A DNA stretch of 64,000 nt, taken from Bryobacteraceae bacterium (lineage in GTDB: Bacteria; Acidobacteriota; Terriglobia; Bryobacterales; Bryobacteraceae). Under the pieces are notes generated by a model, which saw only the letters and a program-made list of their open reading frames with translations, did not search any database and was not told the origin of the DNA. Of the stretch, positions 1 to 64,000 are shown piece after piece (within the stretch, counting starts at the first letter, position 1; each line of letters begins with the position of its first letter). Made by a program: the position numbers and the translations under genes. The stretch covers positions 2,790,001-2,854,000 of the forward strand of contig BPGE01000001.1 in the NCBI GenBank assembly GCA_026002875.1, in the 5' to 3' direction.

Positions 1-1
1 T

Positions 2-673
2 TGGCAGCCGCTGCTCAACGGCAAAGATCTCACCGGGTGGCGGGCGCAGGACCCTTCGAAACCGCATGAGTGGATGGCGGTGCGCGGCATCCGCTTCGAC
101 CGCTGGTATGGACCCAAACAGCTGAGCGGCGCGGGCGAGGGCGGCGACCGCATTCTGAACGGCAGGAACGGGCGCACGCAGAATCTGGTGACCGAGAAGA
201 AATTCGGCGATATCGAGCTGTATCTCGAGTTCATGATCCCGCGCGGGTCGAACTCGGGCGTCTATCTGCACGGGCTGTACGAGGTGCAGATCCTCGACAG
301 CTTCGGCTACGCGGATTTGACGACGGGCGATTGCGGGGCGATCTATCACCGCTGGATCAACAACGGCCCCGTGGGCGGCTCGCCGCCGCGCGTGAATGCG
401 ATGAAGAACGCGGGCGAGTGGCAGAGCTATCACATCTGGTTCCGCGCGCCGCGCTTCGACGCCTCGGGCAAAAAGATCGAGAACGCGCGCATTCTGCGGG
501 TGATGTTCAACGGCGTGATGGTGCAGGACAACGTCGAGATCGACGGCGGAACGCGCGCGCACATGGACATTCCCGAGGCGCCGGAGAACCCGATCATGCT
601 GCAGGGCGATCACGGCCCGGTGGCGTTCCGCAACATTTACTGGCGTCCGCTGGGTCCGCTGCCATGGCGCTGA
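2..673 (+). CDS. DUF1080 (3-keto-disaccharide hydrolase-like) protein, 5' partial
   Basis: The reading frame is already open at the left edge, so the N-terminus is missing. The first visible residues contain LLNGKDLTGW, the usual opening of the DUF1080/3-keto-disaccharide hydrolase fold (PF06439), a concanavalin-like jelly roll. Further family features follow: a GSNSGVYLHG segment, the YEVQILDS strand near residue 95, and an almost terminal GPVAFRNIYWRPL. Members are typically secreted and implicated in carbohydrate binding or cleavage; the exact substrate cannot be read from sequence. The stop codon lies inside the start of the next gene (10-bp overlap at 664-673), which suggests co-transcription. 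The family assignment is secure; the enzymatic role is inferred from the family. Confidence 0.85.
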   Translation, partial: WQPLLNGKDLTGWRAQDPSKPHEWMAVRGIRFDRWYGPKQLSGAGEGGDRILNGRNGRTQNLVTEKKFGDIELYLEFMIPRGSNSGVYLHGLYEVQILDSFGYADLTTGDCGAIYHRWINNGPVGGSPPRVNAMKNAGEWQSYHIWFRAPRFDASGKKIENARILRVMFNGVMVQDNVEIDGGTRAHMDIPEAPENPIMLQGDHGPVAFRNIYWRPLGPLPWR

Positions 674-1317
674 ACGGAGGCTGGATCGACATCAGCGTGC
701 CGCTGCGCACAGGCATGACCGTGTGGCCGGGCGACGGCGGGGCGCGCATCGAACGCGCGGCGTCTTTCGAACAGGGCGCGGCGTACAATCTGACGCGGCT
801 CGACATGAGCGCTCATACGGGCACGCACATGGACGCGCCGCTGCATTTTCTCCGGGACGGACGGGCGATCGACACGCTTCCGCCAGAAGTGATGATCGGC
901 CCGGCGCGCGTGGTGCACGCCGCCGGCGATGCCATCCACGCCTCCGATGTCCCGGATGATCTCGCTCCCGGCGCGCGGGTGCTGTTCCGCACGCGCAACA
1001 GCGACCGGGAGATGTTCGCTGGAACATTTTTTGAGGATTTTGTGTCCCTGGCGCGGGACGCGGCGGAGAAGCTCGCCGAGGCGCGCGCGGCGCTCGTGGG
1101 CATCGACGCGCTGTCCGTGAGCGGTTACCACGAAGACCCGTCGCTGACGCACCGGCTGCTGCTCGCCTCGGGCGTCTGGATTCTTGAGGGCGTCTGCCTG
1201 CGCGGCATCGAGCCGGGCGAGTACGAGCTCGTGTGCCTGCCGCTGCGGATCGAGGGCGCAGACGGAGCGCCGGCGCGGGCGCTGATCAGGCCGGCTCGCC
1301 GTCCCGGTGCGGTCTGA
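664..1317 (+). CDS. Cyclase family protein (kynurenine formamidase-like metal hydrolase)
   Basis: This 217-residue protein belongs to the cyclase family (PF04199), which includes bacterial arylformamidases. The metal-binding signature HTGTHMDAPLHF lies at about residues 50-61, with its His and Asp residues as likely Zn ligands. The C-terminal part has the family pattern HRLLL..GVWILEG. There is no signal peptide, so it is probably cytoplasmic. The start at 664 was chosen because the motif spacing fits the family and the ATG overlaps the DUF1080 stop. No other tryptophan-catabolism gene is near, so a kynurenine role is not supported by context. The 3' end overlaps the convergent aldo/keto reductase by 32 bp. 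Confidence 0.85.
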   Translation: MALNGGWIDISVPLRTGMTVWPGDGGARIERAASFEQGAAYNLTRLDMSAHTGTHMDAPLHFLRDGRAIDTLPPEVMIGPARVVHAAGDAIHASDVPDDLAPGARVLFRTRNSDREMFAGTFFEDFVSLARDAAEKLAEARAALVGIDALSVSGYHEDPSLTHRLLLASGVWILEGVCLRGIEPGEYELVCLPLRIEGADGAPARALIRPARRPGAV

Positions 1318-2245
1318 GGCAGGCGCCCTGCGGCGGGCGCTTGTAGCGCTCGACGCCTGCTCCGGTCTTGCCCTTCGCCGTGCGCTCGAGCACGGCGCTG
1401 ATCTCCTGCGGCGTCATCTTCTGAAACGAGCGCAGAGCGGCGACGTTCTGCTCGAGCTGCGCGACAGTCTCGACGCCGGAGACAAGCGTGTCGATGTCCT
1501 GGCTCCATGCGAAGCGGAGGCAGTCGGCGATGGCGGCGACGTTCTGCGCCGCGATCTGCCCCATGGCGTTGGACTTCATGGCGATGACGCCGAGACCGCG
1601 GCGGCGCGCTTCCGGCAGCACCTGGCGGATGAAGCTCAGGTAGTGGGGATCGATCAGATTGATGGGCATCTGAATGGTCTCCCACGCATCGGTGGCCTGC
1701 AGCAGGCGCAGGTGGATGGCGGGATCGCGGTGGCCGGTGAAGCCGATGTGGCGGACTTTGCCCTGCTTTTTCGCCAGCACGAAGGCCTCGAGCGACCCGT
1801 TGGGGCCAAGAATCTGGTCGACTTCCTTGTGCTCGCTCACCTGATGGCACTGCCAGAGGTCGATATAGTCCGTTTTCATGCGGCGGAGCTGCTCTTCGAG
1901 CACGCGCATGGCGCCGTCGCGGGAGTAGATCTCGCACTTTGTCATGAGCAGGACCTTCTGCCGGTCGGCGCCGGAGAAGGCTTTGCCGAGCAGCTCGTCG
2001 CTCCGGCCGCCGTGATAGGCGTTGGCGCTGTCATAGAAATTGATGCCGAGATCGAAGGCGCGGCGGAGGATGCGCAGGGCCTCCTCCTCGCCTTTCACGT
2101 TCATGTGGTACCCGCCAACGGCGATGCGGGTGACCCTGAGGCCGCTCTTTCCGAGCGCGGACACGGGCAGGGGCTGCGAGGTCTGCGCAGCTGCCGGCAG
2201 AACGGCGCCGGCGGCGGCTGAGGCGACAAATGTGCGGCGTTGCAT
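1286..2245 (-). CDS. Aldo/keto reductase with Tat-type signal
   Basis: This 319-residue NAD(P)H-dependent aldo/keto reductase has the catalytic tetrad in place: D72, Y77, K103 and H134 when counted from MQRRTF. The N-terminus QRRTFVASAAAG, followed by an alanine-rich stretch ending AAAQ, is a twin-arginine type signal, so the folded enzyme is probably exported. I chose the ATG at 2245 because an upstream extension would precede this signal. Substrate specificity cannot be read from sequence. It is divergent from the HtrA-like protease (70-bp intergenic region), and its 3' end overlaps the convergent cyclase gene. Confidence 0.88.
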   Translation of the reverse strand: MQRRTFVASAAAGAVLPAAAQTSQPLPVSALGKSGLRVTRIAVGGYHMNVKGEEEALRILRRAFDLGINFYDSANAYHGGRSDELLGKAFSGADRQKVLLMTKCEIYSRDGAMRVLEEQLRRMKTDYIDLWQCHQVSEHKEVDQILGPNGSLEAFVLAKKQGKVRHIGFTGHRDPAIHLRLLQATDAWETIQMPINLIDPHYLSFIRQVLPEARRRGLGVIAMKSNAMGQIAAQNVAAIADCLRFAWSQDIDTLVSGVETVAQLEQNVAALRSFQKMTPQEISAVLERTAKGKTGAGVERYKRPPQGACLRPHRDGEPA

Positions 2246-2287
2246 GGCGGCGGACACCTCCGCGGGAGAGATTCGACTGCCTGAGGC

Positions 2288-2293
2288 TAGAAT
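2288..2293 (+). promoter_or_regulatory. Putative -10 box of the HtrA-like gene
   Basis: TAGAAT lies 22 bp before the ATG at 2316, in the 70-bp divergent region. The same hexamer precedes secA (34920) and the GH172 gene (51634), so it may be a preferred -10 in this genome. No convincing -35 was seen. Confidence 0.4.
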
Positions 2294-2315
2294 AAGGCAG
2301 ATCGGGGGTTGTTGC

Positions 2316-3713
2316 ATGCCTCGTTTCGGCAGATGGATATTCGGGGTGCTGGCGTGCGTCGCTGCCGCAGCCCAGACGCCCCCCGCGCGTTTAAGCGAAC
2401 TCAGTGCGGGCTTTCAGGAGCTGAGCCGCCGGGTGCACGCTTCCGTGGTGCGGGTGAGCACGGTCGGCTACAGGCAGCTCGAGCCGGAAGAAAGCGACGA
2501 GCCTGGCGTGGCGGCGCGGCAGCAGAGCTCGGGCTCGGGAGTCATTATCGACGCGGACGGGCTGATCGTAACGAACGCGCACGTGGTGGTGGGCGCGCAG
2601 CGGGTGCAGGTGACGCTGCCGCCTTCGCTGGCGGACAGGCAGGCGGGCGGAGGCAGAGCGCGGCCGCGCACCGTGCGCGCGGAAGTCGTGGGGCTCGATC
2701 TGGAGACCGATGTGGCGCTGCTGCGGGTTTCCGAGAAGGGACTGCCGGCTCTCGAAATGGCCGATTCGGACGCCGTCGAACAGGGCCAACTCGTCTTCGC
2801 CTTCGGAAGTCCACTCGGGCTCGACAACAGCGTGACCATGGGCGTGGTGAGCGCGCCGGCGCGCCAGCTGCGCGCCGACGATCCGATGATCTACATCCAG
2901 ACCGACGCGCCGATCAATCCCGGCAATTCGGGCGGGCCACTGGTGGATACGGAAGGAAGAATTATCGGCATTAACGCGATGATTCTGTCGCAATCTGGAG
3001 GAAATGAAGGGATCGGATTCGCGGTGCCGTCGAATATCGTGGCCAACGTGGTCGAGCAGTTGCGGCGCACGGGGCGCGTGATCCGCGGCGAAATCGGCGT
3101 GACGGTGCAGACGATTTCCCCGGCGCTGGCCGAGGGCTGGAAGCTGCCGCAGGCGTGGGGCGTGGTGGTGGCTGACGTCGAGCCCGAGGGTCAGGGCGAC
3201 ACGGCGGGGCTGCAGGTGGGCGACGTCATCGCGTCGCTGAACGGGCGCGTGATGGAAGATGCGCGGCAGTTCAACGTGAGCCTGTACCGTCCGGCGGTGG
3301 GCGAGACGATCACGCTCGAGGTGCTGCGCGGTTCGAAGAAGCTGAAGCTGGCGGTGCAGGTGGCCGAGCGGCACGACGAGGCGTCGACCTACGCGGAGCT
3401 GGCGAGCCGCGAGGAAAATCTGATTCCCGAACTGGGGATTTTCGCCGTGGATCTGACTCCTGCGTTGCGGGATCAGCTCGTGCCGACGCGAAGCGAATCC
3501 GGCGGCGTGCTGGTGGCCGCGCGCCACGCCGACAGCGCAGTCTTCGAGGAAGGGTTCCGCGCGGGTGATCTGATTTACGCAGTGAACCGCGTGCCGGTGC
3601 GCAACGTCGCCGACCTGCGAGCGTTTGTCAGAAAGCAGAAATCCGGCACGGCACTGGCATTCCAGGTGGAGCGGAGCGGGCGGCTGCGGTTCGTGAGCCT
3701 CGAGGTGCCGTAG
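2316..3713 (+). CDS. HtrA/DegP-like periplasmic serine protease with two PDZ domains
   Basis: This 465-residue protein starts with a short signal peptide (FGVLACVAAAAQ). The trypsin-like domain carries the triad H89 (TNAHVV), D132 (ETDVALL) and S205 (GNSGGP). Two PDZ domains follow at about residues 245-340 and 375-465. This is the architecture of DegP/DegQ/MucD, periplasmic proteases and chaperones of envelope quality control. A Gly/Arg-rich insertion near residues 105-118 resembles the regulatory loop of the family. The start at 2316 gives an intact signal peptide; upstream in-frame codons run into the divergent gene. It is convergent with metH. It could equally be named DegQ or MucD. Confidence 0.92.
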   Translation: MPRFGRWIFGVLACVAAAAQTPPARLSELSAGFQELSRRVHASVVRVSTVGYRQLEPEESDEPGVAARQQSSGSGVIIDADGLIVTNAHVVVGAQRVQVTLPPSLADRQAGGGRARPRTVRAEVVGLDLETDVALLRVSEKGLPALEMADSDAVEQGQLVFAFGSPLGLDNSVTMGVVSAPARQLRADDPMIYIQTDAPINPGNSGGPLVDTEGRIIGINAMILSQSGGNEGIGFAVPSNIVANVVEQLRRTGRVIRGEIGVTVQTISPALAEGWKLPQAWGVVVADVEPEGQGDTAGLQVGDVIASLNGRVMEDARQFNVSLYRPAVGETITLEVLRGSKKLKLAVQVAERHDEASTYAELASREENLIPELGIFAVDLTPALRDQLVPTRSESGGVLVAARHADSAVFEEGFRAGDLIYAVNRVPVRNVADLRAFVRKQKSGTALAFQVERSGRLRFVSLEVP

Positions 3714-3773
3714 AAACTGCGGTTGAGACCGATTTCTGGCGCTCGCGGCTCGAACGCCGGTTGTCCGAGGGAC

Positions 3774-6700
3774 TCAGTCGGTCGCTTCCACGGAGAAGTA
3801 GGCGCAATCGGGGTGATGGAAGACGAGCGCGCTGACGCTGGCTTCGGGTTCCATCATCATGCCCTCGGTGAGCCGCACGCCGATTTCTTCCGGGCGCAGC
3901 AGCTTCCAGATGCCCTGCTGATCGTCGAGGTTCGGGCAGGCAGGATAGCCGAAGCTGTAGCGCTTGCCGCGATAGCGCGACGTGAACCGCTGCTGCATGG
4001 TCATGCCGGGCGGATCCGGGAAGCCCCACTCTTCGCGCAGGCGGCGGTGGAGCCATTCGGCTGCCGCTTCAGCCGTCTCGATGGCGAGCGCCTGCAGGCA
4101 GTGCGCTTCAAAGAAGCGTCCCGCCTGCTTCGCCTCTTCCGAAGCTTCGCGCACGCCCTCGCCCGCCGTGACCACGAACAGGGCGATGTGATCGCGCCGC
4201 CCGGAAGCGTCGGGATCGAGCACATAGTCGCTGAGGCACAGCCCGTCTTTCTTCCGCTGCCGCTCGAACGTGAAGATATGCAGCGGCGCCTGCGCGCCCG
4301 GCTCGAACAGGGCGATGGAATTGCCGTGCCGCTCCGCTTCGAAGAACTGCCACACGCCGCGCACCCGCATGAAGCGGGCTGCCTTCTGCTTCACTTCTTC
4401 CACGTCGTGATGCAGCGCGACGGCTTTCTCGTCCCGCTCCTTCAGCGCCTGCTCGAAGTTGCCCTTGAACCCCAGATGCCGGCCGTAGAGCATGTGCGGG
4501 TTGATGTAGCTCCAGATCTCGGCGAGGTTGGCGAGCGTGCGCACGCGGCGGTCCAGATATGGCGCGGGAGGAATGGGGATGTCCGTGCGCACCTTCGGCG
4601 ACCTCTCCGTGCCGGCGTCAACCACGACCTTTTCGCGCTCTTCCTGCGCGGGCGCATCTCCGCCGACGGTCTGCACGGCGCGGGCTGTGAGCGTCTCCCG
4701 CGCAGCCGGATCCATGAGCGCGTTCATGATCTGCAGGCCGGTCATGGCGTCTTTGGCATAGAACGTCGGCGCCTGATAGGCGGGGGCGATCTTCGTCACC
4801 GTGAACTTTTCGCTCAGCGCTGCTCCGCCCACGAGCAGCGGCACGCGGATGCCGGCTTCGCGCAGATCTTCGCCCGTCACCACCATCTGCTGCGCGGATT
4901 TCACGAGCAGCCCGCTGAGGCCGATGGCGTCCGGCTTGTGCTCGTGGAAGGCGCGGATCAGCTCCTCGGGCGGCACCTTGATGCCCAGGTTGATCACCTC
5001 GTAGCCGTTGTTGGAGAAGATGATCTCCACGAGGTTCTTGCCAATGTCGTGCACGTCGCCCTTGACGGTGGCCAGCAGGAAGCGCCCGCGCGCCTGCACG
5101 CTGCTCTTCTCCATGAACTGCTGCAGGTGGGCCACGGCGGCTTTCATGGCTTCGGCCGACTGCAGCACTTCGGCGACGATGAGCTCGTTGTTGTTGAAGA
5201 GGCGGCCCACTTCATCCATGCCGCGCATCAGCGGCCCGTTGATGATGTCGAGCGGCGCGGCGCCCTCGGCCAGCTTGCGGTTCAGATCATCGATCAGGCC
5301 GTCCTTGGTGCCCTCGATGATGTAGCGGGCCAGGCGCTCATCGAGCGGAAGCTCCGCGGCGGACTTCTTTTCCTTCGCGCCCGCCCTGCGGAAGAACTCG
5401 GTGATGGCCGCGATGTTGTGCTGGCTCACGGCGACGCGCTCCTCGCGCGACTGCTCGCGCCAGTCTTCGCTGACGCCCGGGAACTTCTCCGGGTCCGGCC
5501 AGTTGAACAGCAGGCGCTCGGCCAGCAGGCGTTCTTCCTCGGGGATGGAGGCGAACCGCTCGAGCTTTTCCGTGTTGACGATGGCGAGATCGAGCCCTGC
5601 CTTGGTGGCGTGATAGAGGAACACGCTGTTGACGACTTCGCGCGCCGCGGGCGGAAGCCCGAAGCTCACGTTCGAGATGCCGAGGATCGTGCGCACATGC
5701 GGGATGCGCTCCTTGACGAGCCGCACGCCTTCGATCGTCTCGACCGCGCCGCCGATGTAGTTCTCGTCGCCCGTGGCCACGGGAAACACCAGAGGATCGA
5801 TGATCAGATCCTCGGGCCGCATGCCGTACTTGTTGACGAGCAGGCCGACGCTGCGCTCGGCGACGGCCAGCTTGCGCTCGCGCGTGAACGCCTGGGCCTG
5901 CACAGGGTCTTCGTCGATGGCGCCCACGACGAGCGCCGCGCCGTAGGCGCGCGCCAGCGGGGCGATGCGCTCGAACTTCTCCTCGCCGTCTTCCAGGTTG
6001 ACGGAGTTGATGATGCTGCGTCCCTGGCAGTAGGTGAGCGCGAGCTCGACGGCGCGCGGGTCCGTCGTGTCGATCATGAGCGGGGCCTTGATCTTGCGGA
6101 TCAGCAGCTCATAGAAGGGCGGGATGTCGGCCAGCTCGTCGCGGTCGGACGACTGCAGGCAGACGTCGATGATGTGCGCGCCGGCGCGCACCTGGCGGCG
6201 CGCGATATCCGTGGCCTCTTCCCACTTTTCTTCGGCGATCAGCTGCTTGAACAGGCGCGAGCCGATGACATTGGTCCGCTCGCCCACAAGCAGCGGCCGC
6301 GTGGAATCGTCCGCTTCGACCGTTTCGATGCCCGAGAAGAAGACGCGGTGCGCAGGCGGCCGCATGACGCGCGGACGCTTGCCTTCCACCATCCGGGCGA
6401 TGGCGCGGATGTGCGCGGGCGTGGTGCCGCAGCAGCCGCCGACGATGTTCAGCCAGCCGTGATCGGCGAACTTTTCCAGCTGCGCCGCCAGCGAGTCCGG
6501 AGTCTCCAGATAGCGGCCCTCCTCGTCGGGCAGGCCCGCGTTGGGATAACAGGAGACGCGCGCCGGCGCGAGCTCATGAATCGTGCGGATGTGGTCCGTC
6601 ATGAACTCGGGCCCCGTGGCGCAGTTGAGACCGACGGCCAGCAGGTCGGCGTGCTGGAGCGAGACGACGAAGGCGTCGGCCGTCTGCCCGGCGAGCATGG

Positions 6701-7340
6701 TGCCCATCGGCTCGATGGTTCCCGAAACGATGACCGGGATGCGGCGGCCGAGTTCATCGGACAGCCGGCGGATGGCCAACAGCGCGGCCTTGACGTTGCG
6801 CGTGTCCTGGCAGGTCTCCACCAGCAGCAGGTCCGCGCCGCCGTCGACGAGGCCGCGCGCCTGCTCGTAATAGCCCTCGCGGAGCTGCGCGAACGTCACG
6901 CCTCCGGTGACGGTGATCGCTTTCGTGGTGGGCCCGATGGAACCGGCGACGAAGCGCGGCCGGCCAGGGCGCTCGAACGCGGCGGCCGCCTCGCGGGCCA
7001 GTTCCGCCGCCTTGCGGTTGATCTCGTAGCAGCGCGCTTCCAGGCCGAATTCAGCCAGCGTCACGGTCGAGCCGCCGAAGGAATTGGTTTCGACGATGTC
7101 GGCGCCGGCCTCGAAATAGGCGCGGTGAATGTCGCGGATCCAGTCCGGGCGCGTGAACAGGAGGTGCTCGGTGCAGTTCTCGAATTGCGGCCCGCCCCAG
7201 TCTTCGATCGTGGGGTTGCGCTGCTGGAGCATCGTGCCCATGGCGCCGTCGAGCACGAGGATGCGTTCTTCGAGCGCGGCAAGCAGCTCCTGTTGACGGG
7301 ATTCCCAGTTCATGTTGGTGCGAGACGGGCTTTCTTCCAT
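3774..7340 (-). CDS. metH: Cobalamin-dependent methionine synthase
   Basis: This 1188-residue protein matches full-length MetH, which transfers methyl from methyltetrahydrofolate to homocysteine through bound cobalamin. The homocysteine domain at about 18-330 has LDGAMGTMLQ and the Zn cysteines (GLNCATGP and VGGCCGTTP). The pterin-binding domain at about 350-620 opens with LVGERTNVIGS. The cobalamin cap and binding domains at about 650-880 contain GDVHDIGKN, whose His is the lower cobalt ligand. The activation domain fills about 900-1188. It is last in the operon dusB-rnhA-nadD-metH, 15 bp after nadD. An alternative start is ATG at 7313, which gives MNWESRQQ. No cobalamin riboswitch was recognised near it. 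Confidence 0.97.
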   Translation of the reverse strand: MEESPSRTNMNWESRQQELLAALEERILVLDGAMGTMLQQRNPTIEDWGGPQFENCTEHLLFTRPDWIRDIHRAYFEAGADIVETNSFGGSTVTLAEFGLEARCYEINRKAAELAREAAAAFERPGRPRFVAGSIGPTTKAITVTGGVTFAQLREGYYEQARGLVDGGADLLLVETCQDTRNVKAALLAIRRLSDELGRRIPVIVSGTIEPMGTMLAGQTADAFVVSLQHADLLAVGLNCATGPEFMTDHIRTIHELAPARVSCYPNAGLPDEEGRYLETPDSLAAQLEKFADHGWLNIVGGCCGTTPAHIRAIARMVEGKRPRVMRPPAHRVFFSGIETVEADDSTRPLLVGERTNVIGSRLFKQLIAEEKWEEATDIARRQVRAGAHIIDVCLQSSDRDELADIPPFYELLIRKIKAPLMIDTTDPRAVELALTYCQGRSIINSVNLEDGEEKFERIAPLARAYGAALVVGAIDEDPVQAQAFTRERKLAVAERSVGLLVNKYGMRPEDLIIDPLVFPVATGDENYIGGAVETIEGVRLVKERIPHVRTILGISNVSFGLPPAAREVVNSVFLYHATKAGLDLAIVNTEKLERFASIPEEERLLAERLLFNWPDPEKFPGVSEDWREQSREERVAVSQHNIAAITEFFRRAGAKEKKSAAELPLDERLARYIIEGTKDGLIDDLNRKLAEGAAPLDIINGPLMRGMDEVGRLFNNNELIVAEVLQSAEAMKAAVAHLQQFMEKSSVQARGRFLLATVKGDVHDIGKNLVEIIFSNNGYEVINLGIKVPPEELIRAFHEHKPDAIGLSGLLVKSAQQMVVTGEDLREAGIRVPLLVGGAALSEKFTVTKIAPAYQAPTFYAKDAMTGLQIMNALMDPAARETLTARAVQTVGGDAPAQEEREKVVVDAGTERSPKVRTDIPIPPAPYLDRRVRTLANLAEIWSYINPHMLYGRHLGFKGNFEQALKERDEKAVALHHDVEEVKQKAARFMRVRGVWQFFEAERHGNSIALFEPGAQAPLHIFTFERQRKKDGLCLSDYVLDPDASGRRDHIALFVVTAGEGVREASEEAKQAGRFFEAHCLQALAIETAEAAAEWLHRRLREEWGFPDPPGMTMQQRFTSRYRGKRYSFGYPACPNLDDQQGIWKLLRPEEIGVRLTEGMMMEPEASVSALVFHHPDCAYFSVEATD

Positions 7341-7355
7341 CGTAGCGAAGCCGCT

Positions 7356-7922
7356 TCAGCGATAGAGGCCGTGCTCGCGGATGTAGGCGAGCACGGCCGG
7401 GTGCAGCCCGTCGGCGGCGCCCGTGGTTTCCAGCTGCCGGCGGATCTCGGAAGACGACAGGGGCAGCGCCAGCGTCTCCAGCCGGTGCACGCGCGCACCC
7501 TCGGGGATCTTCAGCTCATAGCCTGGGCGCGAGACCACGATGAAATCCACCGCGCGGATGACATCCTCGCTGCGGTACCAGGATCCGATCTCGGCGAAAG
7601 CGTCGGCGCCGATGAGGAAGAAGATCTCGTCCTGCGGTCCGAGAGTCTGCCGCAGCTTTTCGATGGTGTGGATCGTGTAGCTGCGCCCTTCGCCCTCTTC
7701 CAGCCGCGAGGGCTCGAAGCGCGCGTCCTCGCGGCAGGCGATCTCGACCATGCGGTAGCGGTGTTCGAAGGGGGTGGTCTGACCGTCGGGCTTGTGCGGC
7801 GGATGAGCGGCGGGGATGAACAGCACTTTGTCCAGGCTGAAGCGGTCGGCGGCCTCCCGGGCGACACGGGTGTGCGCCGCGTGGACAGGGTCGAAAGTGC
7901 CGCCAAAGATCCCGAGCCGCAA
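7356..7922 (-). CDS. nadD: Nicotinate-nucleotide adenylyltransferase (TTG start)
   Basis: This 188-residue enzyme of NAD biosynthesis adenylylates nicotinate mononucleotide. The nucleotidyltransferase signature GGTFDPVHAAH is at the N-terminus, and the C-terminal SSSEIRRQLE matches the ISSTxIR motif. The first codon is TTG at 7922-7920; no ATG or GTG lies between it and the conserved GGTFDP motif, so a UUG start is forced. No strong ribosome-binding site is visible, which suggests coupling to rnhA 32 bp upstream. The length is normal for NadD. Confidence 0.95.
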   Translation of the reverse strand: MRLGIFGGTFDPVHAAHTRVAREAADRFSLDKVLFIPAAHPPHKPDGQTTPFEHRYRMVEIACREDARFEPSRLEEGEGRSYTIHTIEKLRQTLGPQDEIFFLIGADAFAEIGSWYRSEDVIRAVDFIVVSRPGYELKIPEGARVHRLETLALPLSSSEIRRQLETTGAADGLHPAVLAYIREHGLYR

Positions 7923-7954
7923 AACGCTATCGTAGCGGAGCGTTCATGCGCGTG

Positions 7955-8401
7955 TCATCCGCGCGCGCTGCGCTGCTGCTCGGCGGCGGCGCGGGCGAGT
8001 TCGTCGCAGCGGTTGTTGTCGTCGTGCGTGGCATGGCCTTTGGTCCACGCCCACCGCACGCGGTGCCGTCTGAGTTCCTCGTCGAGCGCCTGCCAGAGAT
8101 CCTGGTTGAGGACAGGCTTTTTCTCCGCGGTCTTCCAGCCGTTGCGCTTCCAGCGCGGCATCCAGCTTTCGACGCCGTTCTTGAGGTACTGCGAATCGGT
8201 GACGAACTCGACCTCGCACGGCTCCTTCAGCGCCTGCAGCGCGCGCAGAGCGGCGGTCAGCTCCATGCGGTTGTTGGTGGTGTGCGGCTCGCCGCCGGAC
8301 TGTTCCCTCGAGCGCTCCCCGTAGCGCAGGATGTAGGCCCAGCCGCCGGGTCCGGGATTGCCGAGGCAGCTGCCATCGCTGACGGCCAGAACCTTCTTCA
8401 T
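7955..8401 (-). CDS. rnhA: Ribonuclease HI
   Basis: This 148-residue RNase HI degrades RNA in RNA:DNA hybrids. The four metal-binding carboxylates are D9 (SDGSC), E47 (NNRMEL), D69 (TDSQY) and D133 (NRCDELA), with the catalytic-loop His at about 123 (KGHATH). Each sits one position before its E. coli counterpart. The basic protrusion ([14 protein letters not shown]) is present. The start MKKVLAV was chosen because it gives the standard length and lies 7 bp after the dusB stop, typical of an operon. Confidence 0.97.
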
Positions 8402-8408
8402 CGGCTTT

Positions 8409-9455
8409 TCAGGCGGCTGGCGCCTCGGCGTCGCCGTGCCCGCCGCTCCGGCTGAGTTCGCCTTCGAAGAAGCGGTCGACGAGCGAGAGGATTTCACGCG
8501 CTTCCCTGGCATGGTAGATGGCTGTGCGGAGTTTCGAACCGTTGCGCACGCCGTGCGTGAAGTAGGTGGCGAACTGCTTCATCTTGCCCACAGTGTCCAG
8601 CGACTCGTGCTCGATCAGCATCGAGTAGTAGGTGTGCATGATGCGCCACCGGTCTTCTTCCGCGGGCTGGAAATACGCGCCCGTGGCGAGATACTCCGAA
8701 ATCTGGCGGAAGATCCACGGGTTGGACGCGGCGGCGCGGCCAATCATGACGGCGTCGCAGCCGGTCTCGCGGACCATGCGCACGGCGTCCTGCGGGGTCA
8801 CGATGTCGCCGTTGCCGATCACCGGGATCTTCACGGCGGCTTTCACCTCGGCGATGCGGGTCCAGTCTGCTTTGCCGCTGTAGCCCTGTTCGCGCGTGCG
8901 CGGGTGCAGCGCGATGGCCTGGACGCCGCAGTCTTCGGCGAGGCGCGCCACCTGCACGTGGACCAGCTCGCAATCGTTCCAGCCGGCGCGCGTCTTGAGG
9001 GTGAGCGGAATGCGGATGGCCGCGCGAACGGTTTTCAGGATGGTCTCGATCAGCGGCAGGTTGCGCAGCAGCCCGCTGCCGCCGTTGCATGAGACGACCT
9101 TCTTGACCGGGCAGCCGAAATTGATGTCGACGGCGTCAAAGCCCGAATCCTCGCAGATGCGCGCCGCCTCAGCCAACACCTGCGGATCGGCGCCGAACAG
9201 CTGCGCCGTGATGGGGTGCTCGTCGGGCTCGAAGTAAAGGTAGTGGAAACTTTGAAGCCGCTTGCGGTTCGGATGGCGCCGCGTGGCCACCACGCCATGC
9301 GAGCTGGTGAATTCCGTCATCAGCAGACCGCAGCCGCCCTGAGCGCGGATCAGGCGGCGGAAGACGGTGTCGGTGACACCCGCCATGGGCGCCAGAACCG
9401 TGGCCGGCTGAATCCGCACGGGGCCGATGCGGAGTTCTGCGGGAAACTCAACCAT
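8409..9455 (-). CDS. dusB: tRNA-dihydrouridine synthase (DusB-type)
   Basis: This 348-residue FMN enzyme reduces uridines in tRNA D-loops. Family features visible are [13 protein letters not shown] near residue 20, NFGCPVKK and NGGSGLL near residue 100, LTLKTRAGW and IPVIGNGDI in the TIM barrel, and DAVMIGRAA. It is first in the operon dusB-rnhA-nadD-metH. A TAAAAT sequence lies 8 bp before the start codon, so the operon transcript may begin almost at the ATG. DusB is the subgroup call; DusA/DusC-type specificity cannot be fully excluded by eye. Confidence 0.93.
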
Positions 9456-9539
9456 TCATTTCCATTTTACCGGCCGCGGCCGCTTTCGCCGAAACACGGG
9501 AGTTTGCGGGTGCGTCCAAAAGGGGTGAGGATCAGGGAG

Positions 9540-10535
9540 ATGTGGCAAAAACTCGGTCTGGCGTTCTTCGCCGGCGGCATCGCCGTGGGAACCGTGGTTT
9601 ACCTCGGCATGAAGGACCGCCTTGCCCCCGCGCCGGAGCCGGCGCCGCTGGTACGGGCTGTCACGCCCGCACAGGCTCTGCCTCCGGCGTCTGAAGCGCA
9701 GGAAGTGAACGGGGCAGCCGAGGAGCCGAAGGCTCCTGCGCCGGTTCCGAAGCGAACAGCTCAACCCGCGCGCGCGGCGGCGCCCCGGAGCGCTCCCGCC
9801 CGGCAGGCCACGCAGGCCATAGCCGCGCGTCAGGAGGCCCGGCCAGCGGAAATGGCGCAGGCGTCCCCTCCGGTTCAGCCCGCTGCCGCACAACCGCCCG
9901 TGGCGCAGGAGGTGCGCGTGTTTCCGCCCCAGGCGTCCGAGCCGCAACCGGCGGCCGAGACCGCAAAACCGGCCGCGATCGAAAAGCCCGCTCCTCCCAA
10001 ACGCGAGCCGCGAACGGTGACCGTGCCCGCGGGCACGCTGATCCCTGTGCGCCTGCGCGATGCAGTGAGCACGGAGCGCCACTCCGCGCATGATGCGTTT
10101 TTCGCGACGCTCGATGCGCCCCTGATCGTCGAGGGCCTGGTGATCGCCGAACGGGGCGCTCTGGTCCGCGGCCGCGTCGTGGAGGCGGCGGGCTCCGGCC
10201 GCGTGAAAGGCCGCGCCGCCCTGACGCTGCAACTCGACGAGCTCAGCACGTCCGACGGCCAGAAGGTGGAGATCCGCACGGACCCGTTCCGCCATGAAGC
10301 CGAGAGCGGCGTCAAGGCGGATGTCGCGAAGGCAGGAGTCGCCGCGGGCATCGGCGCCGCCATTGGCGCCATCGCTGGCGGAGGCCGGGGTGCGGCCATC
10401 GGCGCGGCCATTGGCGGCGCAGCCGGAGCGGGCGGAGCCATGGCAACGCGCGGCAAGCCGGCCGAGCTGCCCAGCGAAACCCGCCTGACGTTCCGCCTGA
10501 GCGAACCCGTCACACTGACGGAGAAGCTTCCCTGA
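9540..10535 (+). CDS. Membrane-anchored protein with Pro/Ala linker and glycine-zipper C-terminus
   Basis: This 331-residue protein has an N-terminal membrane segment (LGLAFFAGGIAVGTVVYLG). A long Pro/Ala/Glu-rich linker follows to about residue 150, then a compact domain beginning TVPAGTLIPVRL at about 158, and then a Gly/Ala zipper (about residues 262-305) of the kind that inserts into or lines membranes. The layout (inner-membrane anchor, periplasm-spanning linker, envelope domain) resembles VirB10/TonB-like spanning proteins, but no family is claimed. The start at 9540 places the membrane segment immediately after MWQK. It is divergent from dusB. Function is unknown. Confidence 0.75.
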   Translation: MWQKLGLAFFAGGIAVGTVVYLGMKDRLAPAPEPAPLVRAVTPAQALPPASEAQEVNGAAEEPKAPAPVPKRTAQPARAAAPRSAPARQATQAIAARQEARPAEMAQASPPVQPAAAQPPVAQEVRVFPPQASEPQPAAETAKPAAIEKPAPPKREPRTVTVPAGTLIPVRLRDAVSTERHSAHDAFFATLDAPLIVEGLVIAERGALVRGRVVEAAGSGRVKGRAALTLQLDELSTSDGQKVEIRTDPFRHEAESGVKADVAKAGVAAGIGAAIGAIAGGGRGAAIGAAIGGAAGAGGAMATRGKPAELPSETRLTFRLSEPVTLTEKLP

Positions 10536-10634
10536 TCCGGAGGTCAGGCGCCGAGCCTTACACAGCCGCTCCAGCCGCGGCGGCGCTCAAGCAGGGAAGG
10601 AGATTCTCCGGGAGAGGATCACGCGGCGACCGGG

Positions 10635-12329
10635 CTAATACCTCCAGCTCCTGAGGTCCGCTCCTGGCGGGTGGTTCTTCTCGATCCGCTCCAGAATGCG
10701 CGGCAGGTACATCGTGTTGTACCGGAGACGGCTGATGGCGTTGGGCAGGTTCGGGTCTCCGTTCCAGCAGTGCTCGAAGCGGTCCCCGTAGGCGACCGTG
10801 GCGTCGGCGGGCGGGTCTTTCAGCTTCTTCAGCGTCTCTTCCATCAGGTACACGGCGTTGTTCAGGTAATAGTTGTCCATGTCGCCCACATAAATGTGGA
10901 TTTTGCCGCGCAGTTTGTGGCCCAGCCTGGCCCAGTCGCGTTCGAGAATGTGGCGCAAATCGTAGTTTTCGCGCCAGTATTCGGCCACTTTTCTGTCGAT
11001 GACGCCCGTGATTTTGTCGAAGATCCGGGCCGGGTAGCCGTCAGGGCCAACGGGAGAATAGACGGCTTCCCAGATGTCGAACTGCTGGCCGCTGCGCGAT
11101 TTCGTGCCGAGCGCCAGCTCCATCCGGTTCATCTGCTCCAACGTGATGGACACTTCGCCAAGCCAGTTTCTCTTGCCGGGACGCGGCACGCGCAAGTGGG
11201 GTCCTTCGACGTAATACGCGTTCCGGTCTTCGTAGATGTTGACGAGGGTGTAAGCCCGGAAATCGATCGGATCCGGGCAGGCGGCGAAGGTCCCGTTGAA
11301 ATCGTCCGGGTAGAAGATCTGAGCCGCCAGCGCTTCCCAGCCTCCCGTCGAGCCGCCGTACGTGAAGCGCGCCCATCCTTCGCCGATGCCGCGGAACCGC
11401 CGTTCGATCTCCGGCACGAGTTCCCGCATGATGGCGTCTCCGTAGGGGCCCAGGTTGGCCGAATTCACGGCATACGAGTCGTCATAATACGGGTTCGCGT
11501 GCTGGATTTCGACGATGAGGAACCGCGGAAAACCACGAGAAATCCATTTCCTGTAAAAATCGTATGCTTCCTGCTGCTGGATGCGGTTGTAGCCGTGCAG
11601 CCGGAACCGCTCGCTGTAATCGGGCTTCAGGTCCGGGTCCGGCGGCTCCGTGCGGAAGCCGTCGAAATCGTGCGGGAAGTGCCCGTGGAAGATCATCAGC
11701 GGATAACGCGCCTCCGGGTGCTCGTCGAAGCCATGCGGCAGCAGCACGTGGGCGCCGAGATAGACGGGACGGCCCCAGAATTCGCTGAGCAGGCGGCTCT
11801 GGATGCGGATGTGGCGGATGTACTTCGTGTCCTTGGGCGGCTCGATCGGCGGCATCGCCTCATCGAGCGTCACGGCCACTTTCGCCGAGCGGGACAAGGC
11901 GACCTGGCGCGGTTTTGAGTACAGGTTGCCCGGCGCACGGTTCCACTGCCGCCCCTCGCCGCGATCCACCGGCAGCTTGAGCACGCGGCCGTCTTTCAGC
12001 CGGTATGTGTCGTAAATGTCGAGCACCGCCTGGACATGGTAATTGCCGGGCTTGAGATCGCCAAGGCGCTCGTACGGATAGCCCGGCGTGTCCGGGCGGA
12101 AAGTCAGCGTGGCGCCGGGGCGCCAGCCTTCGACGTCCATCCCGAACACGATCTGGGTCTTCGGTCCGTCGGTGATCTGGAAGCGAGGCTCGGCCGACGG
12201 ATCAGTCGAAAGCAGCAGCAGCAGACGGCCGTCGAGCGGCCTTTCGGCCCGCGCGGCGGGCAGGGTGACCGTGAAGGTCTGCCCCGCCGCCGCGAGGCAA
12301 AGCATGGCGAGAATCACCAGAGCCTGCAT
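10635..12329 (-). CDS. Secreted alpha/beta-hydrolase esterase (esterase D/IroE-like)
   Basis: This 564-residue protein has a signal peptide (LVILAMLCLAAAGQ). An N-terminal beta-rich region runs to about residue 190, followed by an alpha/beta hydrolase domain. The nucleophile elbow is GGSTGGW and the C-terminal part holds GDMDNYYLN (candidate Asp) and RFEHCW (candidate His). It resembles putative esterases of the IroE/enterochelin-esterase type; the substrate is unknown. The ATG at 12329 has a good ribosome-binding site (CCGGAG, about 6 bp upstream) and lies 16 bp inside the upstream M13 peptidase gene, so the two are translationally linked. Confidence 0.82.
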   Translation of the reverse strand: MQALVILAMLCLAAAGQTFTVTLPAARAERPLDGRLLLLLSTDPSAEPRFQITDGPKTQIVFGMDVEGWRPGATLTFRPDTPGYPYERLGDLKPGNYHVQAVLDIYDTYRLKDGRVLKLPVDRGEGRQWNRAPGNLYSKPRQVALSRSAKVAVTLDEAMPPIEPPKDTKYIRHIRIQSRLLSEFWGRPVYLGAHVLLPHGFDEHPEARYPLMIFHGHFPHDFDGFRTEPPDPDLKPDYSERFRLHGYNRIQQQEAYDFYRKWISRGFPRFLIVEIQHANPYYDDSYAVNSANLGPYGDAIMRELVPEIERRFRGIGEGWARFTYGGSTGGWEALAAQIFYPDDFNGTFAACPDPIDFRAYTLVNIYEDRNAYYVEGPHLRVPRPGKRNWLGEVSITLEQMNRMELALGTKSRSGQQFDIWEAVYSPVGPDGYPARIFDKITGVIDRKVAEYWRENYDLRHILERDWARLGHKLRGKIHIYVGDMDNYYLNNAVYLMEETLKKLKDPPADATVAYGDRFEHCWNGDPNLPNAISRLRYNTMYLPRILERIEKNHPPGADLRSWRY

Positions 12330-14326
12330 TGTTTCTCCGGAGGACGAACCATGGGATCGCCGGGTTTGCACCCGAATGCCTTGTGGAATTCGGGCATGTT
12401 CTGCAGCGTGCCGATCGCCCGGAAACGCGGCAGCGGATGCGGATCCGTGTTCAGCCGCAGGCGCACCGCTTCAGGGCGATCGACCATCGCCCAGGTCCGG
12501 GCGAACGCGAGGAAGAAGCGCTGATCGGCGGTGAAGCCATCCAGAACCGGTCCCTCTTTGCCTCTCAACGAACGCTTGTAGGCCCGGTAGGCCAGCGTGA
12601 GCCCGCCCAGATCGCCGAGCGCCTCGCCCACCACCAGCCTGCCGTTGTGCCGCAGTCCTTCGCCGACGTCTAGGTTGTCGAACTGTTCGATGACGCACGC
12701 CGTGCGCTCCTCGAACTTCTTGCGGTCCTCAGGAGTCCACCACTCGCGCAGGTTACCGTCGGCATCATACTTCGAGCCCTGATCGTCGAACCCGTGGCCC
12801 ATCTCGTGCCCGATGACGGCGCCGATGGACCCGTAGTTCACCGCATCATCGGCCTCCAGGTCGAACAGCGGGGGCTGCAGGATGCCTGCCGGGAACGCGA
12901 TCTCGTTCATCGTCGGGTTGTAGTACGCATTCACGGTGGGCGGGGTCATGCCCCAGTCGTTGCGGTCGATGGGCTTGCCGATCTTGGAGATCTGGTATTT
13001 CCGGTTGAATTCCATGGCCGAGCGCACGCTTTCGAAGAAGCGGTCCCGGCGGATGGAGACCTGCGAATAGTCCCGCCAGCGGTCCGGGTAGCCGATTTTG
13101 GCATAAAACGCGTTGAGTTTCGCCACCGCGTTTTTCTTCGTTTCCGGAGTCAGCCAGTCGGCTTTTTCCAGCTCTTCCCTGAGGGTGGCCCGGAGATTTT
13201 CCACGAGTTCCGTCATGCGCTTCCTGGCTTCGGGCGGAAAATACCGCGCCACGAATTCGCGGCCCAGCGCGTCGCCCAGCGTGCGGTCCACCGTGTTGGC
13301 GCACTCCTGCCACCGCGGCAGCGGCTCCCGGACGCCCGTGAGAACGGTGCTCGAGAACCGGAAATCCTCGTCGCGGAAGGGCTTCGAGAGCATGCCGGCG
13401 GCCGTCTTCACCGCGCGCCAGCGGAGCCATGTTTTCCAGTCTTCCAGAGGCACGGAGGTCAGCTGCGCGTTCAGCTTCCTGAGGAACTCGGGCTCGCTTA
13501 CGTTGACAGGCGTCGATTCGGGCAGGCCGAACAGGCGGTACACCGCTTTCCAGTCAAAGTCCGGGGTCAGCGCGTTGACGCCCGCCAGGTCCATCTTGTG
13601 ATAGCGCGCGTAGGGGTCGCGGCGCTGCACGTTGGTCAGCATGGCGCCGGCGAGTTCTTTCTCAAACGCCATGACCTTTTGCGCCGCCGCAGCAGCCTTG
13701 TCCTGGGGTTCGCCGAGCAGGACGAACATCTGCTCGACGTGTTTCACGAATTCTTCCCGGATCTTCTGCGAGCGGGGATCCTCGCGGAAATAGTAGTCGC
13801 GATCCGGAAGGGAAATGCCGCCGGTGCCGATATTGGCGATCATTTCTTTGCTGTTTTTCAGGTCCGGAAGCGCGACGAGCATCCCCGGCGCAACGCCATT
13901 CATCTGGAATTCCACCAGCAGCGCGCGCAGTCCGCTCAGGTCCGAAACCGCGCTGATCCTGTCCAGCACGGGGCGGACGGGCTCCAGGCCGCGCGCGTCG
14001 AGCGCCGCGGTGTCCATGCAGGCGGCATAGAGATCCCCGATCTGCTTCACGTGGGCGGGCGCGCCCGGTCCGGCGGCCGCGGCCTCTTCCAGGATGGTCT
14101 TGAGGCGCTCGCGGTTGCGCTCGGTCATCACCGCCATCGTGCCCCACCGGGCCTGCCGCGCCGGGATCGGGTTGCGGTCCAGCCAGCCCCCGGCCGCATA
14201 GCGCCAGAAGTCCTCGCAGGGCTTGCAATTCGGGTCGAGATCTTCCTTGTGAATTCCGCTCTTCTGCGCCGGCAGGGTCGCAGCCAGCGCCATGGAGAGC
14301 CAGACAATGCTGGTCGGCTTTCGCAT
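12314..14326 (-). CDS. M13 family zinc metallopeptidase (PepO/neprilysin-like), secreted
   Basis: This 670-residue M13 peptidase has a signal peptide (WLSMALAATLPAQ), an N-terminal DPNCKPCEDFWRYA segment typical of bacterial members, VNAYYNP for substrate binding, and the zinc motif HEMGH at 507-511. A third ligand Glu near 567 lies in GEALGDLGG. The C-terminus PGDPMVRPPEKQCRLW is also diagnostic. It probably cleaves oligopeptides in the periplasm or outside the cell. It is the middle gene of a three-gene operon, 9 bp after the isomerase-like gene and overlapping the esterase. TAAACT lies exactly 6 nt before the ATG and could also act as an internal promoter. Confidence 0.95.
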   Translation of the reverse strand: MRKPTSIVWLSMALAATLPAQKSGIHKEDLDPNCKPCEDFWRYAAGGWLDRNPIPARQARWGTMAVMTERNRERLKTILEEAAAAGPGAPAHVKQIGDLYAACMDTAALDARGLEPVRPVLDRISAVSDLSGLRALLVEFQMNGVAPGMLVALPDLKNSKEMIANIGTGGISLPDRDYYFREDPRSQKIREEFVKHVEQMFVLLGEPQDKAAAAAQKVMAFEKELAGAMLTNVQRRDPYARYHKMDLAGVNALTPDFDWKAVYRLFGLPESTPVNVSEPEFLRKLNAQLTSVPLEDWKTWLRWRAVKTAAGMLSKPFRDEDFRFSSTVLTGVREPLPRWQECANTVDRTLGDALGREFVARYFPPEARKRMTELVENLRATLREELEKADWLTPETKKNAVAKLNAFYAKIGYPDRWRDYSQVSIRRDRFFESVRSAMEFNRKYQISKIGKPIDRNDWGMTPPTVNAYYNPTMNEIAFPAGILQPPLFDLEADDAVNYGSIGAVIGHEMGHGFDDQGSKYDADGNLREWWTPEDRKKFEERTACVIEQFDNLDVGEGLRHNGRLVVGEALGDLGGLTLAYRAYKRSLRGKEGPVLDGFTADQRFFLAFARTWAMVDRPEAVRLRLNTDPHPLPRFRAIGTLQNMPEFHKAFGCKPGDPMVRPPEKQCRLW

Positions 14327-14335
14327 GCCTTCAGT

Positions 14336-15223
14336 TTACTGGGAGGCGATGCCGAAGATTTTTTCGGCATATTCGCGGCTGCGGCGCAGGCTCTCTTCCA
14401 GCGGCCGGGTGATCTGCGTTTCCTTGTCATAGGCCAGCTCCACCGAAAGATACCCGGTGAAGCCCGTGGAGCGCAGATGCTGCGCCACCGCCCGGTAATC
14501 GATGTCGCCGTCGCCGAACTCTTCCGTCCACACGCCGCCTTTGGAGTTGCGCACATGCACGCCGTAGAGCCTCGTTCCGCACTCTTTCAGGATTGTCATG
14601 ACGTCGAGCCCCGCCCGGTAGACCCAGTGCGTGTCCAGGCACACTCTCATGTAACGGCGGTCGGTGTTGGCCAGCATGAAACGCCACTCGCGCCCGTTGT
14701 CAGCCAGCTCCGGCGCGTGCTGGTGCAGCATGAGCCTCACGCCTGAATTCATCAACGCCCAGCCCAGCGTCTCGAGGGCCTCAGCCTGCACTTTCAGCTC
14801 TTCGTCCGTCTTGGAGCGGCCGACGGGATTCGGATTGAAGACGACTGCATCGAGCGGCCTGTGGCGGAGGATTCTCTGCGCCAGCTCGACCGTCGCCGCA
14901 ATCGTCTGACGCGCCGAGTCGCGCGTGTGCATGGGGCCGCCGTTGTAGACAGTGGAGCATTTCAGGCCCGCAGATTCGAGGGCGCGGAACGTGATCTGGT
15001 CCAATCCTGGCTCGAAAAACAGGCTCATCAGCTCCACGTCGCGGTAGCCGGCGCGCGCGAATGCCGCGCAGATGTCCGGGATATGATCCTGCGCGCGCCT
15101 GCCCTGCCGCGAGTAGTGCTGCGTCCAGACGAAGACGCCCGCCTGCATGACGGGGTCGTATTCAGGGGCAGCCGTGGCTGCAAGGGAAGCGCTGCCAGCG
15201 GCCAGAAACGTGCGGCGGTTCAT
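14336..15223 (-). CDS. Sugar phosphate isomerase/epimerase-like TIM barrel, Tat-exported
   Basis: This 295-residue protein of the AP-endonuclease-2/xylose-isomerase-like family (PF01261) carries a twin-arginine leader (NRRTFLAAGSASLAATAA). Metal-site motifs visible are the Glu in RDVELMSLF, the LMLHQHAPEL strand, CLDTHWVYRAG, GVHVRNSK and the late Glu in YLSVELAYD. Exported members are common in acidobacterial sugar catabolism; the substrate is unknown. It has a strong ribosome-binding site (GGAGGG) before the ATG and heads the operon with the M13 peptidase and esterase. Confidence 0.85.
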   Translation of the reverse strand: MNRRTFLAAGSASLAATAAPEYDPVMQAGVFVWTQHYSRQGRRAQDHIPDICAAFARAGYRDVELMSLFFEPGLDQITFRALESAGLKCSTVYNGGPMHTRDSARQTIAATVELAQRILRHRPLDAVVFNPNPVGRSKTDEELKVQAEALETLGWALMNSGVRLMLHQHAPELADNGREWRFMLANTDRRYMRVCLDTHWVYRAGLDVMTILKECGTRLYGVHVRNSKGGVWTEEFGDGDIDYRAVAQHLRSTGFTGYLSVELAYDKETQITRPLEESLRRSREYAEKIFGIASQ

Positions 15224-15244
15224 CCGGAATCCCTCCGCCGCACA

Positions 15245-15757
15245 CTATATCGGATCTGCGCGCCGCGCGAGGCTACAGTCCGACGAAGGACGCGGAACGA
15301 AGCGGAGGGCGGCCGAATTCATGCAGTAGCGGAGCCCGGTGGGCGGCGGTCCGTCGGGGAAGACGTGTCCGAGGTGGGCGTCGCAACGGGCGCAGAGCAC
15401 TTCCACGCGGACCATGCCGTAAGAGAAATCTTTCTCCGTGCGGAGGTTGACGGCATCCAGCGGCTGGAAGAAACTCGGCCAGCCGGTGCCCGAGTCAAAC
15501 TTCGCCGTCGAGTCGAACAGGGCCGTGCCGCAGCAGGCGCAACGGTAAATGCCGTCCGCATGGTTGTCCCAATACGCTCCCGTGAAAGGAGGCTCGGTGC
15601 CCTTGTTGCGCGTCACGAAGCAGACGCCGGGGTCCAATTCTTTCCGCCAGTCCTCGTCCTTCTTCCGCACGGGCTCGACCTCGGCGTAACCGAGGAAACG
15701 GCCGGCGTCATCGAATTCCGCGATTTTCATGCGCTTCTTCCCGAAGGGCCCGATCAT
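15245..15757 (-). CDS. msrB: Peptide-methionine (R)-S-oxide reductase
   Basis: This 170-residue MsrB reduces methionine-R-sulfoxide in proteins. Zn-binding CxxC pairs are C73/C76 and C122/C125, and the catalytic Cys is C145 in [18 protein letters not shown], near residues 90-96, is the family substrate loop. The start at 15757 overlaps the msrA stop as ATGA, so translation is coupled; an internal ATG at 15730 (MKIAEF) is possible. No signal peptide is seen, unlike its partner msrA. The C-terminal tail after residue 155 is unusually Ser/Arg-rich. Confidence 0.95.
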
Positions 15758-16401
15758 GATTTCTTCCCGCCGCGCACCAGCCGGGGACAGGCTTTTTTCA
15801 GTTTTTCCACTTTGGGAACGGCGTTGAAGTAGATATACGGGTTGCCGGGATTATTCGCGGCGTAGTCCTGATGGTAATCTTCGGCGGGATAAAACGCCTT
15901 GAAGGGCGCCAGCTCGGTGACGATTTTCGAGCGGAACACTTTGGCCTCGTTCAACGTCCGGATGTAGGCCTCTGCGATCCGCTCCTGCTCGTCGTTCATG
16001 TAGAAAATCGCGGACCGGTACTGCGGCCCGACATCGGGGCCCTGCCGGTTGAGCTGCGTCGGGTCGTGGGCCACTTCAAAAAACACGCGCAGGAGCTGGC
16101 CGAAGGTCACCACGGAAGAGTCGTACGTGATCTCGATGGCTTCAGCGTGGCCCGTGTCGCCCATGGAGACACGGCGGTAATTGGCGGTCTCCTTGGAGCC
16201 GCCGGAGTATCCGGAGACGACGTCCCTGACGCCTTCAATCAGCTCGAACACGGCCTCGGTGCACCAGAAGCAGCCTCCAGCCAGCACGGCCTTCTTCAGC
16301 CCGGGCGCGGGCTTCTCATCAATGGGAGGCTCGGGAAATTGCGCTGCGCTTGCGTTCAGGTTCATGGCGAGAAACAGGCTGCCCAGAGCAGACCACTTCA
16401 T
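15754..16401 (-). CDS. msrA: Peptide-methionine (S)-S-oxide reductase, exported
   Basis: This 215-residue MsrA has the catalytic motif GCFWC with C44 as nucleophile, and the family segments [19 protein letters not shown] and [10 protein letters not shown]. The N-terminus ([20 protein letters not shown]) is a signal peptide, so the enzyme should act in the periplasm. The start at 16401 was chosen because it gives this signal; the frame stays open upstream. It follows the amidase gene by 51 bp and precedes msrB with a 4-bp overlap. Confidence 0.94.
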
Positions 16402-16452
16402 GATTGGTTGGATGAGCCCGCGGCGCGGCCGGGTGCAGGAACGCAACTTCTT

Positions 16453-17847
16453 TCAGCAGAAGCGCGGCGGCCGGCGGCGGAGCTGCGTGCGGTCTTCGAG
16501 CGCCGCCCCGATGCGCAGCAGCAGCGGTTCGTCCCAGGGCCGTCCCACCAGCTGCATCCCGATCGGCAACCCATCTGAAGAGTAGCCGGCCGGCATCGAC
16601 AGGACGGGCAGCCCCAGCAGATTGAAACCGCGGAGCAGCCGCGTGGCGGCGATGCGCGTGTCTTCCATCTCGCCGCGAATCTCCACCTGCTTCTGTCCGA
16701 TCCGCGGCGCCGTCATTGGCGTGGCGGGCACCAGCAGAGCGTCCACGCGCCTGAGGATGTCGAGATAGACGCCGAGGATGCGCTTCCGCAGGCGCTGCGC
16801 CTGCAGGTAATCCACAGCCGGAATCACGCGGCCCATGTCGAGCAGAGTGCGCACGTCGTCGCCATACGTCCTGCGGCGCTTGCGCAGATACGGCTCGTGG
16901 ACGGCTGCCGCCTCGGACAGCAGCGTGATGTGCGCCAGCGTGTTCAGCTGATCGCCGTCGGGGACCTGCACGCGCTGCAGCTCCGCGCCCAGATCCTCCG
17001 CGGTGTAGGCCATGAAGTAGACGGCGCCGTCGACTTCTTTGGCGATGCGGTCGAAGAAGAAATTGCGCGGCAGACCGATCCGGATGCCGCGCAGGGACAG
17101 CTCGCCCTCGGCGGGCAGACAACGGGGCACCGGACGGTCGACGGAACTGGGGTCCTTCGGGTCGAACCCCGCCATGGCCTCGAACAACAGCGCCGTGTCA
17201 CGGACCGTCTGCGCCATCGGCCCCGGATGATCGAGCGTGTAGCCCAGCGGCAGGACGCCGTGTTTCGAGACGCGCCCGAAAGTCGGCTTGAGCCCCGTGA
17301 TGCCGCACCATGACGCCGGGACCCGGATGCTGCCTCCAGTGTCCGTGCCCGTGGCGGCGAGGGCCATCCCCGTGGCCACCGCCACGCCGCTGCCCCCGGA
17401 CGAGCCGCCCGGGCTGCGCTCCGGGTCCCAGGGATTGCGCACCGCGCCGTAGTGGGGATTCTCCGACGTGATTCCGTAAGCGTGCTCGTGGAGATTCGTC
17501 TTTCCGAGCATCACCGCGCCCGCATTGGCGAGCCGCTCCACGACCGTGGCGTCGAACTCGGGCACGAACCCGGCGAACGTTTTCGAGCCGCCTGTCGTGC
17601 GGACGCCGCGCGTGCAGAACAGGTCCTTGTGCGCAATGGGAATTCCATGCAGCGGGCCGCGGTCGAGGCCCGAGGCGCGCTCGGCGTCCGCTTTGCGGGC
17701 CTGCTCGAGCGCCACGTCGGCGGTGACCGTCAGGAACGCGTTCAGTTCCGGGTTCCATTTCTCGATCCGCGCCAGGCACTCCAGCGTCAGTTCGACGGAA
17801 CTCACCTGCCGGTGCCGCAGCGCAGCGGCGGCTTCCATCAGCGTCAT
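16453..17847 (-). CDS. Amidase signature family protein
   Basis: This 464-residue amidase has the Ser-cisSer-Lys triad: K74 (AHKDLF), the cis-Ser in GGSSGGS (149-150) and the nucleophile S173 in DTGGSIRVP. No signal peptide is present. It resembles GatA, but no gatB lies in the window, so a stand-alone amidohydrolase is more likely. The ATG at 17847 overlaps the stop of the preceding 63-residue GatC-like gene as ATGA, which suggests the two proteins work together. The substrate is unknown. AtzF/AtzE-type amidases with a small partner are a fair analogy. Confidence 0.92.
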   Translation of the reverse strand: MTLMEAAAALRHRQVSSVELTLECLARIEKWNPELNAFLTVTADVALEQARKADAERASGLDRGPLHGIPIAHKDLFCTRGVRTTGGSKTFAGFVPEFDATVVERLANAGAVMLGKTNLHEHAYGITSENPHYGAVRNPWDPERSPGGSSGGSGVAVATGMALAATGTDTGGSIRVPASWCGITGLKPTFGRVSKHGVLPLGYTLDHPGPMAQTVRDTALLFEAMAGFDPKDPSSVDRPVPRCLPAEGELSLRGIRIGLPRNFFFDRIAKEVDGAVYFMAYTAEDLGAELQRVQVPDGDQLNTLAHITLLSEAAAVHEPYLRKRRRTYGDDVRTLLDMGRVIPAVDYLQAQRLRKRILGVYLDILRRVDALLVPATPMTAPRIGQKQVEIRGEMEDTRIAATRLLRGFNLLGLPVLSMPAGYSSDGLPIGMQLVGRPWDEPLLLRIGAALEDRTQLRRRPPRFC

Positions 17848-18035
17848 GGCCGCGGCTCCGGTTGCGGCAGATCCACGCGGAACACCTCCGCCGGCTCTTC
17901 GCCCCAGTCGAGCATCCCGCGCAATCCGAGCATGGTGCGCGACAGCGCCTCGAGCCGCCGCAGGGACGGTTCCGGCAGCTCTACATTCTGGGCTTCCGCG
18001 ATCGACTTCCAGTCGGGGAGGAACGATGACGGCAT
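17844..18035 (-). CDS. GatC/AtzG-like small protein coupled to the amidase
   Basis: This 63-residue protein begins MPSSFLPDWKSIAEAQ and has two amphipathic helical stretches followed by a proline-rich tail (FRVDLPQPEPRP). This layout (helix, LELPE-like turn, helix, extended acidic/proline tail) resembles GatC and AtzG, small subunits that wrap around an amidase and stabilise it. The stop overlaps the amidase start by ATGA, which fits equimolar production. The homology is inferred from size, pattern and position, not from a strict motif. Its start lies close to, or overlaps, the start of the divergent acyl-CoA dehydrogenase. Confidence 0.6.
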   Translation of the reverse strand: MPSSFLPDWKSIAEAQNVELPEPSLRRLEALSRTMLGLRGMLDWGEEPAEVFRVDLPQPEPRP

Positions 18036-19225
18036 GGTTTAATGATGGCATGCCGAATCGCGAGCCGACCATCAGCGGCGCGCACACGCCCCTGCTCGTT
18101 TCCAGCGAAGAGGACGCCCTGTTCCGCTCTTCCGTCGCCGAGTTCGCGCGCAAAGAGATCGCCCCGCGCGCGCAGGCCATGGATGCAGCCGGCAAGCTCG
18201 AAGCCGGGCTGTTGCGCCAGCTGTTCGAGATGGGCCTGATGGGCATTGAAATCCCGGAAGAGTATGGCGGGCAGGGGGGCACCTTCACGCAGGCGCTGCT
18301 CGCCATCGAAGAGATCGCCAAGGCCGACCCTGCGGCGGCGGTCGTCGTGGACGTCCAGAACACGCTGGTGAACTTCGCCCTCATGCAGTGGGGCACGGAG
18401 GAACAGAAGCGCAGCTGGCTGCCCCGGCTGGCCGTGGACACGCTGGGCGCGTTCGCGCTGAGCGAAGCCGGCGCCGGCTCGGACGCGTTCGCCCTCGCCG
18501 CCCGCGCCGTTGCCGACGGAGACGGCTTCCGGGTGACGGGACGGAAACTGTGGATCACAAACGCGGCGGAAGCGGGGCTGTTTCTCGTATTCGCCAACTC
18601 CAACCCCGACGCGGGCTACCGCGGCATCACGTGCTTCCTCATCGGGCGCGAGGCGGCAGGGCTGCAGATCGGCCGCAAGGAAGACAAGCTTGGCATCCGC
18701 GCTTCGTCCACCTGCGAGCTGATTCTTGATGACGTGCGGGTGCCCGCCAGTGCGGTTCTCGGGCAGCCCGGGCAGGGCTACAGGATCGCCATCGAGACTC
18801 TCAACGTGGGCCGCATCGGCATTGCCGCGCAGATGACCGGGCTGGCGGCGGCGGCGCTCGAGCACGCCATCGAATACGCGAAGCAGCGGAAGCAGTTCGG
18901 CCGCCCGATTGCGGAGTTTCAGGCGGTGCGGATGGATCTGGCGCGGATGGCCACGGATCTGGAAACGGCGCGGCTGCTGGTCTACAACGCCGCCCGCCGC
19001 CGCGAGGCGGGGCTCGATTTCGTCAAGGAAGCCGCCATGGCCAAGTATTGGGCCTCGGAGATCGCCGAAACGGCGGCTTCGCGCGCCATCGAGATCTTCG
19101 GCGGCGCCGGCTTCACGCGCGATTACCCGGTCGAGAAGCTGTTCCGCGACTCCAAGATCGGCCGGATCTACGAAGGGACGACCAACATGCAGCTGCTGAC
19201 GATTGCGAAGCAGCTGCTCGGCTGA
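18026..19225 (+). CDS. Acyl-CoA dehydrogenase
   Basis: This flavoprotein of about 399 residues oxidises an acyl-CoA thioester. Visible features are the FAD-binding ALSEAGAGSD, the LWITNAAEAGLFLVFA strand, KQRKQFGRPIAEFQ, and the C-terminal DYPVEKLFRD and IYEGTTNMQ, whose Glu is the likely catalytic base of the short-chain/butyryl class. I chose ATG 18026 because GGGGAGG lies 4 nt upstream; ATG 18050 (MPNREP) has no ribosome-binding site but would avoid overlap with the divergent GatC-like gene. No electron-transfer flavoprotein gene is adjacent. Confidence 0.92.
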   Translation: MTAWFNDGMPNREPTISGAHTPLLVSSEEDALFRSSVAEFARKEIAPRAQAMDAAGKLEAGLLRQLFEMGLMGIEIPEEYGGQGGTFTQALLAIEEIAKADPAAAVVVDVQNTLVNFALMQWGTEEQKRSWLPRLAVDTLGAFALSEAGAGSDAFALAARAVADGDGFRVTGRKLWITNAAEAGLFLVFANSNPDAGYRGITCFLIGREAAGLQIGRKEDKLGIRASSTCELILDDVRVPASAVLGQPGQGYRIAIETLNVGRIGIAAQMTGLAAAALEHAIEYAKQRKQFGRPIAEFQAVRMDLARMATDLETARLLVYNAARRREAGLDFVKEAAMAKYWASEIAETAASRAIEIFGGAGFTRDYPVEKLFRDSKIGRIYEGTTNMQLLTIAKQLLG

Positions 19226-19278
19226 GGCGCGCAACGCGCCCGCCGCCGGACGCATCTACGAGCAGTGAGGGCCCGGAC

Positions 19279-20067
19279 ATGAAACTTCTGTTGGCTGCCG
19301 CGCTCGCCGCTGTGGTTCCAGCGATGCCGCAAACGGCGCCGGATCCCAGCCCGGACGAGATCGAGCGCATCATCCAGAAGATGGCTGAGAAGGAAACGGA
19401 GTTCGCGCGCGCGCGGGAAAACTACACGTGGCGCCAGCGCTACCGGTTCGACGAGCTCAGCCCGGACCGCCGGCCTGTGGGCAAGCTGGAAATGGAGGCC
19501 GACGTCCTGTTCGACAAGAGCGGCAAGCGGATCGAGCGCGTGACGTACGCGCCCATGAACACGCTGCGCAACATCATCTTCACGCCCGAGGACGAGCAGG
19601 ACATGCGGAACGTGCAGCCGTTCGTCTTCACGCTGAAAGATCTGCCGAATTACCGCGTGCGGTATCTGGGCCGCGAGACGATCGACGAGATCGGCTGCTA
19701 TGTCTTCGCCGTGAAGCCGAAAACGATGGTGGAGGGGCAGCGGTACTTCGCGGGGATTGTCTGGGTGGACGACCGCGATCTGCAGATCGTCAAGACGTAC
19801 GGGCGCGGCGTGGGCACGGGCAAGCGCGTCGCCGGGCAGCGGTTCCCCAAGTTCGAGACCTGGCGCGAACAGATCGACGGGAAATACTGGTTCCCCACGT
19901 ACACGGTGTCCAACGACGTGCTCAACTTCGAGTCGGGCGCCATTCCGATCAAGCTGGTCATCACCTACCGCGACTACAAGCAGTTCAAGGCGGAGACCAT
20001 CATCACCTACGAAGGGGTCGACGAACCTGCGCCCGAGCCGCCCAAGCCTCCGGCGAAGAAACAGTGA
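19279..20067 (+). CDS. Secreted LolA/outer-membrane lipoprotein-sorting-like protein
   Basis: This 262-residue protein has a signal peptide (LLLAAALAAVVPAMPQ) and a beta-rich body with strands such as RYRFDEL, VRYLGRETIDEIGCYVFAV and YFAGIVWVDDRDLQIVKTYG. That pattern resembles the LolA/LolB-like half-barrel found in many acidobacterial secreted proteins. The C-terminus is Pro/Lys-rich. It follows the acyl-CoA dehydrogenase by 53 bp. Lipid or lipoprotein binding is inferred from fold resemblance only. Confidence 0.7.
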   Translation: MKLLLAAALAAVVPAMPQTAPDPSPDEIERIIQKMAEKETEFARARENYTWRQRYRFDELSPDRRPVGKLEMEADVLFDKSGKRIERVTYAPMNTLRNIIFTPEDEQDMRNVQPFVFTLKDLPNYRVRYLGRETIDEIGCYVFAVKPKTMVEGQRYFAGIVWVDDRDLQIVKTYGRGVGTGKRVAGQRFPKFETWREQIDGKYWFPTYTVSNDVLNFESGAIPIKLVITYRDYKQFKAETIITYEGVDEPAPEPPKPPAKKQ

Positions 20068-20172
20068 CGATCCATTCAACGCCTTTTTTCCGCCGTTCGG
20101 GGCCGCCCGTTCCCCGTTGAACCCTGAATCTTCCGCCTGGATGCGGGCGTCGGAGATAATAGCAGGTAGTTC

Positions 20173-21219
20173 ATGCCGGATCACGGTTTCCGCGCCCGCC
20201 GAGACTGGGCAGCGCTCAAGCGTAGACTGCGCGAACTGAAGATGATCGCCTGGGGTGCGATCCATGTCGAGCACCCCGTCATGGCGCACATCGTCCCGAT
20301 TCGCCGCTGCAACCTGTCGTGCGCCTACTGCAACGAGTACGACGACGTCTCCCGTCCGGTCGATACGGAGGTGATGTTCGAGCGCATCGACATGCTCGGG
20401 CGCCTCGGCACCTCCATCATCACGATCAGCGGCGGCGAGCCGCTGCTGCACCCGGATCTCGACCAGATCATCACCCGCATCCGCCGCAACGGCGCGATCT
20501 CCGGGCTGATCACGAACGGCTATCTGCTCACCAGCGAGCGCATCGAGCGCCTGAACCGCGCCGGGCTCGATCATATGCAGATCTCCATCGACAACGTCAT
20601 GCCCGATGACGTGTCGAAGAAGAGCCTGAAGGTTCTGGACAAGAAGCTGCAGCTGCTGGCGAAGCACGCGCTGTTCCACGTCAACATCAATTCCGTGGTT
20701 GGCGGCGGCGTGCGTCACCCCGAAGACGCGTTGGTGATTGCGAAGCGGGCCATCGAGCTCGGCTTCAGCTCGACGATCGGCATCATTCACGACCATACGG
20801 GGCAGCTGAAACCCCTCAGCGACCGCGAGCGTGAAATCTACATCCAGGTGAAGGCGCTGGAGAAGCGCAACTACTCGCAGCTGAGCTTCTTCCAGGAGAA
20901 TATTGCCAAAGGCCTTCCGAACCGGTGGCGCTGCCGCGCGGGCGCGCGTTATCTGTACATCTGCGAGGACGGGCTGGTGCACTACTGCTCGCAGCAGCGC
21001 GGCTACCCGGCCAAGCCGCTGTCGGAGTACACGCTGGACGATTTCCGGCGGGAGTACATCACGGAAAAGGACTGCGCCCCCCACTGCACGATCAGTTGCG
21101 TGCACTACACGTCGTACTTCGATTTCTGGCGCGGCCCGCAGACATTGCCCGATCCGCGCCGCTCTCTGGAAGCCCAGACCCGTCCGCCTCTGGTGCAGAT
21201 CACGGGCGCAGGCCGCTGA
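20173..21219 (+). CDS. Radical SAM protein with C-terminal cysteine-rich domain
   Basis: This 348-residue protein has the CxxxCxxC motif at C46, C50 and C53 (RRCNLSCAYC), which binds the 4Fe-4S cluster that cleaves SAM. The GGEPLLHPDL and GLITNGYLL motifs follow. The C-terminal third holds further cysteines (WRCRAG, YICEDG, HYCSQQ, CAPHCTISCVHYTS), as in SPASM-like auxiliary-cluster domains. It may modify a peptide or lipid; the target is unknown. GATAAT at 20154 could be the -10 box. It is convergent with wecB. Confidence 0.85.
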   Translation: MPDHGFRARRDWAALKRRLRELKMIAWGAIHVEHPVMAHIVPIRRCNLSCAYCNEYDDVSRPVDTEVMFERIDMLGRLGTSIITISGGEPLLHPDLDQIITRIRRNGAISGLITNGYLLTSERIERLNRAGLDHMQISIDNVMPDDVSKKSLKVLDKKLQLLAKHALFHVNINSVVGGGVRHPEDALVIAKRAIELGFSSTIGIIHDHTGQLKPLSDREREIYIQVKALEKRNYSQLSFFQENIAKGLPNRWRCRAGARYLYICEDGLVHYCSQQRGYPAKPLSEYTLDDFRREYITEKDCAPHCTISCVHYTSYFDFWRGPQTLPDPRRSLEAQTRPPLVQITGAGR

Positions 21220-21270
21220 GCCTCAGGCTGCGCGAGACCGTTCCTCAGCCTTGGCCCTGCGTAGGCGCCA

Positions 21271-22380
21271 TCAGCTGTTTTGCAGAAAATGCTCCCCGAT
21301 GGCTGCGACGCAACGCGCAGCCGCCTGACCGTCCCACAGATCGGGCGTGCGCGCCCCCGGACGGCGAAGCCCATGCCGCGTCCAGGCGGAAATGATCGAT
21401 TCCCTGGTCGTGCCCGCAAGCACGTTGGTGCCCTGGGTAAGAGTGATGGGCCGCTCCGTGTTGTCGCGCAGCGTGAAACAGGGAATCCCGAGAACCGTGG
21501 TCTCCTCCTGGATGCCGCCGGAATCCGTGAACACGGCGGCGGCATCCGCCATCAGACTGAGGAACTCGAGATACGAAAGGGGCTGCATCAACCGGATCCT
21601 GCCGCCGTCCGCGCAGCCGGCGCTTGCCAGCCTGGCTCGCGTCCTCGGATGGACCGGGAACACGAGCGGCAGCTCGGAGGCGATCTCCTCCAGCGCGCCG
21701 AGAATCCCCTCTAGCGCAGCGGGATCGTCCACGTTGGCCGGCCGGTGCAGCGTCACGACCCCGTACGAGCCTGGCGCGAGCCCCAACCGCTCCGCCACCC
21801 GCTGCTCGCGCGCCTGGGCCAAGTGGCGCCGCAGGGAATCGATCATGAGGTTGCCCACCAGACGCACCCTGGAGGCGTCCACACCCTCGCGCGCCAGATT
21901 CTCGAGCCCGCTCGGTTCGCTGACCAGCAGGAGATCCGAAATGGCATCCGTCAGGACCCTGTTGATCTCCTCCGGCATTGTGCGGTCGAAGCTGCGGAGG
22001 CCGGCTTCAACGTGGATCACCGGAACGCAGAGCTTGGCGGCCACCAGCGAACAGCCGAGCGTCGAGTTCACGTCGCCGACCACCACCACGGCGTCGGGCC
22101 TGGACTCGAGAACCACCGGTTCGAAGCTCCGCAGGATCTCCGCCGTCTGCTGCGCATGCGAGCCGGATCCGACCCCCAGATAGTAGTCCGGATCGGGAAG
22201 CTCCAGATCCCGGAAGAAGGCGCCTGACATCTGCTGGTCGTAGTGCTGCCCGGTATGCACGAGGAACGGGTGGAACCGGCTGTCCGCGCGCAGTGCGCGC
22301 CACAGTGGCGCCAGTTTCATGAAGTTCGGCCGGGCGCCTCCGACGCACAGCAGCCTGAGTGAGCGTGTCGACTGGCTCAT
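21271..22380 (-). CDS. wecB: UDP-N-acetylglucosamine 2-epimerase (non-hydrolysing)
   Basis: This 369-residue enzyme interconverts UDP-GlcNAc and UDP-ManNAc, the precursor of ManNAc-containing polysaccharides. Family motifs are GGARPNFMKLAPL, HTGQHYD, GDVNSTLGCSLVAAK, HVEAGLRSFD..MPEEINR and DSGGIQEE. A good ribosome-binding site (GGAAGGA) precedes the ATG. It is isolated from other sugar-nucleotide genes but lies 2.3 kb from a giant glycosyltransferase, so a role in a cell-surface glycan is reasonable. Confidence 0.95.
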   Translation of the reverse strand: MSQSTRSLRLLCVGGARPNFMKLAPLWRALRADSRFHPFLVHTGQHYDQQMSGAFFRDLELPDPDYYLGVGSGSHAQQTAEILRSFEPVVLESRPDAVVVVGDVNSTLGCSLVAAKLCVPVIHVEAGLRSFDRTMPEEINRVLTDAISDLLLVSEPSGLENLAREGVDASRVRLVGNLMIDSLRRHLAQAREQRVAERLGLAPGSYGVVTLHRPANVDDPAALEGILGALEEIASELPLVFPVHPRTRARLASAGCADGGRIRLMQPLSYLEFLSLMADAAAVFTDSGGIQEETTVLGIPCFTLRDNTERPITLTQGTNVLAGTTRESIISAWTRHGLRRPGARTPDLWDGQAAARCVAAIGEHFLQNS

Positions 22381-22492
22381 CGGGTGTCCTTCCAGTGTGC
22401 CATGAGCCGCAGGCCCGCTCTCTGCGGGCCGCCCTTCAGACCGGGCCGAAAGACGCGCACCTGACCAGGAGGGGGCAGCGGGCCAAACAGAA

Positions 22493-22524
22493 GGCCCGCC
22501 CGGGCTCTTGGCCGCGGGCGGGCC
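22493..22524 (-). terminator. Rho-independent-like terminator after the cytochrome c gene
   Basis: A perfect 10-bp GC stem (22493-22502 with 22515-22524, loop 12 nt) lies about 28 bp after the cytochrome stop and is followed in minus-strand sense by a T-rich stretch (TTCTGTTT). A second small hairpin (22412-22430, 7-bp stem, 5-nt loop) sits between it and wecB. Confidence 0.65.
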
Positions 22525-22551
22525 TGTCTGTTCTTGATCAGTGCTGCACTG

Positions 22552-22884
22552 CTACTTCTTGAGAGTGCGGATGAAGGCGATGAGGTTGTCGAGATCGCCG
22601 GGCTGGAGCGTCTTGAGCAAAGCCTTATGGTTGGCTGCTTCGTTGAATTTCTTCGTGATCTCGGCGTCTTTCATCGCCTGCACTTCCTTGCCGCCGAGCG
22701 GGAGGAGCTTCTCGCCGAACTTTTTCTGCATGGCGGGCGTGCCGGCGCCGTCCTCGGCGTGGCAGCTCTTGCAGCGCTTCATGTACAGATCCTTGCCTTT
22801 TTCGGCGTCTCCGGCGCCCAGGGCGGGCAGAACCACCATTCCGGCAAACACAACGGGGATGAACAACCGCAGCAGCTTGAGCAT
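22552..22884 (-). CDS. Small exported c-type cytochrome
   Basis: This 110-residue protein has a signal peptide ending ALGAGDA and one haem-binding motif CKSCH (C38, C41, H42). Its length and form are those of a soluble class I monohaem cytochrome c, which carries electrons in the periplasm. The axial Met cannot be fixed by eye. The gene stands alone with its own terminator; no oxidase or dehydrogenase is adjacent. Confidence 0.9.
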   Translation of the reverse strand: MLKLLRLFIPVVFAGMVVLPALGAGDAEKGKDLYMKRCKSCHAEDGAGTPAMQKKFGEKLLPLGGKEVQAMKDAEITKKFNEAANHKALLKTLQPGDLDNLIAFIRTLKK

Positions 22885-23454
22885 GAATCAGACCTCCTTG
22901 TCCATTATACGCATCCGGCGGCCCGCGAGTTGCCGCTTGCAGGGTCGAGTCGCACACATTTCACCGTCTGGCAACCTGATCCGATGGAGAACTTCGCGGG
23001 CGGGAGCTCCGAGCCCGTGTCCTGTTTTCAAAGCTGGAACGCAAGCCGCCACGGCGATGTGTCGGGTTTCCCCGGCTTGATTCAGCGAGAATCGCGCCCC
23101 GGGCGAGGGGCAGGAGGGACCGCTGACTCCGGGCGCTGCCGCAGCCTTCGTGCTCGCCCCAGAACGCATGACGAATCTCATCGATGCCGATTTCCCGCAG
23201 GGTCATGGACGCGAACGTTCGTGCCCTGAGGGTTTCCCTTGCCTGCTGTCGCGCTTGAGCTCGAGACTCTTCAGAGCAGGGCGGCATCCTCAGCCGCGGT
23301 CCGCCCGAAGCCTTGAAAGGCAGGTTCGCAACAGCAGAGTCTCCCATTCCGGACAGAGCTCAGGAAGGTTGTCTTCTGATACCCGATCCACCCGGGCTGG
23401 CCCGCAATACGGTACGCCCGCCCTCTGTGTGCTGCAGGCCAGGCAATGATCCGA
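22885..23454. other. 570 bp without a supportable gene
   Basis: Several short overlapping open frames exist on both strands, but all are Arg/Ser-rich shadows with no recognisable motif, ribosome-binding site or domain. The first bases (22885-22905) are the leader of the cytochrome gene. It may be a decayed gene, but I could not identify a source. Confidence 0.5.
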
Positions 23455-24582
23455 TTACTGTCCTGACCGCCGCCCTGGCAGCGTGTACTGGATTTCTTTC
23501 GGCCCGTCCTCCGCCCCGACAATCCGGATCGTCCGCACCTTTGGCTCCGGCGCCGCCGCCGGCAGGGTCACCACGCCTCCCGCATTGCCCTCGATGCCCG
23601 TGCCACGCGCTACCGGTCTGATGCCCGCCGGAGCGGCGCCCGGTTCAGCGCCCAGCCAGGCATCCAGAGCCTGCCTGCCAGCCTGCATCATCATGTCTTT
23701 TCCAACCGAGATTCCCGCTTCGAGTTCTTTGGCGGGAATGTCCAGGGTGAGCGCGAGCTCTTCGCCTTTGAGGTCGACACGCAGCTGCCGCAACCAGCCT
23801 GCCACCGCTTCGTCTCCGCCGAACGCTGCAGCGAACTGCATCAGCCCCGCCATGTTCTGCGCGGATTGGGCGCTATCGGCCACCAGAACTGCTGTGAGAC
23901 GAAGGCCCTCCTGCAAACTCAGACCGAGCTCAGCCTGTTTCAGACCCGAGAGCGGATCCGGCTTTTTCCCGTCGGACGCAGCTGCCGGCGTCGCCGCGAC
24001 CAGCCAGATGTCCGCGCTGGCAGCCATGCGCATCGCCCGCCCTAACAGATTCGCGTCCCGCGCCCCGCCCTTGCCGGACAGGATGATTTTCAGTGCGGCG
24101 CGGTCGCCCATCAGCATCAACCGGTCTCCGACGACCGCAATGAGAGGTTCGGTCGGCTTTGCCCGGGGCGGCACATACAGGTCGGCCCCCAGGAATTTCT
24201 CGACCGCCGTGCCGGGTGGAAGCTCTTTCTTCAGCAGCGCGCGGTCCAGCTTTCCCTCGATAGCCATCACCAGGCCTTCGGGGTCCGCGCCTCCGGCTGT
24301 TTCCGTGGAGATTCCGGAGGCGAGGATGCGATCCAGCGCGACGACAGCGCTGAACCCGAACCCCGACGTCCTGACCTGGCTCTCCGCCCCGGCGAACTGC
24401 CGCTTCAGCACCTGCGCAGCCGCCGAGTCCCGCGCCCGCGCCCAGTCCACGCCCAGAATCCACTTCGCCTCGGGATGCACGAAGCGCCAGGGGTCGCTGT
24501 CCATTCTCGGCGGCTGTCCCGGGAGTGCTGCCGCTGCGGCGGGCGCCAAAAGCAGCATCACCAGTGCAAGAGTCAAGGGCAT
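23455..24582 (-). CDS. Secreted protein of unknown function
   Basis: This 375-residue protein has a signal peptide (LTLALVMLLLAPAAAAALP) and a body rich in Ala, Leu and Gly with predicted alternating strands and helices, for example KWILGVDWARARDS, LIAVVGDRLMLMGDR and ELALTLDIPAKELEAG. I recognise no catalytic motif. The start is well supported: AAGGAGGAG lies just before the ATG at 24582. It is divergent from the giant glycosyltransferase gene, with 94 bp between. Confidence 0.75.
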   Translation of the reverse strand: MPLTLALVMLLLAPAAAAALPGQPPRMDSDPWRFVHPEAKWILGVDWARARDSAAAQVLKRQFAGAESQVRTSGFGFSAVVALDRILASGISTETAGGADPEGLVMAIEGKLDRALLKKELPPGTAVEKFLGADLYVPPRAKPTEPLIAVVGDRLMLMGDRAALKIILSGKGGARDANLLGRAMRMAASADIWLVAATPAAASDGKKPDPLSGLKQAELGLSLQEGLRLTAVLVADSAQSAQNMAGLMQFAAAFGGDEAVAGWLRQLRVDLKGEELALTLDIPAKELEAGISVGKDMMMQAGRQALDAWLGAEPGAAPAGIRPVARGTGIEGNAGGVVTLPAAAPEPKVRTIRIVGAEDGPKEIQYTLPGRRSGQ

Positions 24583-24676
24583 GATTCTCCTCCTTCACTC
24601 TATCGGCGGAAGGATCAAACGGCTTTACGCCCCGGGACTGAACCATGCCAATCGGCAACATTCCTTTTATTGGAGA

Positions 24677-27600
24677 ATGAGGAATGACTCCCTGACTCCC
24701 CTGAAAGAGGCGTTGCAATCCTTGGCTGAACGCGCACATCCCAACGATCCAGGCTTCCAGGGCACCGTCTATGAACGCCGCATGCATGAACGCTACCGGT
24801 TCGCTTCGCGTTTCGTGCAGGACAAGGATGTTCTCGACGTTGCGTGCGGCACCGGTTGGGGATGGGCCGATCTCGGGCGGCCGAAATCGGTGACCGGCAT
24901 CGACGCCGCCGTCGAAGCCCTTGCCGACGGCCGGCGTCTCGGCTTCATCGGCCGCGCCGCCGCCGCTGTGATGGAAGCCCTGCCTTTCCCGGACGCAGCT
25001 TTCGACGTTGTCACCTGTCTCGAGGCGATCGAGCATATCCCGGCGCGCGCAGCCACCGCGTTTCTCCGGGAGTGCCGCCGGGTGCTGCGCCCTGGCGGCG
25101 TTCTGGTGCTGTCCACCCCTCTGCGGAAGGATTCGCTCCACTCAGGGAACCCCTGGCACTGCATCGAATATTCAGAGCGTGAGATCACCAGCCTTCTCCG
25201 CTCCTGCTTCGAGCAACTGGAGGCCCGGATCGACTGCGATGCCGATCCGCCGGTGTTCCTCTTCGCCGGCAGCCTGGTTCCTGATCCTGCCGCCGGGCCG
25301 GTTATCGAGTGGTCCGAGCCGGTCATGCCGTCTCGAGTCGAGTCCTGGTTTGAGTCCGTTTCCACTCTCTCGGGGTTTCTTTTCGCTCCGGACGGCCAGG
25401 AGACGGTCACCTCGAGCTCGATGGGCGTGCTGCTCGCGGAAGGACTCAGCATCGAGCTGTCCGCCAGGGACGCGATTCTTCGATCCATCCTCGCGGCCCA
25501 GGATCCAGAGACCGGACTTTTCATCGAACCACTGGCGGCTTCGGTTCCGCAGACAGGAAGCCAGCATGACGAGCAATACCTGCACGGCATGACGACGTAT
25601 TTCGCTCTTCATGCCCTGGACGCCCTTGGAGAAAAACCGAAATACCGGCTGCATTTTCTTGAAGCTTTCTCGACGAAATCCGCCGTTCGCGAATGGCTGG
25701 AGAGGCTGGACTGGAGCAATCCCTGGCGCGAAAGCAACCGCATCATGCACCTGCTTTCCGCCTTTCTCTTCTCGCTCATTTGGGATGGCGGGACGTCAGC
25801 GGCGGACCGCTACCACGACGTCCTGGACTGGCTGGAGGAACATCAGGACCCCCGGACCGGGCTCTGGGGCACGCAGCAGGGCGCGTCCCTGCTGAACGCC
25901 GCGGCCGGCGCGTATCATTTCGTGCCGTATTTCCGCTATGCGCGGCGTCCGGTCCGATGCTGGTCGAAGATCATCGGCGCCTGCCTCGAACTCCAGAACG
26001 AGGACGGCCTTTTCGCACCGTTTCCGGGAGGAGGCGCATGCGAGGACATGGATGTCATCGATCTGCTCTGCAACGCCGTGCGCGCCACCGGCGATCTGCG
26101 CCAGGAAGTCCGGCAGGCCCTGACCCGCGCCTTCTGGGCCATCTGGAACATGCAGCTCCCCGACGGCAGTTTCCCTTACGCCCGCCGGGAGGATGATTCC
26201 GTTTACCGCTTTTCAAGCTGGCCTGCGATGGAGGCGAGAACGGGGGGCGGAGACCTCTGGGCCACATGGTTCCGCCTCTCTGCCCTGCACACGATCCGCG
26301 CCCTGCTCGGCGACGACCTGCCGCCCATCGGCCGCTGGACTTTCCGCCGCTTCCCCGCCCTCGGTTTTCACTTGCAGGACACCGCCATCCCTGCCGATGG
26401 TCCCCTTGAGCACCGTCCCATCTGGTTCCGGCCGCTGCCAGCCCGGCCTGAGCCCGCCGAGCCCCGCGCAGGCGTGGTTGTCACCTGCTATAACCTGGGC
26501 CAGTACCTCTACGAGTCCCTGTCCAGCGTCTGCAACCAGACTCTGCGGGACATCGAGACCGTCATCGTCGACGACGGCTCCACCGATCCCTACACGACCG
26601 CCCGCCTCGATGATCTGGCCGAAGCCGGCTGGCGCGTGCTGAGGACGGAAAACCGCGGATTGCCCGCGGCCCGCAATCTCGGCATTCAGAACACCCGCGC
26701 ACCCTTCATCTGCTGCCTCGACGCCGACGACCGGCTGCGGCCCGCCTACCTCGAGAAAGCCGCCGCCCTCCTGGAAGCGAGCCCGGACATCGGCTTCGTC
26801 AGCTGCTTCTATGAACTGTTCGACGAGGCCTCCGGGGCTTGCCGCTACCCCAGGCCCCAGCTGCCCCGCATGCTCGCCCGCAACGAAGCGGTCGTTTCCA
26901 GCGTCTTCCGCCGCGAGGCGTGGGCCGAGGCGGGCGGTTACTGCGAATCCCTCCCTGCCATGCAGGACTGGGATTTCTGGATTTCGATTCTTGAGAAAGG
27001 GTGGGAGGCCGAACTGCTGCCCGAGCCGCTTTTCGATTATCGAATCCGCCCGGGGTCGATGTATTCGGAGACAAGAAAACCTCATCGCTATTCCAGGATT
27101 CTGTCGCTCATTCACGCCCGGCATTTCGATCTGTATCAGAAGCATCTGGCGGAAGTGCTCCGCCTCCAGGCCCGCTTTTTTGCAGAAAACGTCGAATTCG
27201 CCAGCCGCCAGGAAGCCTCCTGGTCCCGGGCCCTGCGCCAGCTGCGCCAGGAGGTGAACCGCCGGAACATGGAGGCTGCCGCAGCTGCTGCAGCCGCCGC
27301 ATCGGCCTCTGCCGAACCCGGGCGACCAGCCGGAGCCCCAGTCCCTTCGGCAGCAGAACAACCGTCTCCTGGCGTATCCGGCGAGCCTGCTCCGCTCGCC
27401 GCGGCTGGAGCCGCCGGCGGCGCCCCCGTCCATCCTCCCTCCTGGATCCGGACGATTCTCTGGGCTCTGCCGCAAGTTCTCCACCCCCGCGCCGGCTGGC
27501 GCGGCGCGCGGAATCTCCTTTTCTATCTCCGTCTGCTCCGCTCCCGCCGCGCCCGCGCCCTTTGGGACTCGCTGTTCGATCCTTCGTCCTACGCCGCGGC

Positions 27601-29758
27601 AAGGCCCGACGTCGCTCAAGCCCGGATCCATCCAGACATTCATTACGCTCTGGCCGGAGCGTGGGAGGACACGGATCCTTCGCCCGCATTCAGTACGGCC
27701 TTTTACCTGAAGCGTCATGCCGACGTGGCCGCGCGCGGCCTCAACCCGCTCCTGCATTACGCGCTGTTCGGAGTGGCGGAGGGGCGGATCTTTGCCTCCC
27801 GATCCGCCAGTTTCGCGGAAGCGCCAGCGTTTTCTGGTGAAATCCGGCAGCCTGGCGGTCCGCCCTGCGAACCCCTTGTATCGGTCGTCATCCCCTGTTT
27901 CAATTACGGCCGGTATCTGGAAGAAGCCCTGCATTCCGTCCTCAGACAGACTTTCTCGAACCTGGAGATTCTGGTCATCGAGGGCGGTTCCACCGATCCA
28001 GCCACCCCAGCCCTCGTTCGGCGTCTGGAGCGGGCGAACCTGCCGCGCGTCCGCTTCTTCTACAGGGACTCGCCATGTCTTGCGGGCGACAATCGCAACT
28101 ACGGGATCGCCCGGGCGCGGGGCCGTTACGTGTGCTGCCTGGACGCCGATGACCAGCTCGATCCCGTTTACCTGGAGGCTGCCGTCTTTTTCGCGGAGCT
28201 GGGCGATTACGACTTCGTGTATCCCTCGCTGCAGTCGTTCGGGGAGGACGCTGTCGAATGGCTGGTGGACGACCCGCGCTGGCCCGCCATACTCAAGGAA
28301 AATCAGGTCACGACCGTAGCGCTCTTCCGGCGCGCCATCTGGGAAACGGTGGGCGGATACCGCGACTGGGGCAAGGGCGCGACCCACTTGCCCGAAGACT
28401 GGGATTTCTGGATCCGCGCTGTGGGCGCGGGCTTCCGGGGTGCTGCGATGCGGGCGCGCATGATGCGCTACCGCGTCCAGTCATCCAGCCTCTCCCGTCA
28501 CCGCACCGCCTCGTACAGCGACTGGGCTCGCAGGCTCGCTCAGGAAAACCGCTCTCTGGCTGCCCTGGAACGTCCTCCTGCCCGCCCCCTGCCTGAGGTC
28601 CAGCGCGTTTCCTGGACCAGCCTCGAGGATCCCTCGACTCAGCCCGCCGTCCTCTTGGCCCTCCCTTTCTTCACCGAAGGAGGCGCCGAAAAAATCTTCC
28701 TCGCCCTCGCCCGGCGCTGGCGCGCGCAGGGGACCAAAGTCGTGGTGGTCACGACGCTCGAACTGGGTTCAGCATCTCCCGACCGCCTGGACGTCCTCCG
28801 GCGCGTCACCCCCTTCGTGTTTGACCTTCCCCGGATTCTGTGGAACCGCGAAGAATTGCGCGCGGACTTCATTTATTACCTCCTGCGAAGGCATCATGTT
28901 TCCCTGATTTATTTCGCCGGATGCGACCTGATGTATCAATTGCTTCCGCAAGTCCGGCAGGAATTCCCGCAGATCGCCGTCGTGGACCAGCTTTTCAACG
29001 ACGAGGTTCATTTCCACACGAACCGCGCCACGGCCCGCTGGATCGACTGCACCATCGTTCCCGGAGAGCGCATCGGACGCCGCCTGCGCGAAGAATTCGG
29101 CGAGCCGGAAGAGCGCGTGGCGGTCATCCCGCACGGCGTCCGCCTGCCGGAGGGCGGGTGTCCGGCCAGTCCCGCTCTCCCACCGGGTTTCGAGAACAGG
29201 CCTCTTGTCGGGTTTTTCGGCAGGCTCTCTCCGGAGAAAGCTCCGCTCGATTTCATCCGCATCGCCGCGGCCGTTCACGAAAAAGCCCCCGAGACTCGTT
29301 TCATCATGACGGGCGAGGGGCCGGAGCAGGAAGCCGTCGAGAAAGAGATCCGCCGGCGCAGGCTGACCCGCGTCGTTTTCACTCCCGGCTTCGTCCCGGA
29401 TGTGCGCCCGTGGATCGCTGCCTGCGATGTCGCCGTTGTCCCCTCCCGCCTGGACGGAATGCCGCTGATCGTCTTTGAAGCCCAGAGCTTCGGCCGGTGC
29501 GTCGTAGCCTCGCGCGTCGGAAGCATCCCCGAGGTCATCTGCGACGGCGAAACCGGCCTGCTGTGCGAGCCGGGCGATATCGAGAGCTTCGCCTCGGCGA
29601 TTCTGAGTCTGATCGCATCGCCCGAGACCCGCCGCCGCATCGGCGAAGCGGCGCGCCGGCGCGTTTTCGAAGAGTACTCCCAGCAGGTCATGCTGGACCG
29701 CTATTTCCGCCTGTTTGACTCGCTTCTGGCCCGCCGGCGGCAGGACCGCGCATCCTGA
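24677..29758 (+). CDS. Giant methyltransferase / alpha-alpha toroid / GT2-GT2-GT4 fusion protein
   Basis: One reading frame encodes about 1693 residues. Domains in order: a class I SAM methyltransferase (about 1-250; DVLDVACGTGWGWA near 50, LPFPDAAFDVVTCLEAIEHI); an alpha/alpha-toroid-like region (about 265-560) with repeated QDPETGLF, QDPRTGLWG, QNEDGLF and QLPDGSF turns; a GT2 glycosyltransferase (about 595-850; VDDGSTD, CLDADD, QDWDFW); an Ala/Pro-rich linker and a short motif region with PDV and LLHYALFG; a second GT2 (about 1065-1280; CLDADDQLD, EDWDFW); and a GT4 GT-B domain (about 1320-1690; FTEGGAEKI, GRLSPEKAPLD, DGMPLIVFEAQSFG). No signal peptide or membrane segment is visible. It probably assembles and caps a surface glycan. 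The start is the most downstream ATG before conserved sequence. Confidence 0.88.
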   Translation: MRNDSLTPLKEALQSLAERAHPNDPGFQGTVYERRMHERYRFASRFVQDKDVLDVACGTGWGWADLGRPKSVTGIDAAVEALADGRRLGFIGRAAAAVMEALPFPDAAFDVVTCLEAIEHIPARAATAFLRECRRVLRPGGVLVLSTPLRKDSLHSGNPWHCIEYSEREITSLLRSCFEQLEARIDCDADPPVFLFAGSLVPDPAAGPVIEWSEPVMPSRVESWFESVSTLSGFLFAPDGQETVTSSSMGVLLAEGLSIELSARDAILRSILAAQDPETGLFIEPLAASVPQTGSQHDEQYLHGMTTYFALHALDALGEKPKYRLHFLEAFSTKSAVREWLERLDWSNPWRESNRIMHLLSAFLFSLIWDGGTSAADRYHDVLDWLEEHQDPRTGLWGTQQGASLLNAAAGAYHFVPYFRYARRPVRCWSKIIGACLELQNEDGLFAPFPGGGACEDMDVIDLLCNAVRATGDLRQEVRQALTRAFWAIWNMQLPDGSFPYARREDDSVYRFSSWPAMEARTGGGDLWATWFRLSALHTIRALLGDDLPPIGRWTFRRFPALGFHLQDTAIPADGPLEHRPIWFRPLPARPEPAEPRAGVVVTCYNLGQYLYESLSSVCNQTLRDIETVIVDDGSTDPYTTARLDDLAEAGWRVLRTENRGLPAARNLGIQNTRAPFICCLDADDRLRPAYLEKAAALLEASPDIGFVSCFYELFDEASGACRYPRPQLPRMLARNEAVVSSVFRREAWAEAGGYCESLPAMQDWDFWISILEKGWEAELLPEPLFDYRIRPGSMYSETRKPHRYSRILSLIHARHFDLYQKHLAEVLRLQARFFAENVEFASRQEASWSRALRQLRQEVNRRNMEAAAAAAAAASASAEPGRPAGAPVPSAAEQPSPGVSGEPAPLAAAGAAGGAPVHPPSWIRTILWALPQVLHPRAGWRGARNLLFYLRLLRSRRARALWDSLFDPSSYAAARPDVAQARIHPDIHYALAGAWEDTDPSPAFSTAFYLKRHADVAARGLNPLLHYALFGVAEGRIFASRSASFAEAPAFSGEIRQPGGPPCEPLVSVVIPCFNYGRYLEEALHSVLRQTFSNLEILVIEGGSTDPATPALVRRLERANLPRVRFFYRDSPCLAGDNRNYGIARARGRYVCCLDADDQLDPVYLEAAVFFAELGDYDFVYPSLQSFGEDAVEWLVDDPRWPAILKENQVTTVALFRRAIWETVGGYRDWGKGATHLPEDWDFWIRAVGAGFRGAAMRARMMRYRVQSSSLSRHRTASYSDWARRLAQENRSLAALERPPARPLPEVQRVSWTSLEDPSTQPAVLLALPFFTEGGAEKIFLALARRWRAQGTKVVVVTTLELGSASPDRLDVLRRVTPFVFDLPRILWNREELRADFIYYLLRRHHVSLIYFAGCDLMYQLLPQVRQEFPQIAVVDQLFNDEVHFHTNRATARWIDCTIVPGERIGRRLREEFGEPEERVAVIPHGVRLPEGGCPASPALPPGFENRPLVGFFGRLSPEKAPLDFIRIAAAVHEKAPETRFIMTGEGPEQEAVEKEIRRRRLTRVVFTPGFVPDVRPWIAACDVAVVPSRLDGMPLIVFEAQSFGRCVVASRVGSIPEVICDGETGLLCEPGDIESFASAILSLIASPETRRRIGEAARRRVFEEYSQQVMLDRYFRLFDSLLARRRQDRAS

Positions 29759-29835
29759 GCGCCATCCCGGCCGGGCGCCTGCGCAGCAAGCCCCGCGGCC
29801 CGGTGTGAGAGAATGTGCATTGCCCAGGAGGCCTG

Positions 29836-30558
29836 ATGAACGCTATGTTTCCTCTCCTCGCCGTCACTTGCCTTGCTCTTGCGGCGCCCGTCGCCGCCCA
29901 GGAAACCATTTCTCCTGACGAACTCATCGAGAAACACATCGCCGCCGTCGGCGGCCGCGAGGCCCTCGAAAAAGTGAAATCCATGGTCATGACGGGCTCC
30001 TTCGAGCTGCCAGCCATGGGCGCTTCCGGAACCATCAACGTTTACGCCAAGGCCCCCAACAAACGGATGGCGGTCATCAATATCGATGGCTTCGGAGAGA
30101 TCTTCCAGGGCTTCGACGGCGAGCGCGGCTTCAGCGTCAGCCCCATGGGCTCGGTCGACGCCAGCGGACAGATGCTGGAAGACATGAAGCGAGACTCGAT
30201 CCTCCATCAGGCGCTCCACCTGAAGGAGATCTACCCGAAGATCGAAGTCAGGGGCAAGGAGAAGGCCGGCGAGCGCGAGGCATGGGCGGTCGTGATGACG
30301 CCCGAGAAGGGAAGCCCGGTCAAGGCCTGGTTCGACGCCGACACGTTCCTGCTGCTGAAGACTTCGGGCGTGCGCGTCACCGATCAGGGCGAGGCCGAAA
30401 TCACCACCGAGTTCAGCGATTACCGCGAAGTGCCCGGAACGGGCATGAAAGCCGCCTATACGATGAAGCAGATCATGCCGTTCGGCGAGATTTTCATGCG
30501 CTTTTCAGAAATCAAGGCCAACGGCGAAATCGACGACGCCAGGTTCAACAAGCCCTGA
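29836..30558 (+). CDS. Secreted LolA-like protein
   Basis: This 240-residue protein has a signal peptide (MFPLLAVTCLALAAPVAAQ). The body starts with HIAAVGGREALEKVKSM, a sequence common at the front of acidobacterial outer-membrane lipoprotein-sorting-like proteins, and continues with beta strands (AWFDADTFLLLK, ITTEFSDYREV). The ATG at 29836 has AGGAGG 6 bp upstream, so this start is preferred over one 21 bp earlier. Ligand and partner are unknown. Confidence 0.78.
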   Translation: MNAMFPLLAVTCLALAAPVAAQETISPDELIEKHIAAVGGREALEKVKSMVMTGSFELPAMGASGTINVYAKAPNKRMAVINIDGFGEIFQGFDGERGFSVSPMGSVDASGQMLEDMKRDSILHQALHLKEIYPKIEVRGKEKAGEREAWAVVMTPEKGSPVKAWFDADTFLLLKTSGVRVTDQGEAEITTEFSDYREVPGTGMKAAYTMKQIMPFGEIFMRFSEIKANGEIDDARFNKP

Positions 30559-30615
30559 AGCGCCCGGCGGATCCAGGGTTTGAGTCCGCGCCGGCACGAC
30601 CGGTCTGATTGAAAA

Positions 30616-31908
30616 GTGAAAAGCTTCGCGCACCTGCTGGGCCGGAACCGGAATTACCGGAACCTCTGGCTCGGGCAGCTAGTGAGCGAGATCGGCGATC
30701 ACTTCAACTCAATCGCCGTTCTCTCCATGGCCCTGCACATGACCGGCAGCGGCGCCACTGTCGGCGGCGCCATGCTGGCGCGCGTGGGACCCGCGCTGCT
30801 GGCCGCCCCGCTGGCCGGCGTCATCCTCGACCGTCTCGACCGCCGCCGCGTCATGATCGCGTCCGACCTTTTCCGCGCCGCGATCGCCATCGCGCATCTG
30901 CTGCTGCTCGTCTATCCGAAAACCTGGCTGCTTTATCTTCTCAGCGCTTTGCTCACGTTCGCCGCGCCATTCTTCAACAGCGGCCGCGCGGCCATCCTGC
31001 CCCGGCTGGTGAGCCGGGACGACCTCCACTCCGCCAACGCCCTGACGCAGACGACGGGCTGGCTCACCGTCGCCGCAGGCACGATGCTCGGCGGATTCAG
31101 CACGAGCTGGCTCGGCTACAGGGGCGCCTTTCTCATCAATGCCGCCAGCTTTCTCTGGAGCGCATGGGCCATCTACTCGCTGGAAGTTCAGGGTGGATTC
31201 ATCGCCAGATCGGCGGCGCCCAGGGACCGGGGACAGAGGTCCGGATGGGAAGAATTCCGCGAAGGCGTGCGTTATATTCGCGCCCATCCGCTGATCCTGG
31301 GCATCCTGCTGCTCGGCGCGGGATGGGCGACCGGAGGCGGCGCGGCTCAGATCCTGTTCACCCTCTTCGGCGAATCCGTTTTCGGCCGCGGCCCTTCCGG
31401 CACAGGCATCCTGTGGGGCTTCGCAGGCCTGGGCCTCGTGGCCGGCGGTCTGGCGGCCCGCCGGTGGGAGGGCCACGTCAACTTCGGACTGTACAAGCAC
31501 ACCGTCACCGTCACGTTCCTCTTTCATGGCCTGTTCTACATGCTGTTCAGCATCGCCCCGTCCCTCTGGCAGGCGGCGGCGTGGATCTTCCTGTCGCGCC
31601 TCTGCGTCGCGATGAATTCGGTGATGAACCGCACGATGCTGCTGCTTCATGTGCCGGACCGCCTGCGGGGCCGCGTTTTCACAGCGTCGGAGGGCATCGT
31701 CAACGGCGTCATGATGATCTCGATGGCCGCAGCCGCCATGGCCGCCGCCAATTACAGCCCCCGCCAGATCGGCTTTGTCGCCGGTGCTCTCAGCGCTTCC
31801 ACGGCTGTCTTCTGGGCGTGGGCCAACGCCGCCGGCAAACTCCCCGAACCCGCCCGGGACTGGCAGGAACCCGAGGGCGAATTCCGGGATCCTGTTACCA
31901 CCGCCTGA
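30616..31908 (+). CDS. MFS transporter (GTG start)
   Basis: This 430-residue protein has about 12 hydrophobic segments and the MFS loop 2-3 pattern GVILDRLDRRRVM. The form matches MFS_3/enterobactin-exporter-type efflux proteins. A family hallmark, VPDRLRGRVFTASEG, lies near residue 350. The start is GTG at 30616, 57 bp after the LolA-like gene; no clear ribosome-binding site is visible. The substrate is unknown; export of a small molecule is the usual role. Confidence 0.88.
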   Translation: MKSFAHLLGRNRNYRNLWLGQLVSEIGDHFNSIAVLSMALHMTGSGATVGGAMLARVGPALLAAPLAGVILDRLDRRRVMIASDLFRAAIAIAHLLLLVYPKTWLLYLLSALLTFAAPFFNSGRAAILPRLVSRDDLHSANALTQTTGWLTVAAGTMLGGFSTSWLGYRGAFLINAASFLWSAWAIYSLEVQGGFIARSAAPRDRGQRSGWEEFREGVRYIRAHPLILGILLLGAGWATGGGAAQILFTLFGESVFGRGPSGTGILWGFAGLGLVAGGLAARRWEGHVNFGLYKHTVTVTFLFHGLFYMLFSIAPSLWQAAAWIFLSRLCVAMNSVMNRTMLLLHVPDRLRGRVFTASEGIVNGVMMISMAAAAMAAANYSPRQIGFVAGALSASTAVFWAWANAAGKLPEPARDWQEPEGEFRDPVTTA

Positions 31909-31956
31909 CCGCAGGCATGATGCATCGCTGCAGTTTTCGACGCTGACATGCAACCC

Positions 31957-31985
31957 TTGCGCTGCAGATAAAAAGACCGTATTGT
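31957..31985 (+). promoter_or_regulatory. Putative sigma70-type promoter for the 4Fe-4S/molybdopterin genes
   Basis: TTGCGC (31957-31962), a 17-bp spacer and TATTGT (31980-31985) give a start near 31992. This favours translation from ATG 32034 rather than 31986. Confidence 0.5.
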
Positions 31986-32033
31986 ATGAATAGCTGCGGC
32001 CATGCTGACGCCGCAGTCCACGGAGTACTGCCC

Positions 32034-32576
32034 ATGACGTCATACGGTTGGCTGTTCGACCCGAAGCGGTGTATCGAATGCAGCGCCTGCGAAGCGGCCT
32101 GCAAACAGTGGAACCAGGTGGAAACGGGAGTCAATGTCCGCTGGCGGCGCGTGCTGCGCCAGGAATCCGGCTCATTTCCCAATGTGCGCGTGACGGCCAT
32201 CTCGATGGCCTGCAACCACTGCGAGAACGCCTTCTGCCAGAAGGTATGTCCGGCCCGCGCCATCTGGCGGCGCGGCAGCATGGTGCTGATCGACTCGGAA
32301 AAATGCGTCGGTTGCGGCCAGTGCTACATGTTCTGCCCGTACGGCGCTCCGCAATTCAATCCCGTCACCCGCAAGACCAGCAAGTGCACGATGTGCTTCG
32401 ACCGTGTCGAACAAGGCCTTCAACCGGCCTGCGCCACGGCCTGTCCTACGGGGGCCTTGCAGTGGGGCGAGTGGAAGGACATTGAAAACAAGGGCACGGA
32501 CCGCATGCCGGGCATGGCGTTTCCCCGGCAGATGCAGCCGCGCATCCGTTTCATTACCGACCCGTGGCGCGCGTAA
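32034..32576 (+). CDS. 4Fe-4S ferredoxin subunit of a molybdopterin oxidoreductase
   Basis: This 180-residue electron-transfer subunit has four cysteine clusters. The first, CIECSACEAAC, is at residues 13-23, and later ones include CNHCENAFCQKVC, CVGCGQCYMFC and CTMCFDRVEQG with CATACPTGAL. This matches the DmsB/PsrB/NrfC type with four 4Fe-4S clusters. The start at 32034 has GGAG 8 bp upstream. The next gene, the catalytic subunit, begins 13 bp after its stop. It has no signal and would be exported in complex with the Tat-bearing catalytic partner. Confidence 0.9.
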   Translation: MTSYGWLFDPKRCIECSACEAACKQWNQVETGVNVRWRRVLRQESGSFPNVRVTAISMACNHCENAFCQKVCPARAIWRRGSMVLIDSEKCVGCGQCYMFCPYGAPQFNPVTRKTSKCTMCFDRVEQGLQPACATACPTGALQWGEWKDIENKGTDRMPGMAFPRQMQPRIRFITDPWRA

Positions 32577-32588
32577 GGAGGCAATGCA

Positions 32589-34811
32589 ATGATCACCCGG
32601 AGAACGGTTCTTCACAACGCCGGCGCAGCTGCCGCTCTCAGCCTCGCCCCGTGGCGGGATGCATTCGCAGCCTATTTCGAGCAGTCGCAGTCCGTCCCTT
32701 ATCCACCCGAGTCCATTGTCACCGCGTGCGGCTTCTGCGATTCCGCCTGCGGCATGCGGGCCACCGTGCAGGACGGGGCCATCCGTTTTCTGCAGGGGCT
32801 GCCGGAAGACCCTCACAACGAGGGCCGTCTCTGCGCGAAAGGCACGACAGCCGCCTGGGTGAAGAACGACCCCGACCGGCTGAAGTTCCCCATGAAGCGC
32901 ACAAACCCGCGGAAAGGCGTCGAGGAAGACCCTGGCTGGGTGCGCATCTCGTGGACCGAGGCCCTGGACACGATCGCCGCGCGCTTCGGCGAAATCCGCG
33001 AGAAATACGGATCCGAGGCCCTGCTCGCCATCTCGCGAGGCAGTCCCGCCTGGTTCGCGCGCCTCTACAACGCTCTCGGCATGGAGCGGATCGATCATAA
33101 CGACCTCTGCTACGGCGTCGATATCGTTGTTTCCCAGCGCACGATCGGCGCCCACTCCTTCGCCTGGGATCTGGAAAACGCCAAATACATCGTCCTGTTC
33201 GGCTGGGACTTCATGGCCCGCGCCAAGCTCAGCCTCGCCAACCGCCTTCTCCATGCCAAAGAAAACGGCGCCCGCGTGGTGGGCTTCAATCCGCTGCATA
33301 CGCCGACGGCCCGCTTTTGCGATGAATGGCACCCCGTCCGTCCGGGCGGCGACCTCGCCATCGCGCTGGCGATGATTCATGTCCTGCTCAAGGAGAACCT
33401 CTTTGACCGGGACTTCGCCGAGAAATACACGAATTTCCCGCAATACGAGGCTGACATTCGCGCGCACTTCGAGAAATACAGTCCCGAGTGGGCGGAAACG
33501 GAAAGCGACGTTCCGGCCTCCGTCATCCGGCGGATCGCCCGGGAATACGGCTCGGCCAGGCCGGCCGTCACGCCTCTGCACAAGAAAACCCTTGCCGCCA
33601 ACTATCAGAACGCCGCCCCCGTCTGCCACGCCATCGCCATCCTGAACATCCTGGCCGGCAATATCGACCGCCCCGGCGGCCGCTACTTCCCGCGCACCAT
33701 CTCGATCCCGGCGCTGGACGCCATCTATCCTCCGCCGGCCTATCCGAAGCTGCCGTCAAAACGGATCGATGGCCGCGAGAAGCTCCCTCTCGCCGGCAAT
33801 TACGGCATGTTCTCGACCATCGCCGACGGCATGACGCGCGTCTATCCGGACCGTGTCAAAGGGATTTTCTGGACCGGCTACCACCTGAACAGCTTTCCCC
33901 AGCCGCGGCTCCTGGCGGAAGCCCTGAAGAAGGTCGAATTCATGGTCATCGTTGACATCCTGCCGATGGACGCGATGTATTATGCCGACATCGTCCTGCC
34001 CAATACGATGTTTCTGGAAGGCAGCGACATCCTGAACCGCACTTACAACGCCAAGTCGCCTTTCGTCGTCGTCCGCCAGCCGGTCACGCCGGGCCCCTTC
34101 GAGACGCGCAGTTCCGCCTTCATCGCCATCGAGCTCGGCAAGCGCCTGGTCCCCGATTACTTCAGGAAGGCCGACGGCGGCTGGATCAGCTCCAGCGAGC
34201 TGCTCGACGAGCAGACAAGGCGCGCGGGCCTCGGCGAGAACTTCGCCGAGCTCCGCAAGAAGGGCTTCCTCGCCCGCGAGCAGCCCTTCACGCCGCGGAC
34301 GACATTCGCCACCGCCACGGGGAAGTGCCAGATCTATGTTCCGGAATTTGCGGCGCGGGGTTACGAACCTCTCCCCAACTGGCACCCGAAACGGGAATCG
34401 CCGTCGCCGCAGTTCCCGTATTACCTCATCACCTATCTGCCGGGCGAGCACAAGCGGAATTCCACCCAGAACAACCCCATTCTGATGGAAATCTCCCTCC
34501 CCATGCGCGTGAAGATTCATCCCTCGACTGCGCGGAAACACGGCATTGGCGACGGCAGCCTGGTGCGCGTCCGCTCCCGCGTGGGCGAGATCACCGCGCA
34601 GGCGCAACTGACTGAAACCGTGCGGCCCGACGTCGTTGTCGTTCCGCACGGCTACGGACACAAGTCCCCCTGGCTCAGCGTGGCCGGCGGCGTTGGCGAA
34701 ACCGACAACGATCTGATTCCCGCCCTCCGCATTGAAGATCTTGTGGAGAGCGGCAACTGGCTCGGGTCCGGCTGCATCATGGATTGCGTCGTCGCCATCG
34801 AGCCGGCGTAA
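32589..34811 (+). CDS. Molybdopterin oxidoreductase catalytic subunit, Tat-exported (PsrA/PhsA-like)
   Basis: This 740-residue DMSO-reductase-family enzyme has a Tat leader (TRRTVLHNAG then an Ala-rich stretch). An N-terminal 4Fe-4S site (C47, C50, C54, C82) precedes the molybdopterin domains. C174 in HNDLCYGVD sits where the Mo ligand is expected, so a Cys-ligated Mo as in polysulfide/thiosulfate reductases, formate dehydrogenases and ArrA is likely rather than the Ser of DmsA. The C-terminal dinucleotide-binding domain includes PHGYGHKSPW. A strong ribosome-binding site (AAGGAGG) precedes the ATG. No NrfD/PsrC-type membrane subunit is adjacent. The substrate is unresolved. Confidence 0.85.
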   Translation: MITRRTVLHNAGAAAALSLAPWRDAFAAYFEQSQSVPYPPESIVTACGFCDSACGMRATVQDGAIRFLQGLPEDPHNEGRLCAKGTTAAWVKNDPDRLKFPMKRTNPRKGVEEDPGWVRISWTEALDTIAARFGEIREKYGSEALLAISRGSPAWFARLYNALGMERIDHNDLCYGVDIVVSQRTIGAHSFAWDLENAKYIVLFGWDFMARAKLSLANRLLHAKENGARVVGFNPLHTPTARFCDEWHPVRPGGDLAIALAMIHVLLKENLFDRDFAEKYTNFPQYEADIRAHFEKYSPEWAETESDVPASVIRRIAREYGSARPAVTPLHKKTLAANYQNAAPVCHAIAILNILAGNIDRPGGRYFPRTISIPALDAIYPPPAYPKLPSKRIDGREKLPLAGNYGMFSTIADGMTRVYPDRVKGIFWTGYHLNSFPQPRLLAEALKKVEFMVIVDILPMDAMYYADIVLPNTMFLEGSDILNRTYNAKSPFVVVRQPVTPGPFETRSSAFIAIELGKRLVPDYFRKADGGWISSSELLDEQTRRAGLGENFAELRKKGFLAREQPFTPRTTFATATGKCQIYVPEFAARGYEPLPNWHPKRESPSPQFPYYLITYLPGEHKRNSTQNNPILMEISLPMRVKIHPSTARKHGIGDGSLVRVRSRVGEITAQAQLTETVRPDVVVVPHGYGHKSPWLSVAGGVGETDNDLIPALRIEDLVESGNWLGSGCIMDCVVAIEPA

Positions 34812-34821
34812 CGGCGCCCCG

Positions 34822-34855
34822 GGCGCGGCCCGTCTGCGGCGGGCCGCGCCATCTT
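34822..34855 (+). terminator. GC-rich hairpin after the molybdopterin oxidoreductase gene
   Basis: A perfect 11-bp stem (34822-34832 with 34840-34850) with a 7-nt loop follows the stop by 10 bp. The T-tract is weak (ATCTT), so termination may be incomplete. Confidence 0.55.
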
Positions 34856-34919
34856 CCCGCCTCCTTTCGTTCCTTCAGACGGATCCGCCGGCCCCGCGGC
34901 CGTTCCGCACCCCCTGCGG

Positions 34920-34925
34920 TAGAAT
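34920..34925 (+). promoter_or_regulatory. Putative -10 box of secA
   Basis: TAGAAT is 20 bp before the secA ATG. The same hexamer occurs before the HtrA-like and GH172 genes. No strong -35 is visible. Confidence 0.4.
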
Positions 34926-34945
34926 GAAGTGAAAGCCCCGCATCC

Positions 34946-37813
34946 ATGATCGATACCCTTCTGGCGAAGATCTTCGGCACGAAACACGAGCGCGAAGTGA
35001 AGAAACTGCGCCCGATCGTGCAGGCCATCAACAGCCTGGAGCCTTCGCTGCAGAGCCTCTCCGATGCGGAGCTCGCCGCAAAGACCTCGGAGTTCAGGCA
35101 GCGCCTCGCCAACGGCCAGCCGCTCGACGATCTGCTCGTGGAAGCCTTCGCCGTCGTCCGCGAAGCCTCCCGGCGCGTGCTCAACATGCGCCACTTCGAC
35201 GTGCAGCTGATCGGCGGCATTGTCCTGCACCAGGGCAAGATCGCCGAAATGAAGACCGGCGAAGGAAAAACGCTCGTCGCCACGCTGCCCGTGTATCTCA
35301 ACGCCCTCACGGGCGACGGCGTGCACGTCGTCACCGTGAACGATTACCTCGCGCGGCGCGACTCGGAGTGGATGGGGCGAATTTACCGCTTCCTCGGCAT
35401 GAGCGTCGGACTGATCGTCCACGGACTCGACGACGAGGAGCGCCGCGCCGCTTATCACTCCGACATCACCTACGGCACGAACAACGAATTCGGATTCGAC
35501 TACCTGCGCGACAACATGAAGTTCCGCCTGGAGGATTGCGTCCAGCGCGAACACAACTTCGCCATCGTCGACGAAGTCGACTCGATCCTGATCGACGAGG
35601 CGCGCACGCCGCTCATTATCAGCGGCCCCTCGGAAGAGTCGACGGACAAGTATTACCGCGTCAACGCCATCATCCCCCGCCTGGTCCGCGGCGAGGTGAT
35701 CGAAGGCCGGGAGCCCGGCGAAAAGTACACGACGGGCGACTACACGGTCGACGAGCGCAACCGCACCGTCGCCCTCACCGAGGAGGGCGTCGCCAAGGTG
35801 GAGCGGCTTCTCGGCGTCCCCAATCTTTACGACCCCGAATACATCGAACTCAACCACCACGTCCAGCAGGCCCTCCGCGCCCACGTCCTGTACCAGCGCG
35901 ACCGCGACTATATCGTCAAGGACGGCGAGGTCATCATCGTCGACGAGTTCACCGGCCGCCTGATGCCGGGCCGGCGCTGGTCCGACGGCCTGCACCAGGC
36001 CATTGAAGCCAAGGAAGGGGTCAAGATCGAGCGCGAAAACCAGACGCTGGCGACGGTCACCTTCCAGAATTACTTCCGCCTGTACAAGAAACTCGCGGGC
36101 ATGACCGGCACCGCCGATACGGAAGCCGCCGAGTTCAACAAGATCTACAACCTCGACGTCGTGGTGATCCCCACCAACAAGCCCATGATCCGCAAGGATC
36201 ACAACGACATCGTCTACCGCACCGAAGCCGAAAAATGGCGCAACGCCGCCAAGGACATCGCCGAGCGGCACAAGACCGGCCAGCCCGTCCTCGTGGGCAC
36301 CATTTCCGTTGAAAAGAGTGAAAAACTCAGCGGAATTCTCAAGAAAATGGGCGTCAAACACGAGGTTCTGAACGCGAAAAACCACGAGCGCGAGGCCTAC
36401 ATCGTCGCCCAGGCGGGCCGCCTCGGAGCGGTGACCGTCTCCACCAACATGGCCGGCCGCGGAACCGACATCCTGCTCGGCGGCAACCCGGAATTTCTCG
36501 CGCAGGAAGAAGCGCTCCGGACCAAAGCCGCCGAGACGATTCCCGCCGAGCTGTCCAGCACGATCGCCGACACGCACTTCTACTACTTCATGCGCGGCGA
36601 TCTTCACTACCGCGTCCGCATCGAGGACTGGAAAGACATTTTCGCCCGGTTCAAGGCCCAGTGCGACGCCGAGCATGAAAAAGTCGTCGCCGCGGGCGGC
36701 CTCTGCATCATCGGCACTGAACGCCACGAGTCCCGCCGCATCGACAACCAGCTCCGCGGACGCGCCGGCCGCCAGGGCGACCCCGGCGAGTCCCGTTTCT
36801 ACCTCTCTCTCCAGGACGACCTGCTCCGCATCTTCGGCGGCGACCGCATTCAGAACCTCATGCTCCGTCTGGGCATGGAGGAAGACGTCCCGATCGAGTC
36901 CCGCCTCATCACCAAGCGCATCGAGGCCGCGCAGAAGGCCGTCGAGGCCCAGAACTTCTCCATCCGCAAGCACGTCAAGGAATACGACGACGTGATGGAC
37001 AAGCAGCGCAAGGCCGTCTACGGCCTGCGCCGCCAGCTTCTGGAAGGCCGCGACATGAAGGAGCGGCTTTTCGAAATCGTCGACGGCATCCTCGCTTCCT
37101 TCATCGACTCGCGCTGCCCGGAGGGCGAAGATCCCTACAAGTGGGATCTCATCGGACTGCAGACCGACATCAACTCTCAGTTCGGCGTCAAGATCCTTCC
37201 CGCCGAAATCCAGCACATGTCGCGGCTGGAGATGGAAGAATACATCCTCGACAAGCTCCGCCGCCGGTACGACGAAAAAGAAGCCCTTGTCGGCCCCGAG
37301 GTGATGCGGGAAACCGAGCGGATGGTCTGGCTGAGCGTCATCGACCAGCAGTGGAAAGACCACCTGCTGTCGATGGATCACCTCAAAGAGGGCATCGGCA
37401 TGCGGGCCTACGGCCAGAAGGACCCGCTGATCGAGTACAAAAAGGAAGGCTTCCGCCTTTTCCAGGAGATGATGGACCGCATCGAGGACGAGACGGTCCG
37501 CTTCCTGTTCTTCCTGCAGCCCGTCACGGAGCGCCCGCGCACGGTGATCGACGGGCAGTGGGACTCCGCTCCGGCAGGAAACGGCCACCAGCCCGATGAC
37601 GGCCACGACCGCAAGGCCGCCCAGTCGTCCTTCGTGGACCTGACGCGCAACCTCCAGCGCAAGAAGGAACGCGAAATGGAAATGCTCCAGTTCGCCGGCG
37701 GCGAAGCCTCCAGCGCCCCGAAGTCCCAGGTGATCAAGGGCGCGAAGGTCGGACGGAACGATCCCTGCCCCTGCGGCAGCGGCAAAAAGTACAAGAAATG
37801 CTGCGGCGCCTGA
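34946..37813 (+). CDS. secA: Preprotein translocase ATPase SecA
   Basis: This 955-residue motor drives protein export through SecYEG. Visible are the Walker [12 protein letters not shown] (K108), the DEAD-like [15 protein letters not shown], the peptide-crosslinking domain near residues 220-370, [14 protein letters not shown] in the second nucleotide-binding fold, and the C-terminal zinc tail [16 protein letters not shown] that binds SecB or ribosomes. An insertion relative to E. coli at about residues 535-570 ([19 protein letters not shown]) is noted. The downstream gene overlaps its last codons by 16 bp. Confidence 0.98.
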
Positions 37814-38775
37814 CCCTCCTGGCCGCTGTCTCGGCCGCCGCCTGGGCCGGCATCTGGCCCGAGTCCTGGCATGGCTCGCGGATGCTGAAGTCGTCGCCTG
37901 TAGAACCCGAGGACCCGCAGCTCTGGGCCGAATACGGCGGCGAAGCCGCGGAACGGGCCCTCTACGACGGCCCCGTGGGCCGTTTCGCCGCCACCGCATG
38001 GCGGCTGCAGGACGCCACGGGCGCCCTCGCCTGGTATCAGGCTAACCGCCCCCCGAAGTGCACTCCCGTGCGGGATTCCCTCACTGCGTGCGTGACGCCG
38101 GGCGGCGCCATGCACGTCCGCTTCAACTACGTTCTCCTGTTCGAGGGCTGGCGGCCGCTGCAGAAAGAACTCGACGAGCTCTTCCGCGTCGCTCCGGCCG
38201 TCCGGTCCGGCGGGGGGCTGCCCTACCTGCCCGGGTATCTGCCGGAAAAGGGACTCGTCCGGAACAGCGAACGGTATCTGCTCGGCGTCCACTCGCTCCA
38301 GAAATTCCTCCCCTGGGTTCCCCCCTCCATCGTCGGCTTCGAAGACGGCGTCGAAGTCCAGGCCGGCAAGCTGGAACTCGGCTCGGCGACCTCCGACTAT
38401 GCCATCTTCTACTACCACACGCCCCAGCTGGCCCGGATCAAAGAGAGCGAATTCCGCAAACAGCCCGGCTGGCTGGTGAAACGCTCCTACGTCCTGGTCG
38501 GCGTCTTTCCGCCCGGCGTCCCCGAGGCTGCAGCCAGAACCGTCCTCGACGCTCTGGAGTGGAAGGCGGAAGTGATTCGCAACGAGGCGACAACGCCCCC
38601 GCCCATGCCCGACGTCTTCGGCCTCCTGATCGGGATCGTCAAACTGATCGGCCTTCTCCTTCTCTTCTGCCTTGGCGGCGGCAGTCTCTTTGCCATCTTC
38701 GCCGCACTCGCACGGCGGCGCCGTGTCCGCATGTACGGAAACGACGATCCTTACACGGTGATCCGACTGGATTAA
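37798..38775 (+). CDS. Exported, C-terminally membrane-anchored protein of unknown function, overlapping secA
   Basis: This 325-residue protein has a signal peptide ([17 protein letters not shown]) and one strong C-terminal membrane helix ([20 protein letters not shown]) followed by a basic cytoplasmic tail. The intervening domain, about residues 20-270, begins [13 protein letters not shown] and resembles the DUF6599-type proteins of Acidobacteria; that comparison is from memory. Its ATG lies 16 bp inside secA, so it is translated from the secA message, suggesting a link to export or envelope biogenesis. The last 50 residues contain the sequence most likely exposed to the cytoplasm. Confidence 0.75.
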
Positions 38776-39032
38776 GAAACATCCACAAAACAGGATTCTG
38801 GCGATTGTCCATCGGAAACAAGAGTATCGCTGCGGCGCATTGGCCCTGCTGATCCTGAGGCCTGCCTGATCGGATGGATAAGCTGCCCTGTATCTCAGAG
38901 TTAGAGCGGAAAACTGTTCGCCGCCAGCCGTTCCCGGACAGCCTGCCGCAATGGCAAGAAAAACAGAACCGCCCGGATAACCCGTTTCTGATCAATTGAT
39001 TACAGGCAAATTGCGCCCGCCCTCATTTTTTC
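38776..39032. other. Non-coding gap between the secA operon and the RNase J leader
   Basis: No gene or clear terminator is visible. The sequence is less GC-rich than its surroundings. The leader and its promoter follow directly. Confidence 0.5.
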
Positions 39033-39061
39033 TTGACAAGCCGTTTCTCACCGTCTACCCT
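39033..39061 (+). promoter_or_regulatory. Sigma70-type promoter upstream of RNase J
   Basis: A consensus TTGACA (39033-39038), a 17-bp spacer and TACCCT (39056-39061) predict a start near 39068. It is one of the best promoter matches in the window. Confidence 0.65.
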
Positions 39062-39067
39062 CAAATC

Positions 39068-39154
39068 ACATACAGGTTTTTCGGTCGCGAGACCGTCGAA
39101 TCTGTTTCTCCCATTGAACATCAGAACGGGCCCGTCCTCAGGGACGGGCCCTTT
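39068..39154 (+). ncRNA. Structured leader or small RNA upstream of RNase J
   Basis: The predicted transcript of about 87 nt has two hairpins. The first (39072-39105) has an 8-bp lower stem with two G-U pairs, a 2x2 mismatch, a 5-bp upper stem and a GCGA loop of GNRA type. The second is the terminator at 39128-39154. A promoter just upstream and a terminator 40 bp before the rnj start are what a small RNA or a transcription attenuator would show. I recognise no known RNA family. Confidence 0.5.
39128..39154 (+). terminator. Intrinsic terminator in the RNase J leader
   Basis: A perfect 10-bp GC stem (39128-39137 with 39142-39151) closed by a TCAG loop is followed by TTT. It lies 40 bp before the rnj ATG. 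Confidence 0.65.
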
Positions 39155-39194
39155 GCGTGTTAGCCTTGTACTTTCAGGAGAATCCCCCCAACCC

Positions 39195-40865
39195 ATGGCT
39201 GACGCTGTCCTCCAGGTGATCCCGCTCGGCGGCCTGGGCGAATTCGGCATGAACTGCCTCGCCCTTCGTTACGGGGATGACATTGTCGTCATCGACGCCG
39301 GCATGATGTTTCCAGACGCGGAACTGCTCGGCGTCGACATTGTCACCCCGGACTTCGCCTATCTCGAACAACACCGCGAGATGGTGCGCGCCCTGGTGCT
39401 CACGCACGGGCACGAGGATCACATCGGCGCCGTTCCCTTCCTTCTGTCCGAAATCAACATCCCCGTCTACGGCACCGAATTCACGCTCGCCCTCGTCGAG
39501 CGCCGCCTCGAAGAGCATGAAATGGCCGATCAGGCCCGCCTGAACCGCGTGAAACCCGGCGAGCGCATCGTCCTCGGCCCATTCGAGATCGAGTTCATCC
39601 ACGTCACTCACTCCATCGTTCAGTCCGTCGCTCTCGCCATCCGCACTCCCCTCGGCGTCATCATCCACACAGGCGATTTCAAGATCGATCCCACGCCCAC
39701 GGACAACGAACTGTTCGATCTGCACACGCTGGCCGAATACGGCAAACGGGGCGTGCTGCTCCTGCTGTCCGACTCCACCAACGTCGACCGCCCCGGCTAC
39801 ACCCCCTCCGAACGCGCCGTCCTGCCCCGCTTCGAGGAGATCTTCAACCGCGCCCCCCGCCGGATCGTCGTCACCTGCTTCGCCAGCTCCGTCCACCGCA
39901 TCCAGCAGATTCTTGACATCGCCCACTCGAGCGGCCGCAAAGTGGCTTTCATCGGCCGCAGCATGCTCGCGTATACGGAAATCGCCCACACGCTCGGCCT
40001 GCTCCGCATTCCCGACAACCTCCTGCTGCGCCCCCAGGACGTCATGAGCGCTCCGCCTCACCGCGTGGTCGCCGTCGTCAGCGGCACGCAGGGCGAGCCC
40101 ATGTCCGCGATGAGCCGGGTGGCCGTGGACAACCACAAGCATCTCCGCCTTGAGCGCGGCGACGTCGTCGTCCACAGCGCCCGCATCATCCCCGGCAACG
40201 AAAAGGCCATCGGCCGCATGATGAACCACGTCGCCCGCCGCGGCGCCGAGGTCGTCGCCGGACAGATGAATCCGCCCGTCCACGTCTCCGGCCACGCCTC
40301 CCAGGAGGAGCTCAAACTGCTGCTGAATCTCGTCCGCCCCCGCTACTTCGTCCCCATCCATGGCGAGTTCTGGCAGATGTCGAAGCACGCCGCCCTCGCC
40401 TCGCACCTCGCCGACTACGGCCTCGAGGATACCTTCGTTCTGGAAACCGGCCAGACGCTGGTGATCGACGAACAGGGCGCGCGGCGCGGCGATTCCGTGC
40501 CCGTCGGCCGCGTCTGCATCGACTCCGGCTCCATCGACGAGGTCGTCGAGGACATGGTCATCCGCGACCGCCGCCACCTCAGCGAAGACGGCTTCCTCAT
40601 TCCCATCATCGCCATCGACAAGCACTCCGGCCGCGTCGAAGGCATGCCGGAAATCGTCACCCGCGGCTTCGTCAGCCCCGAGGACCGCGCCGACCTGCTT
40701 GCCGCCGCCCGCGACGTCGTCATCCGCACCATCGAGACGTCTTCCAGCGAGGAGCGCTCCGACTGGGGCGTCATCCAGGAAAAGATCCGCGCCGACCTCA
40801 AGCGCTTCCTCAACAAACAGACCCAGCGCCGCCCGCTCGTCCTGCCGGTCATCCTCGAGGTGTAA
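39195..40865 (+). CDS. rnj: Ribonuclease J
   Basis: This 556-residue metallo-beta-lactamase/beta-CASP nuclease processes and degrades RNA with 5'-exonuclease and endonuclease activity. The zinc motif HGHEDH is at residues 71-76 and further ligands lie in IHVTHS and HTGDFKID. GTQGEPMSAMSR marks the beta-CASP domain and IHGEFWQM follows. The C-terminal domain needed for dimerisation is present. The ATG 39195 was chosen because the conserved sequence starts just after it; AGGAG is somewhat far upstream (14 nt). The FAD oxidase gene begins 5 bp after its stop. Confidence 0.95.
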   Translation: MADAVLQVIPLGGLGEFGMNCLALRYGDDIVVIDAGMMFPDAELLGVDIVTPDFAYLEQHREMVRALVLTHGHEDHIGAVPFLLSEINIPVYGTEFTLALVERRLEEHEMADQARLNRVKPGERIVLGPFEIEFIHVTHSIVQSVALAIRTPLGVIIHTGDFKIDPTPTDNELFDLHTLAEYGKRGVLLLLSDSTNVDRPGYTPSERAVLPRFEEIFNRAPRRIVVTCFASSVHRIQQILDIAHSSGRKVAFIGRSMLAYTEIAHTLGLLRIPDNLLLRPQDVMSAPPHRVVAVVSGTQGEPMSAMSRVAVDNHKHLRLERGDVVVHSARIIPGNEKAIGRMMNHVARRGAEVVAGQMNPPVHVSGHASQEELKLLLNLVRPRYFVPIHGEFWQMSKHAALASHLADYGLEDTFVLETGQTLVIDEQGARRGDSVPVGRVCIDSGSIDEVVEDMVIRDRRHLSEDGFLIPIIAIDKHSGRVEGMPEIVTRGFVSPEDRADLLAAARDVVIRTIETSSSEERSDWGVIQEKIRADLKRFLNKQTQRRPLVLPVILEV

Positions 40866-40870
40866 GTCCC

Positions 40871-42238
40871 GTGGTCGCCGTCGAAGACGCCTCCGGCTAT
40901 CAGGGGTACGCCGACTCCATCCTTGCTCCCTCCACAGTCGAAGAACTGTCTGCCAACCTCCAGCGCGCCGCCGCCCTGGGCGTCCCCGTCACGCCCTCCG
41001 GCGCGGGCACCGGCATTACCGGCGGCCGCTGCCCGCAGGGCGGCTGGCTCGTCTCCACGGAGCGTCTCCGCCGCCTCGAAATCGCCCGCGGCCGCGCCGT
41101 TGTGGGCGCCGGCGTGCTTCTCAGGGACCTTCAGGCTGCCGCCGCCCGCACGGGTCAGTTTTACGCTCCGGATCCCACCGAGTGGACCGCCTCTATCGGC
41201 GGCAACATCGCCACCAACGCCAGCGGCTCCCGCAGCTTCCGCTACGGATCCACGCGCCGGCACGTGCTCTCCCTGACCGTGGTCTTCGCCGATGGCTCCA
41301 TCCGGGTCTGCCGCCGGGGAGAACCGCTCGATTTCCCCTACGAGCCCGTCCGCCAGCCAGCGACGACAAAGAACGCCGCCGGCTACTTCCTGCCGGAAAA
41401 CGCCTCCTGGACGGACCTCCTCTGCGGCAGCGAAGGCACGCTGGCGTTCATCGCCGAAGCCGAACTCAGTCTCCTGCCGCAGCCCGATTCCCTTCTCGCG
41501 GGCGTCGTCTTCTTCCCTGCTCTGGACGCCACGCTGGAGGCCGTCGAGCAATGGCGGACCGTCCCGCAGCTCCGCATGCTCGAGTTCATGGACTCCGCAT
41601 CGCTCGGCATCCTGCGCGAGGACGCCGCCGCTCCCATTCCTGCAGAGGCCCGCGCCTGCCTCATGATCGAACAGCAGCTCGACGGGCTCGACGGCGATCC
41701 CGTCGACGCGTGGCTGGAACGCCTCCAGTCGGCCGGCGCCCTCGATGAATCGTGGTTTGGAACCGCGCCCGCCGACTTCGAACGCTTCCGCGCCTTCCGC
41801 CATGCGCTGCCCGAGTGCGTCAACGCGCGCGTCCGCAGCCGCGGCTTCGAGAAGATCAGCTCCGATCTCGCCGTTCCCCTTCACCGCAACGCCGAAATGA
41901 TGGCCTTCTACCTGCGCGAGCTCGAACTGCGCTTTCCCGGCCGCTACGCCATCTACGGCCACATCGGCGACGCCCACGTCCACGTCAACATCCTGTCCGA
42001 ATCAGCCGGAGATGCCGCCAGCGGGCGCGCCTGGATGCTTGACGCCGCCCGCGAAGCCGTCCGCCTCGGCGGCACCGTGAGCGCCGAGCACGGTCTCGGC
42101 AAGCGCAAGCGCGCGCTGCTCGAAATCATGTACCCGCCCGGGGAAATCGCCTCCATGCGCGCCGTCAAGTCCCGCCTCGATCCCCAGTGGCGGCTCAGTC
42201 CGGGGACATTATTTCCAGATCCGAATGTCACCATTTGA
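40871..42238 (+). CDS. FAD-linked oxidase (GlcD/D-lactate dehydrogenase-like)
   Basis: This 455-residue flavoprotein has an N-terminal FAD_binding_4 domain (PSGAGTGITGG near residue 40, then TEWTASIGGNIATNASGS near 110) and a C-terminal FAD-oxidase domain ending with SAEHGLGKRKR. The family oxidises 2-hydroxy acids such as glycolate or D-lactate. The start is GTG at 40871 with GAGGTG as ribosome-binding site inside the end of rnj. No GlcE/GlcF partners follow, so it probably acts alone; the substrate is not determined. Confidence 0.88.
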   Translation: MVAVEDASGYQGYADSILAPSTVEELSANLQRAAALGVPVTPSGAGTGITGGRCPQGGWLVSTERLRRLEIARGRAVVGAGVLLRDLQAAAARTGQFYAPDPTEWTASIGGNIATNASGSRSFRYGSTRRHVLSLTVVFADGSIRVCRRGEPLDFPYEPVRQPATTKNAAGYFLPENASWTDLLCGSEGTLAFIAEAELSLLPQPDSLLAGVVFFPALDATLEAVEQWRTVPQLRMLEFMDSASLGILREDAAAPIPAEARACLMIEQQLDGLDGDPVDAWLERLQSAGALDESWFGTAPADFERFRAFRHALPECVNARVRSRGFEKISSDLAVPLHRNAEMMAFYLRELELRFPGRYAIYGHIGDAHVHVNILSESAGDAASGRAWMLDAAREAVRLGGTVSAEHGLGKRKRALLEIMYPPGEIASMRAVKSRLDPQWRLSPGTLFPDPNVTI

Positions 42239-42311
42239 CCCGGACTGCGTCATTTGATACGCATGGAGTGTCGGCGTCTTCGCCCGCCGCGAATTCCCAT
42301 CGGGGGTGCAA

Positions 42312-43604
42312 ATGGCACAAGACCGTCTTCTTGTTACTGATTCGCGTACCGGAAAGCAGTACGAACTGCCCATCACCGACGGTACCATCCACGCCACGGA
42401 CCTGCGGCAGATCAAGGTCTCGGATGACGACTTCGGCCTGATGAGTTATGATCCCGCCTATCTGAATACCGCCTCCTGCCGCAGTTCGATCACCTACATC
42501 GATGGCGACAAGGGAATCCTGCGCTACCGCGGCTATCCCATCGAAGTGCTGGCCGAGAACTGCTCGTTCCTGGAGGTCGCGTGGCTGCTTCTCAACGGCG
42601 AACTGCCCACGCGCGAAGAACTCGACGCCTGGACCGCGCAGGTCAAGAAACACGTCCTCATCCACGAAACCACGAAGAAATTCCTCGAGGGCTTCCGCTA
42701 CGACGCGCACCCGATGGGCATGCTCATTTCCACGGTCGCGGCTCTCTCCACCGTCTATCCGGACGCGAAGAACGTTCATGATCCGGAGGTCCGCCGCAAG
42801 CATATCGTCCGCCTCATTGCGAAGATGCCGACGATCACGGCGTATTGCTACCGCCATCACTTCGGCCTGCCCTACGTCTACCCGGATCCCGAGCTCGGCT
42901 ACACCGAGAACTTCATGAACATGCTCTGGCGCCTGCTCGAGCCGAAGTACATCGCCAATCCCGTGCTGGCGCGCGCCCTCGATATTCTGTTCATCCTTCA
43001 CGCCGACCACGAGCAGAACTGCTCGACTTCCACCATGCGCACGGTCGGCTCCTCGCTCGCCGATCCCTACGTTTCCGTCGCCGCCGCCGCCGCCGCGCTC
43101 AGCGGCCCCCTGCACGGCGGCGCCAACGAGGAAGTCCTGCACATGCTCGACGAAATCGGCACGAAGGACAAGGTTCCCGCCTACATCGAGCGCGTCAAGC
43201 GCGGCGAAGTCCGCCTCATGGGCTTCGGCCACCGCGTCTACAAGAACTACGACCCGCGGGCGCGCATCATCAAGCGCACCGCCGACGAAGTGTTCGCCGT
43301 CACCGGCTACAACCCGAAGATCGAAATCGCCAGGGAGCTCGAGCGCATCGCCCTCGAGGACGAATACTTCATCAAGCGCAAGCTTTATCCCAACGTCGAT
43401 TTCTACTCCGGCATCATTTACGAGGCCATGGGCTTCAAGCCCCGGCTCTTCACAGTCCTGTTCGCCATCCCGCGCGTGGTCGGCTGGCTGGCGCAGTGGG
43501 ACGAGCTGCTCCGCGATCCCGAGCAGAAGATCGCCCGCCCGCGCCAGATCTACACGGGCTATGGCGAGCGCCAGTTCATCCCCATCCACGAGCGCAAGAA
43601 GTAG
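42312..43604 (+). CDS. gltA: Citrate synthase
   Basis: This 430-residue type II citrate synthase condenses oxaloacetate with acetyl-CoA. Catalytic His residues lie in LHADHEQNCST and GPLHGGANEE, and the catalytic Asp in NVDFYSG. FGHRVYKNYDPR is also diagnostic. ATG 42312 is preferred over GTG 42306 on ribosome-binding-site spacing, but both are possible. A good terminator follows the stop. Confidence 0.97.
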   Translation: MAQDRLLVTDSRTGKQYELPITDGTIHATDLRQIKVSDDDFGLMSYDPAYLNTASCRSSITYIDGDKGILRYRGYPIEVLAENCSFLEVAWLLLNGELPTREELDAWTAQVKKHVLIHETTKKFLEGFRYDAHPMGMLISTVAALSTVYPDAKNVHDPEVRRKHIVRLIAKMPTITAYCYRHHFGLPYVYPDPELGYTENFMNMLWRLLEPKYIANPVLARALDILFILHADHEQNCSTSTMRTVGSSLADPYVSVAAAAAALSGPLHGGANEEVLHMLDEIGTKDKVPAYIERVKRGEVRLMGFGHRVYKNYDPRARIIKRTADEVFAVTGYNPKIEIARELERIALEDEYFIKRKLYPNVDFYSGIIYEAMGFKPRLFTVLFAIPRVVGWLAQWDELLRDPEQKIARPRQIYTGYGERQFIPIHERKK

Positions 43605-43611
43605 TCTCCCC

Positions 43612-43638
43612 GGGGGCGGCGAGGTCCGCCCCCTTTCT
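43612..43638 (+). terminator. Intrinsic terminator of gltA
   Basis: A perfect 8-bp stem (43612-43619 with 43626-43633) with a 6-nt loop, followed by TTTCT, lies 7 bp after the gltA stop. Confidence 0.75.
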
Positions 43639-43760
43639 CCGCCATCGCCTCCCGGATTGGGCTGCCGGGAGCAATCTAAATCACCCGCCGGACCTTCGCC
43701 TCTGCCCTCCGCCCCCGAAACCGCAGCTCGACACCCGGAAACATTCCTGCCCTTTGCCGC

Positions 43761-43790
43761 CTTGTCATCCAAATTTCATGGCACTGTAAC
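43761..43790 (+). promoter_or_regulatory. Pho box upstream of the PhoB-type regulator
   Basis: TGTCAT (43763), TTTCAT (43774) and TGTAAC (43785) are spaced exactly 11 bp apart, the periodicity of PhoB direct repeats. A further TGTAAC occurs at 43805, out of phase. This suggests autoregulation by phosphate limitation. Confidence 0.6.
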
Positions 43791-43827
43791 GAAAGCCCTG
43801 TATCTGTAACAATAGGAACAAGGGCCG

Positions 43828-44541
43828 ATGAAGAAAATCCTTCTGATCGAAGATGATACGGATCTCTACGCGCTGCTGAAATACAACCTCGAAAAGGAAG
43901 GCTTCCTGCTCGTGGGCAGCCAGACCGGCCGAGGCGCCGTGGAGCTCGTCCGGCGCGAGCGCCCCGACCTGATTATCCTCGACATCATGCTGCCCGACTC
44001 TGACGGGCTCGACATCTGCAAAGGCATCCGCAGCCGCCCGGAACTCGCCCACATCCCGATCATCTTCCTCACCGCCCGCGCCTCGGAGACGGACCGCATC
44101 CTCGGTCTCGAACTCGGCGCCAGCGACTACATCGTCAAACCCTTCTTCGTCCGCGAGCTCATCGCACGGGTCAAAATCCAGTTCCGGCAGGCGCAGCCGC
44201 CGGCGCGTCCCATCCAGGCGGGTCCTCTGATGCTCGACCGCGCCACCTGCCGCGTCACTCTCGACGGCAAGCCCGTCTCGCTGACGGCCACTGAATTCCG
44301 CCTGCTCGAGTTCCTCATGTCCCGCCCCGGCGTCGTCTTCAGCCGCGAGCAGCTTCTGGACGCAGTCTGGGGCCATGACCGCGCCGTCACCGACCGCACC
44401 GTCGACGTCTACATCCTCCGCCTCCGCCAGAAACTCGAAGGCGAGAACGAGTCTCTCAGCTTCATCCGCAGCGTCCGCGGCTTCGGGTATTCGTTCAACG
44501 AAGACCCTGTTCAGTCCGCCCGCCAGCCCGCTGCAAGCTGA
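43828..44541 (+). CDS. phoB: PhoB-type response regulator (OmpR family)
   Basis: This 237-residue response regulator has the acidic pair ED at 8-9, the phospho-acceptor D52 (LDIMLPDSDG), the conserved Lys near 103 (VKPF) and a C-terminal winged helix at about 130-230 (SREQLLDAVWG, DRTVDVYILRLRQKL). It resembles PhoB more than other OmpR members, and the Pho box upstream supports that name. No histidine kinase gene (phoR) is adjacent; the downstream gene is a convergent chemoreceptor. The DNA target would be Pho boxes. Confidence 0.8.
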   Translation: MKKILLIEDDTDLYALLKYNLEKEGFLLVGSQTGRGAVELVRRERPDLIILDIMLPDSDGLDICKGIRSRPELAHIPIIFLTARASETDRILGLELGASDYIVKPFFVRELIARVKIQFRQAQPPARPIQAGPLMLDRATCRVTLDGKPVSLTATEFRLLEFLMSRPGVVFSREQLLDAVWGHDRAVTDRTVDVYILRLRQKLEGENESLSFIRSVRGFGYSFNEDPVQSARQPAAS

Positions 44542-44604
44542 TTCGCCGCGGCGCCAGCATCGGAGGGCACGGTTCTCCGCAGTCCGCCCGGGCGAAGCGC
44601 AGGG

Positions 44605-46206
44605 TCAGAAGGCGGCGGGGTTCCGCCATCCGGCCGCGTGTTTTCCGGCTCCGGCCAGCGTCGGCTCTCCGGATCCCGCCCGAGAGGGACGCCTCGCGGG
44701 ATTCGAGTCCTTGCCGGAATCATGAAACCACGCGTCCTCTCTCGCTGGACTCACGGCGGAGCCGCGCGCAGCGAGGCCATTGCGGCGTCCGTTGACGAGT
44801 TCCTCGAGCCTGCCGACGATATCCTCGAAAGTCTGCGCCTGTGCATGGAGCTCCTCCGATGCCGACGCGCCTTCCTCCGCGCTGGCCGCACTCTGCTGCG
44901 TCACCTGCTGCATCTGCGCGATGGCGCGGCTGATCTGTTCAATCCCGCGCATCTGCTCCTGCGCGCCCGTGCTCACTTCTTCGACGAGACTCTTCACCCG
45001 CGCCGCTTCCTCTGAGACCGCCCGGACCAGCTCGGCCACCTCGTCCACCCGGATCTTGCCCTCGTGCGACCGCGAAACGGATTCCTCGATCAGCGCGGTG
45101 GTGTCCTTGGCCGCCTGGGCGCAACGTTGCGCGAGATTGCGGACCTCGTCGGCCACAACCGCAAAGCCCATGCCGGCCTCGCCCGCTCTGGCGGCTTCGA
45201 CAGCAGCATTCAGCGCAAGGATGTTGGTCTGGAAAGCGATCTCGTCGATCGTGCGGATGATCTTCAAAATGCGCTCGCTCTGCGCCTCGATCTCGCGCAT
45301 GCTCCGGACGGCCTCGTCGAGAGCCCGGTCGGCCTGCCGGAATTTCTCTCCGCTGGCCTTCACGACTTCGGCCGCCGACAACGCGCTTTCGCTGTTTTTC
45401 CTCGAGAGCGCGTTGATCTGCCCGCTCGAAGCCGAGGTCTGTTCCAGGGCGGAAGCCTGCTCGGAGGATCCCTGCGCCAGCGACTGGCTGGCCGCGGCGA
45501 CCTGGCCGGCGGCGCTCGCCACCTGCACGGCTCCGTCAGCCAGCCCCGCCACGGCCGCCGTCAGCGTTTTGCCGACCCGGCCGACCAGCGCCGATGCCAG
45601 CAGAGAGACACCGGCCAGAAGCGACAGCGCGAAGATGCCCGCCATCATGCTGTTGGCGCGGAGCGATGCCGCATGCTGGCGCGATTCCTGCAGGAACTGC
45701 CGCTGCTGGTCCCGCAGCAGCAGCAGCGCCGGCTCGGTCCGGCTCATGATGGCGCGGACCCGCGGCACTAACCTCTCGCCCAGCTCTTCGTTGCGGCCCT
45801 CCTCGCACAGCCGGACGTATTCGCCCGACAGCGCCTGCAGTTCCGCGGCGGCTTCGTCGACGATATCCAGCTGCCGGCGGCCTTCGGCCGTCACCAGCAG
45901 CGTCCGCAGTTCCTGGATCTGTTCCCGAAGCCGCGCCAGCGACTTTTCCAGCTGCGACGCGCTGGCCTGCACCATCTGTCCGTCTTTGAGATTCGAGAAC
46001 AGGAATGCACCGCGCAGGCAGGCCACCGCCTCCCAGAAGCGCGCCCTCGATGCGCTGACCAGATCCAGCTTGACAGCCGTCTTTGCGGTCGCCGTGTCCA
46101 GCTCGGCGCCCAGCCTTCGCTGGTAATACAGACCGGCAGCGCCGACGGCGATGCCCGTCATTGCAAGCAGGCCGACGTAGGCATGAAGCTTTTGTTGCAA
46201 CGTCAT
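44605..46206 (-). CDS. Methyl-accepting chemotaxis protein
   Basis: This 533-residue chemoreceptor has an N-terminal membrane helix (residues 8-28), a helical periplasmic sensor at about 30-190, a second membrane helix near 191-212 and the cytoplasmic coiled-coil hairpin. The signalling tip reads [16 protein letters not shown] then [16 protein letters not shown], which binds CheA/CheW. The sensor resembles the four-helix-bundle type; the ligand is unknown. No che gene is close. GGAGAAG is the ribosome-binding site. The long C-terminal tail lacks a CheR-binding pentapeptide. Confidence 0.93.
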
Positions 46207-46469
46207 GGTTCTTCTCCGATCTCAACAGCTGATTTCGTGTTCTCCCGGACCTCTTCCGCCCCGAAGATTTCCATCTCGGCATGGACACCCGATTCCGCCA
46301 CGGTTCCCGGCACAGGACAGCCGTTCTGGCCACCACCCCGGTGCGGCAGCCCCATGGACGCGAGCCGGTAATCCCCATGGCCGCGGCTGCCTGCGGAGAA
46401 TCCGGTGCAGTCCCGGACGATGCTCCCGAGCTTCCTCTCCGGGTCTCCTTGCCGCAATCGTCCGTTCAT
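46203..46469 (-). CDS. Possible small ORF coupled to the chemoreceptor
   Basis: An 88-residue frame ends by overlapping the chemoreceptor start as ATGA, a typical coupling signal. The C-terminal third ([13 protein letters not shown], then [11 protein letters not shown]) looks protein-like, while the N-terminal part is Gly/Arg-rich and resembles non-coding sequence. No family is recognised. Alternatively the 290-bp gap is simply an untranslated leader. Confidence 0.3.
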
Positions 46470-46496
46470 TCTTCCGATACTCCCCCCAGGCCCTGT

Positions 46497-47822
46497 TCAA
46501 AATCGGTAACTCAGAAAGAGATAGGGTTGCGTAGCGCCGCTTTTCCCCGCCTGCCGCAGAAACGCCCCCGGAAACAGATGGGCGCAGCCGGCGCCTGCCG
46601 TGACAGCCCGGCTCAACTGATAGTCGGCAGTCGCAGCAATCTCCCAGCCGACGTGATGGCTGGAGGCCAGCATGTGGCGAACCAGTGCGACTCCCCCTGG
46701 AGAGTACAGGGCATCGCGGAGCGTGGCCAGACGGAAATCATGTCCGCTGACGGAAAACCGCAGGCGGCTGCCGCGTCTCCATTCCCCCTGCACCATCCAG
46801 TCGTGGATGTTCGCCCAACCGATGCGGTCAGTGGCGCCGTTGCGGAGGTGCGTTGTCGGATAAAGCGTGTCAAAGGTGCCTTTCCGTCCATCCAGGGGAT
46901 TGTCGTCGCCGGAGGCGAACGTATATGCGGCCGTCAGCCGCGGCACCCACCGACCTGAACCCGTCTGCCACGAGGCCTGCCAGACTGCGGCCCAGGCGCG
47001 CACGGCGCTGCCTGCTGCCTTGCCGCGCTGCACGGCCATCTCGGACTCCCAGTCGAACCTCCTGCCCGCCTTTGCAGCTACCCGCAGCCCTGACGTGTAG
47101 ACATCGAGAGCCCCCCACCCGCCCCGCTCGTCCCGGACTCCTGCCTGGCTCTTGAGCAGAAGATACGGTTCAAGGATCACCCCAGACCGGAGCGTCGAGC
47201 TTCCATAGAGTCCAGAGAGCATCTGGCTCCTGTCGCAACGATCGAACCTCCCATCCCTGGGCACGACCACCGAACCGGCGAAGACGTCAAGCCGTGAAGC
47301 CCTGCCCGCAACGGTGACCCGGACCGCGTCGAAAGCCCGTCCGGTGTTGGACCAGTCCGGATCCCACACGAGCCTGCCTTTGCCGAATTTCAACGCCTGC
47401 CGCCCGGCCCGGATGGTCCAGCCGGCGCCCTCCGACACTCCTGCCTCCAGCCACGCAAGCCGCACGTCCAGACGGTTGGCTGCCGAGGCTGGAACCGGAT
47501 GACCATAGCCGAATCCCCGCGAGTCCTGCCACTCGCCCGCAAAGCGCAGACGGGAGCCAGCCATCACGCGCACCCCGACACGAATCCGCGTCAGAAGGTC
47601 CAGGTCGTTCCGGTTCGCGGTGAACTCAAGGCCGGTTGGAGCTTCCGCCCGCGAACGGAGCTCGCCGGAGATTTTCAGCCACCGCGGCGTGCCATCGCCA
47701 GCAGCCTCGGGTCCGGGGCTGGTTCGTGCCGCGGGCGCGGTTTTTGCCGCCTGCTGGCCTTCAGCAGGTCTGGCTTGCGAAAAGAGCAACGGGAACAACA
47801 AGGCCGCTGCCGCCCGATTCAT
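46497..47822 (-). CDS. Outer-membrane porin of the alginate-export (AlgE-like) family
   Basis: This 441-residue protein has a signal peptide (ALLFPLLFSQARPAEG), a Pro/Ala-rich spacer, then alternating amphipathic strands to a C-terminal Phe (YLFLSYRF), the usual end of an outer-membrane barrel. The start of the barrel (GELRSRAE) and GRQALKFGKGRLVWDPDWSNTG match the alginate-export porin family, which carries poorly defined substrates in Bacteroidota and Acidobacteriota. It lies upstream of the chemoreceptor on the same strand. Transport of a specific solute cannot be inferred. Confidence 0.85.
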   Translation of the reverse strand: MNRAAAALLFPLLFSQARPAEGQQAAKTAPAARTSPGPEAAGDGTPRWLKISGELRSRAEAPTGLEFTANRNDLDLLTRIRVGVRVMAGSRLRFAGEWQDSRGFGYGHPVPASAANRLDVRLAWLEAGVSEGAGWTIRAGRQALKFGKGRLVWDPDWSNTGRAFDAVRVTVAGRASRLDVFAGSVVVPRDGRFDRCDRSQMLSGLYGSSTLRSGVILEPYLLLKSQAGVRDERGGWGALDVYTSGLRVAAKAGRRFDWESEMAVQRGKAAGSAVRAWAAVWQASWQTGSGRWVPRLTAAYTFASGDDNPLDGRKGTFDTLYPTTHLRNGATDRIGWANIHDWMVQGEWRRGSRLRFSVSGHDFRLATLRDALYSPGGVALVRHMLASSHHVGWEIAATADYQLSRAVTAGAGCAHLFPGAFLRQAGKSGATQPYLFLSYRF

Positions 47823-48165
47823 GACGGCTGCCTCCCGAAGCTCTCATCGGACAGGCCGGTCTGATTCCCTCGCAGTTTATTCCCGGCGCCCCCCGCTGGC
47901 GCCGAAGCATGAAGATCCGGCATCCAGAGCGCGAATGCTCGCCCACGGCGGGCATCTCAGTGACGATTTGAGTGCGAAGACCGGAGCAGGAGAAACAGCA
48001 TCGTCTCAGGTGTCCTGGCAGCTGAAATCATGAATGCTCTGAAACTGACGCGCCGGTCGTGCGTTCCGACGCCGAGGCAGGGCCCGACGGAGGTCCCTGT
48101 CGAAAAGAGGAAACCTCGCGCGGCGGTCAGCGCGGCGCCGCAGCGACGGCGCCAGACGGACGAAT
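47823..48165. other. 343 bp without a gene
   Basis: No coding frame with a start signal, no RNA and no convincing terminator was seen between the porin and the broken propeller gene. Short frames are Arg-rich shadows. Confidence 0.5.
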
Positions 48166-48942
48166 CTAGGGATCGAGAAGCTGCCATTTGCCAGTCGCCG
48201 GGCGGTATGCCGAGACGGGCTCATCCGGGCTCCACACCAACAGCCAGGGCGCGCCGCCGGCGGCGGCAAGCGTGAAATCCGGTGCGGCTCTTTCCGTGTT
48301 CCACTGCGCCGATACTTCCTGGCGCTCCTCAAGGAACTCGGCCAGACGGATGACGCCATCCCCGTCGGCATAAGAGATGTACAACCTTCCGTTGACCGCC
48401 GCGGCCAGCCGCGGCGCGGCGGACGCCTCTTTCGCGATCAGAGCGGTTCCCTCCCAGCGGTTCCCGTTCAGCCGCGCCAGCCGCAGCTGGCCTGAACGGT
48501 CGCGCCAGGCGACATAGACGCGCTGGTCCGTGCCGCAGGCGGCCACGAAATCCCCGGAGACCTCCGCCGGACCGGCGCTCCATTCCTCCCAGCCGGAAGC
48601 AGGACGCCAGCGGCGGCTCCACAGGAGTCCCTCTTCGTCGGCAGCGAGCACGTACAGCGATCCGTCGGCGCAGGAAACGGCTTCGGGATCGGCAGGAGAA
48701 TTCTTCTCAAGGGAAACGGGCTCTCCGGGCTGGCTCTCGATAAGATCGACGAAGCCTGCATGCAGCAGCCCGTCGCGATTGCGATAGGCGACAAGCGCCC
48801 GGCGGCCGGCAGCCGGGTAAGAGACAGCCAGTGCGGGCCCGCCGCCGGCATCAGGCTCCCACGGCAGCCGCGTTTCGGAAATCCCGCCGGCGTCCTCGCC
48901 GAACAGTCGGAGAGAGCCCTTCGATCTGTTTCCTTCCTTTCT
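48166..48942 (-). pseudogene. Beta-propeller lectin-like gene, 5' truncated
   Basis: The frame is open from 48942 to the stop at 48166 (258 codons), but no usable start codon lies before GTG 48651, which falls in the middle of a propeller blade. Five blades of about 45-50 residues are visible, each with an R/D-rich strand: AYRNRDGLLHAGFVD, AADEEGLLWSRRW, AWRDRSGQLRLARLN, SYADGDGVIRLAEF and VWSPDEPVSAYRP. This resembles fucose-binding PLL-like propellers, which have more blades. A stop at 48943-48945 sits right upstream. The gene appears to have lost its 5' end; a frameshift near 48940 is also possible. Confidence 0.6.
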
Positions 48943-49125
48943 TTATCGACACCCGGCACGCATTCCTTGAGCGTCTTTGCGCTGAGACAGGAACCGGGCG
49001 GGTCGCAACGAAATGGGTGCGGTCGAAAGGCCATGCACGTGGACGCGCAGGAACGCAGGGCCGGGAGCCGGCGGCGTTCACGCAAGATTCATCGATGTGT
49101 CGCGCTCCGCGGCCCGCAACCCTGC

Positions 49126-49131
49126 TAGTCT
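49126..49131 (+). promoter_or_regulatory. TANNNT box 6 nt before the phosphoesterase ATG
   Basis: TAGTCT followed by 6 nt and ATG 49138 would give a leaderless mRNA. The -35 region is weak. Confidence 0.4.
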
Positions 49132-49137
49132 GTGGCC

Positions 49138-51600
49138 ATGCGCAAGGCGTGGTTTGGACTGTTATTCCTGCTCCCCCTGGCCGGGATCGCGTGGTTTCAG
49201 GCGCGGCAGGCCGGCCGGCTCGCCGATGGCTCTTTTTTGATCCCGACCGGCCAGCGGCTTACGCCCGCCGGCGCGCACATTGAAGTGAACGACCGCCCCA
49301 TGGGGATGAGCCTCAGCCCCGACGGCAGAATTCTCGCTGTCGCAACGGGGAGCAATTTCGCACCCCGCGCGCTGCACCTGATCGACACCGCGCAGCAGCG
49401 CGCCCCACAGACGGTCCCTGTGGGAGACACGTTCGTCGGCGTGGCGTTCGGTCCCTCCGGCGGGGAGCTGTATGTCGGCGGAGGGCGCGATCACGACGTG
49501 AAGATCTTCCGCCGCCGTGAGGACGGCGCGTTCACTCAGGAAGCCCGCATCGAAATCCCCGGTTCGGCGCCCAGCGGCCTGGCGCTGACGGGAGACGGCA
49601 GGCGCCTGTTTGTGGCGCTCAACCTGAAGCACGCGGTGGCGATGATCGACCTGGCCACTCGCGAAGTCCGCGAGCTGGAAACAGGCAGTTTCCCGTACAC
49701 GGCGCTGGCCGCCGGCGGCAAGATCTACGTCAGCAACTGGGGCGGACGAAAACCGCTCCCCGGCGACCGCACCGACGGCGCCTTCCCCGTCGTGCTCGAT
49801 GAGCGCGGCATTCCGTCGAGCGGCACCGTGACAGCATTCGATGCCAGCTCGGGCAAACGGCTGTCGGACATCGAAGTCGGCCTCCACCCCAGCGCCATGG
49901 CGTTCGATGCGAAGCGGGCCCGGCTCTATGTGGCCAACGCCAACAGCGATACGGTTTCGGTGATCGACACGCGCGAGGACCGGGTTGTTGAGACGATCCG
50001 CGTAGGACCGTTCGATGGCGCGCCGCTCGGCAGTTCGCCCAACGCGCTCGCCCTCTCGCCCGATGGCGCGGTTCTCTATGTCGCCAACGCGGCCAACAAC
50101 GCCGTGGCCGTGGTGCGCACAGGCCGCGGCAAGGCGCGCGTGGAAGGGTTCATTCCCACGGGCTGGTATCCCACCGCCGTGGCGCTGGACAGCAGCGGCA
50201 AACGTTTGTGGGTGGCCAGCGGCTACGGTTTCGGCTCGGTGGCGGCATTGCCCGCGGGGCGCTCAGGGCGCAGTTACCGCGACCGCGCCGGCGTCGTCTC
50301 CGTCATCGATATTCCGGACGCGCGCCAGCTGGCGCGGATGACGCGGCGAGTGCTTGAGAACAACCGCGACCAGAGCGCCCAACCCGCACCCGCAAAGTCC
50401 GGCCATCCCGTCCCCATGCACCGCGGCCAGGCCTCGCCTATCCGGTACGTCTTCTACATCATCAAAGAAAACCGCACCTACGACCAGGTCTTTGGCGATC
50501 TCCCGCAGGGCAACGGCGACCCGTCGCTGGTTCACTTCGGCCGCGATGTCACGCCCAATCATCATGCCTTGGCCGAGCAGTTCGTGCTGCTGGACAACTA
50601 CTACGCGCCGGGCGATCAGTCCGCACTCGGCCACCGCTGGTGCACGCAGGGATACGCGAGCGACTGGATCCACAAGTACGGCAACGCCCGCAATGACGCC
50701 AACCCGATGCTGTTCGCGCCCACCGATTTCCTTTGGGACAACGCGCGGAAGCACGGCGTGAGCGTGCGCGCCTACGGAGAGCGCGGCCGCACGGTGATCG
50801 ATCCGCCGCAGGCGTCGTGGACGGATATTTATCAGGACTGGAAGAACCGGACCGGGAAAATCCGCCTCGAGGCCGTGCCTCTGGTGCTCGGCCTGAAGGA
50901 CATCTATCACCCCGTTTACCCGGGATTCAATATGCGCATAACCGACCAGTTGCGGGCTGATATTTTCCTGGAAGAATTCCGGCGGTTCGAAAAAGACGGC
51001 AACCTCCCGCGGCTCGTCATCCTGCTCCTTCCGCAGAATCACACCAACGGCACAGCCGAAGGTTTCCCCACCCCGCGCGCCACCGTCGCCGACAACGACC
51101 TCGCCCTCGGCCGCATCGTCGAGGCCATTTCGCACAGCCGGTACTGGCGCGAGTCGGCCATCTTCGTCACCGAAGACGACGCACAAAATGGCCTCGATCA
51201 CGTCGCCGGGCACCGCACCGTCGGACTCGTCATCTCCCCGTGGGTCCGCCGCCGTGCCGTTGACAGCACCTTCTACACCACCATCAACATGTACCGGACC
51301 ATGGAGCAGATCCTCGGCCTGCCGCCCTCCAATCAGTTCGACCTCGCCGCCGAACCGATGTTCACGGTTTTCACGGCGCAGCCGGACTTCGCGCCCTACA
51401 AGGCGCTTCCGAACCAGATCCCCCTCGACGAAATGAACCTGCCCGTGAAAAAACTCGCGGGGCTCGCGCGCCGGCTGGCGGAAGCCTCCGCCCGAATGGA
51501 CTTCGATGAGCCCGACGCGGCCGACGAGCAGCTCCTGAACCGCGCCGTCTGGCACTCGCTCTTTCCGGCGCGGCCGTACCCGGCCCCGGCGCGGCGCTGA
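49138..51600 (+). CDS. Secreted YVTN beta-propeller/phosphoesterase fusion
   Basis: This 820-residue protein has an N-terminal membrane/signal segment (AWFGLLFLLPLAGIAWF). A YVTN-type propeller at about residues 45-410 carries repeats such as RLYVANANSDTVSVID and VLYVANAANNAVAV. A phosphoesterase domain (PF04185, about 435-765) follows with YIIKENRTYDQVFGD, NYYAPGDQSALGHRW and FVTEDDAQNGLDHVAGHRT, whose Asp/Glu/His/Thr residues are likely metal and nucleophile positions. It hydrolyses phosphate esters outside the cytoplasm; the substrate is unknown. An ATG follows TAGTCT by 6 nt. Confidence 0.88.
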   Translation: MRKAWFGLLFLLPLAGIAWFQARQAGRLADGSFLIPTGQRLTPAGAHIEVNDRPMGMSLSPDGRILAVATGSNFAPRALHLIDTAQQRAPQTVPVGDTFVGVAFGPSGGELYVGGGRDHDVKIFRRREDGAFTQEARIEIPGSAPSGLALTGDGRRLFVALNLKHAVAMIDLATREVRELETGSFPYTALAAGGKIYVSNWGGRKPLPGDRTDGAFPVVLDERGIPSSGTVTAFDASSGKRLSDIEVGLHPSAMAFDAKRARLYVANANSDTVSVIDTREDRVVETIRVGPFDGAPLGSSPNALALSPDGAVLYVANAANNAVAVVRTGRGKARVEGFIPTGWYPTAVALDSSGKRLWVASGYGFGSVAALPAGRSGRSYRDRAGVVSVIDIPDARQLARMTRRVLENNRDQSAQPAPAKSGHPVPMHRGQASPIRYVFYIIKENRTYDQVFGDLPQGNGDPSLVHFGRDVTPNHHALAEQFVLLDNYYAPGDQSALGHRWCTQGYASDWIHKYGNARNDANPMLFAPTDFLWDNARKHGVSVRAYGERGRTVIDPPQASWTDIYQDWKNRTGKIRLEAVPLVLGLKDIYHPVYPGFNMRITDQLRADIFLEEFRRFEKDGNLPRLVILLLPQNHTNGTAEGFPTPRATVADNDLALGRIVEAISHSRYWRESAIFVTEDDAQNGLDHVAGHRTVGLVISPWVRRRAVDSTFYTTINMYRTMEQILGLPPSNQFDLAAEPMFTVFTAQPDFAPYKALPNQIPLDEMNLPVKKLAGLARRLAEASARMDFDEPDAADEQLLNRAVWHSLFPARPYPAPARR

Positions 51601-51610
51601 GTGCGGGTCC

Positions 51611-51639
51611 TTGCTTATCCGCAAAGGCTTCCGTAGAAT
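51611..51639 (+). promoter_or_regulatory. Promoter of the GH172 gene giving a leaderless mRNA
   Basis: TTGCTT (51611-51616), a 17-bp spacer and TAGAAT (51634-51639) are followed by 6 nt and then ATG 51646. The predicted start of transcription coincides with the start codon. Confidence 0.55.
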
Positions 51640-51645
51640 CGCGCC

Positions 51646-52800
51646 ATGAGACGATCCACCGCACTCGCAGCCATGTTCTGCATGGCGCTCCAGCTGGCCG
51701 CGCAGGACATCTACCGCATGCCCGCCGGGCGCGTTGAGACGCGCTGGGCGAGCCCGGAAAATCCCGCAGGCGCAAAAGGCGCGGGCGCCAGAGAAAATGC
51801 AGGCCGCAAAGGCCGCCCGTTCATCGACGTCGCCGCCGGCGCCGAGGCGGTTCTGGCGGAAGTGCGGGGCTCGAGCGGCACGGTGCGGCGCATCTGGCTG
51901 ACCTTCGCCGACCGCAGCCCGCGCACGCTCCGCGAGGTCAGGATCCAGATGTTCTGGGACGGCGCGGAACGGCCGGCCGTCGACGCACCCATTGGCGACT
52001 TCTTCGGCCATATGCAGGGCCGCATGGCGCCGTTTGAATCCGTCTTCTTCTCAAGCCCCGAAGGCCGCAGCTTCGTCTGCACGGCGCCCATGCCCTTCCG
52101 CCGCGCCATGCGGATCGTCGTGCGCAACGAAAGCGCGCGCGAACTGAAGAGCCTGTATTACGACGTTGATTACACCGTCGGCGACGCCCACCCGGAAGAC
52201 ATTCTTTATTTCCATGCCTATTTCCGCAGAGAAAATCCGACCACGCTGCAAAAAGACTACGAGTTTCTTCCCCTGGTGCGCGGCCGCGGCCGATTTCTGG
52301 GCGTCTTTTTCGGCGTGTCCGCCGACAGGCAGAAATACAGCTTCACCTGGTGGGGCGAGGGCGAAGTGAAAATCTATCTCGACGGCGACCGGGAATTTCC
52401 GACCCTCGCCGGCACGGGAACGGAAGACTACATCGGCACCGCCTGGGGACAGGGACGCTACGACCACCTGCTTCAGGGCTGCCATCTCGCCGACAGCGAG
52501 AAAATGCAGTATTCGTTCTACCGCTTCCACGTCCCCGACCCGGTCTACTTCTACGAAGAAATCCGCGCCACCATCCAGCAGATCGGCTATCTCAATCCGC
52601 AATGGATGGGCCTCGTGCATCAGCTCGGCACGAAACTCTACCGCGCCGGCCCGGGCCTCGCCGAGCGCGGTCCGCTCGAAGCGGGCCTCTTCGAGCGCCA
52701 GGATGACTGGTCCAGCGTCGCTTACTTCTATCTGAACCGGCCGGAGAACGGCCTGCCTCCGATCCCGCCCGCCGCAGAGCGCATCCGCGGCCTTGATTGA
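51646..52800 (+). CDS. DUF2961/GH172 family glycosidase-like protein, secreted
   Basis: This 384-residue protein has a signal peptide (ALAAMFCMALQLAAQ) and the DUF2961 domain, now classed as GH172 (difructose-anhydride and alpha-fructofuranosidase-type enzymes). The family hallmark GTGTEDYIGTAWG is near residue 257; its Glu is a candidate catalytic residue. The SWWGEGE-type strand (TWWGEGEVKIYLDGD) and LYYDVDYT are also typical. The true substrate of acidobacterial members is not known. The ORF start is at a predicted leaderless promoter. The S9 peptidase gene follows after 56 bp. Confidence 0.85.
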   Translation: MRRSTALAAMFCMALQLAAQDIYRMPAGRVETRWASPENPAGAKGAGARENAGRKGRPFIDVAAGAEAVLAEVRGSSGTVRRIWLTFADRSPRTLREVRIQMFWDGAERPAVDAPIGDFFGHMQGRMAPFESVFFSSPEGRSFVCTAPMPFRRAMRIVVRNESARELKSLYYDVDYTVGDAHPEDILYFHAYFRRENPTTLQKDYEFLPLVRGRGRFLGVFFGVSADRQKYSFTWWGEGEVKIYLDGDREFPTLAGTGTEDYIGTAWGQGRYDHLLQGCHLADSEKMQYSFYRFHVPDPVYFYEEIRATIQQIGYLNPQWMGLVHQLGTKLYRAGPGLAERGPLEAGLFERQDDWSSVAYFYLNRPENGLPPIPPAAERIRGLD

Positions 52801-52856
52801 GAGCCGCGGGGGCTTGGTATACTCCGGTCATCCACACCTGTCGGATGGACCGGACC

Positions 52857-55274
52857 ATGAACATCAGGCGCAGAGCTTTCTTGACGCTGTTCGTGTGCGC
52901 GGCGCTTTTGCGCGGCGACGAGTTTCCGTATCAGAAGCCGCCGAAAGAGATCCTCGACGTTCTGCACGCGCCCGCGCCTCCGACGACTCTCCTCAACCCG
53001 CCGCGGACGCATTTCCTGATTGCCGAGCGCGAGCTGATGCCGCCCATCGCCGAGCTGGCCAAACCCATGCACCGGCTGGCCGGCCTGCGCATCAACCCGG
53101 CCAACAACGGCAAGCACCTGCCTGCCGGGGTCCTCACGTCTCTCAGCGTGAAGTCCATCGAGACGGGCGCGGAAACCAGAATCGCCCTCCCGGCCGGGGT
53201 TCGCTTCACCTCGCCCTCCTGGAGCCCTGACGGCAGGCGTTTCGCGCTGCTCGGCTACACCCCGAACGCCGTGGAGCTGTATTTCGGCTCGGTCGATTCG
53301 CCTGCTCTCAGGCGCGTCCCCGGCCTGCGCATCGACGACACGATGGACGGCATTGCGAACTGGTGGAGCGGCAGCGACGAGCTGCTTGTGCGGACCGTGC
53401 CCGCCCGGCGCGGCCCGCCGCCGGCCAGGCCAGCTGCGCCGGCCGGCCCCAACGTCCAGGAATCTTCGGGCCAGTCCGGCCCCGTGCGCACCTACCAGGA
53501 CATGCTCACGAACGCCTACGACGAGAAGCTGTTCGATTACTACTGCACATCGCAGCTGGCATTGGTCAACGCCAATACTTTGCGCGTGCAGACGGTGGGA
53601 GAGCCGAAAATTTTCGCCGGCGCGGAACCCTCCCCCGACGGCCGGTATCTGCTGGTCGAGTGGATCCACAGGCCCTATTCGTACCTGCACCCGTACATGG
53701 CCTTCCCGCGTGAAACGGAGGTCTGGGACCGCTCAGGCAAGCTCGTCCACAAAGTGCACTCGGCCCCGCTTCAGGACAAGGTGCCCATCGAAGGAGTCCC
53801 CGTGGGCCCGCGCAACGTGAGCTGGCGTCCAACAGAAGGCGCAACGCTTTTGTGGTGGGAGGCGCTCGATGACGGCGACCCGAGGAAGAAAGCGCCGCAC
53901 CGCGACCGTCTCATGATGCAGAAGGCGCCGTTTACAGAACCAGCCCGGGAGATTTACAAAACGAGGCACCGCGCCCGCGGCGTGATGTATGGCGAGCGCG
54001 GCGGCCTCGCCCTTGTCACCGACTACGACCGCGACCGCCGCTGGGTGGAAACCGTGCGCATCTTCCTCGACGATCCCGGTGCGGCGCCCAAAGTCATCTG
54101 GTCGCGCAACCAGCAGGACCGCTACCGCAACCCCGGCATGCCGGTCATGAAGATGCTCCCGAACGGCCGCAGCGTCATGCACCAGAGCGGCGACTGGATC
54201 TTCCTCGCCGGAGAGGGCGCCACCCCCCAGGGCGACCGCCCCTTCCTCGACCGGTTCAGGATCGAAACCGGCGAAAGCGAGCGTCTGTTCCGGGCTGGCG
54301 AGAAAGGCTACGAGTCCTTCGCGGGGCTGCTGAGCGAAGACGGCTCGCGTTTCCTCACCCGCTACGAGACGCCCGGCTCGCCTCCGAACCTTTACGTCCG
54401 CACGCGCGGAGGCGAGGAACGGCGGGCGCTGACCGATTTCAAAGACACCACCCCGCAACTCCGCGGCATCCGCCAGCAGCTGGTCACATACAAGCGCAAG
54501 GACGGCGTGCAGCTCTCCTTCACGCTGATGCTGCCGCCGAATTACAGGGAAGGAGAACGGCTGCCCACGATTCTCTGGGCCTATCCGCTCGAATACACGG
54601 ATGCCGACACGGCCGGCCAGATCGGCGGCTCCACGCAGCGCTATGTGCAGATGCGCGGCGCCAGCCATCTTTTCCTGCTGCTGGCCGGGTACGCGATTCT
54701 GAACAACGCCACCATTCCAATCGTCGGCGACCCGGAAACCGTCAACAACACATACATCGAGCAGCTCGTGATGGGGGCGGAGGCGGCCATCGACAAGGCG
54801 GTTGAGATGGGCGTCACGGACCGCAACCGCGTCGGCGTCAGCGGCCACAGCTACGGCGGATTCATGACGGCGAACCTGCTGGCGCACACGCGCCTCTTCA
54901 AAGCCGGCGTCGCCCGTTCCGGCGCATACAACCGGACGCTAACCCCGTTCGGTTTCCAGAGCGAGCGCCGGACGTTCTGGCAGGCGCGCGACATTTACAT
55001 CAAGATGTCGCCGTTCACCTACGCCGACCAGATCAAAGACCCGCTGCTCCTGATCCACGGCGAAGCGGACAACAATCCGGGCACGTTCCCCATCCAGAGC
55101 GAACGGCTCTACCAGGCGGTCCGCGGCAACGGCGGCACCGTCCGGCTGGTGATGCTGCCCCACGAGAGCCATGGGTATCTGGGAAAGGAAAGCGTCGAGC
55201 ACGCGATCTGGGAAATGCTCACGTGGTTCGACCGGTATGTGAAGAACGGCGGCGCGAAGAGCCACTCGGAGTAA
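52857..55274 (+). CDS. S9 family prolyl oligopeptidase-like peptidase, exported
   Basis: This 805-residue protein has an N-terminal Tat/Sec signal (NIRRRAFLTLFVCAALLRG). A seven-bladed propeller-like part runs to about residue 530, then an alpha/beta hydrolase domain. The catalytic Ser is in GHSYGGFM near 664, the Asp in IHGEADNNPG near 740, and the His in PHESHGY near 770. Such peptidases (S9C/dipeptidyl aminopeptidase-like) cleave oligopeptides in the periplasm. The alternative start ATG 52845 would add four residues (MDRT). TATACT lies at 52818-52823. Confidence 0.92.
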   Translation: MNIRRRAFLTLFVCAALLRGDEFPYQKPPKEILDVLHAPAPPTTLLNPPRTHFLIAERELMPPIAELAKPMHRLAGLRINPANNGKHLPAGVLTSLSVKSIETGAETRIALPAGVRFTSPSWSPDGRRFALLGYTPNAVELYFGSVDSPALRRVPGLRIDDTMDGIANWWSGSDELLVRTVPARRGPPPARPAAPAGPNVQESSGQSGPVRTYQDMLTNAYDEKLFDYYCTSQLALVNANTLRVQTVGEPKIFAGAEPSPDGRYLLVEWIHRPYSYLHPYMAFPRETEVWDRSGKLVHKVHSAPLQDKVPIEGVPVGPRNVSWRPTEGATLLWWEALDDGDPRKKAPHRDRLMMQKAPFTEPAREIYKTRHRARGVMYGERGGLALVTDYDRDRRWVETVRIFLDDPGAAPKVIWSRNQQDRYRNPGMPVMKMLPNGRSVMHQSGDWIFLAGEGATPQGDRPFLDRFRIETGESERLFRAGEKGYESFAGLLSEDGSRFLTRYETPGSPPNLYVRTRGGEERRALTDFKDTTPQLRGIRQQLVTYKRKDGVQLSFTLMLPPNYREGERLPTILWAYPLEYTDADTAGQIGGSTQRYVQMRGASHLFLLLAGYAILNNATIPIVGDPETVNNTYIEQLVMGAEAAIDKAVEMGVTDRNRVGVSGHSYGGFMTANLLAHTRLFKAGVARSGAYNRTLTPFGFQSERRTFWQARDIYIKMSPFTYADQIKDPLLLIHGEADNNPGTFPIQSERLYQAVRGNGGTVRLVMLPHESHGYLGKESVEHAIWEMLTWFDRYVKNGGAKSHSE

Positions 55275-55312
55275 CCCGTAACGAAGTGCGCCCCGCCCGC
55301 GTCGATTTCACA

Positions 55313-55329
55313 CGGGACACAGTGTCCCG
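55313..55329. repeat. 17-bp perfect dyad (8-1-8)
   Basis: CGGGACAC and its exact complement flank one central base, upstream of the small helical protein gene. As RNA it could form a tight hairpin with a 3-nt loop. No T-run follows, so an operator is at least as likely as a terminator of the S9 peptidase gene. Confidence 0.5.
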
Positions 55330-55410
55330 GCGCTTCGGCCGCCCGCGTGCGCCTTCCGTGCATTGGGCGGCTCCCCGAAGGAACAGTATCCGGCAGGAGG
55401 TATCCAGGCC

Positions 55411-55875
55411 ATGAAAGCGGTTCTGTGCGTGCTGGCTCTCTTCCCGCTGCTCGCTTCCGCCCAGACGCAGCCGGCCGCGCGCGATCTGAGTGCGGTCTCG
55501 CACGAGATGCTGGCTGCGATCCAGACCGTCAAGAACCACTCGGCCAGTCTTCTCAAGGAACTGGAGAAGAAGGAACCCGACCGCCAGGTTGTGCAGGCCC
55601 TGTCCACGGAGGCCGTGGCGCAGGTCAAACAGCTCCGCAAGCTGATCGAAGAGCTGGACACGTTTTACGAGAAGATGCCCGAGGCGCAGCAGAGCGCCTT
55701 GCGCCGCTCGTGGTCTGTTGCCATGATCCTCAACGGCTGCATGGAGTCGGCCGTGGACGCCCTCGTGGAGAACTCGCGCGACGTGTGGAGCGAGGTTCGC
55801 ACGAGCGCCGAGTGCGCCCAGAGACGCGCCGACCAGCTTGAGGAAGTTCTCGCGCCCTTCCGGCGCAGCCGCTGA
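55411..55875 (+). CDS. Small exported helical protein
   Basis: This 154-residue protein has a signal peptide (AVLCVLALFPLLASAQ) and an almost entirely helical, charged body, with segments such as KNHSASLLKELEKKE and KQLRKLIEELDTFYEKM. AGGAGG is a good ribosome-binding site. Two more proteins of the same size, topology and export status lie downstream (56012 and 57795); similarity to those two is weak but the layout matches. No domain is recognised. Confidence 0.75.
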   Translation: MKAVLCVLALFPLLASAQTQPAARDLSAVSHEMLAAIQTVKNHSASLLKELEKKEPDRQVVQALSTEAVAQVKQLRKLIEELDTFYEKMPEAQQSALRRSWSVAMILNGCMESAVDALVENSRDVWSEVRTSAECAQRRADQLEEVLAPFRRSR

Positions 55876-56011
55876 GCGCGTCCGAACCGTGAAACCGGTT
55901 CTGCCTCTCATGCATCATTCCTGATGCGTGGCGGCCGCAGCCGCCACCGCCCGGGCGGCCGTTCCGGCGCGCCTGATGGAATCCCAGATTCAGCTTGAAG
56001 GAGGAACTGCG

Positions 56012-56476
56012 ATGCGAAGCTTGTGGAAACTCGTCCCTGCGATGCTTTGCGCCGCTGCTCTTCTGGCGGCCGATGCGGATTCCCAAGCCAGTCTCAGGGA
56101 CATGGCCCAGAAGCTGATCACCGAGTCCCGCACCACGCGCGAAATGGCCATGCAGATCGCCGAGCAGCTCCGCAAGACGGCCGACACGGCGGCTGTGCGC
56201 GACCAGATTCCCGTCCTCGAACAGCACGCCGCTTCGATTCGCAACCTGATCCAGGAGCTCGAATCGAAGGGTTCGGGGCTGACAGCCCGGCAGCGTCAGC
56301 AGCTTGAGACGGCGCGCAAGGTGGCGGAGATTCTCAATGTGTTCATCGAGACCAAGAAGCAGATGCTGGCCTCCGTCACCTCCCCGCGCGATCGTGACAC
56401 GGTGCGCTACCAGGCGATCGGCGTGGCGCAGCGCGCGGAGATCATCGAGAAGACGATCAGCAAACTGGGCCTCTGA
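56012..56476 (+). CDS. Small exported helical protein, paralogue A
   Basis: This 154-residue protein has a signal peptide ending LLAADA and a helical body. Its pattern (RDMAQKLITESRTTRE, VLEQHAASIRNLIQELES, TARQRQQLETARKVAE) matches the 57795 protein position by position, so they are paralogues. GAAGGAGG is an excellent ribosome-binding site, and the start is fixed by it. No catalytic residues or Cys are conserved; a structural or binding role in the envelope is possible. Confidence 0.8.
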   Translation: MRSLWKLVPAMLCAAALLAADADSQASLRDMAQKLITESRTTREMAMQIAEQLRKTADTAAVRDQIPVLEQHAASIRNLIQELESKGSGLTARQRQQLETARKVAEILNVFIETKKQMLASVTSPRDRDTVRYQAIGVAQRAEIIEKTISKLGL

Positions 56477-56834
56477 GCCGCTCTGCTTTCATCTCAGCCG
56501 CTGCAGCATCGGATCCGGCTCGCCCGGCGCCCGCTGCTGCGGAATTGGAGCAGCCACAAACCGCCTTGCGCGGGCGGGCAGCGTGATTCCCTGCCGCCCA
56601 GGGGAGGATCGGGCAGCAGGCAGCCCGCTTCCGCCCGCGCCATGCAGAGCGTTCAGGACGATATCCAGGGCCCGTTGACTCTTTCTCTCTGATCAGGCGG
56701 AACAACATCCGGGGCTTCTCTTCCACGTCGTATTCCGGCTGGCGCCCGTTCGGTAGGATCTTCGGGTCGGCGCCGCCTGTTTCCAGATCCACTCCCCCGA
56801 GACAGGCCCCTTCCCTCTCCTGCGCTCTGCCCCC
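56477..56834. other. 358 bp without a supportable gene
   Basis: A minus-strand frame with GADPKILPNGRQPEYDVEEK has some protein character but degenerates into Arg/Ala-rich sequence and has no ribosome-binding site. Nothing else is visible. Confidence 0.45.
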
Positions 56835-57011
56835 TCAGAGCAGCCCCTCTTCCTCCAGCTCTTTTTCCAGCTCAGAAATCAGGTCGTCGTCCGGGAGAAT
56901 CAGATCTCCATCCCCGTCAACGAAGGTGTAAGGGTAACCGCAGCCTGGGCAACAGGGCTGCGTGTCGTTGTCGTCGTCGAACCAGTCGTGACAGTACGGG
57001 CAGCGTTCCAT
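56835..57011 (-). CDS. 58-residue zinc-ribbon protein with acidic tail
   Basis: The start ATG 57011 has AAGGA 9 nt upstream and the frame runs cleanly to TGA at 56835-56837. The N-terminal half has CPYC (C4, C7) and, near 20-24, CCPGCG, giving a four-cysteine zinc-ribbon-like site; several Asp follow. The C-terminal third is a highly acidic helix (LISELEKELEEEGLL). It is probably a small cytoplasmic zinc protein; the partner is unknown. It is on the opposite strand to its neighbours. Confidence 0.7.
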   Translation of the reverse strand: MERCPYCHDWFDDDNDTQPCCPGCGYPYTFVDGDGDLILPDDDLISELEKELEEEGLL

Positions 57012-57661
57012 CTTGTGATCCTTTGAGTTCGGTTCGGGCTACGCCCCCTCGGATATCGGCAGGATCGGAGGCTGGTTTCAGTCTTTCTCGCATTGCCCTT
57101 CCGCCTCCACTTCGAACCCGGCGCCGGGCGGCCGCGCTTCGCCCCCGTTGTTCGCGCCAGGTGACAGCCCGTCCTTCCACCCCGTGCACGTGCCGACGGC
57201 GATTCGCGACAGTTGAGAGCACGCAAAGCCGATCCGTTCGCACGGCCCCTCCTGATTCGCTCCCCGCGGTGCCGCGGCCACTCCCGGTTTCCATCATGAT
57301 TTCTGCACAGTTCCTGCTCGATGCAGATCCTTCTTGAACCGGCGCAACCGTCACTGGACAATCTGCGGCGTTGCCAGGCCATGCCTGCGGCCGCAATAAG
57401 CGGCCTGGGGGAAGAGCGGCGCTCCGGCATGACAGGCAGGACCGGCGGCCGCGAGGCGCGCCTCGTCGTGTTCCACCGGATGCAGAACTGACCGGCGCAC
57501 CCTCCCCGCCGGAAATTCGGGGAGAAGGGCTCTTCACGTTGCGGACTGCCGCACGCCGCCCCAAAGCGCCGCCGGTTGAATCGGGCGCTTCCGCAGGAGA
57601 TGGACGGCTCGGTGCGAAAAGCCCGTCATTCCGAATCTGAAGGCCGAAGGATTGGCGCTAA
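57012..57661. other. 650 bp without a supportable gene
   Basis: No credible reading frame or RNA was seen; the overlapping frames are Arg/Pro-rich shadows. The promoter of the next gene follows directly. Confidence 0.45.
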
Positions 57662-57703
57662 TTGTTAAAATCTATATACCTTCAAATATTTGTATACACA
57701 AAT
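57662..57703 (+). promoter_or_regulatory. AT-rich promoter with a palindromic operator-like site
   Basis: A local AT island stands out in this GC-rich sequence. TTGTTA (57662-57667) is a possible -35, with AATATT at 57685 or TATACA at 57693 as -10. ATTTGT and its complement ACAAAT flank ATAC at 57688-57703, overlapping the core, as a repressor site would. Confidence 0.45.
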
Positions 57704-57794
57704 GCTGCGGTCTCCGTCGAAAGGGGTGAGGGCGCTGCTGAAACACACTCAGCCGAAGGCGGCGGCCCCGCAAATCCAACCGGAGGGAAAGAAC

Positions 57795-58253
57795 ATGAAA
57801 CAGCTTCTGAGCATCGGAATCCTCGGCGCCCTGATGACGGGCGGCACCTTGATGGCGGCGGACGCGAACGCCGGGCGCGATGTCGCCCAGCGGCTGCTGA
57901 GCGAGTCGCGGGCGGCCAGGGAGCAAGCCTCGGCGGTTGCGCTCCAGCTGCGGCGGGGCAATGACCTGAGCGGTCTGGAAGATCGGACGGCAGCGCTGGA
58001 GCGCCACGCAGAAGCCATTCGGAGCCTGCTGGGCGAGCTGGAGGGCTCGGCTGTGCTGAACACGCGGCAGCAGGAGGCTCTGGCCACGGCCAGGACGACC
58101 GCCGAGGTGATGGGCATCATGCTCAACAACAAGAAGACGGTGCTCGATGCGGGCACGTCGAAGAGCGCGAGGGAGAACGCCCGTCAGTTCGCCAGGGCCG
58201 TGGAAACGCGAGCCCAGATGCTGGAGCGGCTGATTCTCCAGATGGGGCTGTAA
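57795..58253 (+). CDS. Small exported helical protein, paralogue B
   Basis: This 152-residue protein has a signal peptide (LSIGILGALMTGGTLMAA) and a helical body clearly homologous to the 56012 protein: RDVAQRLLSESRAARE, ALERHAEAIRSLLGELEG and NTRQQEALATARTTAE line up with its counterparts. GGAGGG precedes the ATG. It has its own AT-rich promoter and a strong terminator, so it is transcribed alone. Function is unknown. Confidence 0.8.
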   Translation: MKQLLSIGILGALMTGGTLMAADANAGRDVAQRLLSESRAAREQASAVALQLRRGNDLSGLEDRTAALERHAEAIRSLLGELEGSAVLNTRQQEALATARTTAEVMGIMLNNKKTVLDAGTSKSARENARQFARAVETRAQMLERLILQMGL

Positions 58254-58308
58254 AGCTTCTGCCGCGCGCCTTCTGCGGAACCCCTTCCTGATCCTGGCGC
58301 GGCAGGTG

Positions 58309-58348
58309 GCCGGGACCGGCCGCAACGCTGGTCCCGGCGTTTTCTTTT
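58309..58348 (+). terminator. Intrinsic terminator of paralogue B
   Basis: A perfect 9-bp stem (58309-58317 with 58330-58338), a 12-nt loop and the T-rich run GTTTTCTTTT give a strong terminator 55 bp after the stop. Confidence 0.75.
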
Positions 58349-58448
58349 CCCGCGAAGCGCCGGAGAGCAGGCCGCAGCAGCGGCTGGGAGAAAAGAGTCC
58401 AAGGAAACGTTGCGGTTCCGAGGAAGAATCGGGGAGAAGACGCGAGGC

Positions 58449-58621
58449 TGGTGGAGGCGGCGGGAGTCGAACCCGCCTCCGAAATGGTTCTTCGAAGCGA
58501 GCCTACGTGCGTATCCGGCCTTTGCATCTCAACGCTGCGGCCCGGACCGGCGCGGCCTCGCAGCGTCCAGCCTGGAGGATCTCGGATCTCGGCCTCAGGC
58601 GGCGGCTTCGGTCCCGGCCTG
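58449..58621 (-). pseudogene. Partial duplicate of the tmRNA 3' half
   Basis: This 173-bp segment matches 59836-60008 with five mismatches and no gap. It contains the 3' CCA, the T-arm and the acceptor 3' strand but lacks the 5' part, the tag frame and the first pseudoknot. One change falls next to the T-stem (a C for G at 58477). It cannot form a complete tmRNA, so it is a non-functional remnant or an attachment-site copy. Confidence 0.85.
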
Positions 58622-58933
58622 TTTCGAGCAATGATACTGCCGGGAATCTACGTCCTTTTGCCGTCGGCTCGAGCTCTGTGCATGTGAATTTCAGGCCGTC
58701 GGGGCGAATGGCCGACTCTCCGCCTCCATCCGTCTCCGGATCCCGCACGGCCTGATGGGGAATCAGAGGGAGCTGGCAGCGACCCTGCCAGTCCTGCCGT
58801 GTCAGTTGACATGAAGCTGGCGCCTGTCGGGCGCAGGCGCCGGGATGCTCCCGCGAACCAATGTCCCGTTACTCAGGGGCGCAGCGGTCTCGGTCTCTCC
58901 GGGGCTGGCGGCGAGCTGGCGGCAAGCAGCGCA
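58622..58933. other. Gap of 312 bp between the tmRNA remnant and the CmcI-family gene
   Basis: No gene is supported. TTGACA occurs at 58806 but no matching -10 follows. The TATAAT before the next gene is at 58934. Confidence 0.4.
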
Positions 58934-58939
58934 TATAAT
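58934..58939 (+). promoter_or_regulatory. Consensus -10 box 9 nt before an ATG
   Basis: TATAAT lies 9 nt before ATG 58949, so the transcript should have a leader of only a few nucleotides. The -35 region is weak. Confidence 0.5.
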
Positions 58940-58948
58940 CTCTGAACG

Positions 58949-59740
58949 ATGAGCTCGAACAAGACTTTGAATAGACCGGGCCTGGCGCTCTCTCCGGCAG
59001 GTGCGCTGGCGTTGGGTTTCGGGGCTGGAGTGGCGCTGACCTTGGGCCTGTTGTCCTTACACCCGGTGGCCTTCGCTCGTCTCAAATTCCTGGAACGGTC
59101 TTTCACGCAGGGATTCCACTGGATCTACCACATCAACTGGTGGGGACGGACCATGGATAACACGTGGTGGCTGGGCGTGCGGACCATGCAGACGCCTCTG
59201 GACATGTGGGTGTTCCAGGAGATCATCTACGAGACCCGGCCGGACCTGATCATAGAGACGGGATCGCACCATGGCGGCGCCGCGCTCTATTACGCAACCG
59301 TGATGGATGCCTTGAACCACGGGAGAATCCTGACAATTGACATCAAGACCTATCCGAATCAACCGAAGCATCCCCGGATCACCTATCTGGTAGGATCCTC
59401 GACCGACGCCAGGATCGTCGAGAAGGTCAAAGGCTCTATTGTCCCCGGCGAACGCGTGATGGTGATTCTGGACTCGCTTCACAACAAGGAGCATGTGCTG
59501 GAAGAACTACGGCTCTACGGGCCACTGGTGACGAAGGGCAACTACCTGGTCGTGCAGGACACACACCTGAATGGGCATCCGGTCCGCGTGCCATTCAGCC
59601 CCGATCCCGGCCATGAAGGCCCAATGGAAGCCCTGTGGGAGTTTCTTCCGAAACATCCGGAGTTTTCGCAGGACCGTAGCCGGGAGAAGTTCGGGTCCAC
59701 TCATAACCCCGGAGGATGGTTGCGCCGGATACGGAACTGA
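58949..59740 (+). CDS. CmcI/cephalosporin-hydroxylase-family SAM-dependent protein
   Basis: This 263-residue protein has one N-terminal membrane segment (LALGFGAGVALTLGLLSL) and a Rossmann fold. Motifs seen are LIIETGSHHGGAALYYA (SAM site), ILTIDIKTYP, MVILDSLHNKEHVLEEL and LVVQDTHLNG, with THNPGGWLRR at the end. Members (PF04989) are methyltransferases or hydroxylases often linked to glycan or antibiotic modification. It lies between the two tmRNA copies. The GTP-like context is absent and no biosynthetic partner is adjacent. TATAAT is 9 nt upstream. Confidence 0.85.
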   Translation: MSSNKTLNRPGLALSPAGALALGFGAGVALTLGLLSLHPVAFARLKFLERSFTQGFHWIYHINWWGRTMDNTWWLGVRTMQTPLDMWVFQEIIYETRPDLIIETGSHHGGAALYYATVMDALNHGRILTIDIKTYPNQPKHPRITYLVGSSTDARIVEKVKGSIVPGERVMVILDSLHNKEHVLEELRLYGPLVTKGNYLVVQDTHLNGHPVRVPFSPDPGHEGPMEALWEFLPKHPEFSQDRSREKFGSTHNPGGWLRRIRN

Positions 59741-59835
59741 GATTCGGGCGAACCGAGGGCAGGAGGAAATGAGCCTGGGGACCGGATGGTCAAGGGCGTA
59801 TACAGAAACTGCCCACCGGGAATGACGGCAGGGAT

Positions 59836-60008
59836 TGGTGGAGGCGGCGGGAGTCGAACCCGCGTCCGAAATGGTTCTTCGAAGCGAGCCTACGTGCGTA
59901 TCCGGCCTTTGCATCTCAACGCTGCGGCCCGGACCGGCGCGGCCTCGCAGCGTCCAGCCTGGAGGATCTCGGATCTCGGCCTCAGGCGGCGGCCTCGACC
60001 CCAGCCTG
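59836..60008 (-). repeat. tmRNA 3' direct repeat, intact-gene copy
   Basis: This is the second copy of a 173-bp direct repeat (the first is 58449-58621, same orientation, 5 mismatches). It covers the 3' half of the tmRNA gene and its CCA end. Confidence 0.9.
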
Positions 60009-60186
60009 CGAAAATGACGCTTCCCGGCGGCCCGCAGGCCCGCCACCGTTCAGCGGCTGCCTAAAAATTAGGCAGCGTAGGCAAACTGCTGATTGGCAGT
60101 TTTGGTTTTCCGATCGTTTTACGGGAGCTCGGAACCCGGCACGCCTCACTTCGTCGATCCCATCCCGTCGAATCCGTTACGCCCCC
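59836..60186 (-). ncRNA. ssrA: Transfer-messenger RNA
   Basis: A 351-nt tmRNA that rescues stalled ribosomes. The 5' end (60186) starts GGGGGCGTAACGG followed by ATTCGAC, and the 3' end closes with TTCGACTCCCG, GCCTCC and an encoded CCA. The acceptor stem pairs GGGGGCG with CGCCTCC. The tag frame at 60097-60068 encodes ANQQFAYAA, resuming on GCC, and its TAA stop lies in the GCTGCCTAA/TTAGGCAGC stem. The tag is degraded by proteases that recognise AA-ending tails. TACACT at 60237-60232 may be the promoter -10, giving a leader of about 35 nt. Confidence 0.95.
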
Positions 60187-60501
60187 TTTCGCACGTGAAA
60201 CGGGCCTTCCTTCCGGAGAGCCTCTGTTTCCAGTGTAACTCTGCAGTCAAACAGGGAGGAAGCGCGGCGGCTTCAGATCCGCCGGTCTCGGCCCCGCAGG
60301 CTCTCCGCAGCCCGTTTCCGCGGGCTCGGCGCAAGCCCGCCGGCGTTGATCCACCGCAGCGCAGGTGCAGGGCGGCGCCCGGCAGCCTGAGCGATCCTGC
60401 CTTGAAATCCTGAAACTCTCCGCCTCCGGGGAGGCTTGTCTCCGGGACTTCTGGACCGCCGGACCGGGACCGCATGGCGGCAAGTTTTCGCCGCGCTCCA
60501 C
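60187..60501. other. 315 bp between ssrA and ahpD
   Basis: Only the presumed tmRNA promoter (TACACT near 60232) lies here. No gene is supported. A short GC hairpin (near 60420-60436) lacks a T-tract. Confidence 0.4.
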
Positions 60502-61029
60502 TCAGGCCTGCGGGGCTTCCAGCACCGCCGCCACGGCGTGCAGGGTCGCGGCGATGCGCACACTGGCCACAACAGCTTCTGGCGTCACACCCTTTTCGCG
60601 CACGACCGCTTCGTGCGACTTGATGCAGGCCTCGCAGCCGTTGATCGAAGACGCCGCCAGACAGGCCAGCTCGAAGTCCACCGGGTCGCCGCCGTGCATC
60701 CGGATGGCCTGCATGCGCAGCCGGGCCGGGATGTTGGCGTACTCGTCCTTCGACAGCATGTGCCGGAACCGGTAGTAGATGTTGTTCATCTCCATGATGG
60801 CGAACGCCGCCTTCGCCGATTCCAGCTGCTGCGGAGACAGCTTCTGCGAGGCCTCGGCCAGGATGGCGCGGCTCAGCGTTTCATTCCGGCAGGCCAGAGC
60901 GCAGGCCACAGCCGTGGTCCACGTCTGCTGCTCCGTCAGCTCCTGCTGGACCAGTACGTTCTGGAGATTCAGCTTCAAATCCTTCGCGTAGGCAGGCAGA
61001 GATTCGGCTATTTCTGTCAGATTCATCAT
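60502..61029 (-). CDS. ahpD: Alkyl hydroperoxide reductase AhpD-like (carboxymuconolactone decarboxylase family)
   Basis: This 175-residue protein has the redox CxxC motif in NGCEACIKSHE near residue 130, with the nearby His and Glu of the AhpD proton relay. It reduces AhpC through a lipoyl or thiol carrier. The start is the first of two ATGs, with CGGAG 7 nt upstream. It is the last gene in the perR-ahpC-ahpD group, 73 bp after ahpC. Confidence 0.92.
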   Translation of the reverse strand: MMNLTEIAESLPAYAKDLKLNLQNVLVQQELTEQQTWTTAVACALACRNETLSRAILAEASQKLSPQQLESAKAAFAIMEMNNIYYRFRHMLSKDEYANIPARLRMQAIRMHGGDPVDFELACLAASSINGCEACIKSHEAVVREKGVTPEAVVASVRIAATLHAVAAVLEAPQA

Positions 61030-61102
61030 TCTTTCTCCGGAGTATTTCAGGGAAGGAAGCGGCGGCGCGCCCTGCGAGGGCCCGCCGCCGAGGCAGGCAG
61101 GA

Positions 61103-61639
61103 TCAGATGTGGATCGTTTCCTGGCCCTTCTGCCAGTTGCAGGGGCACAGTTCGTCAGTCTGCAGGGCGTCGAGCACGCGCAGCACTTCATCCACGTTGC
61201 GGCCGACGTTCAGGTCGGTCACCATCACGAAGCGGATGATGTTGTCCGGGTCCACGATGTAGGTGGCCCGCTGCGCCACGCCGGCGGCGGGATCCAGAAT
61301 GCCCAGCGCGGAGGTCAGCTCCCGCTTGATGTCAGCCAGCATCGGGAACGGCAGGTCCTTCAGGTCCGCGTGGTGCTGCCGCCACGCCAGATGGACGAAC
61401 TCGCTGTCCGTGCTGCAGCCCAGCACCTGCGCGTCGCGGTCCTGGAACTGCTTGTTCAGCTTGGCGAAGCCGACGATCTCGGTCGGGCAGACGAACGTGA
61501 AGTCCTTCGGCCAGAAGAAAATCACCTTCCACTTGCCCTTGTACGTGTCCAGGGAGATATCGGTGAACGCCTTCTTCAGGTCCGTGTCCACCGTCGCTTT
61601 CAGGTTGAAATCCGGAAATTTCTGTCCGACTCCAAGCAT
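61103..61639 (-). CDS. ahpC: Peroxiredoxin AhpC
   Basis: This 178-residue 2-Cys peroxiredoxin detoxifies hydroperoxides. The peroxidatic Cys is in FTFVCPTEI near residue 51 and the C-terminal pair CPCNW contains the resolving Cys, as in the mycobacterial AhpC type that pairs with AhpD. The gene starts 25 bp after perR, so the PerR box upstream of perR controls it too. Confidence 0.95.
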   Translation of the reverse strand: MLGVGQKFPDFNLKATVDTDLKKAFTDISLDTYKGKWKVIFFWPKDFTFVCPTEIVGFAKLNKQFQDRDAQVLGCSTDSEFVHLAWRQHHADLKDLPFPMLADIKRELTSALGILDPAAGVAQRATYIVDPDNIIRFVMVTDLNVGRNVDEVLRVLDALQTDELCPCNWQKGQETIHI

Positions 61640-61664
61640 GTCCTTGATCGACTCCTTCCTGTGT

Positions 61665-62126
61665 TTATGCGTGAAATGAGTTCTGCGTTTGCTTCCTGGC
61701 GCAATCGGGGCAGAGAGCCAGTATCTCCACCCGCTGGCGGAGAATCCTGTACCCTGCCGGCGGCTTGCGCCTGAACCGAACTGGATCGATGGCGTCCTGC
61801 TCCAGATCCAGGATGGCTCTGCACCCGGCGCAGACCAGGTGATGGTGCTCTTCCGGGTTTGATTCCAACAGAAGCGCCCCGTGATGCAGGGTCACCTCCT
61901 GGAGCAGTCCTGCCGCGAGAAACGTATGGATGTTCTTGTACACCGTGGCCAGCGAAATCGCCGGGATCTGCCGCTTCACCCGCTCGTAGATCTGCTCGGG
62001 CGAAGGGTGCCCCTGCGACTCCACAACGGCGCGGAAGATGGTCTCGCGCTGGGGAGTCAGAGCCAGTCCGGCGGCGCGGCACCGCTGCCGGAACTCCCTG
62101 ATCCTCTCCGCCACGCTGGCACGCAT
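61665..62126 (-). CDS. perR: Fur-family peroxide regulator (PerR-like)
   Basis: This 153-residue regulator has an N-terminal winged helix (LTPQRETIFRAVVES, ISLATVYKNIHTF) and a C-terminal metal-binding domain with EEHHHLVCAGC and CPDC. The two CxxC pairs hold the structural zinc. Its position directly before ahpC and ahpD supports a peroxide sensor (PerR) over an iron sensor. ATG 62126 is chosen; ATG 62138 would lie inside the operator. Confidence 0.85.
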   Translation of the reverse strand: MRASVAERIREFRQRCRAAGLALTPQRETIFRAVVESQGHPSPEQIYERVKRQIPAISLATVYKNIHTFLAAGLLQEVTLHHGALLLESNPEEHHHLVCAGCRAILDLEQDAIDPVRFRRKPPAGYRILRQRVEILALCPDCARKQTQNSFHA

Positions 62127-62129
62127 CCG

Positions 62130-62142
62130 GATAATCATTATC
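62130..62142 (-). promoter_or_regulatory. PerR/Fur box at the start of perR
   Basis: A perfect 6-1-6 palindrome (GATAAT, one base, ATTATC) matches the Fur/PerR-type box. It overlaps the start region of perR, so the operon is probably autoregulated. Confidence 0.7.
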
Positions 62143-62325
62143 GCACAAGAATTATTTTCCGGGCTCTCGCCCTGCGCTGCCGGGCGCACTGTTCCTCTGA
62201 TGCGGGCTCCCGCGCCGCGGTTGCCGCCGCCCGGCTATGGCAGCAAGAGGCAGGGCCTATGGATGTTCCTGTCAACCCGGCATCGCGGGGACGCCGCCTG
62301 GCAGGCTGTTCTGCCGCTGGAAAGG

Positions 62326-63096
62326 TCACCCGCGTCCGGCGCGCGCCAGAAAGACCGAGCGGCACCCGGCTGTGAACCCCGGATACCCGGGAAAGAACGG
62401 CGCCGCATCCCAGCAGCGGACGGCCGAAAAACCGGCCTCCCGCAACGCCTGCCGGATCTCGTCCCGCGTCCAGCAGACCTCTTCCACCCGCTCGCGCAGC
62501 CGGCGCCACAGGCGTCCTTCCCGCACGAACAGATCCACCTCGCTCCAGGCGCGCATCGCCGCGGGATCGTGTCCGTTGTGCATCGCCGCCACGACGCCCG
62601 GCCGCTCGATCCAGAATTCGCCCGCCCAATACTGCTCGAAGCCCCGGCTGTGGTTCACGTCGAAGTAAAACAGCCCGCCCGGGCGGAGAGCGCGGCGCAC
62701 GGCTCTGGCCGCTCGCAGCAGGTCCCGCCTCTCGGGCACATGGTTCAGCGCATCGCCCTCGCACAGGACCAGATCGACAGTCCGCGGCAGGGTGAAGGAA
62801 CGCATGTCGGCGCGGATCACGCGGAGCCGCACCCCCTCGCGCCGCGCTTTCCGCCGGGCCAGACGGCACATCACCGGAGACAGATCCACCGCGAAGGTTT
62901 CCAGTCCTCTCCGCGCCAGCTCGATGGCGGTCGATCCGGTTCCGCAGGCCAGATCGCAGGCTGATTCGAGCCCGTCCAGCAAGGGAAAGAGAATGTGGCG
63001 GCGCGCCGCTGCCAGCGGTTTGCGGAGCGGCTCGAGGATCTCGTCGAAATGCGTGGCGAGAGCCCTGTAGCCGGACGCCGGATGACGGGGTGGCAC
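62326..63096 (-). CDS. Class I SAM-dependent methyltransferase
   Basis: This 256-residue protein has the SAM-binding motif DLACGTGSTAIELA near residue 47, then FAVDLSPVMCRLARRKA, a DLVLCEGDALNHV motif IV region, and ALRPGGLFYFDVN. It resembles methyltransferases of small molecules; the substrate is unknown. I chose GTG 63096 because TATACT lies exactly 6 nt upstream (63108-63103), implying a leaderless mRNA; GTG 63132 is an alternative. Confidence 0.85.
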   Translation of the reverse strand: MPPRHPASGYRALATHFDEILEPLRKPLAAARRHILFPLLDGLESACDLACGTGSTAIELARRGLETFAVDLSPVMCRLARRKARREGVRLRVIRADMRSFTLPRTVDLVLCEGDALNHVPERRDLLRAARAVRRALRPGGLFYFDVNHSRGFEQYWAGEFWIERPGVVAAMHNGHDPAAMRAWSEVDLFVREGRLWRRLRERVEEVCWTRDEIRQALREAGFSAVRCWDAAPFFPGYPGFTAGCRSVFLARAGRG

Positions 63097-63102
63097 GCCA
63101 GG

Positions 63103-63108
63103 AGTATA
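63103..63108 (-). promoter_or_regulatory. -10 box 6 nt before the methyltransferase GTG
   Basis: TATACT is followed by 6 nt and GTG 63096, predicting a leaderless transcript. The -35 region is weak. Confidence 0.45.
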
Positions 63109-63340
63109 TCCCTGCCAACAAGTCCCGCGCACTGGTTTTTCCCGCCTGCAGTCCTCGCCCGCCGTGGCGGCCAGGTACTCTTCCGCGTGCGGTACTGCAG
63201 CGCTTGCACTGATCCGGGACCGGGGAGAACTCCGGGTGAGAGCGGGAAACGCACCGAGCCACTATTCTTCCGGAGCGGCGTCTCCGATCGAATCGAGCGG
63301 GATGCCCGCGACAGGGCAGACGGAAGGGAGAGAAGCAACC

Positions 63341-64000
63341 ATGGAACTCCGGTTGGCGGGAAGAACTGCGTGGCTGGCGCTGGCAGCCGCAATCTGCGCG
63401 CTGTCGTGGGCGCAGAGCGGCAACGCTCCGCCGCAGACGAGGCGCGCCGCCCGCGAGGCCGGACTTCAGGAAAGAGCGCGGCGGCTGAACGCGGAAGTGT
63501 TATCGCTTCAGCGGACGATCCGGGAATCGGACGAGAACGGCCGCCGCGCATTGCAGCAGCGGGCTGCCGGACCGCTGCAGGCCCGCGCTCGGGCGCTTCG
63601 CGACCTCGCTCGCTCGAATCCCGCGGAAGCGCTGCGGTTCCTGCTTGACAGCCAGGCCCTCGACGCCTTGCGGACGGATTTTCCCGAGCTCGCCTCCGAG
63701 CTCGAGCAGCACGGCGAATGGGAAGGGCCCGTGGACACGCTCGTTCTCGACGGAGAGGACCTGGAAGACCACGAAGTAGTGCATCATCTCAGGCTGGACG
63801 GGGGAGAGGTTCTGGAAGTGCGGATGGCCGGCCCCGAGCCCGAAGGCATCGAGTGCGGCAGGCGGGCGCGCTTCCGCGGCGTGCGTATCGGTGAAGTCGT
63901 CGTGGCTGCCGAGGGGGAAGTGCTGGGCGCGCCGGACGCGAAAGCGGCGGCGGAAGGCCGCACCGCCGCCGCTGCCTGCGGCCCGAGGGGCCAGCAGAAC
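63341..64000 (+). CDS. Secreted protein of unknown function, 3' partial
   Basis: A frame opens at ATG 63341 and runs off the window edge (220 codons visible). It has a signal peptide (GRTAWLALAAAICALSWAQ), a helical stretch (residues 30-110; RAREAGLQERARRL and similar) and then a beta-rich part containing EWEGPVDTLVLDG and HHLRLDGGEVLEV. The pattern resembles the N-terminal region of large secreted proteins with hydrolase or Ig-like domains, but the decisive part is missing. AGGGAG lies 12 nt upstream. Confidence 0.7.
   Translation, partial: MELRLAGRTAWLALAAAICALSWAQSGNAPPQTRRAAREAGLQERARRLNAEVLSLQRTIRESDENGRRALQQRAAGPLQARARALRDLARSNPAEALRFLLDSQALDALRTDFPELASELEQHGEWEGPVDTLVLDGEDLEDHEVVHHLRLDGGEVLEVRMAGPEPEGIECGRRARFRGVRIGEVVVAAEGEVLGAPDAKAAAEGRTAAAACGPRGQQN

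Follow-up and report, generated by a model that had tools for sequence, protein, structure and literature searches.

The ssrA locus of this Bryobacteraceae genome raises the question of how the 3' half of a tmRNA gene came to be present twice on one strand, with a gene of another kind between the two copies. In the window, by which we mean the whole 64,000-nt stretch of DNA analysed here, the intact ssrA occupies 59836-60186 on the minus strand. It was called by ARAGORN with the tag ANQQFAYAA and matched Rfam RF00023 with 167.1 bits. The first-pass annotation of this DNA had reported that the 3' half of the gene (59836-60008) recurs at 58449-58621, and alignment bore this out: the two arms, both on the minus strand and offset by 1387 bp, are 173 nt long and differ by 5 mismatches without a gap. 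The mismatches fall at positions 184, 188, 189, 193 and 323 in tmRNA numbering (tm), and the chance of at least four of the five lying within the outer 15 nt is 1.8e-4. This crowding at one edge leaves a clean block of 158 nt with a single mismatch, tm 194-351, which corresponds to 59836-59993 in the gene and 58449-58606 in the copy. CCA is the exact end of both copies, and the very next base differs. In a genome-wide DNA search these two copies of the ssrA end were found and no third, the next-best match having an E value of 0.009. At tm 323, where the copies disagree, all four genus mates carry the base of the functional gene; their ssrA is 89-94% identical to ours over the 3' 173 nt. Among 136 ssrA loci of the family, none matched the diverged edge of the copy better than the genome's own ssrA does.

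The 1214 bp between the arms (58622-59835) have a GC content of 0.602, as compared with 0.652 (sd 0.021) for window stretches of equal length. They hold one gene of a known family and no second long frame. The gene (58949-59740, plus strand, convergent with ssrA, GC 0.586) encodes a 263-aa protein similar to CmcI and rhamnosyl O-methyltransferases. It passes PF04989 with an E value of 8e-60 and 202.5 bits against a cut-off of 23.2, and it remains below the cut-off of the rhamnosyl O-methyltransferase equivalog NF045824 (146.1 of 400 bits). The product is likely a SAM-dependent O-methyltransferase, as predicted from its sequence, and a hydrophobic stretch is visible by eye at its N-terminus. 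The earlier reading of the segment as one CmcI-family gene with its own promoter was confirmed for the gene only. A perfect -10 hexamer, TATAAT, lies on the plus strand at 58934-58939, 9 nt upstream of the ATG; no -35 box acceptable to a consensus scan accompanies it, and the single promoter-like site that the scan called, 59199-59226, is internal to the gene. A genome search found a CmcI homologue in 14 of 60 other relatives, the top-scoring one being 54% identical (G030). In G030 the gene (L207:9699-10628) is convergent with a tRNA-Ala and lies about 140 nt from its 3' end; a repeat of the tRNA-Ala end was not found on the tRNA's strand in that locus. A pattern scan of named genome contigs and viral contigs returned no named relative of the CmcI protein, solved structures included no relative, and the gene had no match in an anti-phage library.

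On the ssrA side, the insert is flanked by an AhpD-like gene (60502-61191 with a mechanical ORF start, minus strand, CMD domain, PF02627), which synteny identifies as a conserved neighbour. Beyond the displaced copy lies a gene for a 187-aa protein without a Pfam match (57690-58253, plus strand). It is the last of three adjacent small-protein genes in 55363-58253, among which those at 55928 and 57690 are related to each other; the gene at 57690 has a close counterpart in genus mate G004 and none in the stretch of genus mate G003.

G004 provides the empty site. By tblastn and blastn against its locus L034, the counterpart of the 187-aa gene is the next gene behind ssrA there. When our ssrA is joined to the DNA behind the copy, the joined sequence aligns collinearly with G004, with 894 of 1145 columns identical and the largest gap in either row at most 7 nt. 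For the downstream part alone, 556 of 794 columns (70%) are identical after joining, in contrast to 321 of 758 (42%) without it. This collinearity indicates a gain of 1387 bp, made up of 1214 bp of new DNA and an extra ssrA end. In both G003 and G004 a single ssrA lies between the AhpC/AhpD genes and the peptidase and small-protein genes. In the two remaining genus mates, G001 and G002 (loci L031 and L032), ssrA stands in another context without AhpC/AhpD in 18 kb, so that they are informative on the absence of the insert only; the insert is absent from both. In all, a DNA search in which the best six candidates per genome were scored found the 1214 bp in none of the four genus mates, nor was the CmcI gene found in them. 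The first-pass annotation had pointed to the 3' end of ssrA as a classic integration site and had suggested comparing relatives for absence of the block and for one 3' copy left at the empty site; the block was found in none of the four genus mates, and the empty site has a single ssrA 3' end. Presence of the block and both copies in all relatives, which it had named as the mark of an old duplication, is not what the four genus mates show.

Integrases are found at the same place in the family. Directly behind ssrA, tyrosine integrases or pieces of them occur at 11 of 136 family loci, and both of the ssrA-linked integrases tested matched the PF00589 profile. The integrase gene of G017 begins 110 nt behind ssrA, and the island is closed about 18.5 kb away by a distal 19-nt repeat of the ssrA end. 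No distal copy was found in the stretches examined for G119, G130, G012 and G209, so that one of the five loci was positive. The pieces behind ssrA in G012, G088 and G209 are frames of 83-122 aa. When four ssrA-linked integrases were used for a pattern scan of named genomes, eight loci came back, all Acidobacteriota, including at least four source records of the queries themselves; the integrase adjoins ssrA in five, a tRNA (Lys, Ser) in two, and has a tRNA about 7 kb off in one. Two assemblies carry two ssrA genes on separate contigs (G017, L096/L097; G122, L086/L087), either by contamination or in reality.

The insert itself contains no recognisable integrase or integrase remnant. A permissive tblastn of the insert with the ssrA-linked integrases gave a best E value of 0.086. 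The genome's own eight integrase loci gave tblastx matches of 14-36 aa with E values from 8.9e-4 to 0.003, which we took as chance, because by position those from L072 and L074 fall outside the integrase domain and those from L079 run antisense to it. No integrase had been noted in the window at first pass, and the search beyond it that was then proposed found the nearest PF00589 gene about 430 kb from ssrA. The genome has eight such genes; their proteins only weakly resemble the ssrA-linked integrases of relatives, and none close to that type was found among the PF00589 matches. Three of the own integrase genes (L211, L212 and L214) lie within about 1 kb of tRNA-Arg, tRNA-Ser and tRNA-Gly genes; no repeats of these tRNA ends were found on the plus strand of the three loci. 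Among the features by which a tmRNA genomic island is recognised, the locus has the intact ssrA, the displaced 3' fragment downstream in the same orientation and the uninterrupted site in G004; an integrase of its own, sought as a PF00589-type gene, was not found within the insert.

Is the window an isolated case? An ssrA-end match was present in 202 of 237 family genomes, from which we retrieved 138 loci in 136 genomes, chiefly according to listed coordinates and downstream room. Because the loci were so selected and include 17 of the 19 other genomes with at least two ssrA-end matches, the count below is not an unbiased rate. G104, in which ssrA is cut by the contig end, and G246, in which the tmRNA call falls outside the locus, were dropped before the count, leaving 136 loci from 134 genomes with at least 1 kb downstream in 123, at least 2 kb in 115 and at least 8 kb in 81. 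A same-strand copy of the ssrA end was found 436-1784 bp downstream at 10 of the 136 loci, the window included, and the antisense, upstream and shuffled controls gave none. At a setting of 16 nt with one mismatch there were 9 sense matches against 1 in the reversed-sequence control; 14 nt exact gave 10 sense matches and none in the controls, and added G208 (939 bp) and G214 (5945 bp), both outside the list of ten. G104 supplies an eleventh repeat-bounded insert; it spans 657 bp, contains HicB/HicA-like frames and has a block of about 108 nt.

The repeats of these eleven inserts share their outer end. The block ends exactly at CCA in six and at most 4 nt from it in the other five; the copies in G225 and G227 end 3 nt before CCA, and the last bases of the two ends differ in G219. 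In that locus (L143) ssrA ends in CTCCAC followed by T's and the distal copy reads CTCCACCA, as if part of the encoded CCA were missing from the incoming end. The inner end varies. In seven inserts the block is 19-25 nt long and runs from the T arm to the 3' end; longer blocks occur in G225 (about 38 nt), G227 (about 60), G104 (about 108) and the window (about 158).

The cargo varies as well. In the cargo tested, matches above the Pfam cut-offs are HicA (G007), AbiEii (G168), GIY-YIG (G197), HNH (G227) and FRG (G190). The HicB-like protein of G241 matched two HicB-like models below their cut-offs, and an AbiEi-like frame in G168 had no Pfam match. Several comparisons bear on its movement. The HicB and HicA frames of G104 are 90% and 89% identical, respectively, to those behind ssrA in G161, a member of another genus, the HicA match being split across two frames. 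G007 and G259, which belong to two genera, share HicBA-like genes behind ssrA at 88% identity over 399 bp, as compared with 78% for ssrA; the rest of the downstream DNA is unmatched, only about 50 bp upstream are comparable, and the repeat is present in G007 only. Conversely, G225 and G227 have ssrA genes 99% identical and flanks behind the distal copy 91% identical, with different cargo between them. Part of the G227 cargo also lies behind ssrA in G226, without a repeat. The cargo looks mobile, and the G007/G259 and G225/G227 patterns fit exchange at ssrA.

Two kinds of gene recur immediately behind ssrA. Of 115 loci, 13 have a GIY-YIG gene within 2 kb and 8 have a HicB-like one. A tblastn control with four members covered 115 loci at 0-2 kb, 99 at 3-5 kb and 90 at 5-7 kb; in these three ranges GIY-YIG matched at 14, 0 and 0 loci, and HicB at 10, 1 and 0. 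The GIY-YIG-like gene (e.g. L085, L103 and L161; one member was tested against Pfam) starts at most 190 nt behind ssrA in many genera, and several of these loci have a common leader of about 80 nt immediately 3' of CCA. HicB-like frames with mechanical starts lie behind the CCA of ssrA in different genera (L083, L100, L118, L137 and L187); since they begin only 6-13 nt from it, their transcription may start at the ssrA promoter. Taken together, 34 of the 115 loci that extend 2 kb or more beyond ssrA have a repeat-bounded insert, an integrase or its remnant, or a GIY-YIG or HicB gene, and an insert is demonstrated by the repeat at only 10 of those 34. Variable genes are therefore common at the family's ssrA, and the initial view that an inserted cassette, a decayed island or a tandem duplication would each be unusual for a tmRNA locus does not stand.

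What, then, placed the 1387 bp behind ssrA? We lean, at somewhat better than even confidence, to a small element without an integrase of its own, inserted site-specifically at ssrA by an integrase supplied in trans. Such an element would enter the chromosome by site-specific recombination within ssrA and bring a replacement 3' half, so that the tmRNA gene remains whole, and the original 3' half would be displaced to the far end, at 58449-58621. The outer side of that copy joins the ancestral flank, so the copy would be the original 3' end and the present ssrA would have been completed by the element; the diverged 15 nt at the inner edge of the copy would be the element's own arm. The crossover would fall within the 158-nt block, perhaps near its left edge at about tm 194, because homology fades just beyond it. 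As the element has no recognisable recombinase, the integrase would have to come in trans, and tyrosine integrases like those behind ssrA in relatives would be a likely kind of supplier. Several observations count against this reading. An integrase of the T-arm type would not suit the window, whose block has 158 nt, in contrast to 19-25 nt in seven of the ten further inserts; a distal copy was seen at one of the five integrase-bearing loci checked, and the own PF00589 genes include none of the ssrA type. The ssrA half attributed to the element is nearly identical to the species' own (1 mismatch in 158), which would call for a very recent or same-species donor or for later gene conversion. The length of the repeat, at first held against an att site, loses weight as an objection, since integrases that cut deep inside their target gene are reported to have identity blocks as long as about 250 bp (PMC10111431).

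The main rival, possible and distinctly less probable in our estimate, shares with the small-element reading the part that the comparison demonstrates, namely that this lineage gained an insertion at ssrA which the four genus mates lack. It holds that an integrase-bearing island entered ssrA in the same way and that an internal deletion left one gene and two ends. Integrase-bearing islands do stand at ssrA in relatives, one of them measured at 18.5 kb (G017), and the short integrase pieces in G012, G088 and G209 suggest decay at this site. Yet the insert showed no recognisable trace of an integrase, and several inserts consist of a single compact gene or a toxin-antitoxin-like pair. Moreover, decay should produce a spread of sizes, whereas all eleven inserts measure 0.4-1.8 kb even though 81 of 136 loci offer at least 8 kb downstream; the G214 copy at 5945 bp, seen under the looser 14-nt exact setting, may represent an intermediate size.

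A homologous event of the Campbell type, in which a circle carrying an ssrA 3' half and the CmcI gene is taken up through a single RecA crossover with no integrase, appears improbable. It would suit a block as long and as nearly identical to the species' own gene as that of the window, but it leaves the CCA end unexplained, and the repeat ends there exactly in the window and within 4 nt of it in all eleven inserts. A RecA-type single crossover would need longer homology than the 19-25 nt of the short blocks. Plain tandem duplication of the ssrA end followed by drift, one of the options entertained at first pass, is very unlikely. It would account for two close copies on the same strand; the intervening 1214 bp, however, are not duplicated DNA and are missing at the G004 empty site. 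New DNA foreign to the genus mates arrived with the second copy, which argues for insertion at ssrA, and we rejected duplication on the G004 alignment.

A broader proposal can be put forward, though tentatively: ssrA in this family could be a landing site for exchangeable one-gene or toxin-antitoxin cassettes, each closed by an ssrA 3'-end copy and served by integrases in trans in an integron-like manner, the CmcI insert being one of them with an internal crossover. Were such exchange between genera true, ssrA would be a platform for cassettes that does not belong to an integron and that holds nuclease and toxin-antitoxin-like genes. The proposal is easy to test, since most genomes have one ssrA site and G004 offers an empty one.

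The pdif modules and integron cassettes are likewise small, consist of a single gene or a toxin-antitoxin pair and lack a recombinase of their own; the window insert differs from both in that its ends are pieces of ssrA. Among the best-ranked literature matches, judged by titles and the beginnings of abstracts, nothing of the kind was evident besides PMC3146451, and a search combining Acidobacteria, tmRNA, genomic island and integrase returned only an unrelated match. The islands collected by Islander (PMC4383910) have, as does the window, a regenerated target gene and a same-orientation 3' fragment downstream. As that paper describes its filters, candidates without an integrase or below 2 kb are rejected, so inserts like that of the window would be missed there, and more generally any island finder with an integrase requirement and a length threshold cannot list inserts this small. 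Cis-mobilizable elements (CIMEs), as presented in PMC3146451 and as generally understood, have two att-like ends and no genes for integration or transfer; the window insert has such ends, no recognisable integrase and no long frame besides the CmcI gene. Integrase-bearing elements occur at ssrA in relatives and may share its site specificity, although the block of the G017 island is 19 nt as compared with 158 nt in the window; a difference is that a neighbouring helper element was not found in this genome.

The closest known system is the integrase-less ssrA islands of Dehalococcoides. In the account of PMC3146451, some of the Dehalococcoides ssrA islands lack an integrase and are suggested to be possible cis-mobilizable elements; the crossover is inferred to lie in the T loop, which is also the starting point of most short blocks in the family. 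Those islands use a serine recombinase and a 20-bp repeat, and many carry reductive dehalogenase genes (PMC3146451). The window, in contrast, has a repeat of 158-173 nt, an insert of 1.2 kb and one methyltransferase-like gene, and the integrases of its relatives are of the tyrosine type (PF00589). With its small size, single gene and long block, the window insert is a variant of the Dehalococcoides-type ssrA islands.
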